Source: Ruegeria sp. R13_0 (GTDB taxonomy: Bacteria; Pseudomonadota; Alphaproteobacteria; Rhodobacterales; Rhodobacteraceae). Taken from it: 64,000 nucleotides of DNA. Made by a program: the position numbers and the translations under genes. Positions 1-64,000 of this stretch are shown here, piece by piece; the stretch's first letter is position 1, and the number at the start of each line of letters is the position of its first letter. The notes under the pieces were generated by a model, which did not search any database, had not been told where the DNA came from, and saw only the letters and a list, made by a program, of their open reading frames with translations. The stretch is from contig NZ_JAGHRB010000016.1 of the NCBI RefSeq assembly GCF_017743995.1, positions 1-64,000 of the forward strand, read 5' to 3'.

Positions 1-1
1 G

Positions 2-76
2 GTCTCCCTCGCCAAGGCGCTGTTCCGCGATGGCCAACGTGACAAACACGCCGCCACAACGCAGGCTGCGGAATAA
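2..76 (+). CDS. C-terminal end of an unidentified protein (partial)
   Basis: An open frame enters from the left edge and ends at TAA (74-76), giving 24 residues that finish in a charged, Ala/Thr/Gln-rich tail (DKHAATTQAAE). A strong hairpin follows within 25 bases, which fits the end of a real gene. The tail is too short and unspecific to name a family. The body of the gene lies outside the window. Confidence 0.5.
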   Translation, partial: VSLAKALFRDGQRDKHAATTQAAE

Positions 77-100
77 ACACACCTAATCCCAAACAATCCA

Positions 101-125
101 AGCGCCGCCCAAAAAGGGCGGCGCT
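101..125 (+). terminator. Rho-independent-type hairpin after the left-edge gene
   Basis: A perfect 10-bp stem (101-110 with 116-125) encloses a five-base A loop. It is followed by only a short TTT run, so termination may be moderate. It separates the partial left-edge gene from the MttB-like gene. Confidence 0.65.
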
Positions 126-218
126 TTCGCGTGTCGCATCCTGCAAGCACATATCGCTATCAGAGAGGTTGGCGCGCCGCGAATCCGTCATTTTGGTTCC
201 AAGATGGAGGATTGCCCT

Positions 219-1766
219 TTGAATATTCGAACCCAATCACGTTCCGGAGGCCGCGCTGCGCGGCGTGCACAACGCACAGCCCCGAACTTTGAAATGCTCC
301 CCGGCCTGACCCGCGCCATCCCCGAATGCGAGGTGATGGACGGCAGCCAGGTCGAGATGATCGACAATGCCGCCATGGACATTCTGGAAAATGTCGGCGT
401 TCAGTTCCGCGACCCGATCGCGTTGGAAGACTGGAAGGAAGCCGGTGCCAAGGTCGACGGAGAGCTGGTCTATCTTGACCGCAACATGGTGCGCGAGCTG
501 ATCTCGACCATTCCGGCACAGTTCACCTATCACGCGCGTAACCCCGCCAACAACGTCAAGCTAGGCGGCAAGCATTCGGTCTTTGTGCCGATGACCGGCG
601 CGCCTTTCCTGCGCGATCTAGACGATGTGCGCCGCAACCCGCTGCTGGAAGATCTGGCGATGTTCCACAAGCTCAGCCATATGATGCCCGCGCTGCACAG
701 TTCGGCCCACCATATCGTCGAGCCTTATGATCACCCGATCAGCCAGCGCCACCTGCGCATTACCTACTCGTCGATGAAATACTCGGACAAGATGTTCATG
801 GGCATGACCACCTCGCCCAAGAATGCCGAGGACGTGATGGATATGTGCGCGATCCTGTTTGGGGATGAGTTTATCGATACCTACCCCGTGACCACTGGCA
901 ACTGCAACGGCAACAGCCCTCTGGTCTGGGATGAGACGATGCTGGGCGCGATGCGTGCGTTCTGCCGCCGCAATCAGCCGGTCCTCTGCTCACCCTTCGT
1001 TCTGGGGGGTGCAAACACGCCTGCCTCTGTGCCTGCCACCGTGGCGCAATTGACGGCCGAGGCGCTTTCAGCGCTGGCCTATACGCAGGTGGTCCGCAAA
1101 GGAGCGCCCGCGATCTGGGGTCACTACCTGTCGACCGTATCGATGAAGTCCGGCGCGCCGATGGCGGGTACGCCCGAGATCAGCCTGATGAACTTCATGA
1201 TCGGTCAGATGGCGCGATTCTATGATGTTCCCTGGCGCACTTCAAACACGTTGGGTGGTGCCAAGACGTTTGACGCTCAAGCCGGGTACGAATCTGCCAC
1301 GACGCTCAGCGCGGTTCTGCATGCCGGGGCGAATTACATCTGGCACTCGGCGGGCTGGAACGAGGCCGGTATGCATTGCTCGGTCGCCAAGTTCATCGTG
1401 GATTCGGAACAATGCGCCATGGCCTATCGCATGGCGGAAGGTCCCAAATGGGGCGACTTCGATCAGGCACTGGCCGCCGTTCCGGATGTCGGCCCGGGCG
1501 GTCACTATCTGGGCCATCCACACACGCAGGACAATTTCCAGACAGCGTTCTTCATGCCCGAGCTCTTCGACAACAACTCGATCGAGCAGTGGCAGGCCGA
1601 AGGCAGCGTCGAGATCACGGAACGCGCCCTCAAACACGCCAAGAAACTGCTGGCCGAGTATCAGGAACCAAAACTGGACGAGGCCAAGAACGAAGAGCTT
1701 CTGGACTATATCGCGCGACGGGAACGGGAAATTCCGGCAGCAGATGAGTTGAACCAGACCTACTGA
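219..1766 (+). CDS. MttB-superfamily methyltransferase (non-pyrrolysine type)
   Basis: The 515-residue product belongs to the trimethylamine methyltransferase (MttB) superfamily, whose members move a methyl group from a quaternary or tertiary amine to a corrinoid protein. The length matches the family and there is no in-frame amber codon, so this is not a pyrrolysine enzyme; such homologues include glycine betaine methyltransferases. The substrate cannot be read from sequence. I place the start at TTG 219 because GGAGG lies at 206-210, eight bases upstream; an ATG at 204 overlaps that ribosome site and would add five residues. No corrinoid protein or corrinoid methyltransferase is adjacent, so partners must lie elsewhere. 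Amine-type oxidation genes and a GlxA-type regulator follow, suggesting osmolyte or amine catabolism. Confidence 0.85.
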   Translation: MNIRTQSRSGGRAARRAQRTAPNFEMLPGLTRAIPECEVMDGSQVEMIDNAAMDILENVGVQFRDPIALEDWKEAGAKVDGELVYLDRNMVRELISTIPAQFTYHARNPANNVKLGGKHSVFVPMTGAPFLRDLDDVRRNPLLEDLAMFHKLSHMMPALHSSAHHIVEPYDHPISQRHLRITYSSMKYSDKMFMGMTTSPKNAEDVMDMCAILFGDEFIDTYPVTTGNCNGNSPLVWDETMLGAMRAFCRRNQPVLCSPFVLGGANTPASVPATVAQLTAEALSALAYTQVVRKGAPAIWGHYLSTVSMKSGAPMAGTPEISLMNFMIGQMARFYDVPWRTSNTLGGAKTFDAQAGYESATTLSAVLHAGANYIWHSAGWNEAGMHCSVAKFIVDSEQCAMAYRMAEGPKWGDFDQALAAVPDVGPGGHYLGHPHTQDNFQTAFFMPELFDNNSIEQWQAEGSVEITERALKHAKKLLAEYQEPKLDEAKNEELLDYIARREREIPAADELNQTY

Positions 1767-1782
1767 TACCAACTCCCCTACT

Positions 1783-1816
1783 GGCCCGCCCACCATTCAG
1801 GGCGGGCCTTTTTTTT
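1783..1816 (+). terminator. Rho-independent terminator after the MttB-like gene
   Basis: An 8-bp GC stem (GGCCCGCC with GGCGGGCC) with a 10-base loop is followed directly by eight T residues at 1809-1816. It starts 16 bases after the stop codon. This is a textbook intrinsic terminator. Confidence 0.9.
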
Positions 1817-2002
1817 GCAAATTCGCTAGTGCTGCAACAGGCGAGAGAACGTGCATGTCTCAGGCCGCTAAGTGGCAGCAGGCTCAGTTGAGCCCGCCAA
1901 GCCTAGATCGCTTTGCGTTTGATTTGAATCGAAATACGCTGCCTCTCCCTGCGGTCGAACGCGCATTTCGATAGCTTTGCTTCAGGTAAAACGCAAAACG
2001 CT

Positions 2003-3343
2003 TTATTCATCCCGCGCGCTCCATTCTTTCCAACGCAACACGGCATTCGCCCCGATTTCCCGAAACGGCTGGGGCGGCAGGCGCTTGGGCGTGTCTTCGG
2101 CTTCAAAAAAACCTGTGATGTCGGAGCTGTGGCCACTGGCCCTCTCGGCTGCGGCGATCCCGGTCAGGGTCCCGCGTGCAGTGCCCAGCCCATTCTGAAC
2201 GCAACCGGAATAAACACCCGGCTCGATCTCTCGGGCGACGGAGACGCTATTGAGGCTGAGGCATAGGTGACCGGCCCACTGATGCTCCATCCTCAGCCCT
2301 GCCAGTTGCGGGAACCGCTGATCGAACTTGCGCTGCATCACTTTGGCGGCGCGTGCCAGATCGCTCGAGGTTGCTGCCATGCCTGGCCGCAACGCCGCAC
2401 AGGTCCGGGTGACAATGCGATTACCGCCCTGGCCGGTGTCGATCCTGCGCATGGTCGTTCCCATCGGGTCCGAGGGCGTCACGCCCCAGCGCGGCTGCCC
2501 GCCCAAACAGGCCAGCGTATTGGCGTCCAACTCGGGCGTCATGGAGGCAAAGAGGAACAGCTGCATCAACCGGTCACGCTCGATCCCGAAGCTTTCCAGA
2601 TGGCCGTTGACCGTCAGGATGATCTTGCCGGTGCTTACGGTGCTTTTCCCAGTCCGCACCACCCAATCGCTACCGCTTTTTTCAAATCCCAGTACGGGCG
2701 AGTTTTCGAAAATGGCGACCCCGTCCCCGGCCAACCCAGCAGCCAACCCACGAACATAGCCCGCCGGTTGCAGCATGACCGTTCCGGGCGTGAACAGGCC
2801 TGATTGATAGTGCCGTGATCCGGTGAGCTCGCGCATCTGCGCGGGGTCCAGCATCTCGCTGGTTTCACCCAAGGTTTCCAGATGCCGCGCATAGCTGACA
2901 TTGTGCGCATGGCCCGTGTCACCAAACGCTCCGTTGACCTTGCCCACTTCGTCGAAAAAGTTGCGGTCGATCTGGTACTGCTCAACCGCGGACCGCGCGA
3001 ATGCGATGGCCTGCCGATTGAGGCCGATCATGGTCTTGTCATCGCCCGCACCGGCATAGTCGTCCGATGCCAGATCGTGCGGCAGATCGATCATGAAGCC
3101 CGAGTTTCGCCCCGCAGCCCCCTCGGCCACGCGACCGGCCTCAAGCACGATAACACGCGCCTTAGGGTCCAATTGGGTCAGACGCCGCGCCGCCGACAAA
3201 CCGGCAAAGCCGGCGCCGACGACCACGACATCAGCCGTCAGGTCCTTGTCCAACTCCACCGCGGGCGGCTGGGCACCGAGGATGGCGCTCCAAGCCGCTG
3301 GGCCGCGATGGGTTGGCAGTTTGCGTGCTGAGTATGCGCTCAA
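2003..3343 (-). CDS. FAD-dependent amine oxidoreductase (DAO/PuuB-like)
   Basis: The 446-residue protein has an N-terminal dinucleotide-binding fold (VVVVGAGFAGLSAA near residue 40) followed by the GRNSGF element seen in D-amino acid oxidase and gamma-glutamylputrescine oxidase (PuuB/OrdL) relatives. Such enzymes oxidise primary or secondary amines with FAD. The start is TTG at 3343; it overlaps the stop of the upstream aldehyde dehydrogenase by four bases (TTGA), so translation is probably coupled. Oxidation here followed by the adjacent PuuC-like dehydrogenase would make amine-to-aldehyde-to-acid steps. The actual amine is unknown. Confidence 0.82.
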   Translation of the reverse strand: MSAYSARKLPTHRGPAAWSAILGAQPPAVELDKDLTADVVVVGAGFAGLSAARRLTQLDPKARVIVLEAGRVAEGAAGRNSGFMIDLPHDLASDDYAGAGDDKTMIGLNRQAIAFARSAVEQYQIDRNFFDEVGKVNGAFGDTGHAHNVSYARHLETLGETSEMLDPAQMRELTGSRHYQSGLFTPGTVMLQPAGYVRGLAAGLAGDGVAIFENSPVLGFEKSGSDWVVRTGKSTVSTGKIILTVNGHLESFGIERDRLMQLFLFASMTPELDANTLACLGGQPRWGVTPSDPMGTTMRRIDTGQGGNRIVTRTCAALRPGMAATSSDLARAAKVMQRKFDQRFPQLAGLRMEHQWAGHLCLSLNSVSVAREIEPGVYSGCVQNGLGTARGTLTGIAAAERASGHSSDITGFFEAEDTPKRLPPQPFREIGANAVLRWKEWSARDE

Positions 3344-4836
3344 TCGACAGCCTCATCCGCATCATCGGCCAGATCAATCCAGATGGTTTTCAACTGGGTG
3401 TACTGATCATGCGCATGGACCGAGTTGTCCCGCCCGCCGAAGCCGGACTGCTTATAGCCGCCAAAGGGCGTGGTGATATCCCCTTCGCCAAAGCTGTTCA
3501 CCGTGACGGTGCCAGCCCGGATCGCCCGAGCACCCCGGATCGCGCGTTTCGCGTTGGCCGTGAAGATCGAGGCGCAAAGGCCATACTCTGTATCATTGGC
3601 GATTTTGATGGCCTCATCGAAGCCCGAGACCTCAATCACCGACAGGACGGGGCCAAAGATCTCCTCGCGCGCCAGAGTGGCGTCATTGCCCGAGACTTCG
3701 ACGACGGTGGCCTCGACAAACCCTTTTTCTGCCTTGCCGCCAATCACTACGTTCTCGGCCTGATCCAGATAGCCGCACACTTTGTTAAAGTGCCCTTCGC
3801 TAACCAGCGCGCCCATACGGGTTTCCGGGTCCAGCGGGTCGCCAATGTTCCACTGTTTGGCGTGATGGGCGATGCGCTCCAGCAACTCGGCCTTGACATC
3901 CTTGTGCACGATCAGCCGTGACGAGGCCGAGCAGTTTTCGCCCATGTTCCAGAACGCACCATTGACGATATGTGCGGCCACGCGATCCAGGTTTTCGGCG
4001 TCGTCCATAACGATGGCGGGGTTCTTGCCGCCCATCTCCAGCACCACCTCTTTGGCGTTGCTTTCAGCGGAGTAGGTCAGGAACCGCTTGCCGGTCACGG
4101 TCGAACCGGTGAACGAGACCATGTCGACATCCATATGCCGCCCGATCGGCTCACCCACTGCCGCACCGCCGCCGGGGACGATGTTCAGAACGCCGCGTGG
4201 AAGGCCCGCCTCCATTGCCAGTTCGGCCAGACGCAGCGCAGTCAGCGTTGTCTCAGCTGCGGGCTTCACAACGACCGAGCAACCCGCCGCCAGAGCCGGT
4301 CCGATTTTCCAGGCCAGCATGAGCAGCGGGAAGTTCCACGGCAGCACCAGACCCACCACGCCAATCGGCTCACGCACGACCATGGCGATATGGTCATCGC
4401 TGGCGGGTGAGACCTGATCGTAAATCTTGTCGATCGCTTCCGCGTGCCATTTCAGACAGTGGATCGTTTCAGGCACGTCCACGGTTTCACAGTCATAGAT
4501 GGTCTTGCCGCTGTCGATGCTCTCCATCACCGCAAGCTCACGGGCGTTGCGGGTCATCAGTTTGCAGAGCCGGATCAAAACGTCCTTGCGCTCCGATGGG
4601 TGCAGTTTCGACCACCGCCCATCGTCAAAGGCTTCGCGCGCTTTCTCGACCGCGAAATCAACGTCCGCAGCACCGCAAGCGGCGATATCGGCCAGCTTTT
4701 CACCGGTCGCGGGGTTCACCGTCTCGAATGTCTCGCCCGAGATCGCCGGGCGGTACGCGCCGTCAATGAATGCTCCGGTCGGCAGAGTCAGGTCTGCGGC
4801 GATGGATTTGTATTCGTCCTGTGTCAGCAATTCCAT
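3340..4836 (-). CDS. Aldehyde dehydrogenase, PuuC-like
   Basis: This 498-residue NAD(P)-dependent aldehyde dehydrogenase has the general-base glutamate in VLEMGGKNP, the catalytic cysteine in GENCSASSR and the C-terminal FGGYKQSGFGGRD element. The C-terminal region resembles gamma-glutamyl-gamma-aminobutyraldehyde dehydrogenase (PuuC). It probably oxidises the aldehyde made by the downstream amine oxidoreductase. It starts three bases after the DapA-like gene ends and overlaps the oxidoreductase start, so the genes form one operon. The exact substrate is inferred only. Confidence 0.88.
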   Translation of the reverse strand: MELLTQDEYKSIAADLTLPTGAFIDGAYRPAISGETFETVNPATGEKLADIAACGAADVDFAVEKAREAFDDGRWSKLHPSERKDVLIRLCKLMTRNARELAVMESIDSGKTIYDCETVDVPETIHCLKWHAEAIDKIYDQVSPASDDHIAMVVREPIGVVGLVLPWNFPLLMLAWKIGPALAAGCSVVVKPAAETTLTALRLAELAMEAGLPRGVLNIVPGGGAAVGEPIGRHMDVDMVSFTGSTVTGKRFLTYSAESNAKEVVLEMGGKNPAIVMDDAENLDRVAAHIVNGAFWNMGENCSASSRLIVHKDVKAELLERIAHHAKQWNIGDPLDPETRMGALVSEGHFNKVCGYLDQAENVVIGGKAEKGFVEATVVEVSGNDATLAREEIFGPVLSVIEVSGFDEAIKIANDTEYGLCASIFTANAKRAIRGARAIRAGTVTVNSFGEGDITTPFGGYKQSGFGGRDNSVHAHDQYTQLKTIWIDLADDADEAVD

Positions 4837-4839
4837 GCC

Positions 4840-5769
4840 TTAGCCCCCAATCTTCTTTTCAGCTACGATATCAGCGATTGTTTTCTTCAACACGCGGGTC
4901 ACCTGTTCCAGCGCTCGCTTGTCATCCTTGTTCAGCCCTTTCAGCGGAGCCCGCATCGCGCCCGCCTCAATGCCGTTCATCGTGACACCATGTTTGATGG
5001 TCTGGATGAACTTGCCGCCCTGTTCCAGCACTCGCATCAGAGGCATCATCGCGCTCATGATCCGGCGGCCTTTGGCGAAGTCTCCTTCGATCACACAGGC
5101 GTTGTAGAGCGCAACATGCTCTTCCGGCAAAAAGTTCGACCCGCCGCACACCCAGAAAGGTGCGCCCCAGGCAAAGAACTCCAGCGCCTGATCGTCCATG
5201 CCACATCCAAGCTGGATATGTGGGTAGTCGCGCGCTAGCAGATGCACTCGGTTGATATCGCCCGAGCTTTCCTTGATGCCGCAGAAATTCCGGCTCCGGC
5301 CCACGCGGTCGAGGAATTCCTCGCCCATCATCGTTCCGGTGCGGTGCGGGTAGTTGTACAGCATCACCGGCAGGTCAGCGGCCTTGTCGATGGCCAGCGC
5401 GTTCAGCGCGTTTTCCCGGTCGGTGGGCACCGAATAGGGCGGGCTTGCCAGCAGGATCGAGTCTGCTCCGATCTCACGCGCGCCAGAGGCCAGCGCAATC
5501 GAGTCCGGTGTCAGCATCGCTCCGGTCCCGACGACCATAGGCAGACGACCTTTCAACTGCGCGTGCGTGAACCTGGCCAGCTCCAGCCGCTCTTCCACGG
5601 TCTGGGCATAGTTTTCGCCGGTCGAGCCGCCCGAGATCAGCCCGTGAACGCCGCTGGCGATCAGGTATTCGATCACGTCGGACAAAGCGTCCCAATTCAC
5701 GCTGCCATCCTCGTGATAGGGCGTGACCACAGGGGTGTAGATCCCCTCAAATTTGAAAATCGGGTTCAT
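4840..5769 (-). CDS. DapA/N-acetylneuraminate lyase family aldolase
   Basis: The 309-residue TIM-barrel class I aldolase or dehydratase carries the family tyrosine (YNYPHRTGT) and the Schiff-base lysine in CGIKESSGD, plus the GGSTGE pyruvate-binding loop. It is the usual family length. Because it sits in an operon with a GntR regulator and two amine-oxidation enzymes, it is more likely catabolic than the lysine-biosynthetic DapA. The start at ATG 5769 is preferred over an upstream ATG because the extra residues (MRWMSRWASRLF) are unlike the family and overlap the GntR gene. Confidence 0.85.
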   Translation of the reverse strand: MNPIFKFEGIYTPVVTPYHEDGSVNWDALSDVIEYLIASGVHGLISGGSTGENYAQTVEERLELARFTHAQLKGRLPMVVGTGAMLTPDSIALASGAREIGADSILLASPPYSVPTDRENALNALAIDKAADLPVMLYNYPHRTGTMMGEEFLDRVGRSRNFCGIKESSGDINRVHLLARDYPHIQLGCGMDDQALEFFAWGAPFWVCGGSNFLPEEHVALYNACVIEGDFAKGRRIMSAMMPLMRVLEQGGKFIQTIKHGVTMNGIEAGAMRAPLKGLNKDDKRALEQVTRVLKKTIADIVAEKKIGG

Positions 5770-5776
5770 TCCGTCC

Positions 5777-6487
5777 TCATGCAGGTTTCGAAAGAGGCGG
5801 GATGCCCATCGGGACATCCAGCGCATCAGGCATCACGAACAGCTCAATCTGATCGCGAGACAGGTTCCAATGGTCCTCGGCCAGCTGCGCAGCAGCCGCC
5901 TCATCGCCCGCCTCGATGGCGGCGATGATGGCGTCGTGCTGACGGCTGGCTTCAGTCAGGTTTTCGGTCAGACCCGTGTTGCGCGGTCTGTAAAAGGTCA
6001 TCCCGATCCGCGCATGGTCGATCAAAAGACGATTGAACGACGGCAACAGATATACATTGCCGGACATCTGCCCCGTGACATCGTGAAACCGGTTATTGGC
6101 CAGCGCACGATCCTCGGCAGACCCCGATTGCAAAGCCGAACAAAAGAACCTTTGGGCATCTTTCAAGGCCTCAATCTGATCTGGCAGAGCGTTGCGCGCG
6201 GCCAGCCTCAGGATGGCGCCATACACCATCGGGGCCGCCAGAAAGAAATCGCGCAGCGTGGTATGCGACATCTCGGAGACGCGCGTGCTGCGGTTGGCGC
6301 GCTGGTCCAGATATCCCTCGCCAGCCAATTGCCGGAACACTTCGCGCAGCGGGGTGCGCGACAGGCCGAAAGCTTCGGACAGATGCGCCTCATCCAGATC
6401 CGCGCCGGGTTGTAGCCGCAAGGTCAGAATCGAGACCTTGAGGTGTTCTGCAAGCTCAGATTTGCGCGAGCGCGCCTCGTCCTTCAT
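5777..6487 (-). CDS. GntR-family (FCD domain) regulator
   Basis: The 236-residue protein has an N-terminal winged helix typical of GntR (LSEAFGLSRTPLREVFRQL) and an alpha-helical FCD effector domain with conserved His and Asp residues (NNRFHDV). It is the first gene of a minus-strand operon and ends seven bases before the aldolase start. A perfect TTGTATACAA site lies 79-88 bases upstream of its start, so it probably represses its own operon until a small acid is bound. I use ATG 6487 rather than an ATG 51 bases upstream, because the longer N-terminus is atypically basic. Confidence 0.87.
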   Translation of the reverse strand: MKDEARSRKSELAEHLKVSILTLRLQPGADLDEAHLSEAFGLSRTPLREVFRQLAGEGYLDQRANRSTRVSEMSHTTLRDFFLAAPMVYGAILRLAARNALPDQIEALKDAQRFFCSALQSGSAEDRALANNRFHDVTGQMSGNVYLLPSFNRLLIDHARIGMTFYRPRNTGLTENLTEASRQHDAIIAAIEAGDEAAAAQLAEDHWNLSRDQIELFVMPDALDVPMGIPPLSKPA

Positions 6488-6543
6488 CCGCCTATCCCTT
6501 TGTCGCAGCCGCTTGGCGAATCGAGATCGCCCGGCCAAGGGTG

Positions 6544-6575
6544 TTGTATGCGATTAAAATACAACTTGTATACAA
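6544..6575. promoter_or_regulatory. Candidate GntR operator in the divergent region
   Basis: A perfect 10-bp palindrome TTGTATACAA lies at 6566-6575. Just beside it, TTGTAT (6544-6549) and ATACAA (6559-6564) form a second inverted pair. TTGTATACAA-type sites are typical of FCD-type GntR regulators. The site lies between the GntR-led operon and the GlxA-type regulator and could control both. Confidence 0.7.
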
Positions 6576-6651
6576 TTAATTTTCGTGCAGGTTGCGGCCC
6601 GCGCGACTATTGTCGACTCCACTCAGCAGCCCCGGAACCACAAAGGCGACC

Positions 6652-7602
6652 ATGCCCGATCCCAGCCACATCACTTTCATTCTGATCGAGGAGTTCTCGC
6701 ACCTCGCGTTTTCCTGCGCGGTCGAGCCTTTGCGGATCGCCAACCTGGTCAGCGGGCAGGATCTCTACAGCTGGTCTTTTGTGTCTGAGCATGGCGAACA
6801 CGCTGTCTGCTCCAACGGATCGGTGACTCTGGTGCATGGCGGCTTCGATAGTCTCCCCAAATCTGATCAGATCTTCGTGCTGTCCGGCATCCACATGCGG
6901 AACCACGCCTCCAAACCTCTGCTGGCTTTGCTGCGGCGCGAACGGGCACGAGGGACGGCGATCGGAGCACTCTGTTCGGGCGCCTGGCTTTTGGCCGAGG
7001 CCGGTTTTCTGAACGAAATGCAGGCCGCTATTCATTGGGAATACCATGACGCCTTTACCGAGGCTTTTCCCGACGTGAACCTGGTGCGCAGCGTGTTTGT
7101 GGCCGACGAAAAGCACATCACCGCCTCGGGCGGCACGGCGACCGCCGACCTGATGCTGCACCTGATCGAACGAGACCACGGGGTCGCGCTGGCCATGGAT
7201 GTGGCCGATCAGATGGTCTACAACGCCGTGCGCAACGCAACGGCCAAACAACGCGTTTCCCTGCAATCACGAAACGGAATGCGCAACATCCATCTGGCCA
7301 AAGCGATTGAGGTCATGCGAAACAACATCGAAACGCCCGTCTCGCCATCTGCGATTGCAGATGAGCTTGGTATTTCGACACGGCAGCTCGAACGGCTATT
7401 CGGGAAATACCTGAACACCTCGCCCAAAAAGTACTTTATGGAGATGCGGCTGGAGCGCGCGCAAAAGCTGCTATTGCAGACCGAGGCCTCGGTGACCGAG
7501 GTGGCCATGGCCTGTGGATTTGAGAATCCGGGCCATTTCTCACGGGTATTTCGCCTGAGTTTTGGCGTCACACCCCACGCCCAGCGCAACAAGATCGACT
7601 GA
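6652..7602 (+). CDS. GlxA-type transcriptional regulator (DJ-1/PfpI plus AraC)
   Basis: The 316-residue protein has an N-terminal DJ-1/PfpI (amidotransferase-like) domain with a GALCSGAWLLAEAG nucleophile-elbow region, and two C-terminal AraC helix-turn-helix motifs (around residues 215-310, including ISTRQLERLFGKYL and VTEVAMACGFENPGHFSRVF). This architecture is shared by GbdR and CdhR, which activate glycine betaine and carnitine catabolism in Pseudomonas. With an MttB-like gene nearby, a quaternary-amine role is plausible but not proven. Start chosen at ATG 6652, because the upstream in-frame extension to 6592 is low in conserved character. Confidence 0.85.
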   Translation: MPDPSHITFILIEEFSHLAFSCAVEPLRIANLVSGQDLYSWSFVSEHGEHAVCSNGSVTLVHGGFDSLPKSDQIFVLSGIHMRNHASKPLLALLRRERARGTAIGALCSGAWLLAEAGFLNEMQAAIHWEYHDAFTEAFPDVNLVRSVFVADEKHITASGGTATADLMLHLIERDHGVALAMDVADQMVYNAVRNATAKQRVSLQSRNGMRNIHLAKAIEVMRNNIETPVSPSAIADELGISTRQLERLFGKYLNTSPKKYFMEMRLERAQKLLLQTEASVTEVAMACGFENPGHFSRVFRLSFGVTPHAQRNKID

Positions 7603-7980
7603 AATCAAGCAAGCCCACCACTGGGGGAGAGCGTCCTGATCTGCCCGAAACCGGGCGCAAACACGCTCATCCCCCGATCCTTTCGAGAACCCCCTCATTA
7701 AAATCAGACTAGTCAACACCTCGGTCGGATAGTGTTGTCGTACCGCTGAATATTGGCACAACTATTGCCAGATCATGTCACATTGAGGTTTCTTTCCGCC
7801 ATAAATATTAATTTTTCGGAATTTGATCATAATTCAGTTCAAAAGAGAGTCTTTTGATCACACATAATGACCGGCACACTTGCTCGTGCCACAGACGATT
7901 CCCATCCGACATACGAGCTTGCTCGCGTCGCCGTGCCGGCTCACCCCGCCGAAAACGTTGTTATAACCACTGAGAGGATG
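7603..7980. other. AT-rich intergenic region with paired TTTGATCA repeats
   Basis: This 378-base gap lies between the GlxA-type gene and the 3' end of the ZrgA-like gene. It contains a clearly AT-rich segment (about 7780-7870) with two copies of TTTGATCA at 7822-7829 and 7853-7860, exactly 31 bases apart. No convincing gene was seen in it; an open frame from 7867 is mainly the antisense of the ZrgA-like gene. Confidence 0.5.
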
Positions 7981-8520
7981 TCAGTCCGCGCTTTGCAGGG
8001 CCGAGACATCAAGAACCGGCGATTGCGAGGTCACGTGGATGCGCCGCGTAACACCCTGCGACGACGCGGTGATATCCAACGCCGAAACGTGATCAAAACG
8101 CTCAAAATATGCGAACTCAATCCTGTCCAGAGCCGCCATGTCCGAACACTGAATAAGGTACTCGGCCAGAAATTCTGGCGCGCCCTCGGTGTCTGCTTCC
8201 GACCCAAGCCCTTCGCCCGTCAAGGACACATTGGCCGACGCCGTGGCGCACCCAGCCTGTTCAGGGACAACGAAAAGGGTCAACGGCTTTGACAAGGACG
8301 AAATGGCATCCGCGACGGCGGAGCGATCCGTGTCATCTGCTGCGCGATGGTCGAACCCCAGAATATCCTCGCTGGGGACTGCCAAAGACACGCTGAATTG
8401 AGTTTCTAAAAACGCAATATCCAGCATCCCCGCAGCCGCACCCTGCGCGGGCACCTGATCACCTGCCCACACCTGGGCGGCCATTGCACACAAACCGATC
8501 GAGGCACTCAACCCCTTCAT
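7981..8520 (-). CDS. ZrgA/DUF2796-like exported protein without His-rich segments
   Basis: The 179-residue protein has a short signal peptide (cleavage after about residue 19) and matches the pattern I know for DUF2796/ZrgA proteins: LAVPSEDILGFDH, a stretch with AVADAISSL, a cysteine in the AGC element, and the FERFDHVSAL motif near the C-terminus. ZrgA relatives are periplasmic and linked to zinc uptake; most carry histidine-rich stretches, which are absent here. It is transcribed away from the imelysin gene, and the shared region holds the 17-bp box, so an iron-related role is possible. Function is not established. Confidence 0.68.
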   Translation of the reverse strand: MKGLSASIGLCAMAAQVWAGDQVPAQGAAAGMLDIAFLETQFSVSLAVPSEDILGFDHRAADDTDRSAVADAISSLSKPLTLFVVPEQAGCATASANVSLTGEGLGSEADTEGAPEFLAEYLIQCSDMAALDRIEFAYFERFDHVSALDITASSQGVTRRIHVTSQSPVLDVSALQSAD

Positions 8521-8641
8521 GAACTCATACCACTCGCAATAGAATCACACTGAACATTCTAACTTTAAACGAATATGGCGCAATCGCGACGGCTTGTTTC
8601 TGACCCGCCAGATATGGGGAGGTCGCTCCCCTGCGGCAATT

Positions 8642-8685
8642 CTGACTAGATAACTCAGGTTGACATTGCCGACTATTTCACTCAG
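8642..8685. promoter_or_regulatory. Two tandem 17-bp candidate iron-regulatory boxes
   Basis: Two copies (8642-8658 and 8669-8685) agree at 13 of 17 positions and lie 27 bases apart, start to start. The pattern is CT/CGACTA at the left and ACTCAG at the right, a partial palindrome. They lie between the ZrgA-like and imelysin genes. Related 17-mers occur before bfd (10114) and hemP (47789). I infer a shared iron-responsive regulator; from memory it resembles the iron-Rhodo-box proposed for Rhodobacterales. Confidence 0.6.
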
Positions 8686-8757
8686 TTATACGCGTGCAAG
8701 TGCGGCCCCTCTTGGACGCACCTGAACGAGATTTCTGACAAGAAAGACCTGAACCCA

Positions 8758-10029
8758 ATGACGAAATTCTTTGCTGCCGCCAGCACTCTGACTCTATGCG
8801 TGGCCACCGCCGCATTGGCCGGTGACGCACCTGCAAAAGCGGACGTGCTGACAACTTACGCCAATATTGCAGAAGCCAAATATGATGACAGCCTGATCGC
8901 GGCGAAAGCGCTGCAAAGCGCCGTCAACGCGCTGATCGCCGACCCGTCGGATGCAACGCTGAACGCTGCCCGCGCGGCCTGGATCGCCTCCCGCGTCCCC
9001 TATCAGCAGACCGAGGTTTACCGCTTTGGCAACGCCATCGTCGATGACTGGGAAGGCAAAGTGAACGCCTGGCCGCTGGACGAAGGCCTGATCGACTATG
9101 TCGACGCCTCTTACGGCGGCGCCACGGACGAGAACGAATTCGCCGTTCTCAATGTCATCGCAAACCCGAATTTCGAGCTTTCGGGAACCGCGATTAACGC
9201 GAACGAGATCACCCCTGAACTACTGGCAGACACCCTGCACGAAGCCGACGGGATCGAGGCCAACGTCGCCACCGGCTACCATGCCATCGAATTCCTGCTG
9301 TGGGGTCAGGACCTGAACGGCCACGGCGCAGGCGCAGGCAACCGCCCGGCCACCGACTATGCCAAAGGCGACGACTGCACCAACGGCAACTGCGACCGTC
9401 GCGCGCAATACCTGAGCGCCGCAACCGACCTTCTGGTCAGCGATCTGGAGTGGATGACCGCACAGTGGGCCGAAGGTGGTGATGCACGCGCTGCCCTGAC
9501 CGAGAATGAATCCGCCGGTATCAGCGCCATTCTGACCGGCATGGGCTCACTGTCTTACGGCGAGCAGGCCGGTGAGCGTATGCGCCTGGGCCTCATGCTG
9601 AACGACCCCGAGGAAGAGCATGATTGCTTTGCCGACAACACTCACAACAGCCACTACTACGATGGCCTTGGCATCCAAAACGTCTACCTGGGCAGCTACA
9701 CCCGCATCGACGGCACCCCGATCTCGGGCGCGTCGCTTTCGGATCTGGTGATGGCCGCTGACCCGGCGCTTGACACTGAAATGAAGGCAAAGCTGTCGAC
9801 CACGATGCAAGCTCTGGGCCGGATCAAATCGACCGCCGAGGCCGGTTTCGCCTATGACCAGATGCTGGAGCGCGGAAATGCCGGAGGCGAAGCGCTGATC
9901 ATGGGTGGGGTCAACGGTTTGGTCGACCAGACCAAAACCATCGAGCGTATCGTATCGACTCTCGACCTCGATGGTATCGAGTTCGAAGGATCGGACAGCT
10001 TGGACAACCCTGACGCGGTTTTCCACTAG
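8758..10029 (+). CDS. Imelysin-family iron-regulated protein (IrpA-like)
   Basis: The 423-residue protein has a signal peptide cleaved after about residue 21 (ALA-GD) and the imelysin GxHxxE motif in GYHAIEFLLWG near residue 175. Imelysin-domain proteins (IrpA, IcmP, the EfeO M75 domain) are periplasmic or outer-membrane proteins tied to iron uptake, with the His/Glu motif thought to bind metal. Length matches the IrpA type. Two candidate regulatory boxes precede it by about 75-115 bases, and iron-storage genes follow. Exact biochemical role is unknown for the family. Confidence 0.88.
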   Translation: MTKFFAAASTLTLCVATAALAGDAPAKADVLTTYANIAEAKYDDSLIAAKALQSAVNALIADPSDATLNAARAAWIASRVPYQQTEVYRFGNAIVDDWEGKVNAWPLDEGLIDYVDASYGGATDENEFAVLNVIANPNFELSGTAINANEITPELLADTLHEADGIEANVATGYHAIEFLLWGQDLNGHGAGAGNRPATDYAKGDDCTNGNCDRRAQYLSAATDLLVSDLEWMTAQWAEGGDARAALTENESAGISAILTGMGSLSYGEQAGERMRLGLMLNDPEEEHDCFADNTHNSHYYDGLGIQNVYLGSYTRIDGTPISGASLSDLVMAADPALDTEMKAKLSTTMQALGRIKSTAEAGFAYDQMLERGNAGGEALIMGGVNGLVDQTKTIERIVSTLDLDGIEFEGSDSLDNPDAVFH

Positions 10030-10041
10030 ACGCATAAAGGG

Positions 10042-10073
10042 GCCGGAGGCGTCGGCAAAACGACGCCTCCGGC
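10042..10073. terminator. Perfect 13-bp hairpin after the imelysin gene
   Basis: The arms at 10042-10054 and 10061-10073 are perfectly complementary with a six-base loop. No T-run follows, so it may act as a partial terminator or an mRNA 3'-end stabiliser between the imelysin gene and the bfd-led genes. It begins 12 bases after the stop codon. Confidence 0.55.
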
Positions 10074-10113
10074 AACCTTGCCACCGCAAGGTGACTGGAC
10101 TTGAAGGAATTAC

Positions 10114-10130
10114 CTTACTAAAAAAGTAAG
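10114..10130. promoter_or_regulatory. 17-bp palindromic candidate iron box before bfd
   Basis: CTTACT and AGTAAG are separated by five A residues, giving a perfect palindrome outside the A-tract. It lies 24 bases before the bfd start and agrees with the box at 8642 at 12 of 17 positions. It is the most symmetrical copy in the window. Confidence 0.65.
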
Positions 10131-10154
10131 AAACTAAACGAGCCTCGATTCGCC

Positions 10155-10448
10155 ATGATCGTCTGCCACTGCACAAACATCTCCGACCACGACATCCGGG
10201 CCGCTATCGACTGGATGCGGACCTCTGACCCGCAAGCAATCATAACCCCGGGCAAGATCTACCACGCGCTCGGGAAATCTGCCGACTGTGGCGGGTGCAT
10301 GCCGCTTTTCCTAGACACGATGCGAACCGACGATAATCTGGAAGTCCCCATGCAGCTGCGTGCGTTACGCACCGGCCTATCACAGGAGAAGGCAGATGAA
10401 GGGCGATCCCAAGGTCATAGAGTATCTCAACAAATCCCTGCGGCATGA
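10155..10448 (+). CDS. bfd: Bacterioferritin-associated ferredoxin
   Basis: This [2Fe-2S] ferredoxin has the four cysteines of Bfd: IVCHCTNIS at the start and [10 protein letters not shown] near residues 43-52. Bfd delivers electrons to the haem of bacterioferritin so that stored iron can be released. It is 97 residues, longer than the usual 60-80, because the frame continues for 53 bases into the bacterioferritin gene; the extra tail is Arg/Gln-rich and probably not conserved. A palindromic candidate operator sits just upstream. Confidence 0.85.
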
Positions 10449-10881
10449 ACTGACAGCCGTCAGCCAGTATTGGCTGCACTACCGGCTTCAGGAGGACTGG
10501 GGCCTGGTCCATATGGCCAAGAAAAGCCGCGAAGAAAGTATCGAAGAGATGGGTCATGCGGACAAGCTGATCGAACGGATCATCTTTCTCGAAGGCCACC
10601 CGAACCTGCAAAAGCTCGACCCTCTGCGGATCGGGCAGAACCCCAAGGAAACGCTGGAATGCGATCTGGCCGCCGAACACGACGCCCGTGCCCTTTATGT
10701 CGAAGCGCGGGAATATTGCCGCGAGGCGGGCGACTACGTCTCTATGTCGCTCTTCGAGGAATTGATCAGTGATGAAGAAGGTCATATCGACTTCCTCGAA
10801 ACGCAGCTCGATCTGTATGAAAGGATTGGCGACGCCAATTATGCGCAACTCAACGCCGCGAAAATGGACGCCGAAGAATAG
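10396..10881 (+). CDS. bfr: Bacterioferritin
   Basis: The 161-residue protein stores iron as a 24-subunit haem-containing shell. The ferroxidase residues are present: E18, E51 and H54 in IEEMGHAD (with the haem-ligating Met52 between), and the EExxH of [16 protein letters not shown] nine bases upstream supports ATG 10396, inside the 3' end of bfd. Its own last 41 bases overlap the start of the di-haem gene, so bfd, bfr and the next gene form an interlocked set. Confidence 0.93.
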
Positions 10882-12388
10882 TATTCTCGCCCTCTTGGTG
10901 GTCGCAACTGCGGCCACCCCTTCCCTGTCAGCCGAACTGCAGGACCTTCACCTCAACATCACCCCGCGCACCGACGACGAACGCGCGCGCATTGCCGGTG
11001 TCACCGCACTCCCGCAGGATTTCAGCGCGCCGCAAAGGTTCGAAGAGTTGCCAGCAGGGGCCGCAACCGTGCGTGTGCGCAACAACGCAGATGCGTTCTC
11101 GCAACCGTCCAAGAACCTGAGCTTTGAACAAGAGCTGGACTTCAAGGTCGGCAACGGATTATTCAAGAAAATCTGGGTTTCGTCGCCCTCTTCGACTCTC
11201 GCGTCTGATGGCCTTGGGCCGCTTTATAACGCGCGCTCGTGCCAACGTTGCCATATCAAGGATGGGCGCGGGCATACGCCGAACGGGCCGGACGACAACG
11301 TCGTCTCGATGTTCCTGCGCGTATCCATTCCCGGAGGCCCTCAGGACGCACCGGAGGGGATCGAAGACTACCTCTCCACCTTGCCCGAGCCCAACTACGG
11401 CGGCCAGATGCAGGACTTCGCTCTGGCCGGGCATCCAGCGGAATACCGGTTGGATATAGTCTACGAAGAGATCCCGGTTGCACTGTCCGAGGGCGAGAGC
11501 GCCTCGCTCCGCCGTCCCACCTACACGGCTGCCGATCTGGGATACGGCCCGTTGCACCCAGATGCCATGCTCAGCCCGCGCGTTGCGCCGCAGATGATTG
11601 GCCTCGGTCTGCTTGAGGCGATCCCGGTCGAGGACCTTCTGGCCAAAGCCGACCCGGACGATACGGATGGCGATGGTATCTCGGGCCGAGCTAACATTGT
11701 CTGGTCGACCGAGTTTGACGCCCCGATGATGGGCCGCTTTGGCCACAAAGCCGGCATGCCCACGGTCATGGAGCAATCGGCGGCGGCTTTTGCAGGTGAT
11801 ATCGGCATCTCGACCCCGCTGTTTCCGGCCCCTTACGGAGATTGCACCGATGCGCAGGACAATTGCTTAAAAGCCCCGCATGGCGACGGCGATGTGCGCG
11901 TCTTCGAGGTTGATCAGGTCGGCATGGACCTCGTGGCCTTCTACAGCCGCAATCTGGGCGTCCCGGGTCGCCGGGATGAGGATGACCCGCAAGTTCTGCG
12001 CGGGAAAGAGGTGTTCCACACAACGGGCTGCGCCGCCTGCCATACCCCGGCCCATGTCACCCATCGCCTGGAAGACCGGCCCGAGCACAGTTTTCAGCTG
12101 ATCTGGCCCTATACCGACCTGCTGTTGCATGACATGGGTGAAGGTCTGGCTGACAACCGCCCCGAAGCCCGCGCCACAGGCCGTGAATGGCGCACGCCGC
12201 CCCTCTGGGGGATTGGCCTGACCCAGCGTGTGTCCGGCCATACCGAATTCCTGCATGACGGGCGCGCCCGCAACTTGCTCGAGGCTGTGCTGTGGCACGG
12301 GGGTGAGGCGCAACCCGCCCGCGACACTGTCGTGACCATGCCCAAAGCCGACCGCGACGCCCTTATCCGTTTCCTCGAAAGTCTTTGA
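10841..12388 (+). CDS. Di-haem c-type oxidoreductase (DUF1111/thiol oxidoreductase-like)
   Basis: The 515-residue exported protein has two haem c motifs, CQRCH near residue 138 and CAACH near residue 400, in a protein of the family often labelled 'thiol oxidoreductase'. The genuine activity of the family is unknown; a periplasmic redox role with iron is inferred because members sit next to imelysins in many proteobacteria. The start at ATG 10841 gives a good signal peptide ([18 protein letters not shown]) but lies within bfr; no later start codon leaves a plausible signal. It is followed after three bases by the second imelysin. Confidence 0.83.
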
Positions 12389-12391
12389 CCC

Positions 12392-13402
12392 ATGCGCCTG
12401 TTTGCTTTTGCCATTGCCTTAACTGCCCCTCTGGCGGCGTCGGCCCAAGATCGTGCAGCGATCCTGACGGATGTTCCTTCCGCACATATTCTGCCGCGCT
12501 TTGCTGAATTGGCAGACGCGACCGAGGCTTTGTCCGACGCGTCCCAATCCGATTGCGCCCCTCAATCAGAGGCTCTGCGCACGGCCTATGGCACCGCCTT
12601 TGACGCGTGGATATCGGCCAGCCATCTACGCTTTGGCCCCACCGAGGCCGACGACCGCGCCTTTGCCATGGCCTTTTGGCCGGATACGAAAGGGTTCACG
12701 CCCAAGGCCCTGTCGCAACATATCGCAGCCGAAGACCCTGCGGTGAACGACACCGCCGCCTATGCCGAGACCTCGGTCGCGGGGCGTGGGTTCTTTGCGC
12801 TTGAGCAGATGCTCTACGATCCCAAATTCGCCGATCAGGGCAGTGCCGAATATCGGTGCGCTCTGATCCGGGCCATCACGGCCGATATCGACGCCAATGC
12901 CGATGCGATGGCGGAAGAATGGCAAAGCTACGCGGTGAAGCTGAAACAGCCGGGGGGCGACAGCCCGTACCGCACGCAGGATGAGGCGATGCAGGAGCTG
13001 TTCAAAGCGCTCTCGACCGGGCTGCAATTCACCGCCGAGACCCGATTGGGCCGCCCTCTTGGCACATTCGACCGCCCCCGCCCCAACAGGGCCGAAGCCC
13101 GCCGCTCGGAACGCGCCTTGCGTCATGTCGAGCTGTCCTTGATTGCCCTGCAGGACCTAGCAGCGCGGCTGTCCGCCGACCATCCCGAGATCGCGCAGGA
13201 TCTGGACGTGGCCTTCAACCGAGCAATCAAAAGCGCCCGGTCCATCGACGACCCCGCCTTCGCTGGCGTGGCCGATCCCGCAGGCCGGTTCCGTGTCGAA
13301 GCGCTGCAACAGGCCGTGAATGACATCCGCACCATTGCCACGACCGAGCTTGGCCCGACCCTCGGCATCAGCGCCGGGTTCAATTCTCTGGACGGGGACT
13401 GA
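12392..13402 (+). CDS. Second imelysin-family protein, degenerate GxHxxE motif
   Basis: The 336-residue protein has a signal peptide (cleavage near residue 18, ASA-QD) and an imelysin/M75-like helical pattern. At the expected GxHxxE position it reads GFFALE, so the histidine is replaced by phenylalanine. The same operon order (imelysin, di-haem protein, imelysin, DUF1513) occurs in other proteobacteria, so this may be a structural rather than a metal-binding partner. Its stop abuts the next start (TGA then ATG). Confidence 0.8.
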   Translation: MRLFAFAIALTAPLAASAQDRAAILTDVPSAHILPRFAELADATEALSDASQSDCAPQSEALRTAYGTAFDAWISASHLRFGPTEADDRAFAMAFWPDTKGFTPKALSQHIAAEDPAVNDTAAYAETSVAGRGFFALEQMLYDPKFADQGSAEYRCALIRAITADIDANADAMAEEWQSYAVKLKQPGGDSPYRTQDEAMQELFKALSTGLQFTAETRLGRPLGTFDRPRPNRAEARRSERALRHVELSLIALQDLAARLSADHPEIAQDLDVAFNRAIKSARSIDDPAFAGVADPAGRFRVEALQQAVNDIRTIATTELGPTLGISAGFNSLDGD

Positions 13403-14488
13403 ATGACCAACCGCCGCGATTTCCTGACCGGTCTTGCGGCTGCAAGCCTTGCGCCCGCTACGGGGTGGGCCTCGGTCGGGGCGCCCGCCTTTCTGGCCGC
13501 CGGGCTGTTTCCGGATGGCGCGTTCCGTCTGGCCGGTTTGGATGAGGGCGGAGACATTCTGTTCTCACTGCCCCTGCCCGCAAGGGGCCACGCCGCCGCC
13601 GCCCATCCCCGCAAGGCGCAGGCTGTGGCCTTTGCCCGCCGTCCCGGCACGTTTGCGCTGGTCATCGACTGCGCCACCGGGCGGGAGCTTGCACGGCTAC
13701 AGGCCCCCGAGGGGCGGCATTTCTACGGTCACGGTACGTTCACAGCGGATGGCACCCGGTTCTTTGCCACCGAAAACGACTATGAGGCTGGCGAAGGCCG
13801 CGTCAGCCTTTGGGACGCCACCAGCTTTGAACGTCTGGGAGAGGTGTCGTCGGGCGGTGTTGGCCCGCATGACATGCGCCTGATGCCGGACGGCCAAAGC
13901 CTTGCGATCGCCAATGGCGGGATCGAGACCCACCCCGAGACCGGACGGACCAAGCTGAACCTGCCCGTCATGCAGCCGAACCTGACCTATCTGGACCTGT
14001 CCGGGAACCTGCTTGAACGGGTCGAGTTGCCGGGCGACTTGCACAAGAACTCCATCCGCCATCTCAGCGTGCGTAGCGACGGGCTGGTGGGGTTCGCGAT
14101 GCAGTGGCAGGGCAACCAGACCAAGCATCCGCCCCTGCTGGGCCTGCACCATCGAGGCGCGCCTCCGCAGCTTCTGTCAGCACCAGAAGACCTCCAAAAC
14201 ACCTTGCAAGGCTACGCGGGCAGCATCGCCTTCTCGTCCAACGGATCCGAGGTCGCCATAACTTGCCCACGAGGAAATGCGCTGCATCTGTTCGATGTGG
14301 CAGGTGGCAGCTTCACGAGAGCATTCGAACTGGAGGATGTCTGCGGTCTGGGCGCCGGTCCAGACGGACTGGTCTTCACCACCGGCACAGGCACGTTTGG
14401 CGCTGTAGACGGGCTCCGCGCGCGAGTTCTGGCCCGCCCCGATTGCCAATGGGACAACCACTTGATCCCGATCCGCTCGCACGCGTAG
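13403..14488 (+). CDS. DUF1513 Tat-exported beta-propeller-like protein
   Basis: The 361-residue protein begins with a twin-arginine signal (NRRDFLTGLAAASLAPA), so it is probably exported folded. The rest resembles DUF1513 proteins, which are predicted beta-propellers (HGTFTADGTRFFATEND, VGPHDMRLMPDGQSLAIANGG). These are regularly encoded with imelysins in iron-regulated operons; function is unknown. It is the last gene of the iron block. Confidence 0.85.
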   Translation: MTNRRDFLTGLAAASLAPATGWASVGAPAFLAAGLFPDGAFRLAGLDEGGDILFSLPLPARGHAAAAHPRKAQAVAFARRPGTFALVIDCATGRELARLQAPEGRHFYGHGTFTADGTRFFATENDYEAGEGRVSLWDATSFERLGEVSSGGVGPHDMRLMPDGQSLAIANGGIETHPETGRTKLNLPVMQPNLTYLDLSGNLLERVELPGDLHKNSIRHLSVRSDGLVGFAMQWQGNQTKHPPLLGLHHRGAPPQLLSAPEDLQNTLQGYAGSIAFSSNGSEVAITCPRGNALHLFDVAGGSFTRAFELEDVCGLGAGPDGLVFTTGTGTFGAVDGLRARVLARPDCQWDNHLIPIRSHA

Positions 14489-14589
14489 CGTTCGGCAATC
14501 GCTGTCACATAGTTTACACTTGGACGAATCAAAATGCTGCCGTATTGGCGGGCGCGAAACCGGCACCTCTGAGTTAAGGACTGACTTGA

Positions 14590-16479
14590 TTGAAACACAC
14601 GCCCGACGCACCGCATACCATCTACGGGGTTGAGAAATGGGGCAAAGGCCTCATCGAGGTGACGGAGCAGGGCGAGATCGGTCTGCGCAACCCGATGTCT
14701 CCGGACACAGCGGCGATCAGCCTGCCCGGTATCCTCAACGATCTGGATGACCGTGGGATCAAGGCGCCGATGCTGCTGCGCGTCAGTTCCTATCTGGAAC
14801 ATGAGATCGCGCATCTTAACGAGAGCTTTGCCGACGCCATCGCGCGGGTGGGCTACAAAGGCCCCTATCGCGGCGTGTTTCCGATCAAGGTGAACCAGCA
14901 AGCGCAGGTGGTCGACCGCATCGTCGAGTTCGGTAAGAAATACAATTATGGCCTCGAGGCCGGATCAAAGCCCGAATTGGTCGTGGCTCTGGCCCACCGG
15001 CTGGCCCCTGAGGCGCTGATCGTCTGCAACGGTGTCAAGGATGCCGAGTTCATCCAGCTGGCGATCCTGTCCCGCAAGATCGGGTTCAACACCGTCATCG
15101 TGCTGGAAAGCCCAAAAGAGGCGGATACGGTGATCGAGGTCTACAGGGAACTCGGCATCGAACCTCTGATCGGCGTGCGGGTGAAACTGACCAACCAGAT
15201 CAGCGGCAAGTGGGAAGAAAGCTCGGGCGACCGCTCGGCCTTTGGCATGAACACCGACCAGTTGGTCGCCACTGTGGACAAACTGCGCGAGGCGGGTTTG
15301 TTGCATTGCCTGAAGCTGCAGCACTCGCATCTGGGCAGCCAGGTGCAGGACGTGAACGACGTCCGCCGCGCCGTAGGTGAGGCCTGTCGCTACTACACCG
15401 AGTTGACCCGCGAAGGCGTACCGCTGACCCATCTGGACCTCGGCGGCGGCATGGGCGTGGACTATACGGGCGAGAAGAAGGCGGCGGAGAACTCGATCAA
15501 CTACACGGTCGAGGAATATTGCAGCAACGTGGTCGAAACCGTGGCCTACGCGATGGACGAGGCCGAGATTGCGCACCCAACATTGGTCACCGAAAGCGGC
15601 CGCGCCGTAGTGGCGACTTCATCCATGTTGGTGTTCAACGTGCTAGAAACCACGCTCTACGATGCGCCCACCGCACCGGATGTGGAGCCTGACGACAACC
15701 ATCTGGTCTCGGACCTTGCCGCCGTACACGGCTACCTGAGCAAAGACCGCCTGCAGGAATGCTGGAACGATGCCACCTTCTACCGCAACGAGCTGCGCGC
15801 CCTGTTCCGCCGTGGATACGTGGATCTGCGCCAGATGGCCCGGGCTGAGCGTATCTACCTGTCGCTGATGGCCCGCCTCAAGGCGCTGGCCGCCAGTGAT
15901 GATCTGGAAACGGATGTAGACGACCAGCTTGAGAAAGTGGCCGATATCTACCACTGCAACTTCTCGCTATTCCAATCCCTGCCCGATGTCTGGGCCATTG
16001 ACCAGTTACACCCAATCGTGCCGCTGCAAGGTCTGAATGAAACGCCCGACCGCCGCGCCGTGCTGTCTGACATAACCTGCGACAGCGACGGCAAGATCGA
16101 CCAGTTCATTCTGGCCGACGGGGTCTCCCCCAGCCTGCCGGTGCATTCGCTCCCGGATGAGGGCGAATACTTCATGGGCGTCTTCTTCGTCGGCGCCTAT
16201 CAGGAAACACTCGGCGACTTGCACAACCTGTTCGGAGACACAAATGTCGTCACCATCGACCTGCGGGCAGATGGCGGCTTCGACCTGCTGCACGAACAAG
16301 AGGGCGACACGATCAGTCAGGTCCTGTCTTACGTTGAATTCGACCCCCAAGACTGCGTCGCTGCCTTCCGCAAAATGGTGGACGAGGCGATCTCGACCGG
16401 TACTCTGCAAGCCAAAGACCGTAAAACCCTGATGAGCGCCTATCGCGACTCCATAAACGGCTACACATATTACGAATAA
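14590..16479 (+). CDS. speA: Biosynthetic arginine decarboxylase
   Basis: The 629-residue PLP enzyme converts arginine to agmatine. It shows the PLP lysine region FPIKVNQQAQVV (near residue 98), HSHLGSQ, and the GGGMGVDY phosphate-binding loop, typical of SpeA rather than the ornithine/DAP decarboxylases. It is slightly shorter than E. coli SpeA (658). I accept TTG 14590 as start: AAGGA lies about ten bases upstream and the N-terminal PHTIYGVEKWG aligns with the family start. It opens the polyamine operon. Confidence 0.92.
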   Translation: MKHTPDAPHTIYGVEKWGKGLIEVTEQGEIGLRNPMSPDTAAISLPGILNDLDDRGIKAPMLLRVSSYLEHEIAHLNESFADAIARVGYKGPYRGVFPIKVNQQAQVVDRIVEFGKKYNYGLEAGSKPELVVALAHRLAPEALIVCNGVKDAEFIQLAILSRKIGFNTVIVLESPKEADTVIEVYRELGIEPLIGVRVKLTNQISGKWEESSGDRSAFGMNTDQLVATVDKLREAGLLHCLKLQHSHLGSQVQDVNDVRRAVGEACRYYTELTREGVPLTHLDLGGGMGVDYTGEKKAAENSINYTVEEYCSNVVETVAYAMDEAEIAHPTLVTESGRAVVATSSMLVFNVLETTLYDAPTAPDVEPDDNHLVSDLAAVHGYLSKDRLQECWNDATFYRNELRALFRRGYVDLRQMARAERIYLSLMARLKALAASDDLETDVDDQLEKVADIYHCNFSLFQSLPDVWAIDQLHPIVPLQGLNETPDRRAVLSDITCDSDGKIDQFILADGVSPSLPVHSLPDEGEYFMGVFFVGAYQETLGDLHNLFGDTNVVTIDLRADGGFDLLHEQEGDTISQVLSYVEFDPQDCVAAFRKMVDEAISTGTLQAKDRKTLMSAYRDSINGYTYYE

Positions 16480-16493
16480 GAAGGAGACAGACC

Positions 16494-17705
16494 ATGGGCA
16501 AAACACTGGTTGTCGGCGCGGGCGGCGTATCCCACGCAGCCGTGCATAAGATGGCGATGAACTCGGATATCTTCACCGAGATCACTCTGGCCAGCCGCAC
16601 GAAATCGAAATGCGATGCAATTGCCGCGGCTGTTAAAGATCGCGTCGGTGTGGACATCAAGACCGCCGAACTGGACGCCTATAAGGTCGAAGACACGGTC
16701 AAACTGATCAAGGAAACCGGGGCCGAGATTCTGGTGAACCTCGCCCTGCCCTATCAGGATCTGGTGCTGATGGACGCCTGCCTTGAGGCCGGTATCCACT
16801 ATCTCGACACTGCGAATTATGAACCAGAGGACGAAGCCAAGTTCGAATACCACTGGCAGTGGGCCTATCAGGAGCGGTTCAAAGAGGCCGGTCTGACCGC
16901 CATACTCGGCTCGGGCTTCGATCCGGGTGTGACCAGCGTGTTTGCCAAATGGCTCAAGAAACACAAGCTGGACACGATCCGCCAGATCGATGTGCTGGAC
17001 GCCAATGGCGGCAGCAACGATCAGGAATTCGCCACCAACTTCAACCCGGAAATTAACCTGCGCGAAGTGCTGGCCGAAGTCCGCCATTGGGAAGGTGGCG
17101 AGTGGAAACACTCCCCCGCCATGACCCACAAGGTCGAATTCGACTTCCCCGCCATCGGCCCCAAAAACATGTACCTGATGTATCACGAGGAACTGGAGAG
17201 CCTCAGCACCCACTTCCCCGAGATCGAGCGCGCCCGCTTCTGGATGACCTTCGGCGACGCCTACATCACCCACGCCAAAGTGCTGGAAAACGTCGGCATG
17301 ACCCGCATCGACCCGGTGATGCACGACGGCAAAGAAATCATCCCGATCCAGTTCCTGAAAACCCTGCTGCCCGACCCAGGCGATCTGGGCGCGGAAACCA
17401 AGGGCAAAGCCTGCATCGGCGACATCGCCACGGGTCAGGCCAAGGACGGCTCGGGCGAGAAGACCTACTACATCTACAACATCTGCGACCACGAAGAGTG
17501 CTTTGCCGAGGTCGGCTCCCAGGCCGTCAGCTACACCACCGGCGTCCCGGCAATGATCGGCGCGGCACAGGTGCTGAAAGGCAACTGGACCGAGCCCGGC
17601 GTGTGGAACATGGAGCAACTAGACCCAGATGACTTCATGGACATGCTCAACACCCACGGCCTGCCGTGGCAGGTCCACGAACTCGACGGCCCGGTCACCT
17701 TCTGA
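16494..17705 (+). CDS. Carboxyspermidine/carboxynorspermidine dehydrogenase
   Basis: This 403-residue saccharopine-dehydrogenase-like protein has an N-terminal nucleotide-binding motif (VVGAGGVSHAAVHKMA) and the GSGFDPGVTSVFA element characteristic of carboxy(nor)spermidine synthase. The enzyme condenses putrescine (or diaminopropane) with aspartate semialdehyde using NADPH. It lies 14 bases after speA and is followed by the decarboxylase and agmatinase, so it probably makes carboxyspermidine. It replaces the S-adenosylmethionine-dependent spermidine route. Confidence 0.9.
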   Translation: MGKTLVVGAGGVSHAAVHKMAMNSDIFTEITLASRTKSKCDAIAAAVKDRVGVDIKTAELDAYKVEDTVKLIKETGAEILVNLALPYQDLVLMDACLEAGIHYLDTANYEPEDEAKFEYHWQWAYQERFKEAGLTAILGSGFDPGVTSVFAKWLKKHKLDTIRQIDVLDANGGSNDQEFATNFNPEINLREVLAEVRHWEGGEWKHSPAMTHKVEFDFPAIGPKNMYLMYHEELESLSTHFPEIERARFWMTFGDAYITHAKVLENVGMTRIDPVMHDGKEIIPIQFLKTLLPDPGDLGAETKGKACIGDIATGQAKDGSGEKTYYIYNICDHEECFAEVGSQAVSYTTGVPAMIGAAQVLKGNWTEPGVWNMEQLDPDDFMDMLNTHGLPWQVHELDGPVTF

Positions 17706-17735
17706 TCCTCGCGGGCGGTCCCCACGGCCGCCCTG

Positions 17736-17782
17736 CTTCATCTGTCCAAAAATATCCCGGGGTTCGGGGGGCTGGCCCCCCG
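17736..17782. repeat. Dispersed intergenic repeat, copy A
   Basis: A 22-base core (17736-17757, CTTCATCTG then AAAAATATCC) is followed by a GC hairpin (17765-17771 with 17776-17782). The core recurs at 43887-43908 on the other strand with 20 of 22 identities, also beside GC-rich hairpins. It lies between the dehydrogenase and decarboxylase genes of the polyamine operon. Confidence 0.7.
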
Positions 17783-17809
17783 GCCGCGCCACAAACGGAG
17801 ACGCCGGAC

Positions 17810-18979
17810 ATGTCCGACATGATGACCACACAGGCCGGCGACGCCGGTGCCTTTCGCGATTTCGACCTCAGCCGCGTCCCCACCCCCTGTTTCGTGGTCG
17901 ACGAGAAAGCCGTCGAGCGGAACCTGCGCATCCTCTCCGATATCGGCACACAGTCGGGCGCACATGTCCTTTCAGCGCTCAAGGCGTTTTCGATGTTCTC
18001 GCTGGCCCCGCTGGTGCGCCAACACCTCGGCGGCACCTGCGCCTCTGGCATCTACGAAGCCCGTCTGGGCCGCGAGGAATATGGCGGCGAGGTCGCAACC
18101 TTTTGCGCCGGGTACAAGGATGCGGATATCGACGAGATCCTGTCGCTGTCCGACCACATCATCTTCAACTCGCCCGCTCAAAAAGACCGATTCCTCGCCA
18201 AGGCCCAAGCGGCCAATGTGCAGATCGGCCTGCGGATCAACCCGGAACATTCCGAAGGCGAGATTCCCAAATACGACCCCTGCGCGCCCTGTTCACGCCT
18301 CGGGACACCCGTCAGCCAACTCACCTCCGAGACCCTGATCGGCGCAGACGGCCTGCACATGCACACGCTCTGCGAACAGGGTTTCGATCCCCTTCAACGC
18401 ACTTGGGAAGCGGTCGAACCCAAGCTTAAACCTTTCCTCGGTCAGCTCAAATGGCTGAACTTCGGCGGCGGCCACCATATCACGCGCGATGACTATGACC
18501 GTGACGGGCTGGTGGAATTCATCAAATCCATCCGCACGAAATATGATGTCGACGTCTACCTCGAACCCGGCGAGGCCGTCGCGTTGGACGCGGGTATTCT
18601 GGTCGGAGAAATCCTCGACCTGCCCACCAATGGCATGACTCTCGCCATCACCGATATCTCGGCCACCTGCCACATGCCCGACGTGATCGAGGCCCCCTAT
18701 CGCCCCGCCCTGATGGACGAGGCCAAGGCGGGCCACACTTACCGTCTGGGCGGGCCGTCTTGCCTCGCAGGCGATGTGATCGGCGACTACACGTGGGACA
18801 AACCGCTAGAGGTCGGGCAACGCTTTGCCTTCCTCGACCAAGCGCATTACTCGATGGTCAAGACCAACACGTTCAACGGTGTTCCCCTGCCGACCATCGC
18901 CCTGTGGAACAGCGAAACGGACGAGCTGAAGATCATCAAACAGTTCGGCTATGACGACTTTAAGGACCGCCTCTCATGA
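17810..18979 (+). CDS. nspC: Carboxy(nor)spermidine decarboxylase
   Basis: The 389-residue PLP enzyme of the alanine racemase-fold group IV decarboxylases removes CO2 from carboxyspermidine to give spermidine. Key elements are SALKAFSMF (PLP lysine, near residue 60), the LNFGGGHHITRDDYD loop and the catalytic cysteine region DISATCHMPDV, followed by YRLGGPSCLAGD. I start at ATG 17810; the in-frame upstream extension passes through the repeat and is not protein-like. It overlaps agmatinase by four bases. Confidence 0.9.
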   Translation: MSDMMTTQAGDAGAFRDFDLSRVPTPCFVVDEKAVERNLRILSDIGTQSGAHVLSALKAFSMFSLAPLVRQHLGGTCASGIYEARLGREEYGGEVATFCAGYKDADIDEILSLSDHIIFNSPAQKDRFLAKAQAANVQIGLRINPEHSEGEIPKYDPCAPCSRLGTPVSQLTSETLIGADGLHMHTLCEQGFDPLQRTWEAVEPKLKPFLGQLKWLNFGGGHHITRDDYDRDGLVEFIKSIRTKYDVDVYLEPGEAVALDAGILVGEILDLPTNGMTLAITDISATCHMPDVIEAPYRPALMDEAKAGHTYRLGGPSCLAGDVIGDYTWDKPLEVGQRFAFLDQAHYSMVKTNTFNGVPLPTIALWNSETDELKIIKQFGYDDFKDRLS

Positions 18980-19818
18980 GCATTTTCCTCGACAGTGAAC
19001 TGACCGAAGCTGAGCGCTCGGAAGGCGCGCGCTTTCGCGTGATTCCGGTTCCGCTGGAACGCACGGTTTCGTATGGCTCCGGCACCGCCAAGGGCCCCGA
19101 GGCGATCATCGAAGCCAGCAATGAGCTGGAGCGCATCACCGGCCATGCAGAACCCTGCGTCGAGGGTATCTTTACCGAAACCCCACTGGATTGCGGCGGT
19201 CCCTTGCCCGAGGTGATGGAACGCCTCGCCCAACGGACCGAAGCCGCCATTCGCGCGGGCAAGGTGCCGGTCACGCTAGGCGGAGAACATTCCCTCAGCT
19301 ACGGCGCAGTGACGGGTGTGGCGCGGGCGTTGAACCAGCCCGTCGGGATCGTGCAAATCGACGCCCATGCCGATTTGCGCAACGCGTATCAGGGCGAGAA
19401 GCACTCCCACGCCTCGGTCATGCACTTGCTGGCCGAAGAGGGTATTCGTCTGGCCCAGTTCGGCGTGCGTGCATTCTCGACCGAGGAAGCCAAAAGCCGT
19501 CTGAAAAACCATGTCTTCCACGTCGACGCCGAGGAACTGGTCACTGGCAACATCCACGCTGTCGATCTGCCCGAGGACTTCCCGGAGCTGGTTTATGTCA
19601 GCTTTGACGTGGATGGTCTCGACCCGTCCCAAATGCCCGCCACTGGAACGCCTGTACCGGGCGGTTTGGGATACTATCAGGCGCTGAGGCTTGTCGAACA
19701 CGCCCTTAAAGGCCGCAAGTGTGTCGGCTTCGACGTTGTCGAGCTGGCCCCCGACGGCAATGCCGCCTGGGACTTCACTGCAGCTCAGATCGTCTATCGT
19801 CTGATGGCGGCCTGCTAA
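18976..19818 (+). CDS. speB: Agmatinase
   Basis: The 280-residue ureohydrolase splits agmatine into putrescine and urea. The manganese ligands are visible in GGEHS, DAHADLR and SFDVDGLDPSQMPATGTP. It overlaps the decarboxylase by ATGA, so the two are translationally coupled. With speA upstream it completes arginine to putrescine, feeding the carboxyspermidine branch. Its stop overlaps that of the convergent HD-domain gene by four bases. Confidence 0.9.
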   Translation: MSIFLDSELTEAERSEGARFRVIPVPLERTVSYGSGTAKGPEAIIEASNELERITGHAEPCVEGIFTETPLDCGGPLPEVMERLAQRTEAAIRAGKVPVTLGGEHSLSYGAVTGVARALNQPVGIVQIDAHADLRNAYQGEKHSHASVMHLLAEEGIRLAQFGVRAFSTEEAKSRLKNHVFHVDAEELVTGNIHAVDLPEDFPELVYVSFDVDGLDPSQMPATGTPVPGGLGYYQALRLVEHALKGRKCVGFDVVELAPDGNAAWDFTAAQIVYRLMAAC

Positions 19819-20405
19819 CCCTCCGAGGTTTCGTTCAGCTCCATGTGCCCTTCGCCCTTGTTCAACACGCGGCGCAACATGGGCTCGAAAAACTCCAGCG
19901 GTTTGGTCGGGTAGTTTGGGTCAAACGCCTTCTGATCGTATTCATGGCAGAAATAGCGACAGTCCTCCCAATAGGGGCTGTCGCGATACTTGTCGCGCGC
20001 GTTGCGGTCTCCGCCAAGATGATGGTTGTAGTAATAGCCCTGAAACACGCAGTGATGCTTGAGAATCCAATGGGTTTTCTCGCTGACATAGGGCTTCATC
20101 ATCGCCGCTGACAGCTCACCATGGTTGTAGGGCGACAGGATATCGCCCGTGTCATGGATCAGCGCGGCGACCACAAGCTCCTCATCCGCGCCATCCTCAT
20201 AGGCCCGCGTCGCGGCCTGCAGAGAGTGTTGGTAGCGGTTCACCGGATACGGCGTCCATTCCTCGTCCAACGAACGAATCGCGTCCAGAATTCGGTCTGG
20301 CAGGGCGGCATTGTAGGCCTCTTCATAGTCCATAACGGCGTCCCAGTCGGCCTTTGTGGCCTCTTCAAAACTGGTCCAGGTCGGCTTGTGGCTTTTGTCC
20401 AGCAT
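19815..20405 (-). CDS. HD-domain protein, possible PhnZ/MIOX-type di-iron oxygenase
   Basis: The 196-residue protein has the HD motif spread as QHSLQAA, AALIHDTGD, NHGELSA and LKHHCVFQGYY. The spacing and the short length resemble the MIOX/PhnZ/TmpB oxygenases, HD proteins that use a mixed-valence di-iron centre to cleave C-P or C-C bonds, rather than nucleotide phosphohydrolases. That assignment is inference; no phosphonate genes are adjacent. It is divergent from a LysR regulator with a shared operator-like repeat. Start at ATG 20405, with AAAGGA eight bases upstream; a longer frame to 20513 would overlap the LysR gene. Confidence 0.7.
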   Translation of the reverse strand: MLDKSHKPTWTSFEEATKADWDAVMDYEEAYNAALPDRILDAIRSLDEEWTPYPVNRYQHSLQAATRAYEDGADEELVVAALIHDTGDILSPYNHGELSAAMMKPYVSEKTHWILKHHCVFQGYYYNHHLGGDRNARDKYRDSPYWEDCRYFCHEYDQKAFDPNYPTKPLEFFEPMLRRVLNKGEGHMELNETSEG

Positions 20406-20466
20406 GGCATGTCCTTTGTCCTGATCGGGAACAGGATATCTCGACTTGCCTGCTGAAAAAAATAAA

Positions 20467-20488
20467 TTGATTTTATCATAGCGATCAA
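20467..20488. promoter_or_regulatory. Candidate LysR operator
   Basis: TTGAT and ATCAA form an inverted repeat with a 12-base AT-rich spacer, in the 97-base gap between the HD-domain gene and the LysR gene. This is the usual place and form for a LysR recognition site. Confidence 0.55.
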
Positions 20489-20502
20489 AAAATACTGCCA
20501 CC

Positions 20503-21336
20503 ATGCAGATCAAAGCTTTTGAAACTTTTCTATGCGTTGCAGAGACGGGAGGGTTTCACGCAGCAGCGCGCAAGCTGAATGTGACCCAAACGGCTGTCAG
20601 CGCGCGCATACGGCAGATCGAGGACGCCACCGGAAAGCCCCTTTTCACTCGCGGTGCCGGAGGCACGGCACTCACAGACTTCGGCCGCCAATTTCGCCCT
20701 TACGCCGAGCAGATGCTCTCACTTTGGTCCTATGCGTCGACTGATTTGCCCACACAAAACCAGAATCGTCCGGCACTGAGGCTGGGGGCGCAGCTCAGCG
20801 TTTGGGATCCCTTGCTGGTCGATCTCGCCATACGTTTCGAACAGCATCTTGGCCAATTGCTGCTGACGCTGAACTACGATCATGATCTGGATATGGTGGA
20901 CGCGGTCGCAACACATGTGCTGGACGCCGCTCTGACCCATGAAAAGCCCTCAGACAGGCGGGTGATGTTTGAAACCCTGCCACCAGAGCGATTGGTTCTG
21001 GTCGAAACCGCTGAGGCAATGGTCGGCAACTCGGTGTTCGTCAATCTCGAACTTGGCGCCGCCTATCAGGACCATGTGCGGACTACGGCCCGCAAGGCAG
21101 AGGGGCAGACGGTCTTTCTGGGCAATTGCATGATGGCCCTGCGCTATGTCCTCAAACGAGGGGGGCGCGGGTTTTTTCCCGCCTATTTGGCCGCCGAGCA
21201 TATTCGCTCTGGCGCGCTGGTGCGAGTTGCTCAGAGCCCGGACCTGATGTTGCCGCTATATCTCGTAACCCGCCCGGACAGCGCTGCGTTCGAGGATATT
21301 CTAGACTGCTTGCAGGTTCTGCGAGACCCTGCCTAG
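20503..21336 (+). CDS. LysR-family regulator
   Basis: The 277-residue protein has an N-terminal LysR helix-turn-helix (GGFHAAARKLNVTQTAVSARIRQIE, about residues 16-41) and a periplasmic-binding-like effector domain. It is divergent from the HD-domain gene and probably controls it. The inducer cannot be read. It overlaps the convergent LptF-type gene by four bases at the stops. Confidence 0.85.
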   Translation: MQIKAFETFLCVAETGGFHAAARKLNVTQTAVSARIRQIEDATGKPLFTRGAGGTALTDFGRQFRPYAEQMLSLWSYASTDLPTQNQNRPALRLGAQLSVWDPLLVDLAIRFEQHLGQLLLTLNYDHDLDMVDAVATHVLDAALTHEKPSDRRVMFETLPPERLVLVETAEAMVGNSVFVNLELGAAYQDHVRTTARKAEGQTVFLGNCMMALRYVLKRGGRGFFPAYLAAEHIRSGALVRVAQSPDLMLPLYLVTRPDSAAFEDILDCLQVLRDPA

Positions 21337-22457
21337 ACAGCGACCTCGGCCCTGGAACGGCGCCAGATTGGGCGTCCCGCAACCGCCAGGAACAGGCACG
21401 AGATTAGGATACCAATGACCGCCGGTGCATAGAGAACGATCCAAAGACCCGGCTCATCTATCACGACCGGAGAAACAAACCCCCGAACGCCTTCCAGCAG
21501 AACCAGAATGGTAAACGCCCCCAGAATCTGGGGCCACAACCCGAACCTCGAGAAGCTTCCCAGCATCAGGGTGGCATATCCGACCAGCCCAACCGCCACG
21601 CAAATCGCGATCCACGAGAAACGCTGGTGCAACTCATCCGTCAGTTCACCCGGGCTGAACCCTTCGGCGCTGGCGATCGCCTCGCGGTCCCGGATCAATT
21701 CCATCGTGGGGATCGCTTCAAGGCTACGGGTATTCATGCCGCCGGTACTGGTCAGCGCCGAAATATCGTAAGAGGCGTCCTGAAAAAGGGTCGATGACAG
21801 AGTGCGCCCGTCCTTGTCCAGCCGCAGCGCGACCCCATCCAGCATGACAAGGTTGATGCCCGCCGCATTGTTCACCAGATACGCCGTTGAGCTTGAATAG
21901 CTGACAGAATTCGCCGGGTCTCGCCGGTCTGAGACAAAGACCTCATGCAGGGTCCCGTCCAGATCAATCCGACCGATATAGACCGTGACACCGTCGGCGG
22001 GGTGCAGAAACTCACCTTCGTTCAGCAATTGGGCGGTCACGTCGCCTGCGACCTCAGCCTGCCGGATCTCGAGCTGTTCGACAGATGCGGGGCGCAGGAA
22101 AACGCTGATCGCCGCCATCATCACCCCTGTGACAAGACCGAACAGGACCACAGCCCGCGCCAGACGCCACGGGCTGGAGCCGGTCGCCAGCATGACCGTC
22201 ATCTCACTTTCCCGGCTGAGGCGGTTCGTGGCGTAAACGGCAGCAGCAAACACAGCCATCGGCATCACCGTCCGGATCAGGGTCGGCAGCGTCAGAGCGG
22301 TGAATTCGAGGAAAACAATCGCCGACTGGCCACCACTGATGACCCGGTCAAACAGGCTAACAGACCGCGTGATCCAGAAAACACCGACCAAAACCAGAGT
22401 AAAAAAGCCGAACAGCACCAGCAACTGCCGCAGGAAGTAACCATCGAAACGCGACAT
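21333..22457 (-). CDS. LptF/LptG-family LPS export permease
   Basis: The 374-residue membrane protein fits LptF: a short cytoplasmic start (SRFDGYFLRQL), three N-terminal membrane segments, a beta-rich periplasmic domain (about residues 130-270) and three C-terminal membrane segments. LptF, LptG and LptB form the ABC transporter that pulls lipopolysaccharide from the inner membrane. The N-terminal sequence is closest to LptF as I know it. No lptG partner is adjacent; it may lie elsewhere, or this may be a paralogue. Confidence 0.8.
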   Translation of the reverse strand: MSRFDGYFLRQLLVLFGFFTLVLVGVFWITRSVSLFDRVISGGQSAIVFLEFTALTLPTLIRTVMPMAVFAAAVYATNRLSRESEMTVMLATGSSPWRLARAVVLFGLVTGVMMAAISVFLRPASVEQLEIRQAEVAGDVTAQLLNEGEFLHPADGVTVYIGRIDLDGTLHEVFVSDRRDPANSVSYSSSTAYLVNNAAGINLVMLDGVALRLDKDGRTLSSTLFQDASYDISALTSTGGMNTRSLEAIPTMELIRDREAIASAEGFSPGELTDELHQRFSWIAICVAVGLVGYATLMLGSFSRFGLWPQILGAFTILVLLEGVRGFVSPVVIDEPGLWIVLYAPAVIGILISCLFLAVAGRPIWRRSRAEVAV

Positions 22458-22556
22458 GTACCCTCATTCCCGGTGTCTGCGATTTGCGGAGACTTTAGGC
22501 TATCCCGCAGGCAGAGGAAAGACGGTCACCGCCCTGCTTTGTGATCGGGTGGGGTT

Positions 22557-23402
22557 TCAGATGACCAGAAGATCGACCTGATGTTTGATCTGTGCGAACG
22601 CGTCACGCGACACGGGATGAAAGCCCCCAGCGTGACGATATACGCCCCGATAGTTGTCAAATAGCAGGTCACACAGCTCTTGCTGGGTGCTGTGCTGTCC
22701 GTCAGGGGTAAATTCCAAAAAAATCGGCGGGCGGAAATCGGTGATCAACTGCTTCATCCCCTTCAGGGCAGATAGCTCATGGCCCTCAACATCCATCCAA
22801 ACCAGCCCAATTTGATCAGCCTGAAGGGCGCCCGACTGCACCAGATCGTCAATCCGGATGATCTCGACTGAAAAACTCTCTCGGGTTTTGCCGCTTGTGC
22901 GTTTGGCCCCCAGACGTGAGCCACCTCGGTTGAACAGATCTCGGGTAAATTCCGCCGTTCCACTCGTGTCAGAAGCCGCGACGCCCAAAATCTCCACTTT
23001 GTCTGTCAGCCCGTTCAACGCAAGATTGTGACGCAGCAGGTTCATATTGTCCGGGTCTGGCTCGATCGCCACGACGGCGTCACACTGAAGATCGAGGAAG
23101 AAATACACGGTTTGGGTGCCGATATTGGCCCCAACCTCCAGAACGGACATGCCGGGCTTATAGGCATTGTTCTGTTCAAGAAACGTCCGCAGATCCGTGA
23201 CCGAACCACGGGCAAATTCACCGTTCTGGAAAAGTGAACGTCCGATTGCATCCGTTGGAAAGAAGGCAAAGGCATGATCGCCCAAGTCCCGAAACAACAA
23301 AGTATCCTGATCAAGCAGCTCATTCATGACGGCGCGCCGGGTTTTACCGTTGCCCAGAACACGTGAGGCAATCTTTTCGGCAATCAGGCTTCGCAATCCC
23401 AT
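22557..23402 (-). CDS. FkbM-family SAM methyltransferase
   Basis: The 281-residue protein has the SAM-binding glycine motif VLEVGANIGTQT near residue 89, the acidic AIEPDPDN at the end of strand two, and the FkbM signature WMDVEGHELSALKGM. FkbM proteins methylate hydroxyl groups on sugars or small molecules. No sugar-biosynthesis genes are adjacent, so the substrate is open. Codon and base usage are like its neighbours. Confidence 0.85.
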   Translation of the reverse strand: MGLRSLIAEKIASRVLGNGKTRRAVMNELLDQDTLLFRDLGDHAFAFFPTDAIGRSLFQNGEFARGSVTDLRTFLEQNNAYKPGMSVLEVGANIGTQTVYFFLDLQCDAVVAIEPDPDNMNLLRHNLALNGLTDKVEILGVAASDTSGTAEFTRDLFNRGGSRLGAKRTSGKTRESFSVEIIRIDDLVQSGALQADQIGLVWMDVEGHELSALKGMKQLITDFRPPIFLEFTPDGQHSTQQELCDLLFDNYRGVYRHAGGFHPVSRDAFAQIKHQVDLLVI

Positions 23403-24146
23403 TCAACACCTTTGAATACAAATCAAATATTGTCTTCAGTGCATATCTCCACGTTCTCCGCTCAGCAACACAGAGATCGATTTGATACGAAACATGGTGC
23501 ATTTGCACCCTATCGGGTTAGGCAGCTTCACAGCACGCTTACATTCGGCACGCGTCAGAGCCTTCATCGTGTGTTTGCGGCTGTTTCATTTCCAACAATG
23601 TCGTTTGAAACAGGCTCCGGAACTCGGCTTCTTTCACGGTGGGTTCGCTTGTTTCTTCATCCGCGGCGCGAAGCTCTTCGGGCCGAGGCCGCGTCTGCCG
23701 TGCTGCTTGCCAACGGTGGTCGCGAAAGATCGACCAAAAACTCTGTATCAAATTCCTTCCCTCCCAATGAACTGTGCAAACCTTGTCACTGCGGGGCCGA
23801 TCCGAACCTCAGTGGTTGGCCGAGGCTCAAGGATCACAGTCCGTGAGTGGCACCCCGCAGCGACGAGGTGCATTTAGGGATTTCATTTTGAGACGTAAGG
23901 GGGAAGAAAACCCCGGTTTTCGTCACTTTTGTGCATGCAAAACAAAAAAGCGAGCCGAAGCTTACGTTTACGTCAACTACGGCGAGGCAGAAGAAATTTC
24001 GGGACGCTACGTCAAATCCTGACCCATAGCACAGTATGGCCGTCGCTTTAAAGGCCCCAGAGGAACATCGAATGGAACTTCGTTCGGCAAGTCTGGGGTT
24101 CGACACGGCCGCGAAAGCGAATATTCAAGTTTTGGGAAGTTTTGAA
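23403..24146. other. Poorly coding stretch between fkbM-like gene and tRNA-Trp
   Basis: This 744-base gap has no long convincing gene. It holds one small minus-strand frame with a good ribosome site (23539-23751) and a palindromic CTTACGTTTACGTCAA at 23961-23976 that resembles, at 14 of 16 positions, MerR/LiuR-type sites (TTGACG-type arms). The segment 23900-24010 is relatively AT-rich. Other open frames here are compositionally unconvincing. Confidence 0.5.
23539..23751 (-). CDS. Small hypothetical protein (70 aa)
   Basis: A TTG start at 23751 follows a strong purine-rich ribosome site (GGGAGGGAAGGA ends two bases before it; GGGAGG is about seven bases away). The product starts IQSFWSIFRD and is highly charged in its second half, soluble, without recognised motifs. 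Lack of any known relative keeps confidence low. Confidence 0.35.
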   Translation of the reverse strand: MIQSFWSIFRDHRWQAARQTRPRPEELRAADEETSEPTVKEAEFRSLFQTTLLEMKQPQTHDEGSDACRM

Positions 24147-24222
24147 TGGCAGGGGCAGCAGGGTTCGAACCCGCGACCTACGGTTTTGGAGACCGTCGCT
24201 CTACCAACTGAGCTATACCCCT
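24147..24222 (-). tRNA. tRNA-Trp (anticodon CCA)
   Basis: The minus strand folds as a full cloverleaf: a 7-bp acceptor stem (AGGGGTA with TGCCCCT), a D-loop TAGCTCAGTTGGTAGAGC, an anticodon stem GACGG/CCGTA with loop CTCCAAA giving anticodon CCA, and GGTTCGAACC in the T-arm. The discriminator is G and the 3' CCA is encoded (24147-24149). In many alphaproteobacteria this tRNA precedes secE-nusG; that neighbourhood is absent here. Confidence 0.97.
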
Positions 24223-24364
24223 AGGCTGAGCCTCAGATATGCCAGCCGCGCGGCGGACTCAAGAGGCTTTTTCAGTTTCTCGACCACTTCTCGCCAAGAC
24301 AAACAAGTTGCACGCGGCGTTGAGTTCTATAAGACACGGTTTGGCCAATATGAGGAACCCATCC

Positions 24365-25072
24365 GTGAGTATCCGCAAAAAGATCGCCGACAGCGAAGCC
24401 GTGTTAAATTGGGCGGCGCGCCGTATTGCGAGCTATATTCGGATGGTCAACCGCAACACCAAATGGCAGCGCATCGGCTATGAAGAACTGGACCAGCTGG
24501 CCGAACAGGGCGAACCGGTCATCGTTGTTCTGTGGCATCAGCGGCTAGCGCAGTCACCCTATTTCTTCCCTCTGGACAAGGCGCAGATCTGCTCGATCAC
24601 GTCCTCGGCCCGGGCGGGCAGCATGGTGGGCCGCGTACAAAAGCTTTTCGGCATGGACACGATCGCCATGGCCAGCAAACACAAAAGCAACGTCGCCGTG
24701 TCGCGTGAAGTTCTAGGCAAAATGAAGCAGGGGATTTCTATTGGTATTGCCGCCGACGGACCCCGCGGACCAGAACGGGTGCTGTCGACCGTGCCTCTGG
24801 TCTGGGCGCGCACATCCGGCAAACGGGTGTTCGGAATCACCTTCTCGGCCCGTCACGGCAGAGAGGCCGGTACATGGGACCGCTTACTCATGCCCAGCCC
24901 CTGGCGCAACGAAGGTGTATTTTTATGCCGCGAATGGACCGAAACCGTACCCCGAAAAGCCAGTGAAGAGCAGATCGAAACCCTGCGCCAAAGCCTAGAG
25001 CAGCACATGAACGACATCACTGCCGAGGCCGACCGGATGGTCGGGCGCGAACCGTGGTCACCTAAGCCCTAG
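24365..25072 (+). CDS. DUF374 lysophospholipid-acyltransferase-like protein
   Basis: The 235-residue protein carries the acyltransferase-like VVLWHQRLAQSP (the family histidine, near residue 57) and GIAADGPRGPERV, which mark DUF374 (LPLAT-like) proteins. They are thought to act on lipids or lipid A, but activity is not proven here. I place the start at GTG 24365: GAGGAA lies seven bases upstream and the product begins SIRKKIADS as relatives do; an ATG at 24350 is possible. It converges on the MoaD-like gene with a four-base overlap of stops. Confidence 0.82.
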   Translation: MSIRKKIADSEAVLNWAARRIASYIRMVNRNTKWQRIGYEELDQLAEQGEPVIVVLWHQRLAQSPYFFPLDKAQICSITSSARAGSMVGRVQKLFGMDTIAMASKHKSNVAVSREVLGKMKQGISIGIAADGPRGPERVLSTVPLVWARTSGKRVFGITFSARHGREAGTWDRLLMPSPWRNEGVFLCREWTETVPRKASEEQIETLRQSLEQHMNDITAEADRMVGREPWSPKP

Positions 25073-25314
25073 CCACCGCGCAGCCTCTGCATCAGATAGA
25101 CTTCGCTACCTTCCGGGATGGGTTCCGTCAGGCCCGTTGCAATCACGCGCCCGTCGATCGCGATTGAGACGCCCGCATCAATGGGGGCCTGCAATTGTGG
25201 ATGCGCGCGCACCAGGGCGCGCAGCAACTCTCCGGTTGTTTTGGCCTCGACCTCGACGACGGCCAAGCCCCCGGTCAGAGACCGGAGGCCGGACCAGAGG
25301 TGAACCTCAACCAT
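25069..25314 (-). CDS. MoaD/ThiS-like small sulfur-carrier protein
   Basis: The 81-residue protein has the ubiquitin-like MoaD/ThiS pattern and ends in Gly-Gly, the residue pair activated as a thiocarboxylate. MoaD donates sulfur for the molybdopterin dithiolene. Its start overlaps the end of the Mo-hydroxylase large subunit by eight bases, so it is co-expressed with a molybdoenzyme; this suggests a role in maturing its cofactor. ThiS-like alternatives are less likely given the location. Confidence 0.78.
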   Translation of the reverse strand: MVEVHLWSGLRSLTGGLAVVEVEAKTTGELLRALVRAHPQLQAPIDAGVSIAIDGRVIATGLTEPIPEGSEVYLMQRLRGG

Positions 25315-27562
25315 TGCTCTTGAGCGCGGCCAGAATGCGCGGAGGCGACATCGGCAGTTGCTTCATCCGCACACCCGCCGCGTTGGAAACCGCGTTGGCG
25401 ATGGCGGCAAGCGGCGGCACGATGCCGGTCTCACCCACACCGCGCACCCCAAACGGGTGGCCGGGATTGGGCACTTCGACAATCACCGTGTCGATCATCG
25501 GCAGGTCACTGGCAACGGGGATCCGGTAGTCGAGGAAGATCGAGTTCTGCAACCGCCCGTCCTCGCCGTAGATGTACTCCTCGTTCAGAGCCCAGCCGAT
25601 GCCTTGCGCGGCACCGCCCTGGAACTGGCCTTCCACATAAGTTGGGTGGATCGCCTTGCCGGCGTCTTGAATGACCGTGTAGCGGGTCACGCTGGTTTTG
25701 CCGGTTTCCGGGTCAACCTCAGCATCGACAATATGGGTGCCAAAGGACACGCCTGCGCCTTCCGGAGTTGCCTCGAAATGGCCCGAGATCGGGCCGCCGG
25801 TGCGCCCCATATCCGCCGTGATGTCGGACAGAGCGAGCGGGTCAAAATCGCCAGCGTTGGGGCCTGAAGGCACGGCGCAGCCGTCCTCCCATTTCACGGC
25901 CTCGACCGGGATACCCCACTTGGCAGCCGCTCGTTCGCACAGTTTTTCAACCGCGTGTTTGGCCGCTTTGATGGTCGCCAGACCCGACGCATAGGTCACG
26001 CGCGAGCCATGTGAGACGTCGTTATAGCCCAACGTTGCCGTATCCGCGATGGTGACGCGGATGTTCTCGTATGGGATGCCCAGAACCTCAGCCGCCATCA
26101 GCGCCATCGATGCGCGAGAGCCACCGATATCCGGCGTTCCCACCATCAGCTGAGCCGAGCCGTCCTCGGACAAGGCCAGCGACACGCTGGTCTCGCCACC
26201 GTGGTTGAACCAGAAACCACAGGAAATTCCGCGCCCCTGCCCCGGCTTCAACGGGGCCGAATAGTGCGGGTGCGCCTTGGCAGCCTCCAGCGTTTCGACC
26301 AGGCCAATGCGTTCGTAGGTCGGGCCATAGCTGGCCTTGGTCCCTTCATGAGCGGCGTTTTTCAGGCGGACATCAACGGGGTCGAGGCCCAGCTTATTGC
26401 ACAACTCGTCAATCACCGACTCGACTGCGAAGGCACCCATAGGAGCGCCCGGTGCGCGGTAGGCGGCCTGTTTCGGACGGTTCGACATCACGTCATAGCC
26501 GATCTGCTTGACGTTGGTCAGGTTGTACGGCGCGAAGGCGCACATGGCGGTCATGTCACCCGGCGCACCCGGGAAGGCCCCGCCCTGCAGACGGAACACG
26601 CCTTGTGCGGCCGAGATGGTCCCGTCCTTCTTCATGCCGATCTTGACGTCCATCGACGCCGAGGCCGTTGGGCCGGTCGCCCGGAACACCTCGGACCGGG
26701 TCATAACGATCTTGACCGGACGGTTGGCCTTGCGGCTCAGCGCCAGCGCAACGGGTTCGATGAAAACAGTGGTTTTGCCGCCGAAGCCTCCGCCAATCTC
26801 GGACGCGGTGACGCGAAGTTGCGAGGTCTCAATGCCAAGCAGCGCGGCGCAGGTCTTTTGCGCGATCCAGTGGCCTTGCGTGGTGCACCACAGCTCACCC
26901 TTGCCGTCATTGCCCAGCATGCCCAGACAGGCGTGCGGTTCGATATAGCCCTGATGGGTTGCTTCGGTGACAAAGCTGTCTTCGATGACCAGATCCGCCT
27001 CGGCAAACCCGGCCTCGACATCTCCGTGGCCGCTTTCGTGGTAGCGTACGACGTTCGGGTGCAGACCTTCGGGCACTGAATAGTCCGCTGCGCCTTCCCG
27101 AATGACCGGCGCATCCGAGGCCATCGCTTTGTCCACGTCGGTCACATGGGGAAGAACTTCGTATTCGACCTCGATCAGTTTGAGTGCATCCCGCGCTGCC
27201 AGGGCCGACGTGGCTGCAACCGCAGCAACGGCGTGGCCATCATAGAGCGCCTTTTCGCCCGCCATGACGTTTTCCAGCACGTTCCAGAACTCGCCCTCGA
27301 GACCGGGTCTGAACGGGACATCGGCAAAGTCCGCGCGGGTGATGACAGCTTTGACGTCCTTATGCGCCTCGGCCTTCGAGGTGTCGATCTTCACGATCCG
27401 CGCGTGGGCATGGGGCGAGCGCAGAACCGCACCGTGCAACATGCCGGGCGCATAGGCATCAGCCCCGAATTTGGCGCGGCCCGTGACCTTGTCTAACCCG
27501 TCAGGGCGATCCGGGCGCGTGCCAACGAAAGTGAATACAGATTTGCGATCGTCGAGTGCCAT
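25307..27562 (-). CDS. Xanthine dehydrogenase-family molybdopterin subunit
   Basis: The 751-residue catalytic subunit of a molybdenum hydroxylase has the expected layout: an N-terminal a/b-hammerhead domain followed by two Mo-cofactor domains. The loop reads AYRAPGAPMGAF, not the AYxCSFR of form I CO dehydrogenase, so it is not a classical CoxL; it fits other members hydroxylating aromatic or N-heterocyclic substrates. The conserved active-site glutamate is in GVGETGI near the C-terminus. It follows the Fe-S subunit with a one-base TAATG overlap. Substrate unknown. Confidence 0.88.
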   Translation of the reverse strand: MALDDRKSVFTFVGTRPDRPDGLDKVTGRAKFGADAYAPGMLHGAVLRSPHAHARIVKIDTSKAEAHKDVKAVITRADFADVPFRPGLEGEFWNVLENVMAGEKALYDGHAVAAVAATSALAARDALKLIEVEYEVLPHVTDVDKAMASDAPVIREGAADYSVPEGLHPNVVRYHESGHGDVEAGFAEADLVIEDSFVTEATHQGYIEPHACLGMLGNDGKGELWCTTQGHWIAQKTCAALLGIETSQLRVTASEIGGGFGGKTTVFIEPVALALSRKANRPVKIVMTRSEVFRATGPTASASMDVKIGMKKDGTISAAQGVFRLQGGAFPGAPGDMTAMCAFAPYNLTNVKQIGYDVMSNRPKQAAYRAPGAPMGAFAVESVIDELCNKLGLDPVDVRLKNAAHEGTKASYGPTYERIGLVETLEAAKAHPHYSAPLKPGQGRGISCGFWFNHGGETSVSLALSEDGSAQLMVGTPDIGGSRASMALMAAEVLGIPYENIRVTIADTATLGYNDVSHGSRVTYASGLATIKAAKHAVEKLCERAAAKWGIPVEAVKWEDGCAVPSGPNAGDFDPLALSDITADMGRTGGPISGHFEATPEGAGVSFGTHIVDAEVDPETGKTSVTRYTVIQDAGKAIHPTYVEGQFQGGAAQGIGWALNEEYIYGEDGRLQNSIFLDYRIPVASDLPMIDTVIVEVPNPGHPFGVRGVGETGIVPPLAAIANAVSNAAGVRMKQLPMSPPRILAALKSNG

Positions 27563-28041
27563 TACGAAGCCTCCCGCAGCTCTTCCGCCGTTTCCATCAC
27601 GGCGCGAATGATCTTGTCATAGCCGGTGCAGCGGCAGAGGTTGCCTGCTAGCCAGTACCGGGTTTCCTCTTCGGTCGGGTTTGGGTTCTTTTCCAGCAAC
27701 GACTTGGCCGCCACCAAAATGCCCGGGGTGCAGATGCCGCACTGAAGCGCCGCGTGTTCGATGAACTTCTTCTGCAGCGGGTGCAGAACGTCGCCATCCG
27801 CGATGCCTTCGACAGTTTCGATGGCCTTACCATCAGCCTCAACGCCCAGCATCAGGCAGGAACAGACCAGACGGCCATCTACGGTGACGGAGCACGCGCC
27901 GCAATCGCCGGTGCCGCAGCCTTCTTTCGCGCCGGTCAGGTTCAGCTTGTCGCGCAGACAGTCCAGCAGGGTTTCGCGCGGGTCGCACAGGTATTCGACC
28001 GTGTCCCCGTTGACGGTGGTGGATACGTGGAGCTTGCTCAT
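27562..28041 (-). CDS. Molybdenum hydroxylase [2Fe-2S] subunit
   Basis: The 159-residue small subunit carries both iron-sulfur clusters of the family: a plant-type cluster (GCGTGDCGACSV near residue 42) and a second in the helical domain (QCGICTPG and NLCRCTGYDKI). It passes electrons from the Mo site to FAD. It overlaps the FAD subunit by four bases upstream and the large subunit by one base downstream. Confidence 0.92.
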   Translation of the reverse strand: MSKLHVSTTVNGDTVEYLCDPRETLLDCLRDKLNLTGAKEGCGTGDCGACSVTVDGRLVCSCLMLGVEADGKAIETVEGIADGDVLHPLQKKFIEHAALQCGICTPGILVAAKSLLEKNPNPTEEETRYWLAGNLCRCTGYDKIIRAVMETAEELREAS

Positions 28042-28904
28042 GCGTTTTCTCCCTTCGCGCGGGCATAGGCGATTTTCGCGGCGCGCTTGGCCAAAACACC
28101 TGCGACCTCGGTGCGGAACTCGATTGTGCCGCGTTTGTCGTCAATCGGGTTGCAGGCGGCCGAAGCGGCCGCGGCCAACGCGTCGAGGGCGGTGTCGTCC
28201 AGTGTGCTGCCGACGATGGCTTTCGCACAGTCTTCAACCAGCAAAACGGTCGGAGCGACAGCGCCCAATGACACGCGCGCCTCGGTGATCACGTCACCGT
28301 CCAGACGCAGGCTGACGCCCACGCCGACTACGGCGATGTCCATTTCAGTGCGTGGGATAAAGCGCAGATAGGCGTCACCGCCTTTTTCGCCCCGCGCGGG
28401 GAGGTTGACGGCTGAAACCACTTCACCCTTCGCCAGCGCGGTCTTGCCCGGTCCGGTGGGGATGTCCTCAACAGCAACCTCGCGCGCGCCATCAAGGCCG
28501 GTCACAGTAACCGTCACGCCCGCAGCAACCATCGCGGGCACCGAATCCGCCGCCGGCGAGCCGTTGCACAGGTTGCCCGTCAACGTCGCGCGGCCCTGCA
28601 CCTGAGTCGATCCGATCAGATCCATCGCCTCGACCACACCGGGCCAGTCGCGGCCCAGCTGGGGATGCTCGCTCATTTCAGCGCCGGTGACAGCGACGCC
28701 AAGTGTCCAGCTGCCATCGGCGTTTTGCGTGATCTGACGCACACCGTTGATTTTCTTGATGTCGATCAGCGTATCGGGCGTCACCAAGTCCGAGCGCAAC
28801 TGCACCAACACATCGGTGCCGCCTGCCAGAAACCGTGTGGTGCCCGTCGCGTTTGCAGCCAGAGCCGACGCCTCGGCAAAGCTGGCGGGGCTGTGATAAT
28901 CCAT
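28038..28904 (-). CDS. Molybdenum hydroxylase FAD-binding subunit
   Basis: The 288-residue medium subunit has the FAD-binding loops FLAGGTDVLVQLR (near residue 28) and ATLTGNLCNGSPAADSVP (near residue 103), as in CoxM-type proteins. It hands electrons to the final acceptor. The start is ATG 28904 (DYHSPASFAEA matches the family start). It is the first gene of a four-gene operon ending with the MoaD-like gene, and lies 127 bases downstream of the reductive dehalogenase gene on the same strand. Confidence 0.9.
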   Translation of the reverse strand: MDYHSPASFAEASALAANATGTTRFLAGGTDVLVQLRSDLVTPDTLIDIKKINGVRQITQNADGSWTLGVAVTGAEMSEHPQLGRDWPGVVEAMDLIGSTQVQGRATLTGNLCNGSPAADSVPAMVAAGVTVTVTGLDGAREVAVEDIPTGPGKTALAKGEVVSAVNLPARGEKGGDAYLRFIPRTEMDIAVVGVGVSLRLDGDVITEARVSLGAVAPTVLLVEDCAKAIVGSTLDDTALDALAAAASAACNPIDDKRGTIEFRTEVAGVLAKRAAKIAYARAKGENA

Positions 28905-29031
28905 GAAAATACCTCGCACCTGTCAATCAGGATTCACTGGGTTCGGGGGGAAGGTAATGCAGCGCCGCAGCGGCGTCCATGGCCGGAGCGACCTATTTTT
29001 TCACAACTTCATGTCGTTTTCCGACCTCGGG

Positions 29032-32000
29032 TCAGAGGTCGATCTCGATCACGCCATCCGGTTGCGCGGCGCGGCTTTGACACAAAATGATAGCGCTCTC
29101 GCGTTGTTTGTTGGACAGGACAAAATCGCGATGTTCGATTTCACCCGAAACAACACCGCATTTGCAGACGCCACAGATGCCATCTGCGCATTTCACATCC
29201 ACGTGAATACCTGCCTCGTTCAGCACCTGCGCGGCGTCCTTGTCTTCCGGCACGGTCAGTTCGAGGCCTGATTTCGCCAGCTTCAAGGTGAATGGGTAGT
29301 TTTCATAGTCCGGTTGCTCGGGGACCGAGAAATACTCCAGATGTCGCGCCTCATTCGGGAAGCCCTGCCGCGCGGCCGCTTGCATGACGCCATCCATGAA
29401 GCGATCTGGCCCACAGGTATAGACGTGCCAGCCGTCCTGATAGCCTGAGAGGACCGCATCCAGATCGGCCCGCGTGCCTTCATCCGAGAAATGGTAATGA
29501 ACGTGATCTGCCCACGGCATCGCGGCCAGATCTTCTAAATACCCGGCCCCTGCGCGGGTGCTGGCGGAGTAGTGCAGCTCGAACGGTTTGCCCAGCGCGT
29601 GCAAACGATGGGCGAAGGCGATCATCGGGGTGATGCCTATCCCGCCACCCATCAGGAAGGTTTTTGTCGCGGTCTCATCGAGCTCGAAATGATTGATCGG
29701 CTTCGAGATGAAAACCTTGCGGCCTTCGTTGAAGATGCGATGCAACAGAGCCGAACCACCGCGCCCCTCCTCCTCACGCAAGACACCGATCTGGTAGGTC
29801 GACGGGTCCGAGGGGTCACCGGACATCGAATACTGGCGCAGAAACTCAGGCGCGACCAACACGTCCAGATGCGCGCCTGCAGTCCATGGGGGTAGCGGCG
29901 ATCCGTCCAGTGTCGAGAACTCATACTTTGTCACATCAGCCGTCATCTTTTCGACTTTGGTCAGTTCAACCCGCATGACCGGAGCATCGCCCGCGATCTC
30001 ATAGCGGTGAACGACTGACATATCGCCCACCGCTTTGCGTGCCTTGTATTCCTTGGCGCTCACCATTGCCTCATAGGCGGCAATCCCGGCCTCACGGTCC
30101 ATCGCAAAGGGATAGGGCCACGGGTGCGGGGCCAGATAGGCGGGGTAAACGGCCAGTGTCTGATCTTCGTACTTCAGATCCAGATCAGGCTGCAGGTCGC
30201 GCCGGTTCAGCGGATGCACCGAGGGGCGATAGGCACCATCCGACTGCAGCTCGATATCCCACCACCATTTTTTGACATCGTTCAGACCACCATTGCCCAC
30301 CGCGTCATCCAGTTTCGCCAATGCCGGGGCGGCCTGAGGGATGTTCATTGCCGCCCATCGGAAGGGGCGTTCTTTGAAAATCCCCTCAAGGTTCCACGGG
30401 CAGGTCTTCATGCAGCGCCCGCACATCGACCCTCCGGGCGTGGTCACGCGGTAGGTCGCGCACTTCTGACTGTCAGATTTCCAGATTTCATAGCCGTTGA
30501 ACATCAGCTTTGGCCCGGCGGTGATCGCACCCGAGGGGCATTCGCGGGCACATTTGTTACAGCTTTCGCAGAAACTCTGCAGGCCGAAATCAATCGGCTT
30601 GTCATGCGCCATCGGCATATCAGTCGTCACCGCCCCGGATTTCAGGCGCGGGCCGAGATAGGGGTTCAGGATGACCTCACCGATCCGGCTGACCTCGCCC
30701 AATCCCGACAACAGCAATAGCGGCGGCTGCAGCACCTCACCATCCATCACCGTATGGGCCTTGGCCTTGTAGCCGAGGTTGCGGATCTGTTGCGCGATCA
30801 CGCCACCCAGGAGTGAAAACCGCAGATAGGCGCGCATGGATTGCGCAACGCTGATCCAGTCGTCACCGCTTGCGCCCTCCATCGTCTCATAGCCCTGATC
30901 GATGATCATGCTGATGGCCTGATCATGCGGCGGCGTGATCTCTTCCCCCGTCGCATCGTGGGAATACCACGCCCAGTCCGGGCAACGGCTGAGGCCAACC
31001 GCATCGACCCCAAGAAAGTAACTGGCGGCCTTGATATTGGCGGCATTACGCTCAGCATCGGTCGGGGTCGAGACCTTTGCACTTTCGCCATCCTGCAACA
31101 GAACAAACGCGCCCAGCGCCCGGCGTTGCGCGAAACTGGGGGCCGATTTGCGCACGTAGTATCCGCCCTTGGCGGCATCCTGCAGGTGTTTGCCCATATC
31201 GCCGAACTGCGCCCGCGCGAACATGTCAGCGCGCTTGGGAACGCGCGCAACGTTGGCTTCATCAAAATAAGTGGTGGGCGTCTCGACCCGCTTGAGCCGC
31301 TCAAACGGATGCGCCCCGTCCACGTAGCGACGTTTGGCATAGGCATCGCGGTTCAGAGCGTTCTTGGCGAACCCGGTTCCCAGCCACCACGCAGGGCCTT
31401 GGGTCCGGAACCACGGTTGTTGCGCCATCGGTTGCAAGGGCTGATCGTGGGCAATCTCCATCTCGGTCGTGACAGCGGCCAGACCAAAACGACGCCCCAG
31501 CCATGGGGCAACAAGCGTGCCGTCTTCGACCAAGGCCAAACCCGCCGCGACCGCCAGCTTGCCCAGATCCACCTCGGTCGACATCGCCGTGTGTGCCCGC
31601 GCATCGAATCCCAGCAGCCGGATGTAATTGGCAATCACAACGGCATTCTCGGTCGCCAGCAGGCAGGCCCGATGGTCCTGCGCATCCATGATCCACTCGG
31701 ACCCCGGCTCGTCCGGGTTCGGGTCGCGGTTATGTTCATACAGGAACACCAGAGCGTGACGATGCGAGGCCATCGGACGCGGCGCGGCCTCCATGCTTTC
31801 CTTGAGATCGGCCATGATGACATCGATCCCCGAGGCCAGCGTTTTGGTCTGGCGCGTCTTCAACGCATGGGCCAGACGGTCGATATCGGGGTTGCGGCGC
31901 GGATCGTCCAACAGCGCCTCGTGCGGCAACGGCCCGCAGCCCATCATCGAGGCATCGTTGAAATAGCCAAACGCCTTGATGTGATCTGCCCGCGCCTGCG

Positions 32001-32244
32001 GGTCCCGCGGGATGTCCGAAGCGACAGGGTTCACCAGCCCATCCCGGATCGTGTCCAGCATGGCCTGAAACTCGCCCATCGCATTCACGATGCTTTCGGG
32101 CCGGTCAGGCCGGTGAAAGCCAAGCTCGGGCATCGGGGGCAGTTGGGACAGGTCGGGCATCGCCTTCTGACGCGCCAGACGCTCCAACGGGTATGACCCC
32201 ATATGAACGGGTCGGTTCTTGTCCGAGAAAAAGCGAAGTCCCAT
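29032..32244 (-). CDS. Self-sufficient (respiration-independent) reductive dehalogenase, RdhA-reductase fusion
   Basis: The 1070-residue protein joins a cobalamin-dependent reductive dehalogenase to its own reductase. The N-terminal two thirds contain two related nitroreductase-like halves (compare AVTTEMEIAHDQPL and AVTTDMPMAHDKPI); only the second leads into the two ferredoxin-like [4Fe-4S] motifs, CESCNKCARECP (about 559-570) and CGRCMKTCPW (about 608-617). The C-terminal third is a phthalate dioxygenase reductase type unit: flavin loop RQYSMSG, NAD loop GGGIGITPM near 866, and a plant-type [2Fe-2S] site CADGICGVCKC near 1019. No signal peptide or Tat motif is present. This matches catabolic enzymes such as BhbA and NpRdhA, which remove halogens from halophenols using NAD(P)H. 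The start at 32244 is chosen by AAGGGA seven bases upstream. Confidence 0.87.
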   Translation of the reverse strand: MGLRFFSDKNRPVHMGSYPLERLARQKAMPDLSQLPPMPELGFHRPDRPESIVNAMGEFQAMLDTIRDGLVNPVASDIPRDPQARADHIKAFGYFNDASMMGCGPLPHEALLDDPRRNPDIDRLAHALKTRQTKTLASGIDVIMADLKESMEAAPRPMASHRHALVFLYEHNRDPNPDEPGSEWIMDAQDHRACLLATENAVVIANYIRLLGFDARAHTAMSTEVDLGKLAVAAGLALVEDGTLVAPWLGRRFGLAAVTTEMEIAHDQPLQPMAQQPWFRTQGPAWWLGTGFAKNALNRDAYAKRRYVDGAHPFERLKRVETPTTYFDEANVARVPKRADMFARAQFGDMGKHLQDAAKGGYYVRKSAPSFAQRRALGAFVLLQDGESAKVSTPTDAERNAANIKAASYFLGVDAVGLSRCPDWAWYSHDATGEEITPPHDQAISMIIDQGYETMEGASGDDWISVAQSMRAYLRFSLLGGVIAQQIRNLGYKAKAHTVMDGEVLQPPLLLLSGLGEVSRIGEVILNPYLGPRLKSGAVTTDMPMAHDKPIDFGLQSFCESCNKCARECPSGAITAGPKLMFNGYEIWKSDSQKCATYRVTTPGGSMCGRCMKTCPWNLEGIFKERPFRWAAMNIPQAAPALAKLDDAVGNGGLNDVKKWWWDIELQSDGAYRPSVHPLNRRDLQPDLDLKYEDQTLAVYPAYLAPHPWPYPFAMDREAGIAAYEAMVSAKEYKARKAVGDMSVVHRYEIAGDAPVMRVELTKVEKMTADVTKYEFSTLDGSPLPPWTAGAHLDVLVAPEFLRQYSMSGDPSDPSTYQIGVLREEEGRGGSALLHRIFNEGRKVFISKPINHFELDETATKTFLMGGGIGITPMIAFAHRLHALGKPFELHYSASTRAGAGYLEDLAAMPWADHVHYHFSDEGTRADLDAVLSGYQDGWHVYTCGPDRFMDGVMQAAARQGFPNEARHLEYFSVPEQPDYENYPFTLKLAKSGLELTVPEDKDAAQVLNEAGIHVDVKCADGICGVCKCGVVSGEIEHRDFVLSNKQRESAIILCQSRAAQPDGVIEIDL

Positions 32245-32297
32245 GTGCATGTCCCTTGTTTGCGCCTGACCTAGCGCCCTCTCGACAGCAAAACCAT

Positions 32298-32322
32298 TCA
32301 TACTTAATCATAGATTGTATGA
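32298..32322. promoter_or_regulatory. Candidate LysR operator between rdhA-like gene and its regulator
   Basis: TCATAC (32298-32303) and GTATGA (32317-32322) form a perfect inverted repeat with a 13-base AT-rich spacer. It lies in the 74-base divergent gap and overlaps the LysR start codon, so binding would cover both promoters. Confidence 0.6.
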
Positions 32323-33227
32323 GCAAAATTGATTTCACGGATCTGGACGGCAAGGTCCTGCGCATCTTTCTGACGATACTCGAGGAAAGCTCGGTCTCGA
32401 AAGCGGCGGATCGGCTGGGCGTCACACAGTCGGCCATCAGCCACACATTGGCCAAGCTACGGCAGGTGCTGGGCGATCCGCTATTCGTGCGATCCGGTCA
32501 AGGCCTGACACCGACCGAGCGCGCGCTTGCCCTGCAAGAGCCGGTCCGCCACGTGCTGGACGGCATGCGCGCCCTGACGGATGAACGCCCCTTCGATCCC
32601 CTGTCAGAGCAGATGGAAATCCGCATCGCCACCAACGATATGCCGCGAGAGCTGATCTTTCCCGACCTTCTGCGCGCGACCCGAGCCCAGGGTATCAGGC
32701 TGCAGTTGGAATTCATCTCATCCGGCGTACCGGGGCCGGACCCGCTGCGCAGCGACCGGTGCCAACTGATGCTGACGCCGCTGCCGCCGGACGGGCCGGA
32801 CATCTTTCAGAAGCGGCTGATCACAAGCCCCTTGATGGTGTTTTATGACAGCAGTCAACGCACCGCGCCCGAGACGTGGGAGGCCTACTGTCAGAGCGAA
32901 CATGTCGAGGTTCGCTTTCCCGACGGTCGCAATGCCCGCGCTGTGATGCGCGGGGTGGATCAAAGCCAGATCCGCCCGCCAACCGTCATGCTGCCACATT
33001 TCAACGCCATCCCGTCTTTCATCGCGGGCAGCCCGCTGATTTCCACCGACACGGCGCTGATGAAAAACGGACCACTGGCCGCGCTGGATTGTGCGCCCTT
33101 GCCGTTCGACTGCGAGCCAGTTTCGATCTACATGGTCTGGCACCAACGCTCGGCCAATGACCCGGCCCATCGCTGGTTGCGGGACCGGATCGAAACCCTC
33201 GCCAGCGCTATTCATGCCAAGACCTGA
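32319..33227 (+). CDS. LysR-family regulator beside the reductive dehalogenase
   Basis: The 302-residue protein has a LysR helix-turn-helix (SSVSKAADRLGVTQSAISHTL, about residues 20-41) with the FVRSGQGLTPTERA turn typical of the NodD/PcaQ-like branch. It is divergent from the dehalogenase gene with an inverted repeat between them, so it probably responds to a haloaromatic or related compound. Start at ATG 32319; the long in-frame upstream extension lacks LysR character. Confidence 0.88.
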   Translation: MSKIDFTDLDGKVLRIFLTILEESSVSKAADRLGVTQSAISHTLAKLRQVLGDPLFVRSGQGLTPTERALALQEPVRHVLDGMRALTDERPFDPLSEQMEIRIATNDMPRELIFPDLLRATRAQGIRLQLEFISSGVPGPDPLRSDRCQLMLTPLPPDGPDIFQKRLITSPLMVFYDSSQRTAPETWEAYCQSEHVEVRFPDGRNARAVMRGVDQSQIRPPTVMLPHFNAIPSFIAGSPLISTDTALMKNGPLAALDCAPLPFDCEPVSIYMVWHQRSANDPAHRWLRDRIETLASAIHAKT

Positions 33228-33235
33228 AGCAGGGC

Positions 33236-34270
33236 CTAGCCCGTCGCCAGAGCCCTCTGATCCTCGCGCCCCATGGCTACAAGAATGGGCGAGTCCTCTT
33301 GCCGCGCGATGAATGAAGCCTTGTCGGTCATGCCGCTCCACCCCGCCATGGTCAGAGACTGCGCCACCGCGCCGCCCAGTGTCGCCCCCGGCCCGGTCAC
33401 GATGAACAGGTCCGACGCGAACTCTCGCGCGGCGGTTTGAATGGCATGGGTGAAATCGTAGGGTTCGGTCACCTGATGGCCTAGCGTATAGTCCCACAGC
33501 GCCTCGGTATCGGTGGCGCCCGGCCACCAGATCTTGCCGCGCCCGTCGATCATCGGGTGACGGGGTTGGCCGAACATATCGGGTTTCAGCCGCGCCCGAC
33601 CCTCAGCGGCAATCGGGGCCTGCAGAGAGGTATGGAACGCCGCATGGTTCGGCAGCCGCATGGGAAAGCGGTCCTGAACGGTTGGATGAGATGCCTCAAA
33701 CGCCGCCAGACCAGCCTCATTCCCGGCCAGCACCAACATACCGCCCAGATCAATCGACAGCGCCAGATCCTGTCCCTCGACCGCGTTGATGTCAGAGACG
33801 TCCTGCAACAACGCCTGTTTCTGGTTCGCGCTGTCGACCCAGCTGTCATCGGTGAAGGGATAGACCAATTGCCCGCCGATCAGATGGTCCTGCATCAGAG
33901 AGCCCATGGTGTTCACCACGCGGAGCCCGTTCTCAGCGCTCAGCGCGCCAGCGGCGGCCAGCGCGATGTACCAACCCATCGAGTTTCCGGTCACGGCCAC
34001 CACCTCGATATCATCCGCCAGCGACTGCGCATCCGCCAGCGCGGCGGCATAGATCAGGGGTGAGGCCACATCGCCGCGCGAATAGGTGCTGACCGCAAAG
34101 CGCGCGGCTCCGTCCAGCGTGGTTACCCCCTCTTGCCCAGCCTCGGCGCGCAGGGCGTCAAACCGTTGGAACATCGACATCTTGTCCGCATGGTGGCGGT
34201 GCAGGTAGCCCAGCTCGGGCTTGTTATAGGTGCCCCGACCGGGGCAGATCACGACAGCTGTTCGGGTCAT
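33236..34270 (-). CDS. FabD-like acyltransferase (malonyl-transferase fold)
   Basis: The 344-residue protein has the malonyl-CoA:ACP transacylase fold: the nucleophile elbow VTGNSMGWYIALAAAG with serine in GxSxG form (near residue 93), and a histidine-containing LPNHAAFHTSL later. The glutamine and arginine typical of FabD are not obvious, so the acyl group may differ. It is downstream of the E1 gene with an ATGA overlap, which suggests the two work on the same acyl group. No carrier protein or synthase is nearby. Confidence 0.72.
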   Translation of the reverse strand: MTRTAVVICPGRGTYNKPELGYLHRHHADKMSMFQRFDALRAEAGQEGVTTLDGAARFAVSTYSRGDVASPLIYAAALADAQSLADDIEVVAVTGNSMGWYIALAAAGALSAENGLRVVNTMGSLMQDHLIGGQLVYPFTDDSWVDSANQKQALLQDVSDINAVEGQDLALSIDLGGMLVLAGNEAGLAAFEASHPTVQDRFPMRLPNHAAFHTSLQAPIAAEGRARLKPDMFGQPRHPMIDGRGKIWWPGATDTEALWDYTLGHQVTEPYDFTHAIQTAAREFASDLFIVTGPGATLGGAVAQSLTMAGWSGMTDKASFIARQEDSPILVAMGREDQRALATG

Positions 34271-36459
34271 TTCCACACTCCGGTCAGGGTCAGGGCCGCA
34301 GCGACGATACCGTCCTTGGACGGCAGGGGTGCGGCATAGGCCGGGCCAGTCGCGATAAAGCAATCCTCTGCCACAACGCGGGCGACCCGCGTCTGGGCGC
34401 GTTCTTCGCGGAAGAGAGTCATCAGCCCCTCGGACTGGCTGCCTGTGCGGCGGCATTCATCCACGATCAAGATGTGTTTGCAGTCCTTGGTCGCCTCTAG
34501 CAGCGCCTTGGAAGGTAGCGGAGCCAGCCAGCGCAGATCGACGATACGAGCGTTCACCCCGGCCGCCTGCAACTCAGGCAACGCCTGACGCGACAGGTAG
34601 TGGCCGTTTCCGTAGGTCACGATAGCCAGATCGGAGCCGTCGCCATGCACCCCAACCTCGCCCAGCGCAATCCGCCGGTCGGGCGAGGGGTAGGTCGTCA
34701 TCCAGCCCCCGTCCTGTGCCACATTCAGATCCCGCATGGGATAGAGCGCAATCGGTTCGAGGAACACGACGACCCGCTGCTCTTCCCGCGCCAGCCGCAC
34801 GCATTCGCGCAGAATCTGCGCCGCGTCTTCCCCGGTCGAGGGGCAGGCAATGATAACACCCGGAATGTCGCGCAAAACGGCCAGAGAGTTGTCGTTGTGG
34901 AAATGCCCTCCAAAGCCTTTCTGATACCCAAGCCCAGCGATCCGTAGCACCATCGGGTTGGTGAATTGCCCATTCGAAAAGAAGGGCAATGTGGCAGCCT
35001 CACCGCGGATCTGATCCTCGGCATTGTGCAGATAGGCGAGGAACTGGATTTCGGGGATCGGCACAAACCCGTTGTGGCCCATGCCAATAGCAAGACCGAG
35101 GATTGATTGTTCGTCCAGCAGAGTGTCGATCACGCGGTCCTGACCGAACCGCTGCTGCAGCTTCTGCGTTACGCCGTAGACACCGCCCTTGCGGCCCACA
35201 TCCTCGCCCATGCAGACGATCTCGCCATGTTCCAGCATCAGATCGGTCAGCGCCCAGTTGATCAGGCGGCTCATGGGTTGCGGGTCGGCCATCGCGCGCA
35301 TGTCGCCCCCGAACGCTTTTGCCCGCGCATCCGCACTGGGGCCGTTCGTCGGCTTGCAGACGCGTTTGGGCGGGATCAGGCTGGCTATGACATCTTGCGC
35401 GGTCGACAAATGCGGGCGCGTGGCAGCCTCGACAGCAACACGATCCGTACGAGCGCAGCTGTCCTGGTAGATTTTCAACGCCTCATCCGGAGCCAATGCC
35501 CCCGCCTGATCCAACAGGCGAACAGAATGGAGAAGCGGATCGTTTGCCTCATCCGCCTCAACCTCGGCCTTGCTGAGATATGTGGTCGGCACATCCGCCC
35601 CCGCATGGCCATAGAGGCGTACGGTCCGCAGGTGCAGGAAGGCGGGCTTGCGGCGCGTGCGGACATAATGCGCGGCTTCCTGAGCCACGGCGTAGGTCTC
35701 ATAGATGTTCAGCCCATTGGCCTGAAAATACTTGATGCCTGGACGATGCGCCATCGACGCCTCGATCCAACCTTTGGGTGTTTTCACCGAGATCCCGATG
35801 CCATTGTCTTCGCATACGAACAGCAATGGCAGTGGCGTGGATTGGACACTTGTCCAACCCGCCGTGTTGATCGCCCCTTGCGCGGTCGAGTGGTTGGCCG
35901 AGGCGTCCCCGAACGAACACATGGCGATGCCATCTTCGGGCAGCACCCGATGCTCGGGATCATGACGCCGCGCGGCCCCTAACGCATAGGCCGCGCCGAC
36001 CGCCTTGGGTAAGTGGCTGGCAATGGTCGAGGTCTGAGGCGGGATCATCAGAGCCTTCGAGCCAAGTACCTTGTGACGCCCGCCCGAAGTCGGATCCTCT
36101 TTCGAGCACGCAAAGCTCAGCAGCATATCCCAGGCGATCTGTTGGCCCGGAACCTGCTCGGCCCGGGCGATCTGAAACGCCGCATCGCGGTAGTGCAAAA
36201 AGGCGATATCCGTCGGGCGCAGGGCGTGGGCGACTGCGGCCATACCCTCATGACCCGATGAGCCGATGGTATAGAACCCCTGCCCCGCCTTCTGCATCGC
36301 CCGGCTCGTGCGATCCAGCGCCCTGCTGAGGACTTGCGAACGATAGAGCGACACCGCATCTGCGTGGCTCAGCCCGCCGACCGGGCGCGCGCCTTCGGGA
36401 AAATCCCGGTTTGCCACGCGGGACAGGAAATTCTCATGGACGATCTGCGCGCGATCCAT
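34267..36459 (-). CDS. Fused alpha-beta 2-oxoacid dehydrogenase E1
   Basis: The 730-residue protein joins E1-alpha (about residues 1-340) and E1-beta (about 395-730). The thiamine diphosphate motif starts at GDASANHSTAQGAIN (near 184) and ends with CEDNGIGIS; the beta part has MGEDVGRKGGVYG and DTLLDEQSILG. The type is closest to branched-chain or acetoin E1. Neither E2 nor E3 is adjacent, so the lipoyl partner is encoded elsewhere or not used. It overlaps the acyltransferase start by four bases. Confidence 0.85.
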   Translation of the reverse strand: MDRAQIVHENFLSRVANRDFPEGARPVGGLSHADAVSLYRSQVLSRALDRTSRAMQKAGQGFYTIGSSGHEGMAAVAHALRPTDIAFLHYRDAAFQIARAEQVPGQQIAWDMLLSFACSKEDPTSGGRHKVLGSKALMIPPQTSTIASHLPKAVGAAYALGAARRHDPEHRVLPEDGIAMCSFGDASANHSTAQGAINTAGWTSVQSTPLPLLFVCEDNGIGISVKTPKGWIEASMAHRPGIKYFQANGLNIYETYAVAQEAAHYVRTRRKPAFLHLRTVRLYGHAGADVPTTYLSKAEVEADEANDPLLHSVRLLDQAGALAPDEALKIYQDSCARTDRVAVEAATRPHLSTAQDVIASLIPPKRVCKPTNGPSADARAKAFGGDMRAMADPQPMSRLINWALTDLMLEHGEIVCMGEDVGRKGGVYGVTQKLQQRFGQDRVIDTLLDEQSILGLAIGMGHNGFVPIPEIQFLAYLHNAEDQIRGEAATLPFFSNGQFTNPMVLRIAGLGYQKGFGGHFHNDNSLAVLRDIPGVIIACPSTGEDAAQILRECVRLAREEQRVVVFLEPIALYPMRDLNVAQDGGWMTTYPSPDRRIALGEVGVHGDGSDLAIVTYGNGHYLSRQALPELQAAGVNARIVDLRWLAPLPSKALLEATKDCKHILIVDECRRTGSQSEGLMTLFREERAQTRVARVVAEDCFIATGPAYAAPLPSKDGIVAAALTLTGVWK

Positions 36460-36603
36460 AGCTCGGCCTTCTCAAATAGTGCGGGGCTGTCCGCGGGTCT
36501 TGTTTTCGAACGGCGCGGGCGCGCGCGTTGCAGGGCACTATATCCGGCTGGTGCCCGCAAAAAGCCAGTGATAATCAAACCCAAAGGTATGAGGAAATGT
36601 AAT

Positions 36604-37500
36604 ATGATCGCGCCCCGACGCTTTCTTCCGTCGATTTCATCCCTGCTCGCGCTTGAAGCCGTGGACAGGTTGGGCAGCGCATCCGCCGCGGCCGAGGAGC
36701 TATCGCTGACCCAAAGCGCCATCAGCCGCCAGCTGAAAACGATGGAAGAACAGTTGGGCATCGAACTGATCCAACGCACCCAGATGCGGCTGCACCTGAC
36801 ACCGGCCGCGCAAGAGTATGTCCAGACGGCCCGCACGGCCCTGCATCAACTGGCGCAGGCGTCGTTGAAACTGAAGGCCAACCCAACCGGAGGGTCCCTC
36901 AACCTGTCCATTCTGCCGGCATTCGGGATGCACTGGCTGGCCCCGCGCCTTCAGGACTTCGCCCGCAATCATCCCGAGGTGACGGTTAACCTGAATACAA
37001 GGCTGCGACCCTTCGACTTCGAGACCGAAGCCTTCGACGCGGGTTTTCACTTTGGTCGCCAGAATTGGAGCGGTGTGAACTACCTGAAGATCATGACAGA
37101 GTATGTCGTGCCCGTCTGCGCGCCTGACCTTCTGCCCGACCAGAGCGATCAAATCGACTGGCTGGAACAGGCGCCCCTATTACACATGGAAACGCGCCCC
37201 GACGGATGGGAGCGCTGGTTTGCTGCTCAGGGTCATCCGGTTAGCGGGTCGCGCGGGATGCTGTTCGATCAGTTTTCCACGATGATACAGGCCACGATCC
37301 ATGGGCTAGGCGTTGGCCTGTTCCCCAGCTATCTCGTCGAAGAGCATCTCAAAACCGGCCGCCTTGCATTGGCGTGGGATGGGCCAGAGGTCAGCTTGGG
37401 CGCGTACTATCTGGTATGGCCCAAGAACAGGATTGAGTCCGAACCGTTGAAGTCATTTCGGGCATGGCTCGAACGGCAGCTGAACCCGGAGATCACCTAG
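36604..37500 (+). CDS. LysR-family regulator (GcvA-like)
   Basis: The 298-residue protein has the helix-turn-helix SASAAAEELSLTQSAISRQLKTMEEQLG and the short effector domain seen in GcvA-like proteins (RLRPFDFETEAFDAGFHFG, GVGLFPSYLVEEHL). GAGGAAA eight bases upstream supports ATG 36604. It is divergent from the E1 gene and a likely regulator of that pair. Confidence 0.87.
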   Translation: MIAPRRFLPSISSLLALEAVDRLGSASAAAEELSLTQSAISRQLKTMEEQLGIELIQRTQMRLHLTPAAQEYVQTARTALHQLAQASLKLKANPTGGSLNLSILPAFGMHWLAPRLQDFARNHPEVTVNLNTRLRPFDFETEAFDAGFHFGRQNWSGVNYLKIMTEYVVPVCAPDLLPDQSDQIDWLEQAPLLHMETRPDGWERWFAAQGHPVSGSRGMLFDQFSTMIQATIHGLGVGLFPSYLVEEHLKTGRLALAWDGPEVSLGAYYLVWPKNRIESEPLKSFRAWLERQLNPEIT

Positions 37501-37566
37501 AGTTCTGAACAGGCCGCCACCCGAAAAACTGCGCGGCCTATGGCCTTGCGTCCTGCGGACGGCAGG

Positions 37567-37607
37567 GGGCCGAGCAGGCGCGGGCTGCGCCCGCGCCTGC
37601 TCGGCCC
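37567..37607. terminator. Perfect 18-bp hairpin between convergent genes
   Basis: Arms 37567-37584 and 37590-37607 are perfectly complementary with a five-base loop. It lies between the stops of the LysR and acyl-CoA dehydrogenase genes, which converge. No T-run is present on either side, so it may block read-through in both directions by structure or be a repeat element. Confidence 0.65.
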
Positions 37608-37656
37608 AACGGAAGGAGATGTTCCGAAAGGAACTTCGACGACGGGCGGGAGGGCC

Positions 37657-38814
37657 TCAGACGTCAATCGAACGCGCGATGAGTTCCTTCATGACCTCAT
37701 TGGTGCCGCCATAGATCATCTGCACACGGGCGTCGGCATAAAGGCGGGCGATCGGATATTCCATCATGAAGCCGTAGCCGCCAAAAAGCTGCAGGCATTC
37801 GTGCATGATCTCGTTCTGGACCTCAGAGCCCCAGTATTTGACCATTGACGCAGTGGCGGCATCCAACTCACCCGCCTCCAACTTGCCAATGCAATCATTC
37901 ACGAAACTACGCAGCACTTCCGCCTTGGTTTTGCACTCGGCCAGTTTGAACCGCGTGTTCTGGAAATCCATGACGCGCTGACCAAAGGCCTTGCGCTCCT
38001 GCACGTATTTCACTGTCTCGGCGATGGCAAAATCAATCGCGCCCAGCGCCATGATACCGATGGTCAAACGCTCCCACGGAAGCTGTTTCATCAGCTGATA
38101 GAACCCCTGCCCCTCATCCGGGCCAAGCAGATTGGTCATCGGCACTTTGACATCTTCAAAGAGCAGCTCGGCAGTGTCATTGCCCTTCATGCCTAGCTTC
38201 TTGAGGTTGCGCCCGCGCCGGAAACCCTCGGCCCCGTCCGTCTCGACAACGATCAAAGACACGCCCTTGGCACCCAAGGTCTTGTCCGTCTTGGCGGCAA
38301 CGATGATCAGATCTGCGCTCTGACCGTTGGTGATGAAAATTTTCGATCCGTTCAGGCGATAGGAGTTGCCGTCTTTCTCAGCCGAGGTCCGCACGGCCTG
38401 CACATCCGAACCTGTGCCCGGCTCGGTCATGGCCAAAGCTCCGACCATCTCGCCCGAGGCCAGCTTGGGCAACCAGCGCTGTTTTTGGTCCTCACTGCCA
38501 TAGGCCGTGATGTAATGCGTCACGATCGACTGAATGCCATATCCCCATCCGGCATCCCCACGCGCCGTCTGCTCGTACAGAGTGACCGAGTCAAACCCCA
38601 TGTCCCCGCCGACGCCGCCATATTCCTCCGGGATCGCACCGGCCATCAGACCCGTTTCCCCGGCTTTGTGCCAGAATGCACGGTCTACGATGCCATTCTC
38701 AGCCCAGTTTTCGGCATTGGGGACCAGTTCATCATCCAGAAACCGCCCCGCCATTTCGGCAAACATCCGGTGTTCGTCAGTGACCCAGGCTGCGGTCGAG
38801 GTAAAAAGCGACAT
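37657..38814 (-). CDS. Acyl-CoA dehydrogenase
   Basis: The 385-residue flavoprotein oxidises an acyl-CoA to the 2,3-enoyl-CoA. It has the family signatures LAMTEPGTGSDVQA (near residue 125) and LFGGYGFMMEYP, with the C-terminal YGGTNEVMKELI containing the catalytic-base region. Full length for the family. Chain length cannot be read. The TetR gene lies 80 bases upstream on the same strand and probably controls it. Confidence 0.9.
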   Translation of the reverse strand: MSLFTSTAAWVTDEHRMFAEMAGRFLDDELVPNAENWAENGIVDRAFWHKAGETGLMAGAIPEEYGGVGGDMGFDSVTLYEQTARGDAGWGYGIQSIVTHYITAYGSEDQKQRWLPKLASGEMVGALAMTEPGTGSDVQAVRTSAEKDGNSYRLNGSKIFITNGQSADLIIVAAKTDKTLGAKGVSLIVVETDGAEGFRRGRNLKKLGMKGNDTAELLFEDVKVPMTNLLGPDEGQGFYQLMKQLPWERLTIGIMALGAIDFAIAETVKYVQERKAFGQRVMDFQNTRFKLAECKTKAEVLRSFVNDCIGKLEAGELDAATASMVKYWGSEVQNEIMHECLQLFGGYGFMMEYPIARLYADARVQMIYGGTNEVMKELIARSIDV

Positions 38815-38894
38815 GTGGTATTCTCCGATCAGGTGTTACCTGAAAGGCTATCGCGGCGCCGTAGACAGGCCAATCCACGTAACGCCGCGTTCCG

Positions 38895-39479
38895 TCAATG
38901 CAACGCAGCGTTCTTTCGGGTCAGGGCAGCATCCAGCAGCATTTGCGCGGCGGCTTTGGCGTCTTCCGCAGGATCACCGTTTTTCAGCAAAACGGCCGAG
39001 ACGATCGCGCCCTCTTGCAGCAAAACGATCTGACGGGCCAGAAGCTCTGGCGCATGCGCGCCGGATTGGTGGGCCAATGAGGTCAGGTGTTCCAACATAA
39101 CCCGTTTATGTTCTGCGGCCTGCACATGGATCGGATGGCTGGCGTCCTGATACTCGGCCGCAGCTTTCAGGAACATGCAGCCGCGGAAATCGTCCTCTTC
39201 GAACCATTCTTTCAACGCATCAAAAGTAGCAATCAATTGCCCCGCTGGCGTGTCTGCCAGCTGCTCAACCCGTCGCAGGATCCGATTGCGGAAACTCTCA
39301 TCCCGTAGGCGCAGAACAGCCAGAATCAGATCCTCCTTGGTACGGAAGTGTTTGTACATCGAGGTCTTGGACACACCGGTTTCCACCACCAGTTTATCCA
39401 TGCCGGTCGCGTGGAACCCGTCTCGGTAGAAGACCTCCATCGCCTTTCGCACCAGTTCATCGCGTTTGTTTGGACGCAT
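38895..39479 (-). CDS. TetR-family regulator
   Basis: The 194-residue protein has the TetR N-terminal helix-turn-helix (FHATGMDKLVVETGVSKTSMYKHFRTKEDL, about residues 22-51) and an all-helical ligand domain. Probable control of the acyl-CoA dehydrogenase is inferred from order. I start at ATG 39479, with AGGTG upstream. A palindrome TGTAC-N6-GTACA lies 16-31 bases upstream and may be its autoregulatory site. Confidence 0.87.
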   Translation of the reverse strand: MRPNKRDELVRKAMEVFYRDGFHATGMDKLVVETGVSKTSMYKHFRTKEDLILAVLRLRDESFRNRILRRVEQLADTPAGQLIATFDALKEWFEEDDFRGCMFLKAAAEYQDASHPIHVQAAEHKRVMLEHLTSLAHQSGAHAPELLARQIVLLQEGAIVSAVLLKNGDPAEDAKAAAQMLLDAALTRKNAALH

Positions 39480-39494
39480 CAGAAAGCACCTGAG

Positions 39495-39510
39495 TGTACC
39501 GGGCTGTACA
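39495..39510. promoter_or_regulatory. Palindrome upstream of tetR-family gene
   Basis: TGTAC and GTACA frame a six-base spacer immediately before the TetR gene. A related TGTACA-type sequence occurs near 39651. Position fits an autoregulatory operator. Confidence 0.45.
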
Positions 39511-39670
39511 TTTTTATCCCACTTCCATTGCGGTTTCTTCACGTCACTTAACGTCGTGAACCCAAAGCATCACAACGACTTCACTTTTTTGCAACGTGAG
39601 CTCTTGCAAATCATAGCCAGTGAGAACATTTTTTAAAGAGTTACCGATCTGTACACCCAAGGATCTGACG

Positions 39671-39757
39671 ATGAAACGCTACTCCAGCTTTGTTGCCCCG
39701 CGATATGTGCCGATCATTTTGGTGCTCGCTTTGCTGACTGCGGCGGTGGCGACATGA
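39671..39757 (+). CDS. Small one-segment membrane protein (28 aa)
   Basis: ATG 39671 is preceded by AAGGA (39658-39662) at eight bases. The 28 residues are KRYSSFVAPRYVP followed by one hydrophobic segment (IILVLALLTAAVA). No family recognised. It ends 12 bases before another small membrane gene on the same strand. It could be a membrane anchor or a coupling leader. Confidence 0.4.
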   Translation: MKRYSSFVAPRYVPIILVLALLTAAVAT

Positions 39758-39769
39758 AAGGGCAGTAGT

Positions 39770-39940
39770 ATGATACGCTCAGCTTTGCAGATCGTCTCGG
39801 CCTTGATCATCGGGTCTGCCTTTTTGTTGCTTGTGGTACTGTTTGGCTTTTTTGCCTCACCTGATGCGGTGCGGTCGACCCCCGAGAGCGCCAATGGCCA
39901 ATCCTTGCTTGAAAGCCTATTTCAGCGCGAGGGCCGCTAA
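39770..39940 (+). CDS. Small single-span membrane protein (56 aa)
   Basis: The ATG at 39770 is preceded by AAAGG at about eight bases. The product has one strong membrane segment (IIGSAFLLLVVLFGFFA, about residues 13-29) followed by a charged tail ending in QREGR. It lies between the TetR gene and copA, 78 bases before copA, and may be co-expressed with it or with the 28-residue gene. No family recognised. Confidence 0.45.
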   Translation: MIRSALQIVSALIIGSAFLLLVVLFGFFASPDAVRSTPESANGQSLLESLFQREGR

Positions 39941-39957
39941 AAATCACGCAACACCTC

Positions 39958-39981
39958 TTGACCTTCCTGTCACTGGAACCC
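39958..39981 (+). promoter_or_regulatory. Candidate CueR-type operator and -35 element
   Basis: TTGACC (39958-39963) merges with ACCTTCC-N7-GGAACCC (39961-39981), which resembles the ACCTTCC-N7-GGAAGGT dyad in CueR promoters; the right arm is partly degenerate. No convincing -10 element follows at 19 bases. It supports a copA start at 40010 or later, since transcription would begin after 39985. Confidence 0.5.
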
Positions 39982-40018
39982 CCAAGTGGATAGCAAGATA
40001 TCTGTCGGGATGAGTCGC

Positions 40019-42490
40019 ATGACCCAAAGCACTCAATTGAAAATCACAGGCATGAGCTGTGCCTCATGCGTTGGACGCGCCGAGGCTGCCTTACAGGCCG
40101 TGCCCGGCGTGCAGGACGCCTCGGTCAATTTTGCGACCAAGACGGCTCAGGTCACGTTTGACGGTCCGGTCTCGGCCCTCAATGATGCGCTGCAGGCGGC
40201 TGGCTATCCGGCGGCAACGCATCAGACCGCTTTGCAGATCACCGGGATGAATTGCGCGTCTTGTGTGGCGAAGATCGAACGTACTCTACAGGCCAGCCCT
40301 GGCGTTCTTGAGGCAAGCGTGAACCTCGCCAACCAAAGCGCATCACTCACCTATGTCGAGGGCGCGACCACGCCGCAGGCGCTGGCACAGATCACAACTC
40401 AGCTTGGATTTCCCGCGCAACTTAAGACGCCTCCGGGGTCGGAAACCCGATCCGATGACACGACGGATGAGGCACGCGACCTGAAACGCGCGACAGTGCT
40501 GGCTGCCATTTTGGCCCTGCCCGTATTTGTTCTGGAGATGGGCGGGCACATGGCTCCAGCCTTCCACCATTGGGTTCACGCAGCCCTCGGACAGCAGACC
40601 AGCTATCTGATCCAGTTTGCCCTGACCACGGCCCTATTGATTGGCCCGGGACGAGTCTTTTACGCCAAGGGCATACGGTCGCTGTTGCGCGGGATGCCGG
40701 ACATGAACGCTCTGGTCGCTTTGGGGACGGGGGCGGCTTATTTGTTCTCTGTCATCTCGACCTTCGCGCCCGACCTGCTGCCAAAGGGCACGGCAAATGT
40801 GTATTTTGAGGCAGCAGCCGTGATCATAGTACTGATCCTTCTCGGCCGCATGATGGAGGCGCGCGTTAAGGGCAAAACCGGCGCGGCCATTCGCGCGCTG
40901 ATCGGGCTTCAGCCCAAGACCGCGCGCGTCGTACAAAATGGCGCAACCGAAGATCGCCCCATTGCCGAAATAGCGGTGGGTGACGTGCTGCAAATTCGTC
41001 CCGGAGAACGCGTTCCGGTGGATGGAGATATCCTCGAAGGAACCTCTTACGTCGATGAAAGCATGATCACGGGAGAGCCAGTACCGGTTGGCAAATCCGC
41101 TGGCGACCCGGTGGTGGGCGGCACCGTGAACGGAACCGGTGCGCTGCGAGTGCTGGCGACTCGCGTTGGGGCGGATACGGTTCTGGCCCAAGTCATCTCG
41201 ATGGTGGAACAAGCGCAGGGGGCCAAGCTGCCCATCCAAAGTCTGGTCGACCGACTGACCTATCGCTTTGTTCCAGCGGTGATGCTGGTTGCGGCTTTGA
41301 CGATCCTTGCTTGGCTGTTCTTCGGGCCTTCTTCGTCACTGCCACATGCGCTGGTGGCTGGCGTTTCGGTCCTGATCATCGCCTGCCCCTGCGCCATGGG
41401 TCTGGCCACGCCGACCTCGATCATGGTGGGAACAGGCCGCGCGGCAGAGCTGGGTGTTTTGTTCCGGAAGGGCGATGCGCTGCAACACTTGCAGCAGACC
41501 AAGGTGATCGCCTTCGACAAAACCGGTACGCTGACTCTCGGGCGTCCTGAACTTGACCACGTGACCACCACCAACGGCTTTGAGCGGGATCAGGTCCTGC
41601 TACTGGCCGCTGCAATCGAGTCCCGCTCGGAACACCCTATTGCCACTGCGATCACCCGCGCCGGGCCCTCTGATCTGCCCGAAGTTTCTCAGGTTCAGTC
41701 CCTCACCGGCCTTGGCCTTCAGGGCCGCGCAGAGGGGCATGACCTGCTGATTGGCTCATACAAATTGATGCATCAGGAAGGCGTGGATATCTCGGATCTG
41801 AAGCCAGACGCCGATGCACGGGCTGCGCAGGGGGCGAGCCCTCTGTTCTTGGCCATTGATGGGGTAGCGGCAGCCAGTCTGGCTGTCTCGGACCCTGTGA
41901 AGCCGGGCACGGCCGAAGCGCTGGCCAAGCTACACGATATGGGCCTGACGCTTGCCATGGCAACCGGAGACAACGCGCAAACGGCGCAAGCGATTGCCGA
42001 CAGGCTGGGCCTTGATCACGTGGCCGCCGACTTGCTGCCCGGTGACAAACAGAAAACGCTGGAAGGCTTGGGCCGCGAATTCGGCGCGCTCGCCTTTGTG
42101 GGCGATGGAATAAACGACGCGCCTGCGCTGGCGGCAGCTGATGTCGGCGTCGCTATCGGCACCGGAACGGATGTCGCGATCGAGGCCGCAGATGTGGTTC
42201 TGATGTCCGGCGATCTGCGCGGCGTCGTGAACGCAATCGACATCAGCCACCGGACCATGCGCAACATTCGCCAGAACCTCGGATGGGCATTTGGCTACAA
42301 CACATTACTGATCCCGGTGGCCGCCGGAGTGTTGTACCCCTTTGGCGGGCCATTGCTGTCCCCGGTGCTTGCGGCGGGCGCGATGGCCCTGTCCAGCGTC
42401 TTTGTCGTCACCAATGCGCTGCGTCTGCGATGGATCCGCCCCAATGTCGCCGAAGGCGCGCAGAAAACCGCGAAGGAGGCGCACGCATGA
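40019..42490 (+). CDS. copA: Cu(I)-exporting P-type ATPase
   Basis: The protein has two N-terminal metal-binding domains (GMSCASC and GMNCASC), eight predicted membrane segments with the Cu-transport motif CPCAMG, the phosphorylated aspartate in DKTGTLT near residue 500, the SEHPIA motif and [11 protein letters not shown]. It pumps cuprous ions out of the cytoplasm. Several ATG codons compete (40010, 40019); 40019 has GGA eight bases upstream. It overlaps cueR by four bases. Confidence 0.93.
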
Positions 42491-42876
42491 ATATCGGCGA
42501 TGTCTCAACCCGGACCGGTCTACCTGCGAAAACGATCCGCTACTATGAGGATATCGCGCTGATCAAACCTCTGCGCGATGACAACGGTTATCGCCGGTTT
42601 CGCGAACAGGACATCCACAAGCTGACCTTTCTGGGTCGCGCCCGTGCCTTGGGGTTTACCATCGAAGACTGCCGCACATTGCTGGCGCTCTATGAAGATG
42701 AAAGCCGGGCGAGCGCCGATGTAAAGCAAGTTGCACGGGATCATCTGGCGCAGATTGACGCAAAAATCGCCGACCTCAAGGCGATGCGCGACACGCTGAG
42801 TCATTTGATCGAAGCCTGCGCCGGAGACGACCGACCGGACTGCCCGATCCTGAAGGATCTAGGCGGGAACGGCTAA
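42487..42876 (+). CDS. cueR: MerR-family copper regulator (CueR-like)
   Basis: The 129-residue protein begins with the MerR helix-turn-helix ([22 protein letters not shown]) and ends with two cysteines spaced C-x7-C (CAGDDRPDC), the Cu(I) pocket. It overlaps copA by ATGA and a CueR-like dyad precedes copA, so it should activate its own operon when copper rises. Confidence 0.92.
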
Positions 42877-42966
42877 CACGGGGTTGCCCTTTCGCGCAGG
42901 CTTTGCTTTGTCAGTGCCAAACACTCCGGCAATCAATCAATGCCGGTCAGCGGAGAGGATCATCCC

Positions 42967-43839
42967 ATGGCAAAAGTCGCGTTTCTTGGTTTGGGTGTCA
43001 TGGGTTATCCCATGGCTGGGCACCTTCAGGCTGCAGGTCATCAGGTTACCGTTTACAATCGGACCGCCTCCAAAGCCGAAGCCTGGGTGGCTGAACATGG
43101 CGGCGCAATGGCGACGACCCCCAAAGAAGCTGCGGAGGGGGCAGAATTCGTCATGTCCTGTGTTGGCAATGATGACGACCTGCGAATGGTGTGCACGGGC
43201 GCGGATGGTGCCTTTGCCGGGATGTCGGATGGCGCGATCTTTGTGGATCACACGACCGTCTCGGCCAAGGTGACGCGCGAGCTGTATGAGGCGGCCAAGG
43301 GGCAAGGGATCTCTTTTGTCGATGCTCCGATTTCGGGCGGGCAAGCCGGGGCCGAGAATGGCGTGCTGTCGATCATGTGCGGCGGCGATCAGGCGGTGTT
43401 TGATGCGGCCGAGCCGATCATGCAGGTCTATTCGAAAATCTGTCGCCGGATTGGTGACACCGGTGCCGGTCAGATGACCAAGATGTGCAACCAGATCGCG
43501 ATTGCCGGCTTGGTACAGGGCCTCAGCGAAGCGCTGCATTTCGCCGAGAAGGCCGGTCTGGACGGGCGCGCGGTGGTAGAAGTGATCAGCCAGGGTGCGG
43601 CGGGCAGCTGGCAGATGGCGAACCGGTACGAAACCATGCTGGACGACCATTTCGACCACGGCTTTGCGGTAGACTGGATGCGCAAGGATCTGGGCATCTG
43701 TCTGGACACGGCGAATGAGACGGGCGCGTCTTTGCCTGTCACCGCGCTGGTGGACCAGTTCTACAAGGATGTGCAAAAACTTGGTGGTGGGCGGTGGGAT
43801 ACCTCCTCGCTGATCAAGCGATTGCGGGCGTTGGATTAA
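42967..43839 (+). CDS. Beta-hydroxyacid dehydrogenase (3-hydroxyisobutyrate/tartronate semialdehyde type)
   Basis: The 290-residue NAD(P)-dependent enzyme has the dinucleotide motif GLGVMGYPMA, the DAPISGGQAGAENG substrate loop and the catalytic-lysine region GAGQMTKMCNQI near residue 170. These features fit 3-hydroxyisobutyrate, tartronate semialdehyde or glyoxylate reductases; which one is not resolvable. GAGAGGA upstream supports ATG 42967. It stands alone between cueR and the repeat B region. Confidence 0.85.
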   Translation: MAKVAFLGLGVMGYPMAGHLQAAGHQVTVYNRTASKAEAWVAEHGGAMATTPKEAAEGAEFVMSCVGNDDDLRMVCTGADGAFAGMSDGAIFVDHTTVSAKVTRELYEAAKGQGISFVDAPISGGQAGAENGVLSIMCGGDQAVFDAAEPIMQVYSKICRRIGDTGAGQMTKMCNQIAIAGLVQGLSEALHFAEKAGLDGRAVVEVISQGAAGSWQMANRYETMLDDHFDHGFAVDWMRKDLGICLDTANETGASLPVTALVDQFYKDVQKLGGGRWDTSSLIKRLRALD

Positions 43840-43840
43840 A

Positions 43841-43908
43841 GGGGCTGTCTGCCCCCTCTTGGCCCTGTGGGCCAATTCACCCCCGAGGATATTTTTAGCC
43901 AGATGAAG
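43841..43908. repeat. Dispersed intergenic repeat, copy B
   Basis: Two GC hairpins (GGGGC/GCCCC at 43841-43855 and TTGGCCC/GGGCCAA at 43859-43875) are followed by the 22-base core at 43887-43908, reverse complement to copy A (20 of 22 identities). It ends 26 bases before the fusion gene. Similar elements are common in Rhodobacteraceae genomes, from memory. Confidence 0.7.
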
Positions 43909-43934
43909 AGATCCGCGTTGCGCGGCGGATAGGG

Positions 43935-46900
43935 ATGGGAATGAAAGACATGAATGATTTCTGGGCAGATGCTCTGCGCAAGTATTGGGGCCTGGAGGCC
44001 CTTCTGACACGGCTGAACGGAGAGTATGACCTGAACTTTCTGGTCGAAGCGAAGAACGGACAGGACTATGTCCTGAAAGTCATGCGCGCGGGGTGTGAGC
44101 CAGAGTTTGTCGACCTTCAAGTCCAAGCGCTCGAACATATCGCGGCTGGGGCGCCGGGGCTGCCCTTCCCCAAGGTATTCCCCTCGCTGGATGGTGCTGT
44201 CCTGCCCGAGATCGAAGATCAGGACGGCCAACCGCGCCTGGCTTGGTTGTTGGAGCGCCTTCCGGGCCAGTGCTACGCCAAGGTCGAGCCGAAATCCGAA
44301 GACTTGATCCTGAAACTCGGACGCGTTCTTGGCGCGACCGATCGCGCTCTGGCTGGGTTTGCGCATGACAGCCTGCAGCGGGACGAGTTCAAATGGGACC
44401 TGATGCAAGGCGGCTGGATCGCGGATCAGCTGGACGCGGTCAGCGACCCCGACCGTCGCGCGCTCTTGGAAGAGATCGTTCAGGGCTTCTCCGCGATCTC
44501 GGAAACGCTGCAAAGCCTTCCCACGCAAGCCATTCACAACGACGCCAATGACTACAACATTCTCGTCGAAGGTGAGCTGAGCGAACGGCGTACCGTATCC
44601 GGCCTGATCGACCTGGGCGACATGTGCGCCGCGCCGCGCGTATGCGATGTGGCCATTGCCGGGGCCTATATCGTTCTGGATCACCCGAAACCCGAACGCG
44701 CTCTGACCGCTCTGGTCCGGGGCTATCACGCCGCCAATAGACTGAGCGCAGAGGAGGTCGATCTGATCTGGCCCCTGTTGCGGATGCGGTTGGCGGTGTC
44801 CGTAGTGAACTCAACCCTGATGGCGGCTGAAAACCCCGATGATCCTTACGTGACCATCAGTCAGGCCCCGGCCTGGCGGTTCCTTGAGAACGAAGCCGTC
44901 AATGGCGGCCTGATGTCCGCCCGCTTGCGCGGTGCCTGCGGCTTACCGGTGGTCGATGGGGCCGAGCGCATCCACGCTTACCTCTCAGACCATCGCGGCC
45001 ACTTTGCCGAGATGTTTGGCCAAGACCTGAGCAATGTGCCGATGGGGTCTCTTTCTGTTGAGAATTCGACCTGGCCGCAGAACCCGTTTCACATGCCGCT
45101 CGAAGAAGCCGCGCGCGTAGGTGAGGAATTCGGCGATGGCCTGTGGCTGGGCTATTACAACGAACCCCGCCTGATCTATGCCGAGTCCGGGTTCCGCAAG
45201 GGGCCGTGGAAAGCCTCGGACCGGCGCACGGTGCATCTGGCCGTGGACGTGTTTGCGCCCGCTGGCACAGTTTTGCACGCCCCGATGAGCGGTCGGGTCG
45301 AAGTGGTCGAAAATCGCGACAACCATCTTGACTATGGCGGCGTGGTGATCCTGCATCATGAAACGCCCGAGGGGGATCCGTTCTACACGCTCTACGGTCA
45401 TCTGGACCCAGAGGTTTGTGACCGCTTGAAACCGGGCGATCCGGTGGCACAAGGCGCTGCGTTTGTGCGCCTTGGGGATGCCTCGCAAAACGGCGGATGG
45501 GCCCCGCATGTGCATTTCCAACTCGCCTTGACAACAGACGGCATGGAGGCCGACTGGCCCGGCGTCGCTGACCCGGATGAGCTGGAGTTCTGGAACGCGG
45601 TCTGTCCGAACCCAGCGGCTTTGCTGAATCTGGCCGATGACAAGGTTTGCTATCAGCCGACAGATAAACAGGCCGTTCTGCAAGGGCGTCACGATCATTT
45701 CGGCGGCAACCTGAGCCTGACCTATAACGATCCGGTCATGTTGGTGCGCGGTTGGAAACACCACCTGTTCGACGAGTGGGGTCGCCCCTATCTGGACGCT
45801 TATAACAACGTCCCGCATGCGGGCCACGCCCACCCGCGCATTCAGGCCGTTGCGGCGGATCAGCTGAAGCGGATGAACTCGAACACCCGCTATCTGCACC
45901 CGGCGCAGACCGCGTTTGCCAACAAGGTGCTATCGAAACTGCCGGATCATTTCGAGGTCTGCTTTTTCGTCAACTCGGGCACCGAAGCCAACGAGTTGGC
46001 CTTGCGTCTGGCCCGCGCCCATACCGGCGCAAAGGGGATCGTGACGCCGGATCACGGCTATCACGGCAATACCAACGCGGCTGTGGCGATATCGGCCTAT
46101 AAGTTCAACAAACCCGGCGGGATCGGTCAGGCTGATTGGGTCGAGCTGGTCAAGGTCGCGGATGACTACCGTGGCGCGTTCAAACGTGACGACGCCGACC
46201 GCGCGCAAAAATACGCAGATCTCGTGGACCCGGCGATAGCTGCTCTGCAGGCAAAGGGTCAGGGCGTGGCCGGTTTCATCGCCGAGACCTTCCCCTCGGT
46301 CGGTGGGCAGATCATTCCACCGAAACGCTATCTACCTGCAGTGTATGAGAAAATCCGCGCAGCTGGCGGTGTCTGTATCGCGGATGAGGTCCAGACCGGG
46401 CTTGGACGGCTGGGCGAATACTATTTCGGTTTCGAACACCAAGGCGCGCTGCCCGATATCGTTGTCATGGGCAAACCGATCGGCAACGGTCACCCTCTGG
46501 GCGTGCTGGTGACGACCAAAGAGATCGCCCAGAGCTTTGACAATGGGATCGAGTTCTTCTCGACCTTCGGCGGCTCCACCCTATCCTGCCGCATCGGGAA
46601 AGAGGTGCTGGACATCGTTGATGACGAAGGCCTGCAGGACAATGCCCGCGTCATGGGCGACCGTTTGATAGAGGGCCTGCGGCAGATCGAATCCGAGTTT
46701 GGCTGCGTCGGCGACGTGCGCGGGATGGGGCTGTTTCTGGGGGTTGAACTGATCAACCCGGATGGCTCGGAGGGGACCGAGATCTGCAACTTCGTGAAGA
46801 ACCGGATGCGCGATCATCGCATCCTGATTGGCAGCGAAGGGCCCAAAGACAATATCCTGAAAATCCGCCCACCTCTGACCATCGAGGCCGAGGATGTGGA

Positions 46901-47006
46901 CATGATCCTATGGGCATTGCGCGATGTCCTGAAAGGTGTCGGCGACTACGCCCCTGCCTCGGTTTGCGACCACGACCACCATCACGCAGGTTGTGGCTGC
47001 TGCTAG
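43935..47006 (+). CDS. Trifunctional fusion: APH-type kinase, M23 peptidase-like, class III aminotransferase
   Basis: The 1023-residue protein has three parts. Residues 1-350 are an aminoglycoside phosphotransferase-type kinase (IHNDANDYNIL near 199; GLIDLGDM after it), as in hydroxylysine kinases. Residues about 430-560 are an M23/LytM-like domain with HLAVDVF (near 433) and HVHFQ (near 525). Residues about 600-1005 are a class III PLP aminotransferase with the lysine in GKPIGNGHP near 847. The last 15 residues form a Cys/His tail, VCDHDHHHAGCGCC. Kinase plus aminotransferase/phospho-lyase fusions suggest a phosphorylate-then-eliminate reaction on an amino alcohol; substrate unknown. ATG codons at 43941 and 43950 are alternatives. 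Confidence 0.87.
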   Translation: MGMKDMNDFWADALRKYWGLEALLTRLNGEYDLNFLVEAKNGQDYVLKVMRAGCEPEFVDLQVQALEHIAAGAPGLPFPKVFPSLDGAVLPEIEDQDGQPRLAWLLERLPGQCYAKVEPKSEDLILKLGRVLGATDRALAGFAHDSLQRDEFKWDLMQGGWIADQLDAVSDPDRRALLEEIVQGFSAISETLQSLPTQAIHNDANDYNILVEGELSERRTVSGLIDLGDMCAAPRVCDVAIAGAYIVLDHPKPERALTALVRGYHAANRLSAEEVDLIWPLLRMRLAVSVVNSTLMAAENPDDPYVTISQAPAWRFLENEAVNGGLMSARLRGACGLPVVDGAERIHAYLSDHRGHFAEMFGQDLSNVPMGSLSVENSTWPQNPFHMPLEEAARVGEEFGDGLWLGYYNEPRLIYAESGFRKGPWKASDRRTVHLAVDVFAPAGTVLHAPMSGRVEVVENRDNHLDYGGVVILHHETPEGDPFYTLYGHLDPEVCDRLKPGDPVAQGAAFVRLGDASQNGGWAPHVHFQLALTTDGMEADWPGVADPDELEFWNAVCPNPAALLNLADDKVCYQPTDKQAVLQGRHDHFGGNLSLTYNDPVMLVRGWKHHLFDEWGRPYLDAYNNVPHAGHAHPRIQAVAADQLKRMNSNTRYLHPAQTAFANKVLSKLPDHFEVCFFVNSGTEANELALRLARAHTGAKGIVTPDHGYHGNTNAAVAISAYKFNKPGGIGQADWVELVKVADDYRGAFKRDDADRAQKYADLVDPAIAALQAKGQGVAGFIAETFPSVGGQIIPPKRYLPAVYEKIRAAGGVCIADEVQTGLGRLGEYYFGFEHQGALPDIVVMGKPIGNGHPLGVLVTTKEIAQSFDNGIEFFSTFGGSTLSCRIGKEVLDIVDDEGLQDNARVMGDRLIEGLRQIESEFGCVGDVRGMGLFLGVELINPDGSEGTEICNFVKNRMRDHRILIGSEGPKDNILKIRPPLTIEAEDVDMILWALRDVLKGVGDYAPASVCDHDHHHAGCGCC

Positions 47007-47014
47007 TGAAAAGT

Positions 47015-47032
47015 CCCGGCGCAACCGCCGGG
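47015..47032 (+). terminator. Terminator hairpin after the fusion gene
   Basis: A 7-bp stem (CCCGGCG with CGCCGGG) with a four-base loop lies eight bases after the stop, followed by GCTTCATTT. T-content is modest. Confidence 0.6.
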
Positions 47033-47046
47033 GCTTCATTTGCCGA

Positions 47047-47523
47047 TCAATGCAACACGGCCGAGGGGGTTTGATGACCGGTTGTCGGCATTGGAACGGC
47101 GGCTGTCATGCGGCGCAGGGCCATCCCCAGCTCTTCTGACAAAGAGGCAAGGGCGGGCGCAAAATCCGGGCGCACGATCAGTGAGGCCATCATCATCGCG
47201 TCTTCGCGCGCGCCTTCCGATGCGGCGGCAATCATCTGGGCGAAACAGTTTTCGTCCGCGCCCAGACAGGCACATCCCAATCCATGGCGGATCAAGGGGC
47301 GCCGACCGTGGTTGGCGCAGAGCGAGCACAGACGATCCAGGGTCAGCATCGCGGCACGCCCTTGATCCGCGCCCAGGGCGATGTCGAAATCACTGGCAGC
47401 GTCGGCGCGGCCTCTGGCACCTTCGCTCCAGAGGCGCAGATACATCACCGCGCCTGCCTCGATCGGGGCGAGGTCCGTCAGACGTCCGACGGGTGCGCCG
47501 CCCCGCGACGACGGGCTGCTCAT
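47047..47523 (-). CDS. Conserved hypothetical protein downstream of hemP
   Basis: The 158-residue soluble protein has a cysteine-rich centre (LCSLCANH and GCACLGADENC) that could bind iron or haem, and no signal peptide. Its ATG overlaps the hemP stop by four bases, so both genes are one unit. I do not recognise a named family. Co-transcription with hemP and the iron box upstream suggests an iron or haem role. Confidence 0.65.
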   Translation of the reverse strand: MSSPSSRGGAPVGRLTDLAPIEAGAVMYLRLWSEGARGRADAASDFDIALGADQGRAAMLTLDRLCSLCANHGRRPLIRHGLGCACLGADENCFAQMIAAASEGAREDAMMMASLIVRPDFAPALASLSEELGMALRRMTAAVPMPTTGHQTPSAVLH

Positions 47524-47687
47524 TTTGTCAGGATCAGTTTGCCGGCACGGGTGATGCGCAGCGTATAAAGCTGATCACCCAGTTCGATATGGGCGAGATT
47601 GCCCCCTTTGGTCAGCTCTTCGGCCTTGTGCGAAGGCAGCATGGATACGGCAAAGGACTGGGTGGCGATAGGGGTCTGCGCGTTCAT
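47520..47687 (-). CDS. hemP: Haem uptake protein HemP
   Basis: The 55-residue protein ends with the HemP signature (LYTLRITRAGKLILTK). HemP is a small protein linked to haem uptake in proteobacteria, and in Burkholderia it controls haem receptor expression. I start at ATG 47687, since the upstream residues do not fit the family. A 17-bp iron box lies 102-118 bases upstream. Confidence 0.8.
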   Translation of the reverse strand: MNAQTPIATQSFAVSMLPSHKAEELTKGGNLAHIELGDQLYTLRITRAGKLILTK

Positions 47688-47788
47688 TTGACAACTCCGG
47701 GGTATCTCAGGCATGGGCCTGCTCTGTTCGCTTTTTCAATGACCTGGCTGACCCGAGTCTGGGGTGGCTGTCGGCTTCTTCTCTTATT

Positions 47789-47805
47789 CTGATTATTTTA
47801 GTAAG
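47789..47805. promoter_or_regulatory. Fourth 17-bp candidate iron box, upstream of hemP
   Basis: CTGATTATTTTAGTAAG agrees with the reverse complement of the bfd box (10114-10130) at 14 of 17 positions. It lies in the divergent region between hemP and gph, about 100 bases from each start codon. Confidence 0.65.
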
Positions 47806-47907
47806 GTTTGTCAAGCCACGCTTTTGCGGTTGCAGAAACATGCCGTGTTGCGCCTTGTTTACAGGCAGGTTAGGCCTAAGCGCATAGGCAAAAACACCGA
47901 GGTTACT

Positions 47908-48582
47908 ATGGGCGCGGCAATTGTATTTGATCTGGATGGAACTCTGGTCGACAGCCTGGGCGACATCGTTGCAGCCGCGAACCAGACGCTGAGCGATCTC
48001 GACCTGCCCCCTCTGCCGCGCGAGGTGATCGGGCGATTCGTCGGCAATGGGCTCCCCAAGCTGGTTGAGCGTATGATCCGGCACTGCGAATTGCCCTTGG
48101 ACCGTCATGACGAGCTGACGAAAGTGACGCTTGCGCATTACACGGCGGGGGCCAGCAAAACGACGGTGCCCTATCCCGGCATTCCTCAGGCTTTGGCCAG
48201 CTTGCGGTCGCAGGGGCATACACTGGGCGTCTGCACCAACAAGCCCGAGGCCCCTGCCCGGCATATCCTCGACGCACTGGACCTGTCGCAATATTTCGAT
48301 GCGGTTCTGGGTGGCGATAGCCTGACTACAAGGAAACCCGACCCTCAGCATCTATTTGCAAGCTTCGACGCGTTGCCAGCTCATGGGTTGCGTGTTTTCG
48401 TGGGCGACAGCGAGGTGGACGCAGAAACAGCCGAGCGCGCCGAGATCCCCTTTCTCCTGTTCACACAAGGCTATCGGAAGTCGCCCGTGACAGATATTCC
48501 GCACGACATCGCCTATGACACGTCGGACGAGATTCCGCCCCTGGTCGCGCAGATGCTGCAGATGTCTGCTCAGGTGAAATAG
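47908..48582 (+). CDS. gph: Phosphoglycolate phosphatase (HAD family)
   Basis: The 224-residue HAD hydrolase has the motifs FDLDGTLVDS (nucleophile Asp, near residue 7), a motif II threonine in GVCTNKPE and the motif III/IV region FVGDSEVDAETA. It dephosphorylates 2-phosphoglycolate or a related phosphate. GAGGT six bases before ATG 47908 supports the start; an upstream ATG at 47764 lies in the regulatory region. Confidence 0.87.
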   Translation: MGAAIVFDLDGTLVDSLGDIVAAANQTLSDLDLPPLPREVIGRFVGNGLPKLVERMIRHCELPLDRHDELTKVTLAHYTAGASKTTVPYPGIPQALASLRSQGHTLGVCTNKPEAPARHILDALDLSQYFDAVLGGDSLTTRKPDPQHLFASFDALPAHGLRVFVGDSEVDAETAERAEIPFLLFTQGYRKSPVTDIPHDIAYDTSDEIPPLVAQMLQMSAQVK

Positions 48583-48608
48583 GTCTCAGCGCATACCCTT
48601 AAAATTAT

Positions 48609-48645
48609 TGAGGGGCCGGCCGAGGGGGTATGGACCAGCCCCTCA
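48609..48645 (+). terminator. Hairpin after gph
   Basis: TGAGGGGC and GCCCCTCA form an 8-bp stem around a 21-base loop, 26 bases after the gph stop. A 12-bp perfect palindrome (TCAGGGCCCTGA) occurs about 160 bases further on, near the Dld 3' end. Confidence 0.5.
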
Positions 48646-48833
48646 TCGGGGAAACTCTGTATGGCCCGTCGAGGCCAGCTGTTGTCTCTTGTTTAGCGGG
48701 CCGCGACGGGTGGCGAAATTGGGGGATTCCCGTAGGGCTGGATTTTTTTGCCTCAACGCAGCAGAGAAACCTGCGCCTGACCTCAGGTTTGAGGGGCGAT
48801 CAGGGCCCTGACCATACGCACCATGCGTCCGAG

Positions 48834-50522
48834 TTATTCGGGCTCGGCGTAGTTTCGTGCTTTGGACATATTACCGATCCCCGGATTGAAGGAATTGGTC
48901 GGGTCGCAGCATTTATAATGGGCCGCTAGATCGGGCTTGGCCTTGTACAGATGCCCCACATTATGTTCGGCGGGGTATTCCGCGCCGCGCGTGTCGAACA
49001 ACTCCAGCATTGCGGCTTTCAAAGCCTTTGGGTCGGCGCCTTTTTTGACCACGTAGTCCTGATGCATCACATGGCACATGAAATGCCCGTAGTAGAGCTT
49101 GTGGACCAGTTGGCCCTCAATCTCGGGCGGCAATTGTTCGAGCCAGTCCTGATCGTTGCGGCGCAGGGCCACGTCGAGTGCGATGATGTCCTCGACCTCA
49201 TTGGCGTGCAGCGCCATGTAACGCACGGCGGCCCCGGCGGCGGCAAAGCGGTGCAGCCCAGCGATCTTGGCCTCGCGCGTGGTGCATTCAAAGAAACCCG
49301 CATCGCGGTCTTTCATGAATTCCGGCAACCAGTCGGCGGTCTCGGCGATGCCGTCATCATTCATTTTTAGGATCAGGTGGTGTTCGTATTTGTCGCGGAA
49401 CGCCATCATGCGTTTTGGTAGCACGCGGGGCCACAGGGACACCGCCATCTGCATGAATCGATCAGTGAAATTGCGCAGGAAGGGAATTCGGCGCAGGCGG
49501 GCATCGACTGCGCCTTTGAGCGCAAAGAACATCGGCAGCCGGTCAGTGCCCAGCTTGTCGATCATCACGACCGTATCCTTGCCGTATCGCGCCGTGATGT
49601 CGAACACCTCGCGCTGCATGTATTCGGCGGACACTGGCAACGACTTGAATTCGGATAGAATATGACGGCGCAAGGCGGCCAGATCATCGGGACTGTTTGT
49701 TCCGATGTAAAACACCTTCTCGGCCTCGTTCTTGGGGAACGTATCAAGCCGCACGGCAAAGACGGCCAGCTTGCCCGCCGAGCCAGCGGATTCGAACAGC
49801 TTGGCCTTGTCCGCGTTGAACCGCGCAGGCGTTTCGGCGTCGACATCGCGCACGATCTGTGCGTAGTCGCTGGCCGAGGCGCGCTTGTTCGTGGCTCCGG
49901 GGTTACGGTCGAACGTGCCTGCATCGAGGTTCGCCAGGATCTCTTCCGGCGTGTCGCCCAGATCAATTCCCAGATGGTTGACCAGCTCCAACTCGCCCTT
50001 CTCGGATATCCGCGCGTGGACCGAAAGCTCGGTGTAAACAGGGCCGCGTTCCACCAGCGACCCGCCCGAGTTGTTGCAGACCCCGCCCACAATCGACGCG
50101 CCAATGCACGAGGAGCCGATCACCGAATGCGGCTCTCGCCCCAGTGGGGCCAACAGTTTTTCCAGCGCAAACAGGGTGGCGCCGGGAAAGCTGACGATCT
50201 GCTCGCCGTCGTTCAGCGGTACCAGAGTGTCCATGCGGCGTGTATTGATCAGTACCACTTCCCGGTCATAGCGGCCCGAGGGGGTCGACCCTTCGGTCAG
50301 GCCGGTGTTGGCCGCCTGCATGATGACAATCTTATCGGCTGCAACGCAGGCCTTCAGGACCTTCCACTGCTCCAGAAGGCTGCCGGGTTGAATGACGCAC
50401 AGTGCCTCGCCTTCGCCCGAGCGAAAGCCACGCCGGAACCGTTCCGTCGCGCGTTCGCCAGTCAGGACATGCCGCGCACCAACGACAGAGCGGAAATGTT
50501 CAATCAACGCGTCATTGGTCAT
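48834..50522 (-). CDS. dld: D-lactate dehydrogenase, FAD- and quinone-dependent (Dld type)
   Basis: The 562-residue protein is close in length to E. coli Dld (571) and has the FAD-binding domain (MQAANTGLTEGSTPSG, near residue 70; SSCIGASIVGGVCNNSGG near 137) and a C-terminal membrane-associated domain with FNPGIGN. It oxidises D-lactate and passes electrons to the quinone pool. Because comDE and hpsN are close, oxidation of sulfolactate is an alternative. It is last in the operon dctP-dctQM-lldD-dld. Confidence 0.88.
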   Translation of the reverse strand: MTNDALIEHFRSVVGARHVLTGERATERFRRGFRSGEGEALCVIQPGSLLEQWKVLKACVAADKIVIMQAANTGLTEGSTPSGRYDREVVLINTRRMDTLVPLNDGEQIVSFPGATLFALEKLLAPLGREPHSVIGSSCIGASIVGGVCNNSGGSLVERGPVYTELSVHARISEKGELELVNHLGIDLGDTPEEILANLDAGTFDRNPGATNKRASASDYAQIVRDVDAETPARFNADKAKLFESAGSAGKLAVFAVRLDTFPKNEAEKVFYIGTNSPDDLAALRRHILSEFKSLPVSAEYMQREVFDITARYGKDTVVMIDKLGTDRLPMFFALKGAVDARLRRIPFLRNFTDRFMQMAVSLWPRVLPKRMMAFRDKYEHHLILKMNDDGIAETADWLPEFMKDRDAGFFECTTREAKIAGLHRFAAAGAAVRYMALHANEVEDIIALDVALRRNDQDWLEQLPPEIEGQLVHKLYYGHFMCHVMHQDYVVKKGADPKALKAAMLELFDTRGAEYPAEHNVGHLYKAKPDLAAHYKCCDPTNSFNPGIGNMSKARNYAEPE

Positions 50523-50538
50523 GGCATCCCTCGTGTCT

Positions 50539-51690
50539 TTATGCAGCGCGGAAACGGATGTTCTCGCGGCTCAGTTGGTCGATTCTGGTCACACCCATCA
50601 GCTTCATGTCGCGCTCGATCTCGGCCCGCATGAGGCCCAGCGCGCGTTCGACACCCGGCTGACCAGCGGCGGCCAGAGGATACAGGTACTGACGTCCAAC
50701 ACCGACCGCTTTGGCGCCGATCGAAAGCGCCTTCAGCACATGAGTACCGCGCTGAATGCCACTGTCCATGATCACGTCCAGCTTGTCGCCGACGGCATCC
50801 ACGATCTCGGCCAGTTGATCGAACGGCGTGCGTGAGCCATCCAGCTGCCGCCCGCCATGGTTCGATAGAATGATCCCGGTACAGCCAATCTCGGCCGCAC
50901 GTTTGGCATCTTCGACGGTCATGATCCCCTTGAGGCAGAATTGACCATCCCAATCCCGCACCATCTGCGCGACATCGTCCCAATTCATCGACGGGTCCAG
51001 CATCTCGGTGAAATAGCCACCGATCGAGCTGGCACCGCCGCCCATATCCACATGCTCTTCCAATTGCGGCAGGCGGAATTTTTCGTGGGTGACATAGTTG
51101 ATCCCCCACATCGGCTTGATCGCAAACTGGATCATACCGCCCAGTGTCAGGCGGAACGGGATCGAGAAACCGGTACGCAGGTCACGCTCGCGGTTGCCGC
51201 CGGTAATGCTGTCCACGGTCAGCATCATGACCTCCACCCCGGCCTCTTTCGCGCGCTGCATCATGGCCGCGTTCAGGCCGCGATCTTTGTGGAAATAGAA
51301 CTGATAGACCTGCGGGTTCTTGTGCTTCTTGCGCAGTTCTTCAAGTGAGACGGTGCCCAGAGATGAGACACCGAACATGGTGCCATATTTCTCAGCCGCA
51401 GCGGCCACGGCGCGTTCGCCTTGATGGTGGAACAGCCGCTGCAGAGCGGTCGGCGAGCAGTAGAATGGCATATCCAGCTTCTGGCCCATCACGGTGACGG
51501 ACATGTCTACGTCCTTCACCCCGCGCAGAACAGACGGCAGCAGATCGCAGCGGTCGAAAGCGGCGGTGTTCTGGCGATAGGTCACCTCATCATCCGCACC
51601 GCCATCGATATAGTTGAAGATCGGCCCCGGCAGGCGGCGCTTGGCAAGCTGCCGGAAGTCGTGAAAGTTGTGGCAATGCTTGAGACGCAT
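50539..51690 (-). CDS. lldD: L-lactate dehydrogenase, FMN-dependent
   Basis: The 383-residue alpha-hydroxyacid oxidase-type enzyme has the FMN barrel signatures: GPIFNYIDGGADDE at the N-terminus, PTALQRLFHHQGE, and ILSNHGGRQLDGSRTPFD with the catalytic histidine (near residue 280). The 12-base gap to the TRAP gene and 16-base gap to dld show one operon. Other 2-hydroxy acids are possible substrates. Confidence 0.9.
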   Translation of the reverse strand: MRLKHCHNFHDFRQLAKRRLPGPIFNYIDGGADDEVTYRQNTAAFDRCDLLPSVLRGVKDVDMSVTVMGQKLDMPFYCSPTALQRLFHHQGERAVAAAAEKYGTMFGVSSLGTVSLEELRKKHKNPQVYQFYFHKDRGLNAAMMQRAKEAGVEVMMLTVDSITGGNRERDLRTGFSIPFRLTLGGMIQFAIKPMWGINYVTHEKFRLPQLEEHVDMGGGASSIGGYFTEMLDPSMNWDDVAQMVRDWDGQFCLKGIMTVEDAKRAAEIGCTGIILSNHGGRQLDGSRTPFDQLAEIVDAVGDKLDVIMDSGIQRGTHVLKALSIGAKAVGVGRQYLYPLAAAGQPGVERALGLMRAEIERDMKLMGVTRIDQLSRENIRFRAA

Positions 51691-51702
51691 AGTGTGATCT
51701 CC

Positions 51703-53766
51703 TTAGTACGCCACAGAGGGCAGCCAGGTGGCGAGTGTCGGCCATAGGAAGACAAGCGCCAATCCGGTCAGTTGTAGCAGCACAAAGGGGATGATGCCTT
51801 TGTAGATATGCATCAGCTTGATCTCGGGCGGGCAGACGCCTTTCAGGTAGAAGAGCGCGAAGCCAACCGGCGGGGTCAGGAAGCTGGTTTGCAGCGTCAC
51901 CGCCACCAAGATCACGAACCAGACCAGCGCGGGTTCATCCAGCACTCCGAAGCCCGGAATATCGATGCCAAGGCCGTTCACGATCGGACGCATCAGAGGC
52001 AGCACGATCAGGGTGATCTCGATCCAGTCCAGAACAAAGCCCAGCAGGAATACGATGAACAGGATGAACAGGATCGTGCCGTTGGCACCAAAGCCGGTGG
52101 ATTGGACCACATGTTCGATCAGTTCATCGCCGCCAAGTTCACGTAGAACATAGGAGAATACCGTCGCGCCAAGGAAGATCGCGAAGATGTAGGCGGTGGT
52201 GTTGAAGGTCGAAACCAGCACGTTCCACAGTTTCGCGAAGGTCAGCTTGCGGTATCCAAGCGCCAGCAGCGTCGCGCCCAATGCACCGATGCCCGAGGCC
52301 TCGGTCGGGGTGGTCAAACCTCCGAAGATCGAGCCCAGAACCGCGAGGATCAACAGCAGTGTTGGAATGACCGCGATCAGAACGTCTTTGACAGCATCCC
52401 AGTCGGGCGCTTTTGCGCCTTCAGGCACGGGGGCCGTGTCGCGCTTCACCTGTGCAAGAATGAAGATATAGGTCAGGTATAGCCCCCCGATGATCACACC
52501 GGGAAAGACAGCAGCCATGAACAGGTCTCCGACAGACAGCGCCATCTGGTCGGCCATGATCACCAGCATGATCGAGGGCGGGATCAGGATACCCAGCGTG
52601 CCCGAAGCAGAGACCACACCTGCCGCCAGCGTCGGCTGATATTTCTGCTGCATCATCGACGGCAAAGACAGCACGCCCAGCAACACCACAGATGCACCAA
52701 TAATGCCGGTCGAGGCCGCCAGAATGATCCCGATCAGGGTCACGGTGACGGCAAGGCCGCCCCGCACGGTGCCGAACAGGCGCTGCATCGAGGTCATCAG
52801 ACGCTCGGCCACACCGGATTCGTCCAGCATCAGACCCATGAAGATGAACATCGGCAGGGCAACCAGAACCGCGTTGGACATGGTCGCGTAGACCCGGTTC
52901 ACCACCGCGCCGAGGGTCAGATAATCGAGACCGGTAAAGGTGCTCTCCAACCCGGTCCACAGCATCAGGTCATTGTCGAACAGGTAAGCCAGACCGCAAT
53001 AGGCGACACCGACACCGGCCAGCACCCAGGCCACCGGATAGCCGGTGAAGAGCAGCGCGATGAAGGTCAGGAACATCGCAATGACCAGCTTTTCCTCGGT
53101 CGTTTCGACCAGGAAGGTCAGGCCCACACAGACGGCGGCAAATACAGCCAGCACCAGAAGGATGCGACGCAGCGGAGCCCCTTCGCGTTCCGAAGCCGGT
53201 CCGTACATCAATGCGTGCCCGTCGTGGATCAGCCGCGCCAGCGCAGCCAGGGCCAACAGAACAAAACTGATCGGAATGACCGCCTTGAAGGCCCAGCGCG
53301 CAGGCAGACCGGTGGGGCTGTCCGAGCGTTCGTTGACGCGGAAGCTTTCGTAGAAATAGTCATAGCCCTGATCGATCATCAGATAGATGAACGGGGTCAG
53401 CAGGGTCAGAATGCCGATCACCTCGATGATCCGCTGCGCCCGGCGGGACAATTGCATATGCAGAACGTCGACGCGCACATGGCTGTCTGTGATCAAGGCA
53501 TATGAGATGCCGATCATCGTAACGATGCCGTAGAAGTGCCACTGGATCTCATCCAGTTTGGGGTAGTTCTGGCTGAGCAGATAGCGCAGCGCGACCTGCG
53601 AAAAAATCGCCGCCATCAGCAGCACGTTCGCCCACATGACGACATGGCCGACAGCCTTGACGCCGGCATCAATGGCTACGGCGATTTTTTGGCGGTCGGT
53701 ATCGGGATGCTCCAGGATGCCTTCATAGGCCTCAACCGGATCTTTGGTGGTATTTGGATTGCTCAT
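51703..53766 (-). CDS. TRAP transporter, fused small and large membrane subunits
   Basis: The 687-residue protein joins DctQ (about residues 1-200, four membrane segments) and DctM (about 215-687, at least eleven segments) in one chain. The DctM part has long conserved hydrophobic blocks and the ASGTLGILIPPS motif. It imports organic acids with a sodium gradient using the DctP protein encoded next. The start is ATG 53766, which has GAGGA six bases upstream. Confidence 0.9.
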   Translation of the reverse strand: MSNPNTTKDPVEAYEGILEHPDTDRQKIAVAIDAGVKAVGHVVMWANVLLMAAIFSQVALRYLLSQNYPKLDEIQWHFYGIVTMIGISYALITDSHVRVDVLHMQLSRRAQRIIEVIGILTLLTPFIYLMIDQGYDYFYESFRVNERSDSPTGLPARWAFKAVIPISFVLLALAALARLIHDGHALMYGPASEREGAPLRRILLVLAVFAAVCVGLTFLVETTEEKLVIAMFLTFIALLFTGYPVAWVLAGVGVAYCGLAYLFDNDLMLWTGLESTFTGLDYLTLGAVVNRVYATMSNAVLVALPMFIFMGLMLDESGVAERLMTSMQRLFGTVRGGLAVTVTLIGIILAASTGIIGASVVLLGVLSLPSMMQQKYQPTLAAGVVSASGTLGILIPPSIMLVIMADQMALSVGDLFMAAVFPGVIIGGLYLTYIFILAQVKRDTAPVPEGAKAPDWDAVKDVLIAVIPTLLLILAVLGSIFGGLTTPTEASGIGALGATLLALGYRKLTFAKLWNVLVSTFNTTAYIFAIFLGATVFSYVLRELGGDELIEHVVQSTGFGANGTILFILFIVFLLGFVLDWIEITLIVLPLMRPIVNGLGIDIPGFGVLDEPALVWFVILVAVTLQTSFLTPPVGFALFYLKGVCPPEIKLMHIYKGIIPFVLLQLTGLALVFLWPTLATWLPSVAY

Positions 53767-53839
53767 GGTCATTCCTCGCCCGGCAGCCCTGTGCAAGGGC
53801 GGTGAAAGTTTGGAAAAATCCGAAGATCAGAAATCGACC

Positions 53840-53862
53840 GGGGCAGCAGTGTCCGCTGCCCC
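53840..53862 (-). terminator. Stem-loop between dctP and dctQM
   Basis: GGGGCAGC and GCTGCCCC form an 8-bp stem with a seven-base loop in the 115-base gap. It is followed on the minus strand by no clear T-run, so it may raise dctP levels relative to the membrane subunit by protecting the upstream transcript. Confidence 0.55.
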
Positions 53863-53881
53863 AGAGACGTCAGTGAGGACG

Positions 53882-54931
<1,050 letters not shown>

Positions 54932-55001
54932 AATGTCTCCTCCTGGGTGAGTCGGGCATCTGCCTCAAACACAAACGCAGACCCTTGCGGGTTTGCACTA
55001 G

Positions 55002-55207
55002 TGGTTCACTAACTTTACCAGTGTTCCTCAGTCAATAATTTTGTTTACCACTGGATCTGCAGAAATGCCCCTGACTGGGCGCGCTCCGTTTCGATGGAAT
55101 CCTACGTGTTTTCAGAAATTCTTATTTTGTTGAACACATTAAGATGCATTTCCATGCTCAGACTGAATGCTTGAAAAACGCACCAATATGGTTACATTTA
55201 TTTACCA
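55002..55207. promoter_or_regulatory. Two TGGT-N11-ACCA operators in the dctP/GntR divergent region
   Basis: TGGTTCACTAACTTTACCA (55002-55020) and TGGTTACATTTATTTACCA (55189-55207) agree at 13 of 19 positions. A third half-site (TTTACCACTGG) begins at 55044. The 313-base gap (54932-55244) is AT-rich and holds no gene. TGGT/ACCA arms fit FadR/LldR-type GntR proteins, and one is encoded next. Confidence 0.7.
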
Positions 55208-55244
55208 ATATATCTCACTTCGGCATCTTACTTAGGTATATCCC

Positions 55245-56018
55245 ATGAACACCAAGGCGATTTTTGAACCGGTCGGACACGAATCGCTGGCCGACGCCGT
55301 GGTGGCGCAGATCGAAGACCTCATCGCGTCGGGCATTCTGAAACAGGGGCGCAAGCTGCCGTCCGAGAGGGATCTGGCCGAGATGCTTCGGGTCTCACGG
55401 CCAAAGCTGCGCGAAGCACTGGCCGTACTGGAAGAGCGCGGGCTGGTCACCACTCAGCATGGTGAGGGGACCTTTGTCGCCGCCCTGACCGGGCAAGCGA
55501 TGTTGCCGGCCCTTCTGGCGCTCTACGAACGGCACGAGCCTGCCTTTTTCGACCACCTGGAATACCGCCGAGAACAAGAAGGCTTCGCCGCCCGCCTTGC
55601 CGCCCGCAGGTCCACCAAGGCCGACAAGGAAAGGATCGCCGAAATCCTCGACGAGAATGTTCGGGCGTGGGAGGCGAACGATGCGCAAGCCTCACGCGAG
55701 GCGGATTTCGCCCTGCATGCGGCCATCGTCGACGCCAGCCAGAACGCCACTTTGATCCACATGATGGCCTCAATCTACGAACTGACCAAGCGCGGCGTTT
55801 TCTACAACCGCAGCTTTCTGAAATCGATTGACGGTTCGGGCAAACAGCTGCTGGATCAGCACCTTGCCCTGGGCCAAGCGGTGATTGACGGAGACGAAAA
55901 GCGCGCTGAACAGGCCGCGCTGGACCATATAGACTTTGTCGAGCGTTCTTTCCGGACGGGGATAGAACAGCAGCGCCGCGAGGCTATGGCCGAGAAACGG
56001 CGTCTTCTGTCGCGCTAG
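55245..56018 (+). CDS. GntR-family regulator (FadR/LldR subfamily)
   Basis: The 257-residue protein has a winged-helix GntR domain (LPSERDLAEMLRVSRPKLREAL, about residues 38-60) and an FCD effector domain (metal-binding-type His/Asp, DFALHAAIVDASQN). It is divergent from the TRAP-lactate operon and likely a repressor relieved by a 2-hydroxy acid. Paired TGGT/ACCA sites lie between them. Confidence 0.87.
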   Translation: MNTKAIFEPVGHESLADAVVAQIEDLIASGILKQGRKLPSERDLAEMLRVSRPKLREALAVLEERGLVTTQHGEGTFVAALTGQAMLPALLALYERHEPAFFDHLEYRREQEGFAARLAARRSTKADKERIAEILDENVRAWEANDAQASREADFALHAAIVDASQNATLIHMMASIYELTKRGVFYNRSFLKSIDGSGKQLLDQHLALGQAVIDGDEKRAEQAALDHIDFVERSFRTGIEQQRREAMAEKRRLLSR

Positions 56019-56030
56019 ACAAGTAGTGCC

Positions 56031-56055
56031 AAAGCCGCCCGCAAAGGACGGCTTT
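56031..56055. terminator. Bidirectional terminator between GntR and comE
   Basis: AAAGCCG and CGGCTTT form a 7-bp stem around an 11-base loop, between two convergent stops 69 bases apart. Confidence 0.55.
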
Positions 56056-56087
56056 GATCAGTGCATTCGACAAAACCGAAGAAGTGT

Positions 56088-56642
56088 TCAGGCCTGTACC
56101 GCCTTCATAAACCGATCTCGGATCACCACAGGGTCCATCGTGATCGGCGGCATCTTGGCATTGCCGCTTTCGCATTTGCTGACGATGATGGTCATCTGCC
56201 GGGCGTCCAGCGCCTCTTGCAACACACGCCCGGTATCTTCGGCGGCGCATTCAATCACACGCTCACACCCTGCCGCAGCCGCCATTTTCGCCAGCGACGT
56301 CTTCAACCCGGCATAGGTCGGCTGATCCCCGGTGGACCCGTATGAGCCATTGTCGACGATCAGGAGGATGTAATTGTCAGCCACGTTGTTCGCGATGGTC
56401 GGCAGCGTTCCCAGATTGGTCAGAACGGAGCCGTCCCCGTCGATCACGATCACCGGCTTGGGCTGGGACAGGGCCAACCCCAGACCTATGGATGAAGCCA
56501 ACCCCATCGTGCCCAGCATGTAGAAATTCGTTGGCTGGTCATCAATCGCATGAAGCTCTTGGCTGGGAATGCCGATGTTACAAACCACCAGTTGATCCCG
56601 CAGGATCGGAGCGATTTCTTTCAGGATTTCAGAACGGATCAT
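56088..56642 (-). CDS. comE: Sulfopyruvate decarboxylase beta subunit (ComE-like)
   Basis: The 184-residue subunit has the thiamine diphosphate motif (VIDGDGSVLTNLG through to the NGS step, near residue 77) of ComE/phosphonopyruvate decarboxylase-type enzymes. It pairs with the upstream alpha subunit (four-base overlap ATGA). The pair converts 3-sulfopyruvate to sulfoacetaldehyde in sulfonate breakdown. The nearby HpsN favours sulfopyruvate over phosphonopyruvate. Confidence 0.82.
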   Translation of the reverse strand: MIRSEILKEIAPILRDQLVVCNIGIPSQELHAIDDQPTNFYMLGTMGLASSIGLGLALSQPKPVIVIDGDGSVLTNLGTLPTIANNVADNYILLIVDNGSYGSTGDQPTYAGLKTSLAKMAAAAGCERVIECAAEDTGRVLQEALDARQMTIIVSKCESGNAKMPPITMDPVVIRDRFMKAVQA

Positions 56643-57145
56643 TGGTCGCCATAGCCTCCCCAGAAGTTGGCGTCGGTCAGAATGGCGACCGGCTTGTTGC
56701 ACATGAACGTGTATTTCAGGATCGCATCCAACTCGGCCACATCCGCCTGATGGTGAAAATGGTACGTCGGGATATTGAGCTGCGCCAACAACGCTTTGGT
56801 GTGAACAGCCATCTCAACCTGACATGCAATCGGCTCGCGCAGCTCGCCCCGGTACGAGATCAGCATCGGTAGTGGCATCCGGTAATACTGGATCAAAGTC
56901 GCCAATGTGTTGATCGTCACCCCGATCGCCGTGTTCTGCATGATAATGGCGGGGCGCTTACCGCCCATCCATGCGCCTGCACACAGGCCCATCCCCTCAT
57001 CCTCTTTGTTTGACGGGATGTGATAGATGCCTTCGCGCTGGTCGATCTCATCAATGACTCCAGCCAGTTGTTTGCAGGGGACGGTGGTTACGAACGAAAT
57101 GTCATTCGCCACCAGATCGTCAGTGATCTTCTTGTCTATGTTCAT
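56639..57145 (-). CDS. comD: Sulfopyruvate decarboxylase alpha subunit (ComD-like)
   Basis: The 168-residue subunit is the pyrimidine-binding half: it has IPSNKEDEGMGLCAGA with the conserved glutamate and YRGELREPI. Length fits ComD-type subunits that are separate from ComE. The start at ATG 57145 is one of several options, as no clear ribosome site lies at the best distance. The usp gene ends 51 bases upstream. Confidence 0.82.
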   Translation of the reverse strand: MNIDKKITDDLVANDISFVTTVPCKQLAGVIDEIDQREGIYHIPSNKEDEGMGLCAGAWMGGKRPAIIMQNTAIGVTINTLATLIQYYRMPLPMLISYRGELREPIACQVEMAVHTKALLAQLNIPTYHFHHQADVAELDAILKYTFMCNKPVAILTDANFWGGYGDQ

Positions 57146-57196
57146 CTTCCGGCTGTCAGTCCTGTTGTTGGCGCCCAAGAGCGCGATTGACGGTAG

Positions 57197-57604
57197 TCAC
57201 CTGCGGTACACATGCACCGCGCAAGGGGCATGACGCACGACGCGCGACGCTGTGGAGCCCAGGAAATAGTCGCTGAGATCGGGCTTGTGAGACCCGATGA
57301 CGATGCAATCGACACCGTTCTCTGCCGCAAAATCTATGATCGTACGCGCCGTGTGGCCCTTTACGAGTTCGGAACTCACCCCATCCAGCCCCTCGACTTT
57401 GCGCGACAATTCCAGTCGGGCGCGGCGAAACCCTTCGGCCACCAGATCCTTGTCCAGAAACGCACTGACAGAGCCCTGAGGCATTTCGTAAACGTGCAGA
57501 GCAATGATCTCTCCGCCTCCCTGCGATAAGGCTCGGGCCACTTCCAGAGTGTGTTGCGAGATATCGTGATCCAGCGCCATTGGAACGAGAACTTTCTTGT
57601 ACAT
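57197..57604 (-). CDS. Universal stress protein (UspA family)
   Basis: The 135-residue protein has the Usp nucleotide-binding motif (VIGSHKPDLSDYFLGSTASRVV) near the C-terminus. It lies between hpsN and comD on the same strand, as in other Roseobacter sulfonate clusters that I recall. Its part in this pathway is unknown. AGGAG precedes the ATG. Confidence 0.85.
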   Translation of the reverse strand: MYKKVLVPMALDHDISQHTLEVARALSQGGGEIIALHVYEMPQGSVSAFLDKDLVAEGFRRARLELSRKVEGLDGVSSELVKGHTARTIIDFAAENGVDCIVIGSHKPDLSDYFLGSTASRVVRHAPCAVHVYRR

Positions 57605-57703
57605 GTCAAACTCCTTTCGGCCCGGTCGGCCCTATCGTTCCAAGGATAGTACCCGGTGCGGCATCAAGGCCAGAGAACAGTTTGGCAGGGGTGGCTGGAC
57701 CAA

Positions 57704-59011
57704 TCATCCCTCAGCACGCAGATCAAATTCCTCATCCGGGAAATACTTGGCGAGGCGTACATCGGCCGCCCGTGCATGCCCCTCCATCCCTTCCACGCGC
57801 GAAATTCTGGCTGTGGCCAGAGCAATGGGTTTTGAGCCTTCCCGGGTCGCCCGCTGCCATGTCACGATCTTCATGTATTTGTGGACGCTCAACCCGCCCG
57901 TGTAGCTGGCCGCCCCTGAGGTCGGCAGAACATGGTTGGTGCCCGTTGCCTTGTCCCCGTAAGATACCGTGGTCTCTTCCCCTAGAAACAATGAGCCATA
58001 GCAGGTCAGGCGATCCAGCCACCACTCCAGATCCTCGGCCTGAACGGTCAGGTGTTCCGGCGCGTATTCGTCAGAACAAGCGGCCATCTCTTCACGGTCG
58101 GAACATACGATGACTTCGGCATAGTCACGCCACGCAGCAGCCGCGTTCTCTCGGTTCAGGTCAGGAAGATCTGCAATCAGTTCGGGCACCAGTGCCATAA
58201 CCCTCTGCGCAAGCGCTCGGTCATCCGTCACCAGCCACACAGGAGAATTGTACCCGTGTTCCGCCTGACTGACGAGATCGGTTGCCACAACAAGCGGGTC
58301 CGCACTGCTGTCGGCAAGGACCAGACTGTCGGTGGGTCCTGCGATCATGTCGATGCCAACCTCACCATAGAGGATACGCTTTGCTTCAGCGACAAACTGG
58401 TTCCCCGGCCCTACAAGGATATTTGCGCGCGGCAGGCCGAACAGGCCGTATCGCATCGCGGCGACACCCTGCACCCCTCCCATCGCCAGAATACTGTCGG
58501 CCCCACAGATATGAGCCGCATAGACTACTGCAGGCGCAACGCCCTCATCCAGTTTCGGAGGAGAACACGCAATGATGTGGCGGCATCCGGCGACCTTGGC
58601 GGTTGTCACGGTCATGATTGCACTGGCGATATGGCTGTAACGACCGCCGGGCACATAGCATCCCGCCGCATCCACTGGGATCGCCTTTTGACCAGCGATC
58701 ACTCCGGGCACGATCTCGGTTTGGACGTCGGTCATCGTGGCCTTTTGCGCCTCGGCAAAATGGCGGACGTTGTTGTGGGCGAAACGGATATCCGCCTTCA
58801 GCTTTTCGGGCACAAGCGCAATGGCGGCGTCAATCTCGTCCTGCGTCATCAGAACGTTGCCGTCGAACCTGTCGAACTTTGCCGCGTATTCTAGCGCCTT
58901 CGCATCGCCGCCTGCTTCGATCTCCGCCAGGATGGTCTTGACCGTATCGTGAACCTCGGGCGCATCAGTTTGCGCCGTCAGCATCGCCTTTTTGAGATAG
59001 TCGCGCGCCAT
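57704..59011 (-). CDS. hpsN: Sulfopropanediol 3-dehydrogenase-like (HpsN/HisD family)
   Basis: The 435-residue protein belongs to the histidinol dehydrogenase family, with GPGNQFVAEAKRILYG, the zinc-ligand region SQAEHGYNSP and DEYAPEHLTVQ. No histidine genes are adjacent, and the run HpsN, Usp, ComDE points to sulfonates. HpsN oxidises (R)-2,3-dihydroxypropane-1-sulfonate to (R)-sulfolactate in two NAD steps. A palindrome lies 80-97 bases upstream. Confidence 0.83.
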   Translation of the reverse strand: MARDYLKKAMLTAQTDAPEVHDTVKTILAEIEAGGDAKALEYAAKFDRFDGNVLMTQDEIDAAIALVPEKLKADIRFAHNNVRHFAEAQKATMTDVQTEIVPGVIAGQKAIPVDAAGCYVPGGRYSHIASAIMTVTTAKVAGCRHIIACSPPKLDEGVAPAVVYAAHICGADSILAMGGVQGVAAMRYGLFGLPRANILVGPGNQFVAEAKRILYGEVGIDMIAGPTDSLVLADSSADPLVVATDLVSQAEHGYNSPVWLVTDDRALAQRVMALVPELIADLPDLNRENAAAAWRDYAEVIVCSDREEMAACSDEYAPEHLTVQAEDLEWWLDRLTCYGSLFLGEETTVSYGDKATGTNHVLPTSGAASYTGGLSVHKYMKIVTWQRATREGSKPIALATARISRVEGMEGHARAADVRLAKYFPDEEFDLRAEG

Positions 59012-59090
59012 AGTCAGCCCCTGCTCCCGGTTCCTGCCCGGCCACTCTGTCAGAGGCGAAATCGCCTTTGCAAGCGTTTGTGGAGCCGTA

Positions 59091-59108
59091 AACGAAACTC
59101 TTTTCGTT
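59091..59108. promoter_or_regulatory. Perfect palindrome upstream of hpsN
   Basis: AACGAAA and TTTCGTT (7-bp arms) frame a four-base spacer in the 325-base gap (59012-59336) between hpsN and rpmD. It is 80 bases before the hpsN start and probably an operator for the hpsN operon. No regulator gene is adjacent. No gene was seen in the rest of the gap. Confidence 0.6.
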
Positions 59109-59283
59109 CTTCTAACCCCATTTAAGAAAAGATAAATTTCGGGATTGGGAAAGCTGAAACTCGGCCTTCTATGAAGACCTCTGCGCTGTTTTTGCCACCG
59201 GATTCTGCGGGCCGCGCACCCGCCTTCGGCGCGTGAGGTAAACAGTCAAACGAAGCGATTCGCAGATACAATCAGGCAAAAGA

Positions 59284-59313
59284 AAACGCCCCTGACAAAG
59301 GTCAGAGGCGTTT
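59284..59313 (-). terminator. Rho-independent terminator after rpmD
   Basis: A 13-bp stem with one mismatch and a four-base loop lies 24 bases after the rpmD stop, followed on the minus strand by a T-rich TTCTTTT run. It separates the ribosomal operon from hpsN. Confidence 0.8.
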
Positions 59314-59336
59314 CCAAAAACATATTCAAAGGGCGG

Positions 59337-59525
59337 TTAGCCGCGCTCTTCGATGATCTCAACCAGATGCGGGATCTTGTTGACCATGCCGCGAACCGAA
59401 GGTGTATCCTCCAGCTCACGGGTGCGGTGCATCTTGTTCAGGCCCAGACCGATCAGGGTTGCGCGCTGTTCGGCGGGGCGACGGATCGGAGAACCAATCT
59501 GCTTGACGACGATGGTTTTTGCCAT
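59337..59525 (-). CDS. rpmD: Large ribosomal subunit protein L30
   Basis: The 62-residue protein shows the L30 pattern ([21 protein letters not shown], then GLGLNKMHR). It is the last gene of this ribosomal segment; rplO and secY, its normal followers, are absent, and a terminator comes next. Confidence 0.97.
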
Positions 59526-59538
59526 TGCTCGCTACTCC

Positions 59539-60102
59539 TTACGCTTCGGCTTCAGCCGGTGCTTCGTCCCGCTTGGGCAGGATGTCGGCAACTTTTTTAC
59601 CACGACGTGCGGCAACCGAACGCGGGCTCTGCTCTTTCTGCAGGCCGTTGATGGTGGCGCGGATCATGTTGTACGGGTTCTGCGAGCCCAGCGACTTGGA
59701 CACAACGTCCTTAACGCCCAGCATTTCGAACACGGCACGCATCGGACCACCGGCGATGATACCGGTACCTTCAGGTGCGGTGCGCATAACCACTTTACCA
59801 GCGCCGTGACGGCCTTCAATGTCGTGGTGCAGGGTCCGACCTTCGCGCAGTTGCACGCGGATCATGTTGCGCTTGGCTTGCTCAGTCGCCTTGCGGATAG
59901 CTTCAGGTACTTCTTTCGCTTTACCTTTGCCAAAGCCGACGCGGCCTTTCTGATCGCCGACAACCACCAGAGCGGCGAAGCCAAAGCGCTTACCACCTTT
60001 TACGGTTTTCGACACGCGATTGATTGCGACCAGGCGATCTGCAAATTCCGGCGCTTCTTCACGGTCGCGGCCACGGCCCCGACGGTTTTCACGTTCTGCC
60101 AT
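59539..60102 (-). CDS. rpsE: Small ribosomal subunit protein S5
   Basis: The 187-residue S5 protein has the [20 protein letters not shown]-binding region and [15 protein letters not shown]. It lies 13 bases before rpmD, but 174 bases after rplR, an unusually large gap for this operon that contains a dispersed repeat (60227-60270). Confidence 0.97.
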
Positions 60103-60226
60103 TTGGCATCCCTTTTCTCATGTGGCGCATACGGCGCCGTTTGCTTCAATCCAAGTGAGCCACGACTGTCGCCGAGGCCCCCGGATCATCGGGGCGGATC
60201 GAAACCCGCCCTCAATCTTTAGTATC

Positions 60227-60270
60227 GCGCATCTTGATCCGAAAACCGGTTCCCACTTTTCGGGATGCGC
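60227..60270. repeat. Dispersed palindromic repeat inside the ribosomal operon
   Basis: GCGCATC and GATGCGC form the outer stem and CCGAAAA/TTTTCGG the inner stem, with a five-base bulge and an 11-base loop (CCGGTTCCCAC). The inner part matches a well-known alphaproteobacterial repeat (GGAACCGGTTTTCGG type), from memory. It lies between rplR and rpsE. Confidence 0.75.
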
Positions 60271-60276
60271 TTGGGC

Positions 60277-60636
60277 TTAGATCTTCAGACCACCTTCACG
60301 CGCGGCTTCGGCAACTGCCTTCACCTTGCCGTGGAACAGGAAGCCACCACGATCGAAATAGGCCTCTTCGACGCCTGCCTTCTTGGCACGCTCGGCGATG
60401 GCCGCGCCCACTTTGGTGGCCGCTTCGACGTTGTTCTTGCCAACAACACCCAGATCTTTTTCCAGGGTCGAGGCCGATGCCAGGGTCACGCCACGAACGT
60501 CGTCGATCAGCTGAACGCTGATGTTCTTGTTCGAACGGTGAACCGACAGGCGTACACGGCCGGCGTTGACTTTGCGAAGTTTGTTCCGAACGCGCAGGCG
60601 GCGCTTCAGAAACAGGGTTCTTTTGCTGTTTGCCAT
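60277..60636 (-). CDS. rplR: Large ribosomal subunit protein L18
   Basis: The 119-residue protein binds 5S rRNA. It shows [21 protein letters not shown] and [18 protein letters not shown] sequence typical of L18. It lies 11 bases after rplF. Confidence 0.97.
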
Positions 60637-60647
60637 TGTTTGCGTCC

Positions 60648-61181
60648 TTACTTCTTCTTGCCTTCCTTGCGGAAGATGAACTCGCCCTTATAGCGGATGC
60701 CCTTGCCTTTATACGGCTCGGGACGGCGCCATTCGCGGATTTTCGCCGCGACTTCGCCCACCTGCTGCTGGTCGATACCTTCCACAACGATCTCGGTCTG
60801 CTTCGGCGCGGTGATGGTGACACCTTCCGGAGCAGTGAAATCAACATCGTGGCTGTAGCCCAGGTTCAGCTTCAGGGTGTTGCCCTGCATCTGAGCCCGG
60901 TAACCAACACCCTGAATCTCCAGCTCTTTTTTGAAGCCTTCAGTCACACCGGTTACCAGGTTGGCAACCATGGTGCGGCTCATGCCCCACTGCTGGCGGG
61001 CACGCTTGGACATGCCACGGGGGTCGATCTTGACCACGTTGTCTTCAACCGACAGCGTCACGTCGTCGGTGGCGGTGAAGCTGCGGGTGCCTTTCGGACC
61101 TTTGACTTCGATGGTCTGACCCGACACAGAGGCGGTAACGCCGCTGGGCAGCTCGACCGGTTTTTTACCAATACGAGACAT
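60648..61181 (-). CDS. rplF: Large ribosomal subunit protein L6
   Basis: The 177-residue protein has the L6 start ([14 protein letters not shown]) and the C-terminal signature [17 protein letters not shown]. It is 11 bases after rpsH. Confidence 0.97.
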
Positions 61182-61192
61182 TGCAGACCTCC

Positions 61193-61585
61193 TTAGAAGA
61201 CAGTGCAGAGCACTTCGCCGCCAACATTGTTGGAGCGCGCGTTCTGGTCCGACATCACACCTTTCGGAGTGCTGACAATCGACACACCCAGACCCTGACG
61301 GACCTGCGGGATGTCATTGACGCCCATGTAGACGCGACGACCGGGTTTCGAAACCCGCTTCAGTTCGCGAATAACAGGGGTGCCTTCGTAGTATTTCAGG
61401 CTGATCTCGATGGCCGGATGACCGTTTGCACCGGTCGTCTTTTCATAGCCACGGATGTAGCCTTCGTCCGCCAGCACGTCCAGAACCCAACCGCGCAGCT
61501 TGGAAGCCGGGGTGGAAACGGTGGACTTGCCGCGCATTTGCGCGTTGCGGATACGGGTGAGCATATCGCCGATAGGATCATTCAT
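61193..61585 (-). CDS. rpsH: Small ribosomal subunit protein S8
   Basis: The 130-residue S8 protein begins [16 protein letters not shown] and ends with [19 protein letters not shown], both typical. In E. coli S8 also represses this operon. Confidence 0.97.
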
Positions 61586-61598
61586 ATCTATGTCTCCC

Positions 61599-61904
61599 TT
61601 ACCAGCTCGATTTCACCATGCCGGGGATCTGACCAGCAGAACCCAGCTCGCGCAGCGCGATACGGCTGACCTTCAGCTTACGGTAGTAAGCGTGGGGACG
61701 ACCGGTCAGCTGACAACGGTTGTGCAGACGGGTAGCCGAGCTGTTGCGCGGCAGTTTCGCCAGTTTCAGACGCGCTTTGAAACGCTCTTCCATCGGGCGG
61801 CTCTCGTCATTCGCGATTTCTTTCAGCTCGGCACGCTTTGCGGCATATTTGGCCACCAGGCGTTCGCGCTTCTTTTCGCGTTCGATCATTGCTTTCTTAG
61901 CCAT
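61599..61904 (-). CDS. rpsN: Small ribosomal subunit protein S14
   Basis: The 101-residue protein is the long, zinc-free form of S14 (no CxxC pairs), with [17 protein letters not shown] near the C-terminus. It follows rplE by 19 bases. Confidence 0.97.
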
Positions 61905-61923
61905 GTCTCAATCCTCCCGGCGC

Positions 61924-62484
61924 TTACGCGTTGAACGGCATGTTGAATGCTTTCAACAGGCTCTTCGCTTCAGCGTCGGTTTTCGCTGTGGTGGCAATTA
62001 CGATATCCAGGCCCCAGACCTCGTCGACTTTGTCGAAGTCGATTTCCGGGAACACGATGTGCTCTTTCATGCCCATGGCAAAGTTGCCCTGACCATCGAA
62101 AGACGGCTTAACACCGCGGAAGTCACGAACGCGCGGCAGCGCGATGGTGATCAGACGATCCAGGAATTCGTACATCCGGTCACCGCGCAGGGTCACTTTC
62201 GCGCCCAGCGGCATGTCTTCACGGACGCGGAAACCCGCGATCGACTTCTTCGCCTTGGTTGCAACGGCCTTTTGACCAGCAATCGCAGTCAGATCTTCGA
62301 CGGCAGCTTTCGCTTTCTTCGAGTCTTTGACCGCCTCAGCACCACAACCGATGTTCAGAACGATTTTGTCCAGCTTGGGCAGCTGCATGTCGTTCTTGTA
62401 GCCGAACTCTTCTTTCAGAGCGGCACGGATGGTTTCAACGTACTGAGCTTTCAGACGCGGGGTGTAGGTTGCGGAATCAAGCAT
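61924..62484 (-). CDS. rplE: Large ribosomal subunit protein L5
   Basis: The 186-residue protein binds 5S rRNA and the P-site tRNA. It shows [35 protein letters not shown] and the [15 protein letters not shown] end. It overlaps rplX by eight bases. Confidence 0.97.
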
Positions 62485-62788
62485 CGATCACGTCCCCTGT
62501 GGTCTTGGCGAAGCGGACCTTCTTGTCACCTTCCATGCGGAAGCCAACGCGGGTTGCTTTGCCGTTCTTGTCCAGCAGCGCCAGGTTCGACAGCTCGATC
62601 GGGTTTGCCTGAGGCAGGCGACCCCCTTGCGAGGTTTGCGACTGACGTGTGTGACGGATGGCAATGTTGATGCCTTCGACAACAGCTTTACCGGCTTTGG
62701 GATCAACCGAGGAAATGGTTCCCTCTTTGCCCTTGTCCTTGCCGGCCAGCACGACGACCTTGTCGCCTTTGCGGAGTTTAGCAGCCAT
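62477..62788 (-). CDS. rplX: Large ribosomal subunit protein L24
   Basis: The 103-residue protein has the KOW motif [17 protein letters not shown] at the N-terminus. It overlaps rplE by eight bases and is two bases after rplN. Confidence 0.97.
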
Positions 62789-62790
62789 GA

Positions 62791-63159
62791 TTACAGCACC
62801 TCCGGAGCCAGCGAGATGATTTTCATGAAGTTCTTGCCGCGCAGTTCACGAACAACGGGGCCAAAGATACGGGTACCGACTGGCTCGTTGTTGTTGTTAA
62901 GGATGACGGCGGCGTTGCGATCGAAACGGATCGCGGTGCCGTCTTCGCGACGGACTTCTTTGGCGGTGCGTACGACGACGGCCTTACGGACGTCCCCTTT
63001 CTTTACGCGGCCGCGCGGGATGGCTTCCTTCACCGAGACGACAATGATGTCGCCAACGGAGGCGTATTTACGCTTGGAACCACCCAGGACCTTGATGCAC
63101 TGAACTCGGCGTGCGCCGGAGTTGTCAGCGACATCCAGATTGGTCTGCATCTGGATCAT
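62791..63159 (-). CDS. rplN: Large ribosomal subunit protein L14
   Basis: The 122-residue protein starts [18 protein letters not shown] and ends [12 protein letters not shown], as expected for L14. A 76-base gap with a GGGGG/CCCCC-type hairpin separates it from rpsQ. Confidence 0.97.
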
Positions 63160-63235
63160 GTGGTTTCTCCCGACCTGTGGGGGCTGGTCTCGTTAGATCC
63201 CCCAGGGTTTCGACAAATGGGAAAATCCCGGAGGC

Positions 63236-63466
63236 TTACGCTTCCAGAACTTCCCAACGTTTCGTCTTCGATTTCGGCGCGCATTCGATGATGCGTACGG
63301 TGTCGCCGACCTTGAAGGCGTTCTTTTCGTCGTGAGCCCGGTATTTCTTGGACTTACGAACGGTTTTGTGCAGCAGCGGGTGCTTGAAACGACGCTCAAC
63401 CGAAACGGTTACGGTTTGCTCGTTGGCGTCGCTGGTGACCACGCCGGACAGGATACGCTTGGGCAT
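63236..63466 (-). CDS. rpsQ: Small ribosomal subunit protein S17
   Basis: The 76-residue protein has the S17 pattern [34 protein letters not shown] and the GDTVRI motif. It lies four bases after rpmC. Confidence 0.97.
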
Positions 63467-63470
63467 AGGA

Positions 63471-63677
63471 TTACTCCTCCGATGCCGCAGCAGCGGCCTT
63501 TTCGTTCAGAATGGTTTTGACGCGGGCAGCGTTGCGGCGAGCCGCTTTGATGCCAGCGGTGTTTTCCAGCTGACCGGTTGCCTGTTGAAAGCGCAGGTTA
63601 AAGCTTTCTTTCTTCAGGTTGGCCAGTTCCTCGCGGAGCTGGTCCGGGGTCTTGTCACGCAGTTCTTGGGCGTTCAT
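63471..63677 (-). CDS. rpmC: Large ribosomal subunit protein L29
   Basis: The 68-residue protein has the L29 sequence [20 protein letters not shown]. rplP, which normally precedes it, is absent, so this is the first gene of the ribosomal segment here. A putative promoter lies 120-148 bases upstream. Confidence 0.97.
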
Positions 63678-63796
63678 CGCCTTTTTCCTTTGCTCAAAAC
63701 ACCAGAAGGCCCCCTGACAGGGTCACCTTGGACCTGGTGGATGAATGATAGACATGCGAATCCCCCGACTCGGCCGGGGGACTTGCAGGATGCCGC

Positions 63797-63825
63797 CGTA
63801 TAAGGGTTTAAACGGTGGGTGGCAA
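63797..63825 (-). promoter_or_regulatory. Candidate sigma-70 promoter for rpmC and following genes
   Basis: On the minus strand TTGCCA (63825-63820) and TATACG (63802-63797) are separated by 17 bases. It predicts a leader of about 110 bases before rpmC. Confidence 0.5.
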
Positions 63826-63951
63826 GAGGAAGTTTGGAGAGTTGGCGAGACGTTTGGTCGTTAGGTTTAAAAGAGCCCAAGCCAATCGACATTCGTTAGT
63901 CATAGTTGTTATCGACGCGTATATTGTCTTGACGATTTTTTGGAAAGCCCA

Positions 63952-64000
63952 ATGCACGAAAGAAAGAGAATACACACAGTAACTTGGGATCCAAGCGCAG
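63952..64000 (+). CDS. Possible start of a gene running off the right edge (partial)
   Basis: ATG 63952 is preceded by GGAAAG about five bases upstream, and the frame stays open for 16 codons to the edge (HERKRIHTVTWDPSA). Too short to identify. It would be divergent from the ribosomal segment. Confidence 0.3.
   Translation, partial: MHERKRIHTVTWDPSA

Follow-up and report, generated by a model that had tools for sequence, protein, structure and literature searches.

HpsN-dependent degradation of DHPS has been described as proceeding through Xsc, SuyAB, and CuyA branches (PMC11382572, in the sections available to us). The Xsc branch (HpsNOP, SlcD, ComDE, and Xsc), set out there for Ruegeria sp. 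ANG-S4 and Jannaschia sp. CCS1, is the published system with which our locus is compared; the SuyAB branch (hpsNOP with suyAB) is set out for Dinoroseobacter shibae and Cupriavidus, and section 13 gives overlaps of SuyAB with CuyA and of Xsc with CuyA. SlcD has been reported for strain ANG-S4 (same sections). The cluster of Ruegeria pomeroyi DSS-3 is hpsRKLMNOPQ-slcD, from which the gene names hpsR to slcD used here are taken, hpsQ being the name of its Usp gene (PMC4334477, accessible part). ComC has been proposed to act with SlcC as a racemase (PMC12421959, accessible part).

Here, we report a short hps-comDE set in Ruegeria sp. R13_0 that adjoins a lactate-type operon. As in ANG-S4 (locus L010), the order is HpsN, Usp, ComD, ComE, and Xsc is likewise present in the genome; the R13_0 locus differs in lacking hpsR, hpsKLM, hpsO, hpsP, slcD, and an HpsR-type operator, and no SlcD of at least 60% identity occurs in its genome. 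HpsN and the Usp gene are common to this locus and that of R. pomeroyi DSS-3, which, in the accessible part of PMC4334477, has slcD and no ComDE there, whereas R13_0 has ComDE and no slcD; locus L067, from another R. pomeroyi strain, agrees with DSS-3. The neighboring operon resembles Escherichia coli lldPRD and dld in its LldR-type regulator, LldD-fold FMN enzyme, and E. coli-type Dld, and differs in having a TRAP transporter instead of LldP, an LldD 34% identical to that of E. coli, and dld inside the operon.

Materials and methods

The window is the whole stretch of DNA analyzed, 64,000 nt of Ruegeria sp. R13_0 (GCF_017743995.1, contig NZ_JAGHRB010000016.1, positions 1 to 64,000). From 562 confirmed HpsN relatives, the best 80 were kept as HpsN loci, each with at most 10 kb on either side (less where a contig ended), and their genes were counted from tblastn matches covering half of the query or more. 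SlcD was identified by its position in L067 and L010. For the FMN enzyme tree (midpoint root), rows with a stop in the aligned stretch were dropped, and 46 SlcD sequences were used versus the 47 counted at 60% identity or more. Dld surroundings were sampled from 20 of the 35 same-genus genomes having Dld. The 68 hpsR-linked regions searched for operators comprised 67 named loci and the genome's own cluster on contig C18. The names SuyA and SuyB rest on gene position and on kinship with sugar-acid dehydratases, the NCBIfam models offered including none of their own.

Results

Two units lie side by side (Table 1). The first (hpsN, Usp gene, comD, and comE) is one leftward set on the minus strand (59011-56088), and the second consists of an LldR-type regulator gene (55245-56018) and the TRAP, LldD-type, and Dld genes (54931-48834). 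The regulator gene, on the plus strand, converges on comE and is divergent from dctP, dctQM, the LldD-type gene, and dld. Upstream of hpsN is a ribosomal operon ending with a gene (59337-59525) that we take, from its sequence, to be rpmD. This gene is usually followed by rplO and secY, neither of which was seen beyond it on the sulfonate cluster side (59012-59525 region). Rfam gave no match over 48000-60000. An earlier note on this DNA, made from sequence alone, mentions neither the LldR-type regulator nor the Usp gene that separates HpsN from ComD. Elsewhere, the window (43935-47006, plus strand) encodes a 1023-aa fusion of APH-type kinase, M23 peptidase, and class-III aminotransferase domains.

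Table 1. Features of the two adjoining units and the sequence between and beside them
Feature	Position	Strand	Basis or remark
Terminator-like 15-pair stem in the rpmD-hpsN interval	59282..59315	-	Longest of the terminator-like sites in the region
hpsN, predicted (R)-DHPS 3-dehydrogenase	57704..59011	-	8wwe 743 bits, 8v35 532 bits, motif G-R-Y-S-H, PF00815
Usp gene, hpsQ-like	57197..57604	-	PF00582; Usp before comDE in many relatives
comD, predicted sulfopyruvate decarboxylase alpha subunit	56639..57178	-	TIGR03845 147.1 bits, cut-off 147.95
comE, predicted sulfopyruvate decarboxylase beta subunit	56088..56702	-	TIGR03846 234.0 bits, cut-off 221.5
8-bp stem, 11-nt loop, between stop codons of converging comE and lldR-type genes	56030..56056	.	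By eye
FadR-family regulator, nearest LldR	55245..56018	+	NF007741 158.9 bits (cut-off 311), PF07729, PF00392
dctP, TRAP solute-binding protein	53882..54931	-	PF03480
Fused dctQM, TRAP permease	51703..53796	-	PF04290 and PF06808
LldD-type FMN 2-hydroxyacid dehydrogenase	50539..51690	-	PF01070
dld, quinone-dependent D-lactate dehydrogenase, E. coli type	48834..50522	-	NF008387 915.8 bits, cut-off 391; 1f0x 792 bits

The hpsN ORF (435 aa) is intact, and its scores against the solved DHPS dehydrogenases 8wwe and 8v35 compare with 263 bits for the best solved histidinol dehydrogenase listed. Aligned with 8v35, the protein carries its G-R-Y-S-H at the position of the HpsN-specific motif (...R-Y-A/S-H) and keeps the Glu-His and Asp-Lys active-site residues, motif and residues being as named in the available sections of PMC11382572. 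ComE exceeds its curated cut-off and ComD falls less than 1 bit short. HpsN and ComE are well assigned and ComD probably so, with predicted enzyme activities, and the placing of HpsN and ComDE in a DHPS-sulfolactate-sulfopyruvate-sulfoacetaldehyde route, as the earlier note had it, is borne out at the level of family and structure matches.

The full order in many relatives is hpsR / hpsK-L-M-N-O-P-Q-comD-comE-slcD. HpsN and ComDE without hpsO and hpsP were found in 5 of the best 80 of 562 HpsN loci (L003, L004, L015, L039, and L054), L039 having SlcD and beginning near a contig end. Like R13_0, genome G007 carries two hps loci, a short hpsR-hpsN-Usp-comDE set (L242) and a full hpsRKLMNOPQ-comDE-slcD cluster (L243). 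The short sets of L003, L004, and G007 share one genomic place and the window's lies elsewhere; its HpsN-Usp spacer is 99 nt versus 179 nt in L003, and in the HpsN tree it groups with L006 and L104 (support, 0.76), both of which keep hpsP. Clear common descent with the L003, L004, and G007 sets was rejected on place, spacer, and grouping; an independent reduction is conceivable, on weak support. Titles and abstract openings yielded no description of a short hpsN-Usp-comDE set, subscription literature lying largely beyond the search. A Usp-ComD-ComE set also occurs at L236 8786-10299, in a genome (G028) without HpsN (E ≤ 1e-150), SlcD, or HpsP.

The genes and operator pair missing from the window set, together with a second hpsN elsewhere in the genome, would fit a set in decay that the second cluster has rendered redundant. 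We regard this as decidedly unlikely: all four ORFs are intact, similar short sets occur in other loci, comE has no second copy in the genome (E ≤ 1e-60), and dN/dS is about 0.04 for hpsN (dS > 1, saturated) and about 0.03 for comE, each against L003, which indicates purifying selection on both.

The palindrome AACGAAA-CTCT-TTTCGTT, which the earlier note had suggested as a possible regulator of the set, is exactly at 59091-59108, 80-97 bp upstream of the hpsN start and between the 15-pair stem and hpsN. With 2 mismatches allowed, the window holds a single copy, and so none ahead of the lactate genes; with 1 mismatch allowed, no other of 245 loci has it, matches in L081 and L184 being the same place. 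A role as a shared regulator of both units was rejected on the single copy and the lack of conservation. Given this lack and arms of just seven bases, the palindrome may be a chance occurrence. Terminator-like sites in the region numbered 5, versus 5.3 expected by chance.

Relatives carry a LacI-type operator ahead of their hps operons (e.g., L003 9914-9948). In 68 of 68 hpsR-linked regions, the best match to TGTAAGCGCTTACA reached 11-14 of 14 letters (exact in 51), and each of the 7 regions inspected had a second site of 13 matches 21-22 bp away, forming a pair. Before the window hpsN, the best TGTAAGCGCTTACA-like site matched 9 of 14 letters, and letter shuffles of the region upstream of the gene reached at least 9 in 365 of 2000 cases; the HpsR-type operator is absent from the window cluster, the best site being at chance level. 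Of 20 intergenic regions before the lactate operon, one (L162) showed a FadR-type operator pattern, which the window lacks.

In the second unit, the LldD-type protein meets the PF01070 fold and scores under both LldD model cut-offs (NF008398, 294.3 versus 376; NF033901, 256 versus 550). Dld is far over its family cut-off across residues 3-560, and the model given for the regulator was the best of its list, its cut-off being unreached (Table 1). DctP was nearest to 2hzk and the ketoacid-binding protein 7ug8 among solved structures, the lactate-binding TTHA0766 entry 7e9y scoring weaker. No published account of an operon of TRAP transporter and lldD genes was found among the matches listed.

Of 20 same-genus stretches, 19 had the whole LldR-DctP-DctQM-LldD-Dld order (identity, 84-97%; for Dld, 72-93%), the exception, from G028, having LldD and Dld only. 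None of the 20 contained hpsN, comDE, or hpsKLM, their hps-labeled matches being just single LacI- or SDR-type genes (30-37%); a HAD phosphatase gene adjoins Dld in the window and in 4 of these stretches. HpsN (E ≤ 1e-150) and Dld occur together in 34 same-genus genomes, on the same contig in 8 and within 10 kb in R13_0 alone (8.9 kb; next smallest, 154 kb); in 26 of the 34 they are on different contigs, where a contig break between neighbors is possible outside the sampled surroundings. The five lactate genes at 60% identity or more were not found in the best 80 of 562 HpsN loci, some flanks of which end with the contig. Of the 35 genomes with Dld, 5 (G011, G026, G035, G036, and G037) have one stop codon inside the match, perhaps the natural end.

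The LldD-type, Dld, and TRAP genes are present within about 9 kb of HpsN (8 kb in the earlier note). The note's idea that one of them supplies a missing pathway part was not supported, the unit being separately conserved with its own regulator; the alternative it mentioned, a separate lactate operon merely lying nearby, is the better reading, given that regulator and the unit's occurrence at a distance from hps genes in the relatives examined. The window TRAP transporter was rejected as a DHPS carrier, DctQM being 22-26% identical to the hpsM permeases preceding HpsN and an HpsKLM-like set being present in the C18 cluster.

Sulfolactate oxidation is indeed missing at the window locus. Among the best 80 of 562 HpsN loci, ComE was found in 52, SlcD (at least 60% to L010 SlcD) in 47, and both in 40, and in 40 SlcD lay 18-97 nt behind ComE. 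SlcD has the LldD fold, which bears out the enzyme class that the earlier note had guessed. The window LldD, at 33% (L010) and 31% (L067) identity, is no nearer to SlcD than is E. coli LldD (34% to each). The FMN enzyme tree places it among 20 same-genus orthologues (support, 1.0), separate from the 46 SlcD sequences, whose node has low support (0.38), and the window LldD stands behind neither ComE nor Usp, in a separate unit past the converging regulator. On both position and clade, the window LldD is not SlcD. The two groups have many invariant residues in common and should each consist of active FMN enzymes, and the window LldD may, as far as its sequence goes, act on sulfolactate.

Across 54 same-genus genomes, ComE (E ≤ 1e-60) was present in 45 and SlcD (at least 64%) in 31. 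SlcD without ComE was found in 0 of the 54, and 14 of the 45 ComE genomes were without SlcD, which sharpens a testable question: how sulfolactate gets oxidized there. LldD occurred in 12 of these 14 versus 16 of the 31 genomes with both (P = 0.046 by Fisher test, three tests in all, kinship ignored), Dld in 12 of 14 versus 18 of 31 (P = 0.094, kinship ignored), and the enzyme type encoded on contig C55 in 13 of 14 versus 30 of 31 (P = 0.53, kinship ignored). The LldD enrichment leans toward the substitute role that the earlier note had in mind, as a hint at most; two genomes with ComE (G008 and G050) have neither SlcD, LldD, nor Dld.

A single pathway formed by both units, in which the window LldD (or Dld) oxidizes sulfolactate and the TRAP transporter carries DHPS or sulfolactate, would draw on their closeness, the fold common to LldD and SlcD, the LldD enrichment, and the invariant residues, among which are those expected to be catalytic. 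We consider it very unlikely, since the lactate unit is conserved separately (apart from hps genes in 19 of the 20 stretches sampled) under its own convergent regulator, the adjacency is seen in 1 of 34 genomes, LldD forms its own clade at 31-33% to SlcD, G008 and G050 keep ComE without either candidate, and the permease is distant from hpsM. LldD and Dld were accordingly set aside as sulfolactate oxidizers on separate conservation, rare adjacency, and, for LldD, clade.

The C18 cluster comprises a LacI-type regulator gene, hpsKLM, an hpsN 79% identical to that of the window, hpsO, hpsP, a 96-aa SuyA-size ORF, suyB, a ComC-like gene, and a Usp gene. It is of the same kind as the SuyAB branch in the available sections of PMC11382572, to which the genome adds ComDE and Xsc. 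Xsc is encoded on contig C54 (TIGR03457, 911.5 bits versus a cut-off of 676.4, passed by 0 of 14 control genomes). Among 54 same-genus genomes, SuyB is present in 5 and ComE in 45, and that of the window is the one genome with both; this combination is absent from the overlaps given in section 13 of that source. A third HpsN/HisD-like protein (G000:C22:326642-327916; L083, L087), 46% identical to HpsN, has an hpsO-like SDR gene (38%) nearby.

With the second cluster and Xsc on other contigs, the route needs neither lactate enzyme. The likeliest sulfolactate oxidizer is the ComC-like protein of C18, whose best family is NF040650 (sulfolactate dehydrogenase; 199.7 bits, short of the cut-off of 500), and with ComC in this presumed role as the middle step, DHPS can be followed all the way to acetyl phosphate. 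The complete DHPS-to-sulfoacetaldehyde route of the earlier note is thus encoded in the genome on paper, with its other parts on other contigs.

An unlinked FMN enzyme (C11) or ComC superfamily enzyme (C55) might perform the middle step instead, or sulfopyruvate might arise otherwise, which we think unlikely. The C11 enzyme is the genome's closest SlcD relative (41-42%; best match, 41%), and its gene is flanked by pyruvate carboxylase-like and unrelated genes. The C55 type is present in 49 of 54 same-genus genomes, including nearly all of those with ComE and without SlcD, but is equally common with SlcD, and the gene lies among dipeptidase-, aldehyde dehydrogenase-, and SDR-like genes. ComC of at least 50% identity was found in none of the 13 ComE genomes without SlcD other than that of the window, a point in favor of such an enzyme.

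Discussion

It is probable that two unrelated units adjoin here: a short hps-comDE form relying on parts elsewhere in the genome and a lactate-type operon. Gene content, order, conservation, tree position, and the absence of a close SlcD are read directly from the genomes compared. The first unit would be a short form of the roseobacter DHPS cluster hpsKLMNOPQ-comDE-slcD. HpsN would convert (R)-DHPS to (R)-sulfolactate and ComDE sulfopyruvate to sulfoacetaldehyde, uptake and epimerization would be supplied by the C18 cluster (hpsR-KLM-N-O-P-suyAB-comC-Usp), sulfolactate would most likely be oxidized by its ComC-like enzyme, and sulfoacetaldehyde would be cleaved by Xsc from C54. Direct cleavage of (R)-sulfolactate is also within the reach of SuyAB, which would give two pathway branches. 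The second unit would serve the use of lactate or a related 2-hydroxymonocarboxylate, with TRAP uptake, LldD-type and Dld dehydrogenases, and an LldR-type regulator. We infer all of these substrates and activities, and the filling of the gap by ComC. The ComC score, the racemase role proposed for ComC with SlcC (PMC12421959), the low support of the SlcD node, the LldD enrichment in ComE genomes lacking SlcD, and the LldD-type protein's scores under its cut-offs, its substrate being putative, count against this explanation.

A further idea is that, in Ruegeria-like bacteria that kept ComDE and lost SlcD, LldD took over sulfolactate oxidation and a rearrangement joined the two units here. This seems to us highly improbable; if true, lactate and sulfolactate catabolism would share one dehydrogenase.

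What emerges is a known pathway in variant form next to an ordinary lactate-type operon, and the neighbor is probably the wrong enzyme. Proximity can mislead: the apparent missing enzyme belongs to a conserved lactate-type operon, and the relatives' enzyme for the step is a different LldD-fold protein, absent from this genome. The genome of R13_0 joins the SuyAB branch and the ComDE/Xsc branch, each with its own HpsN.
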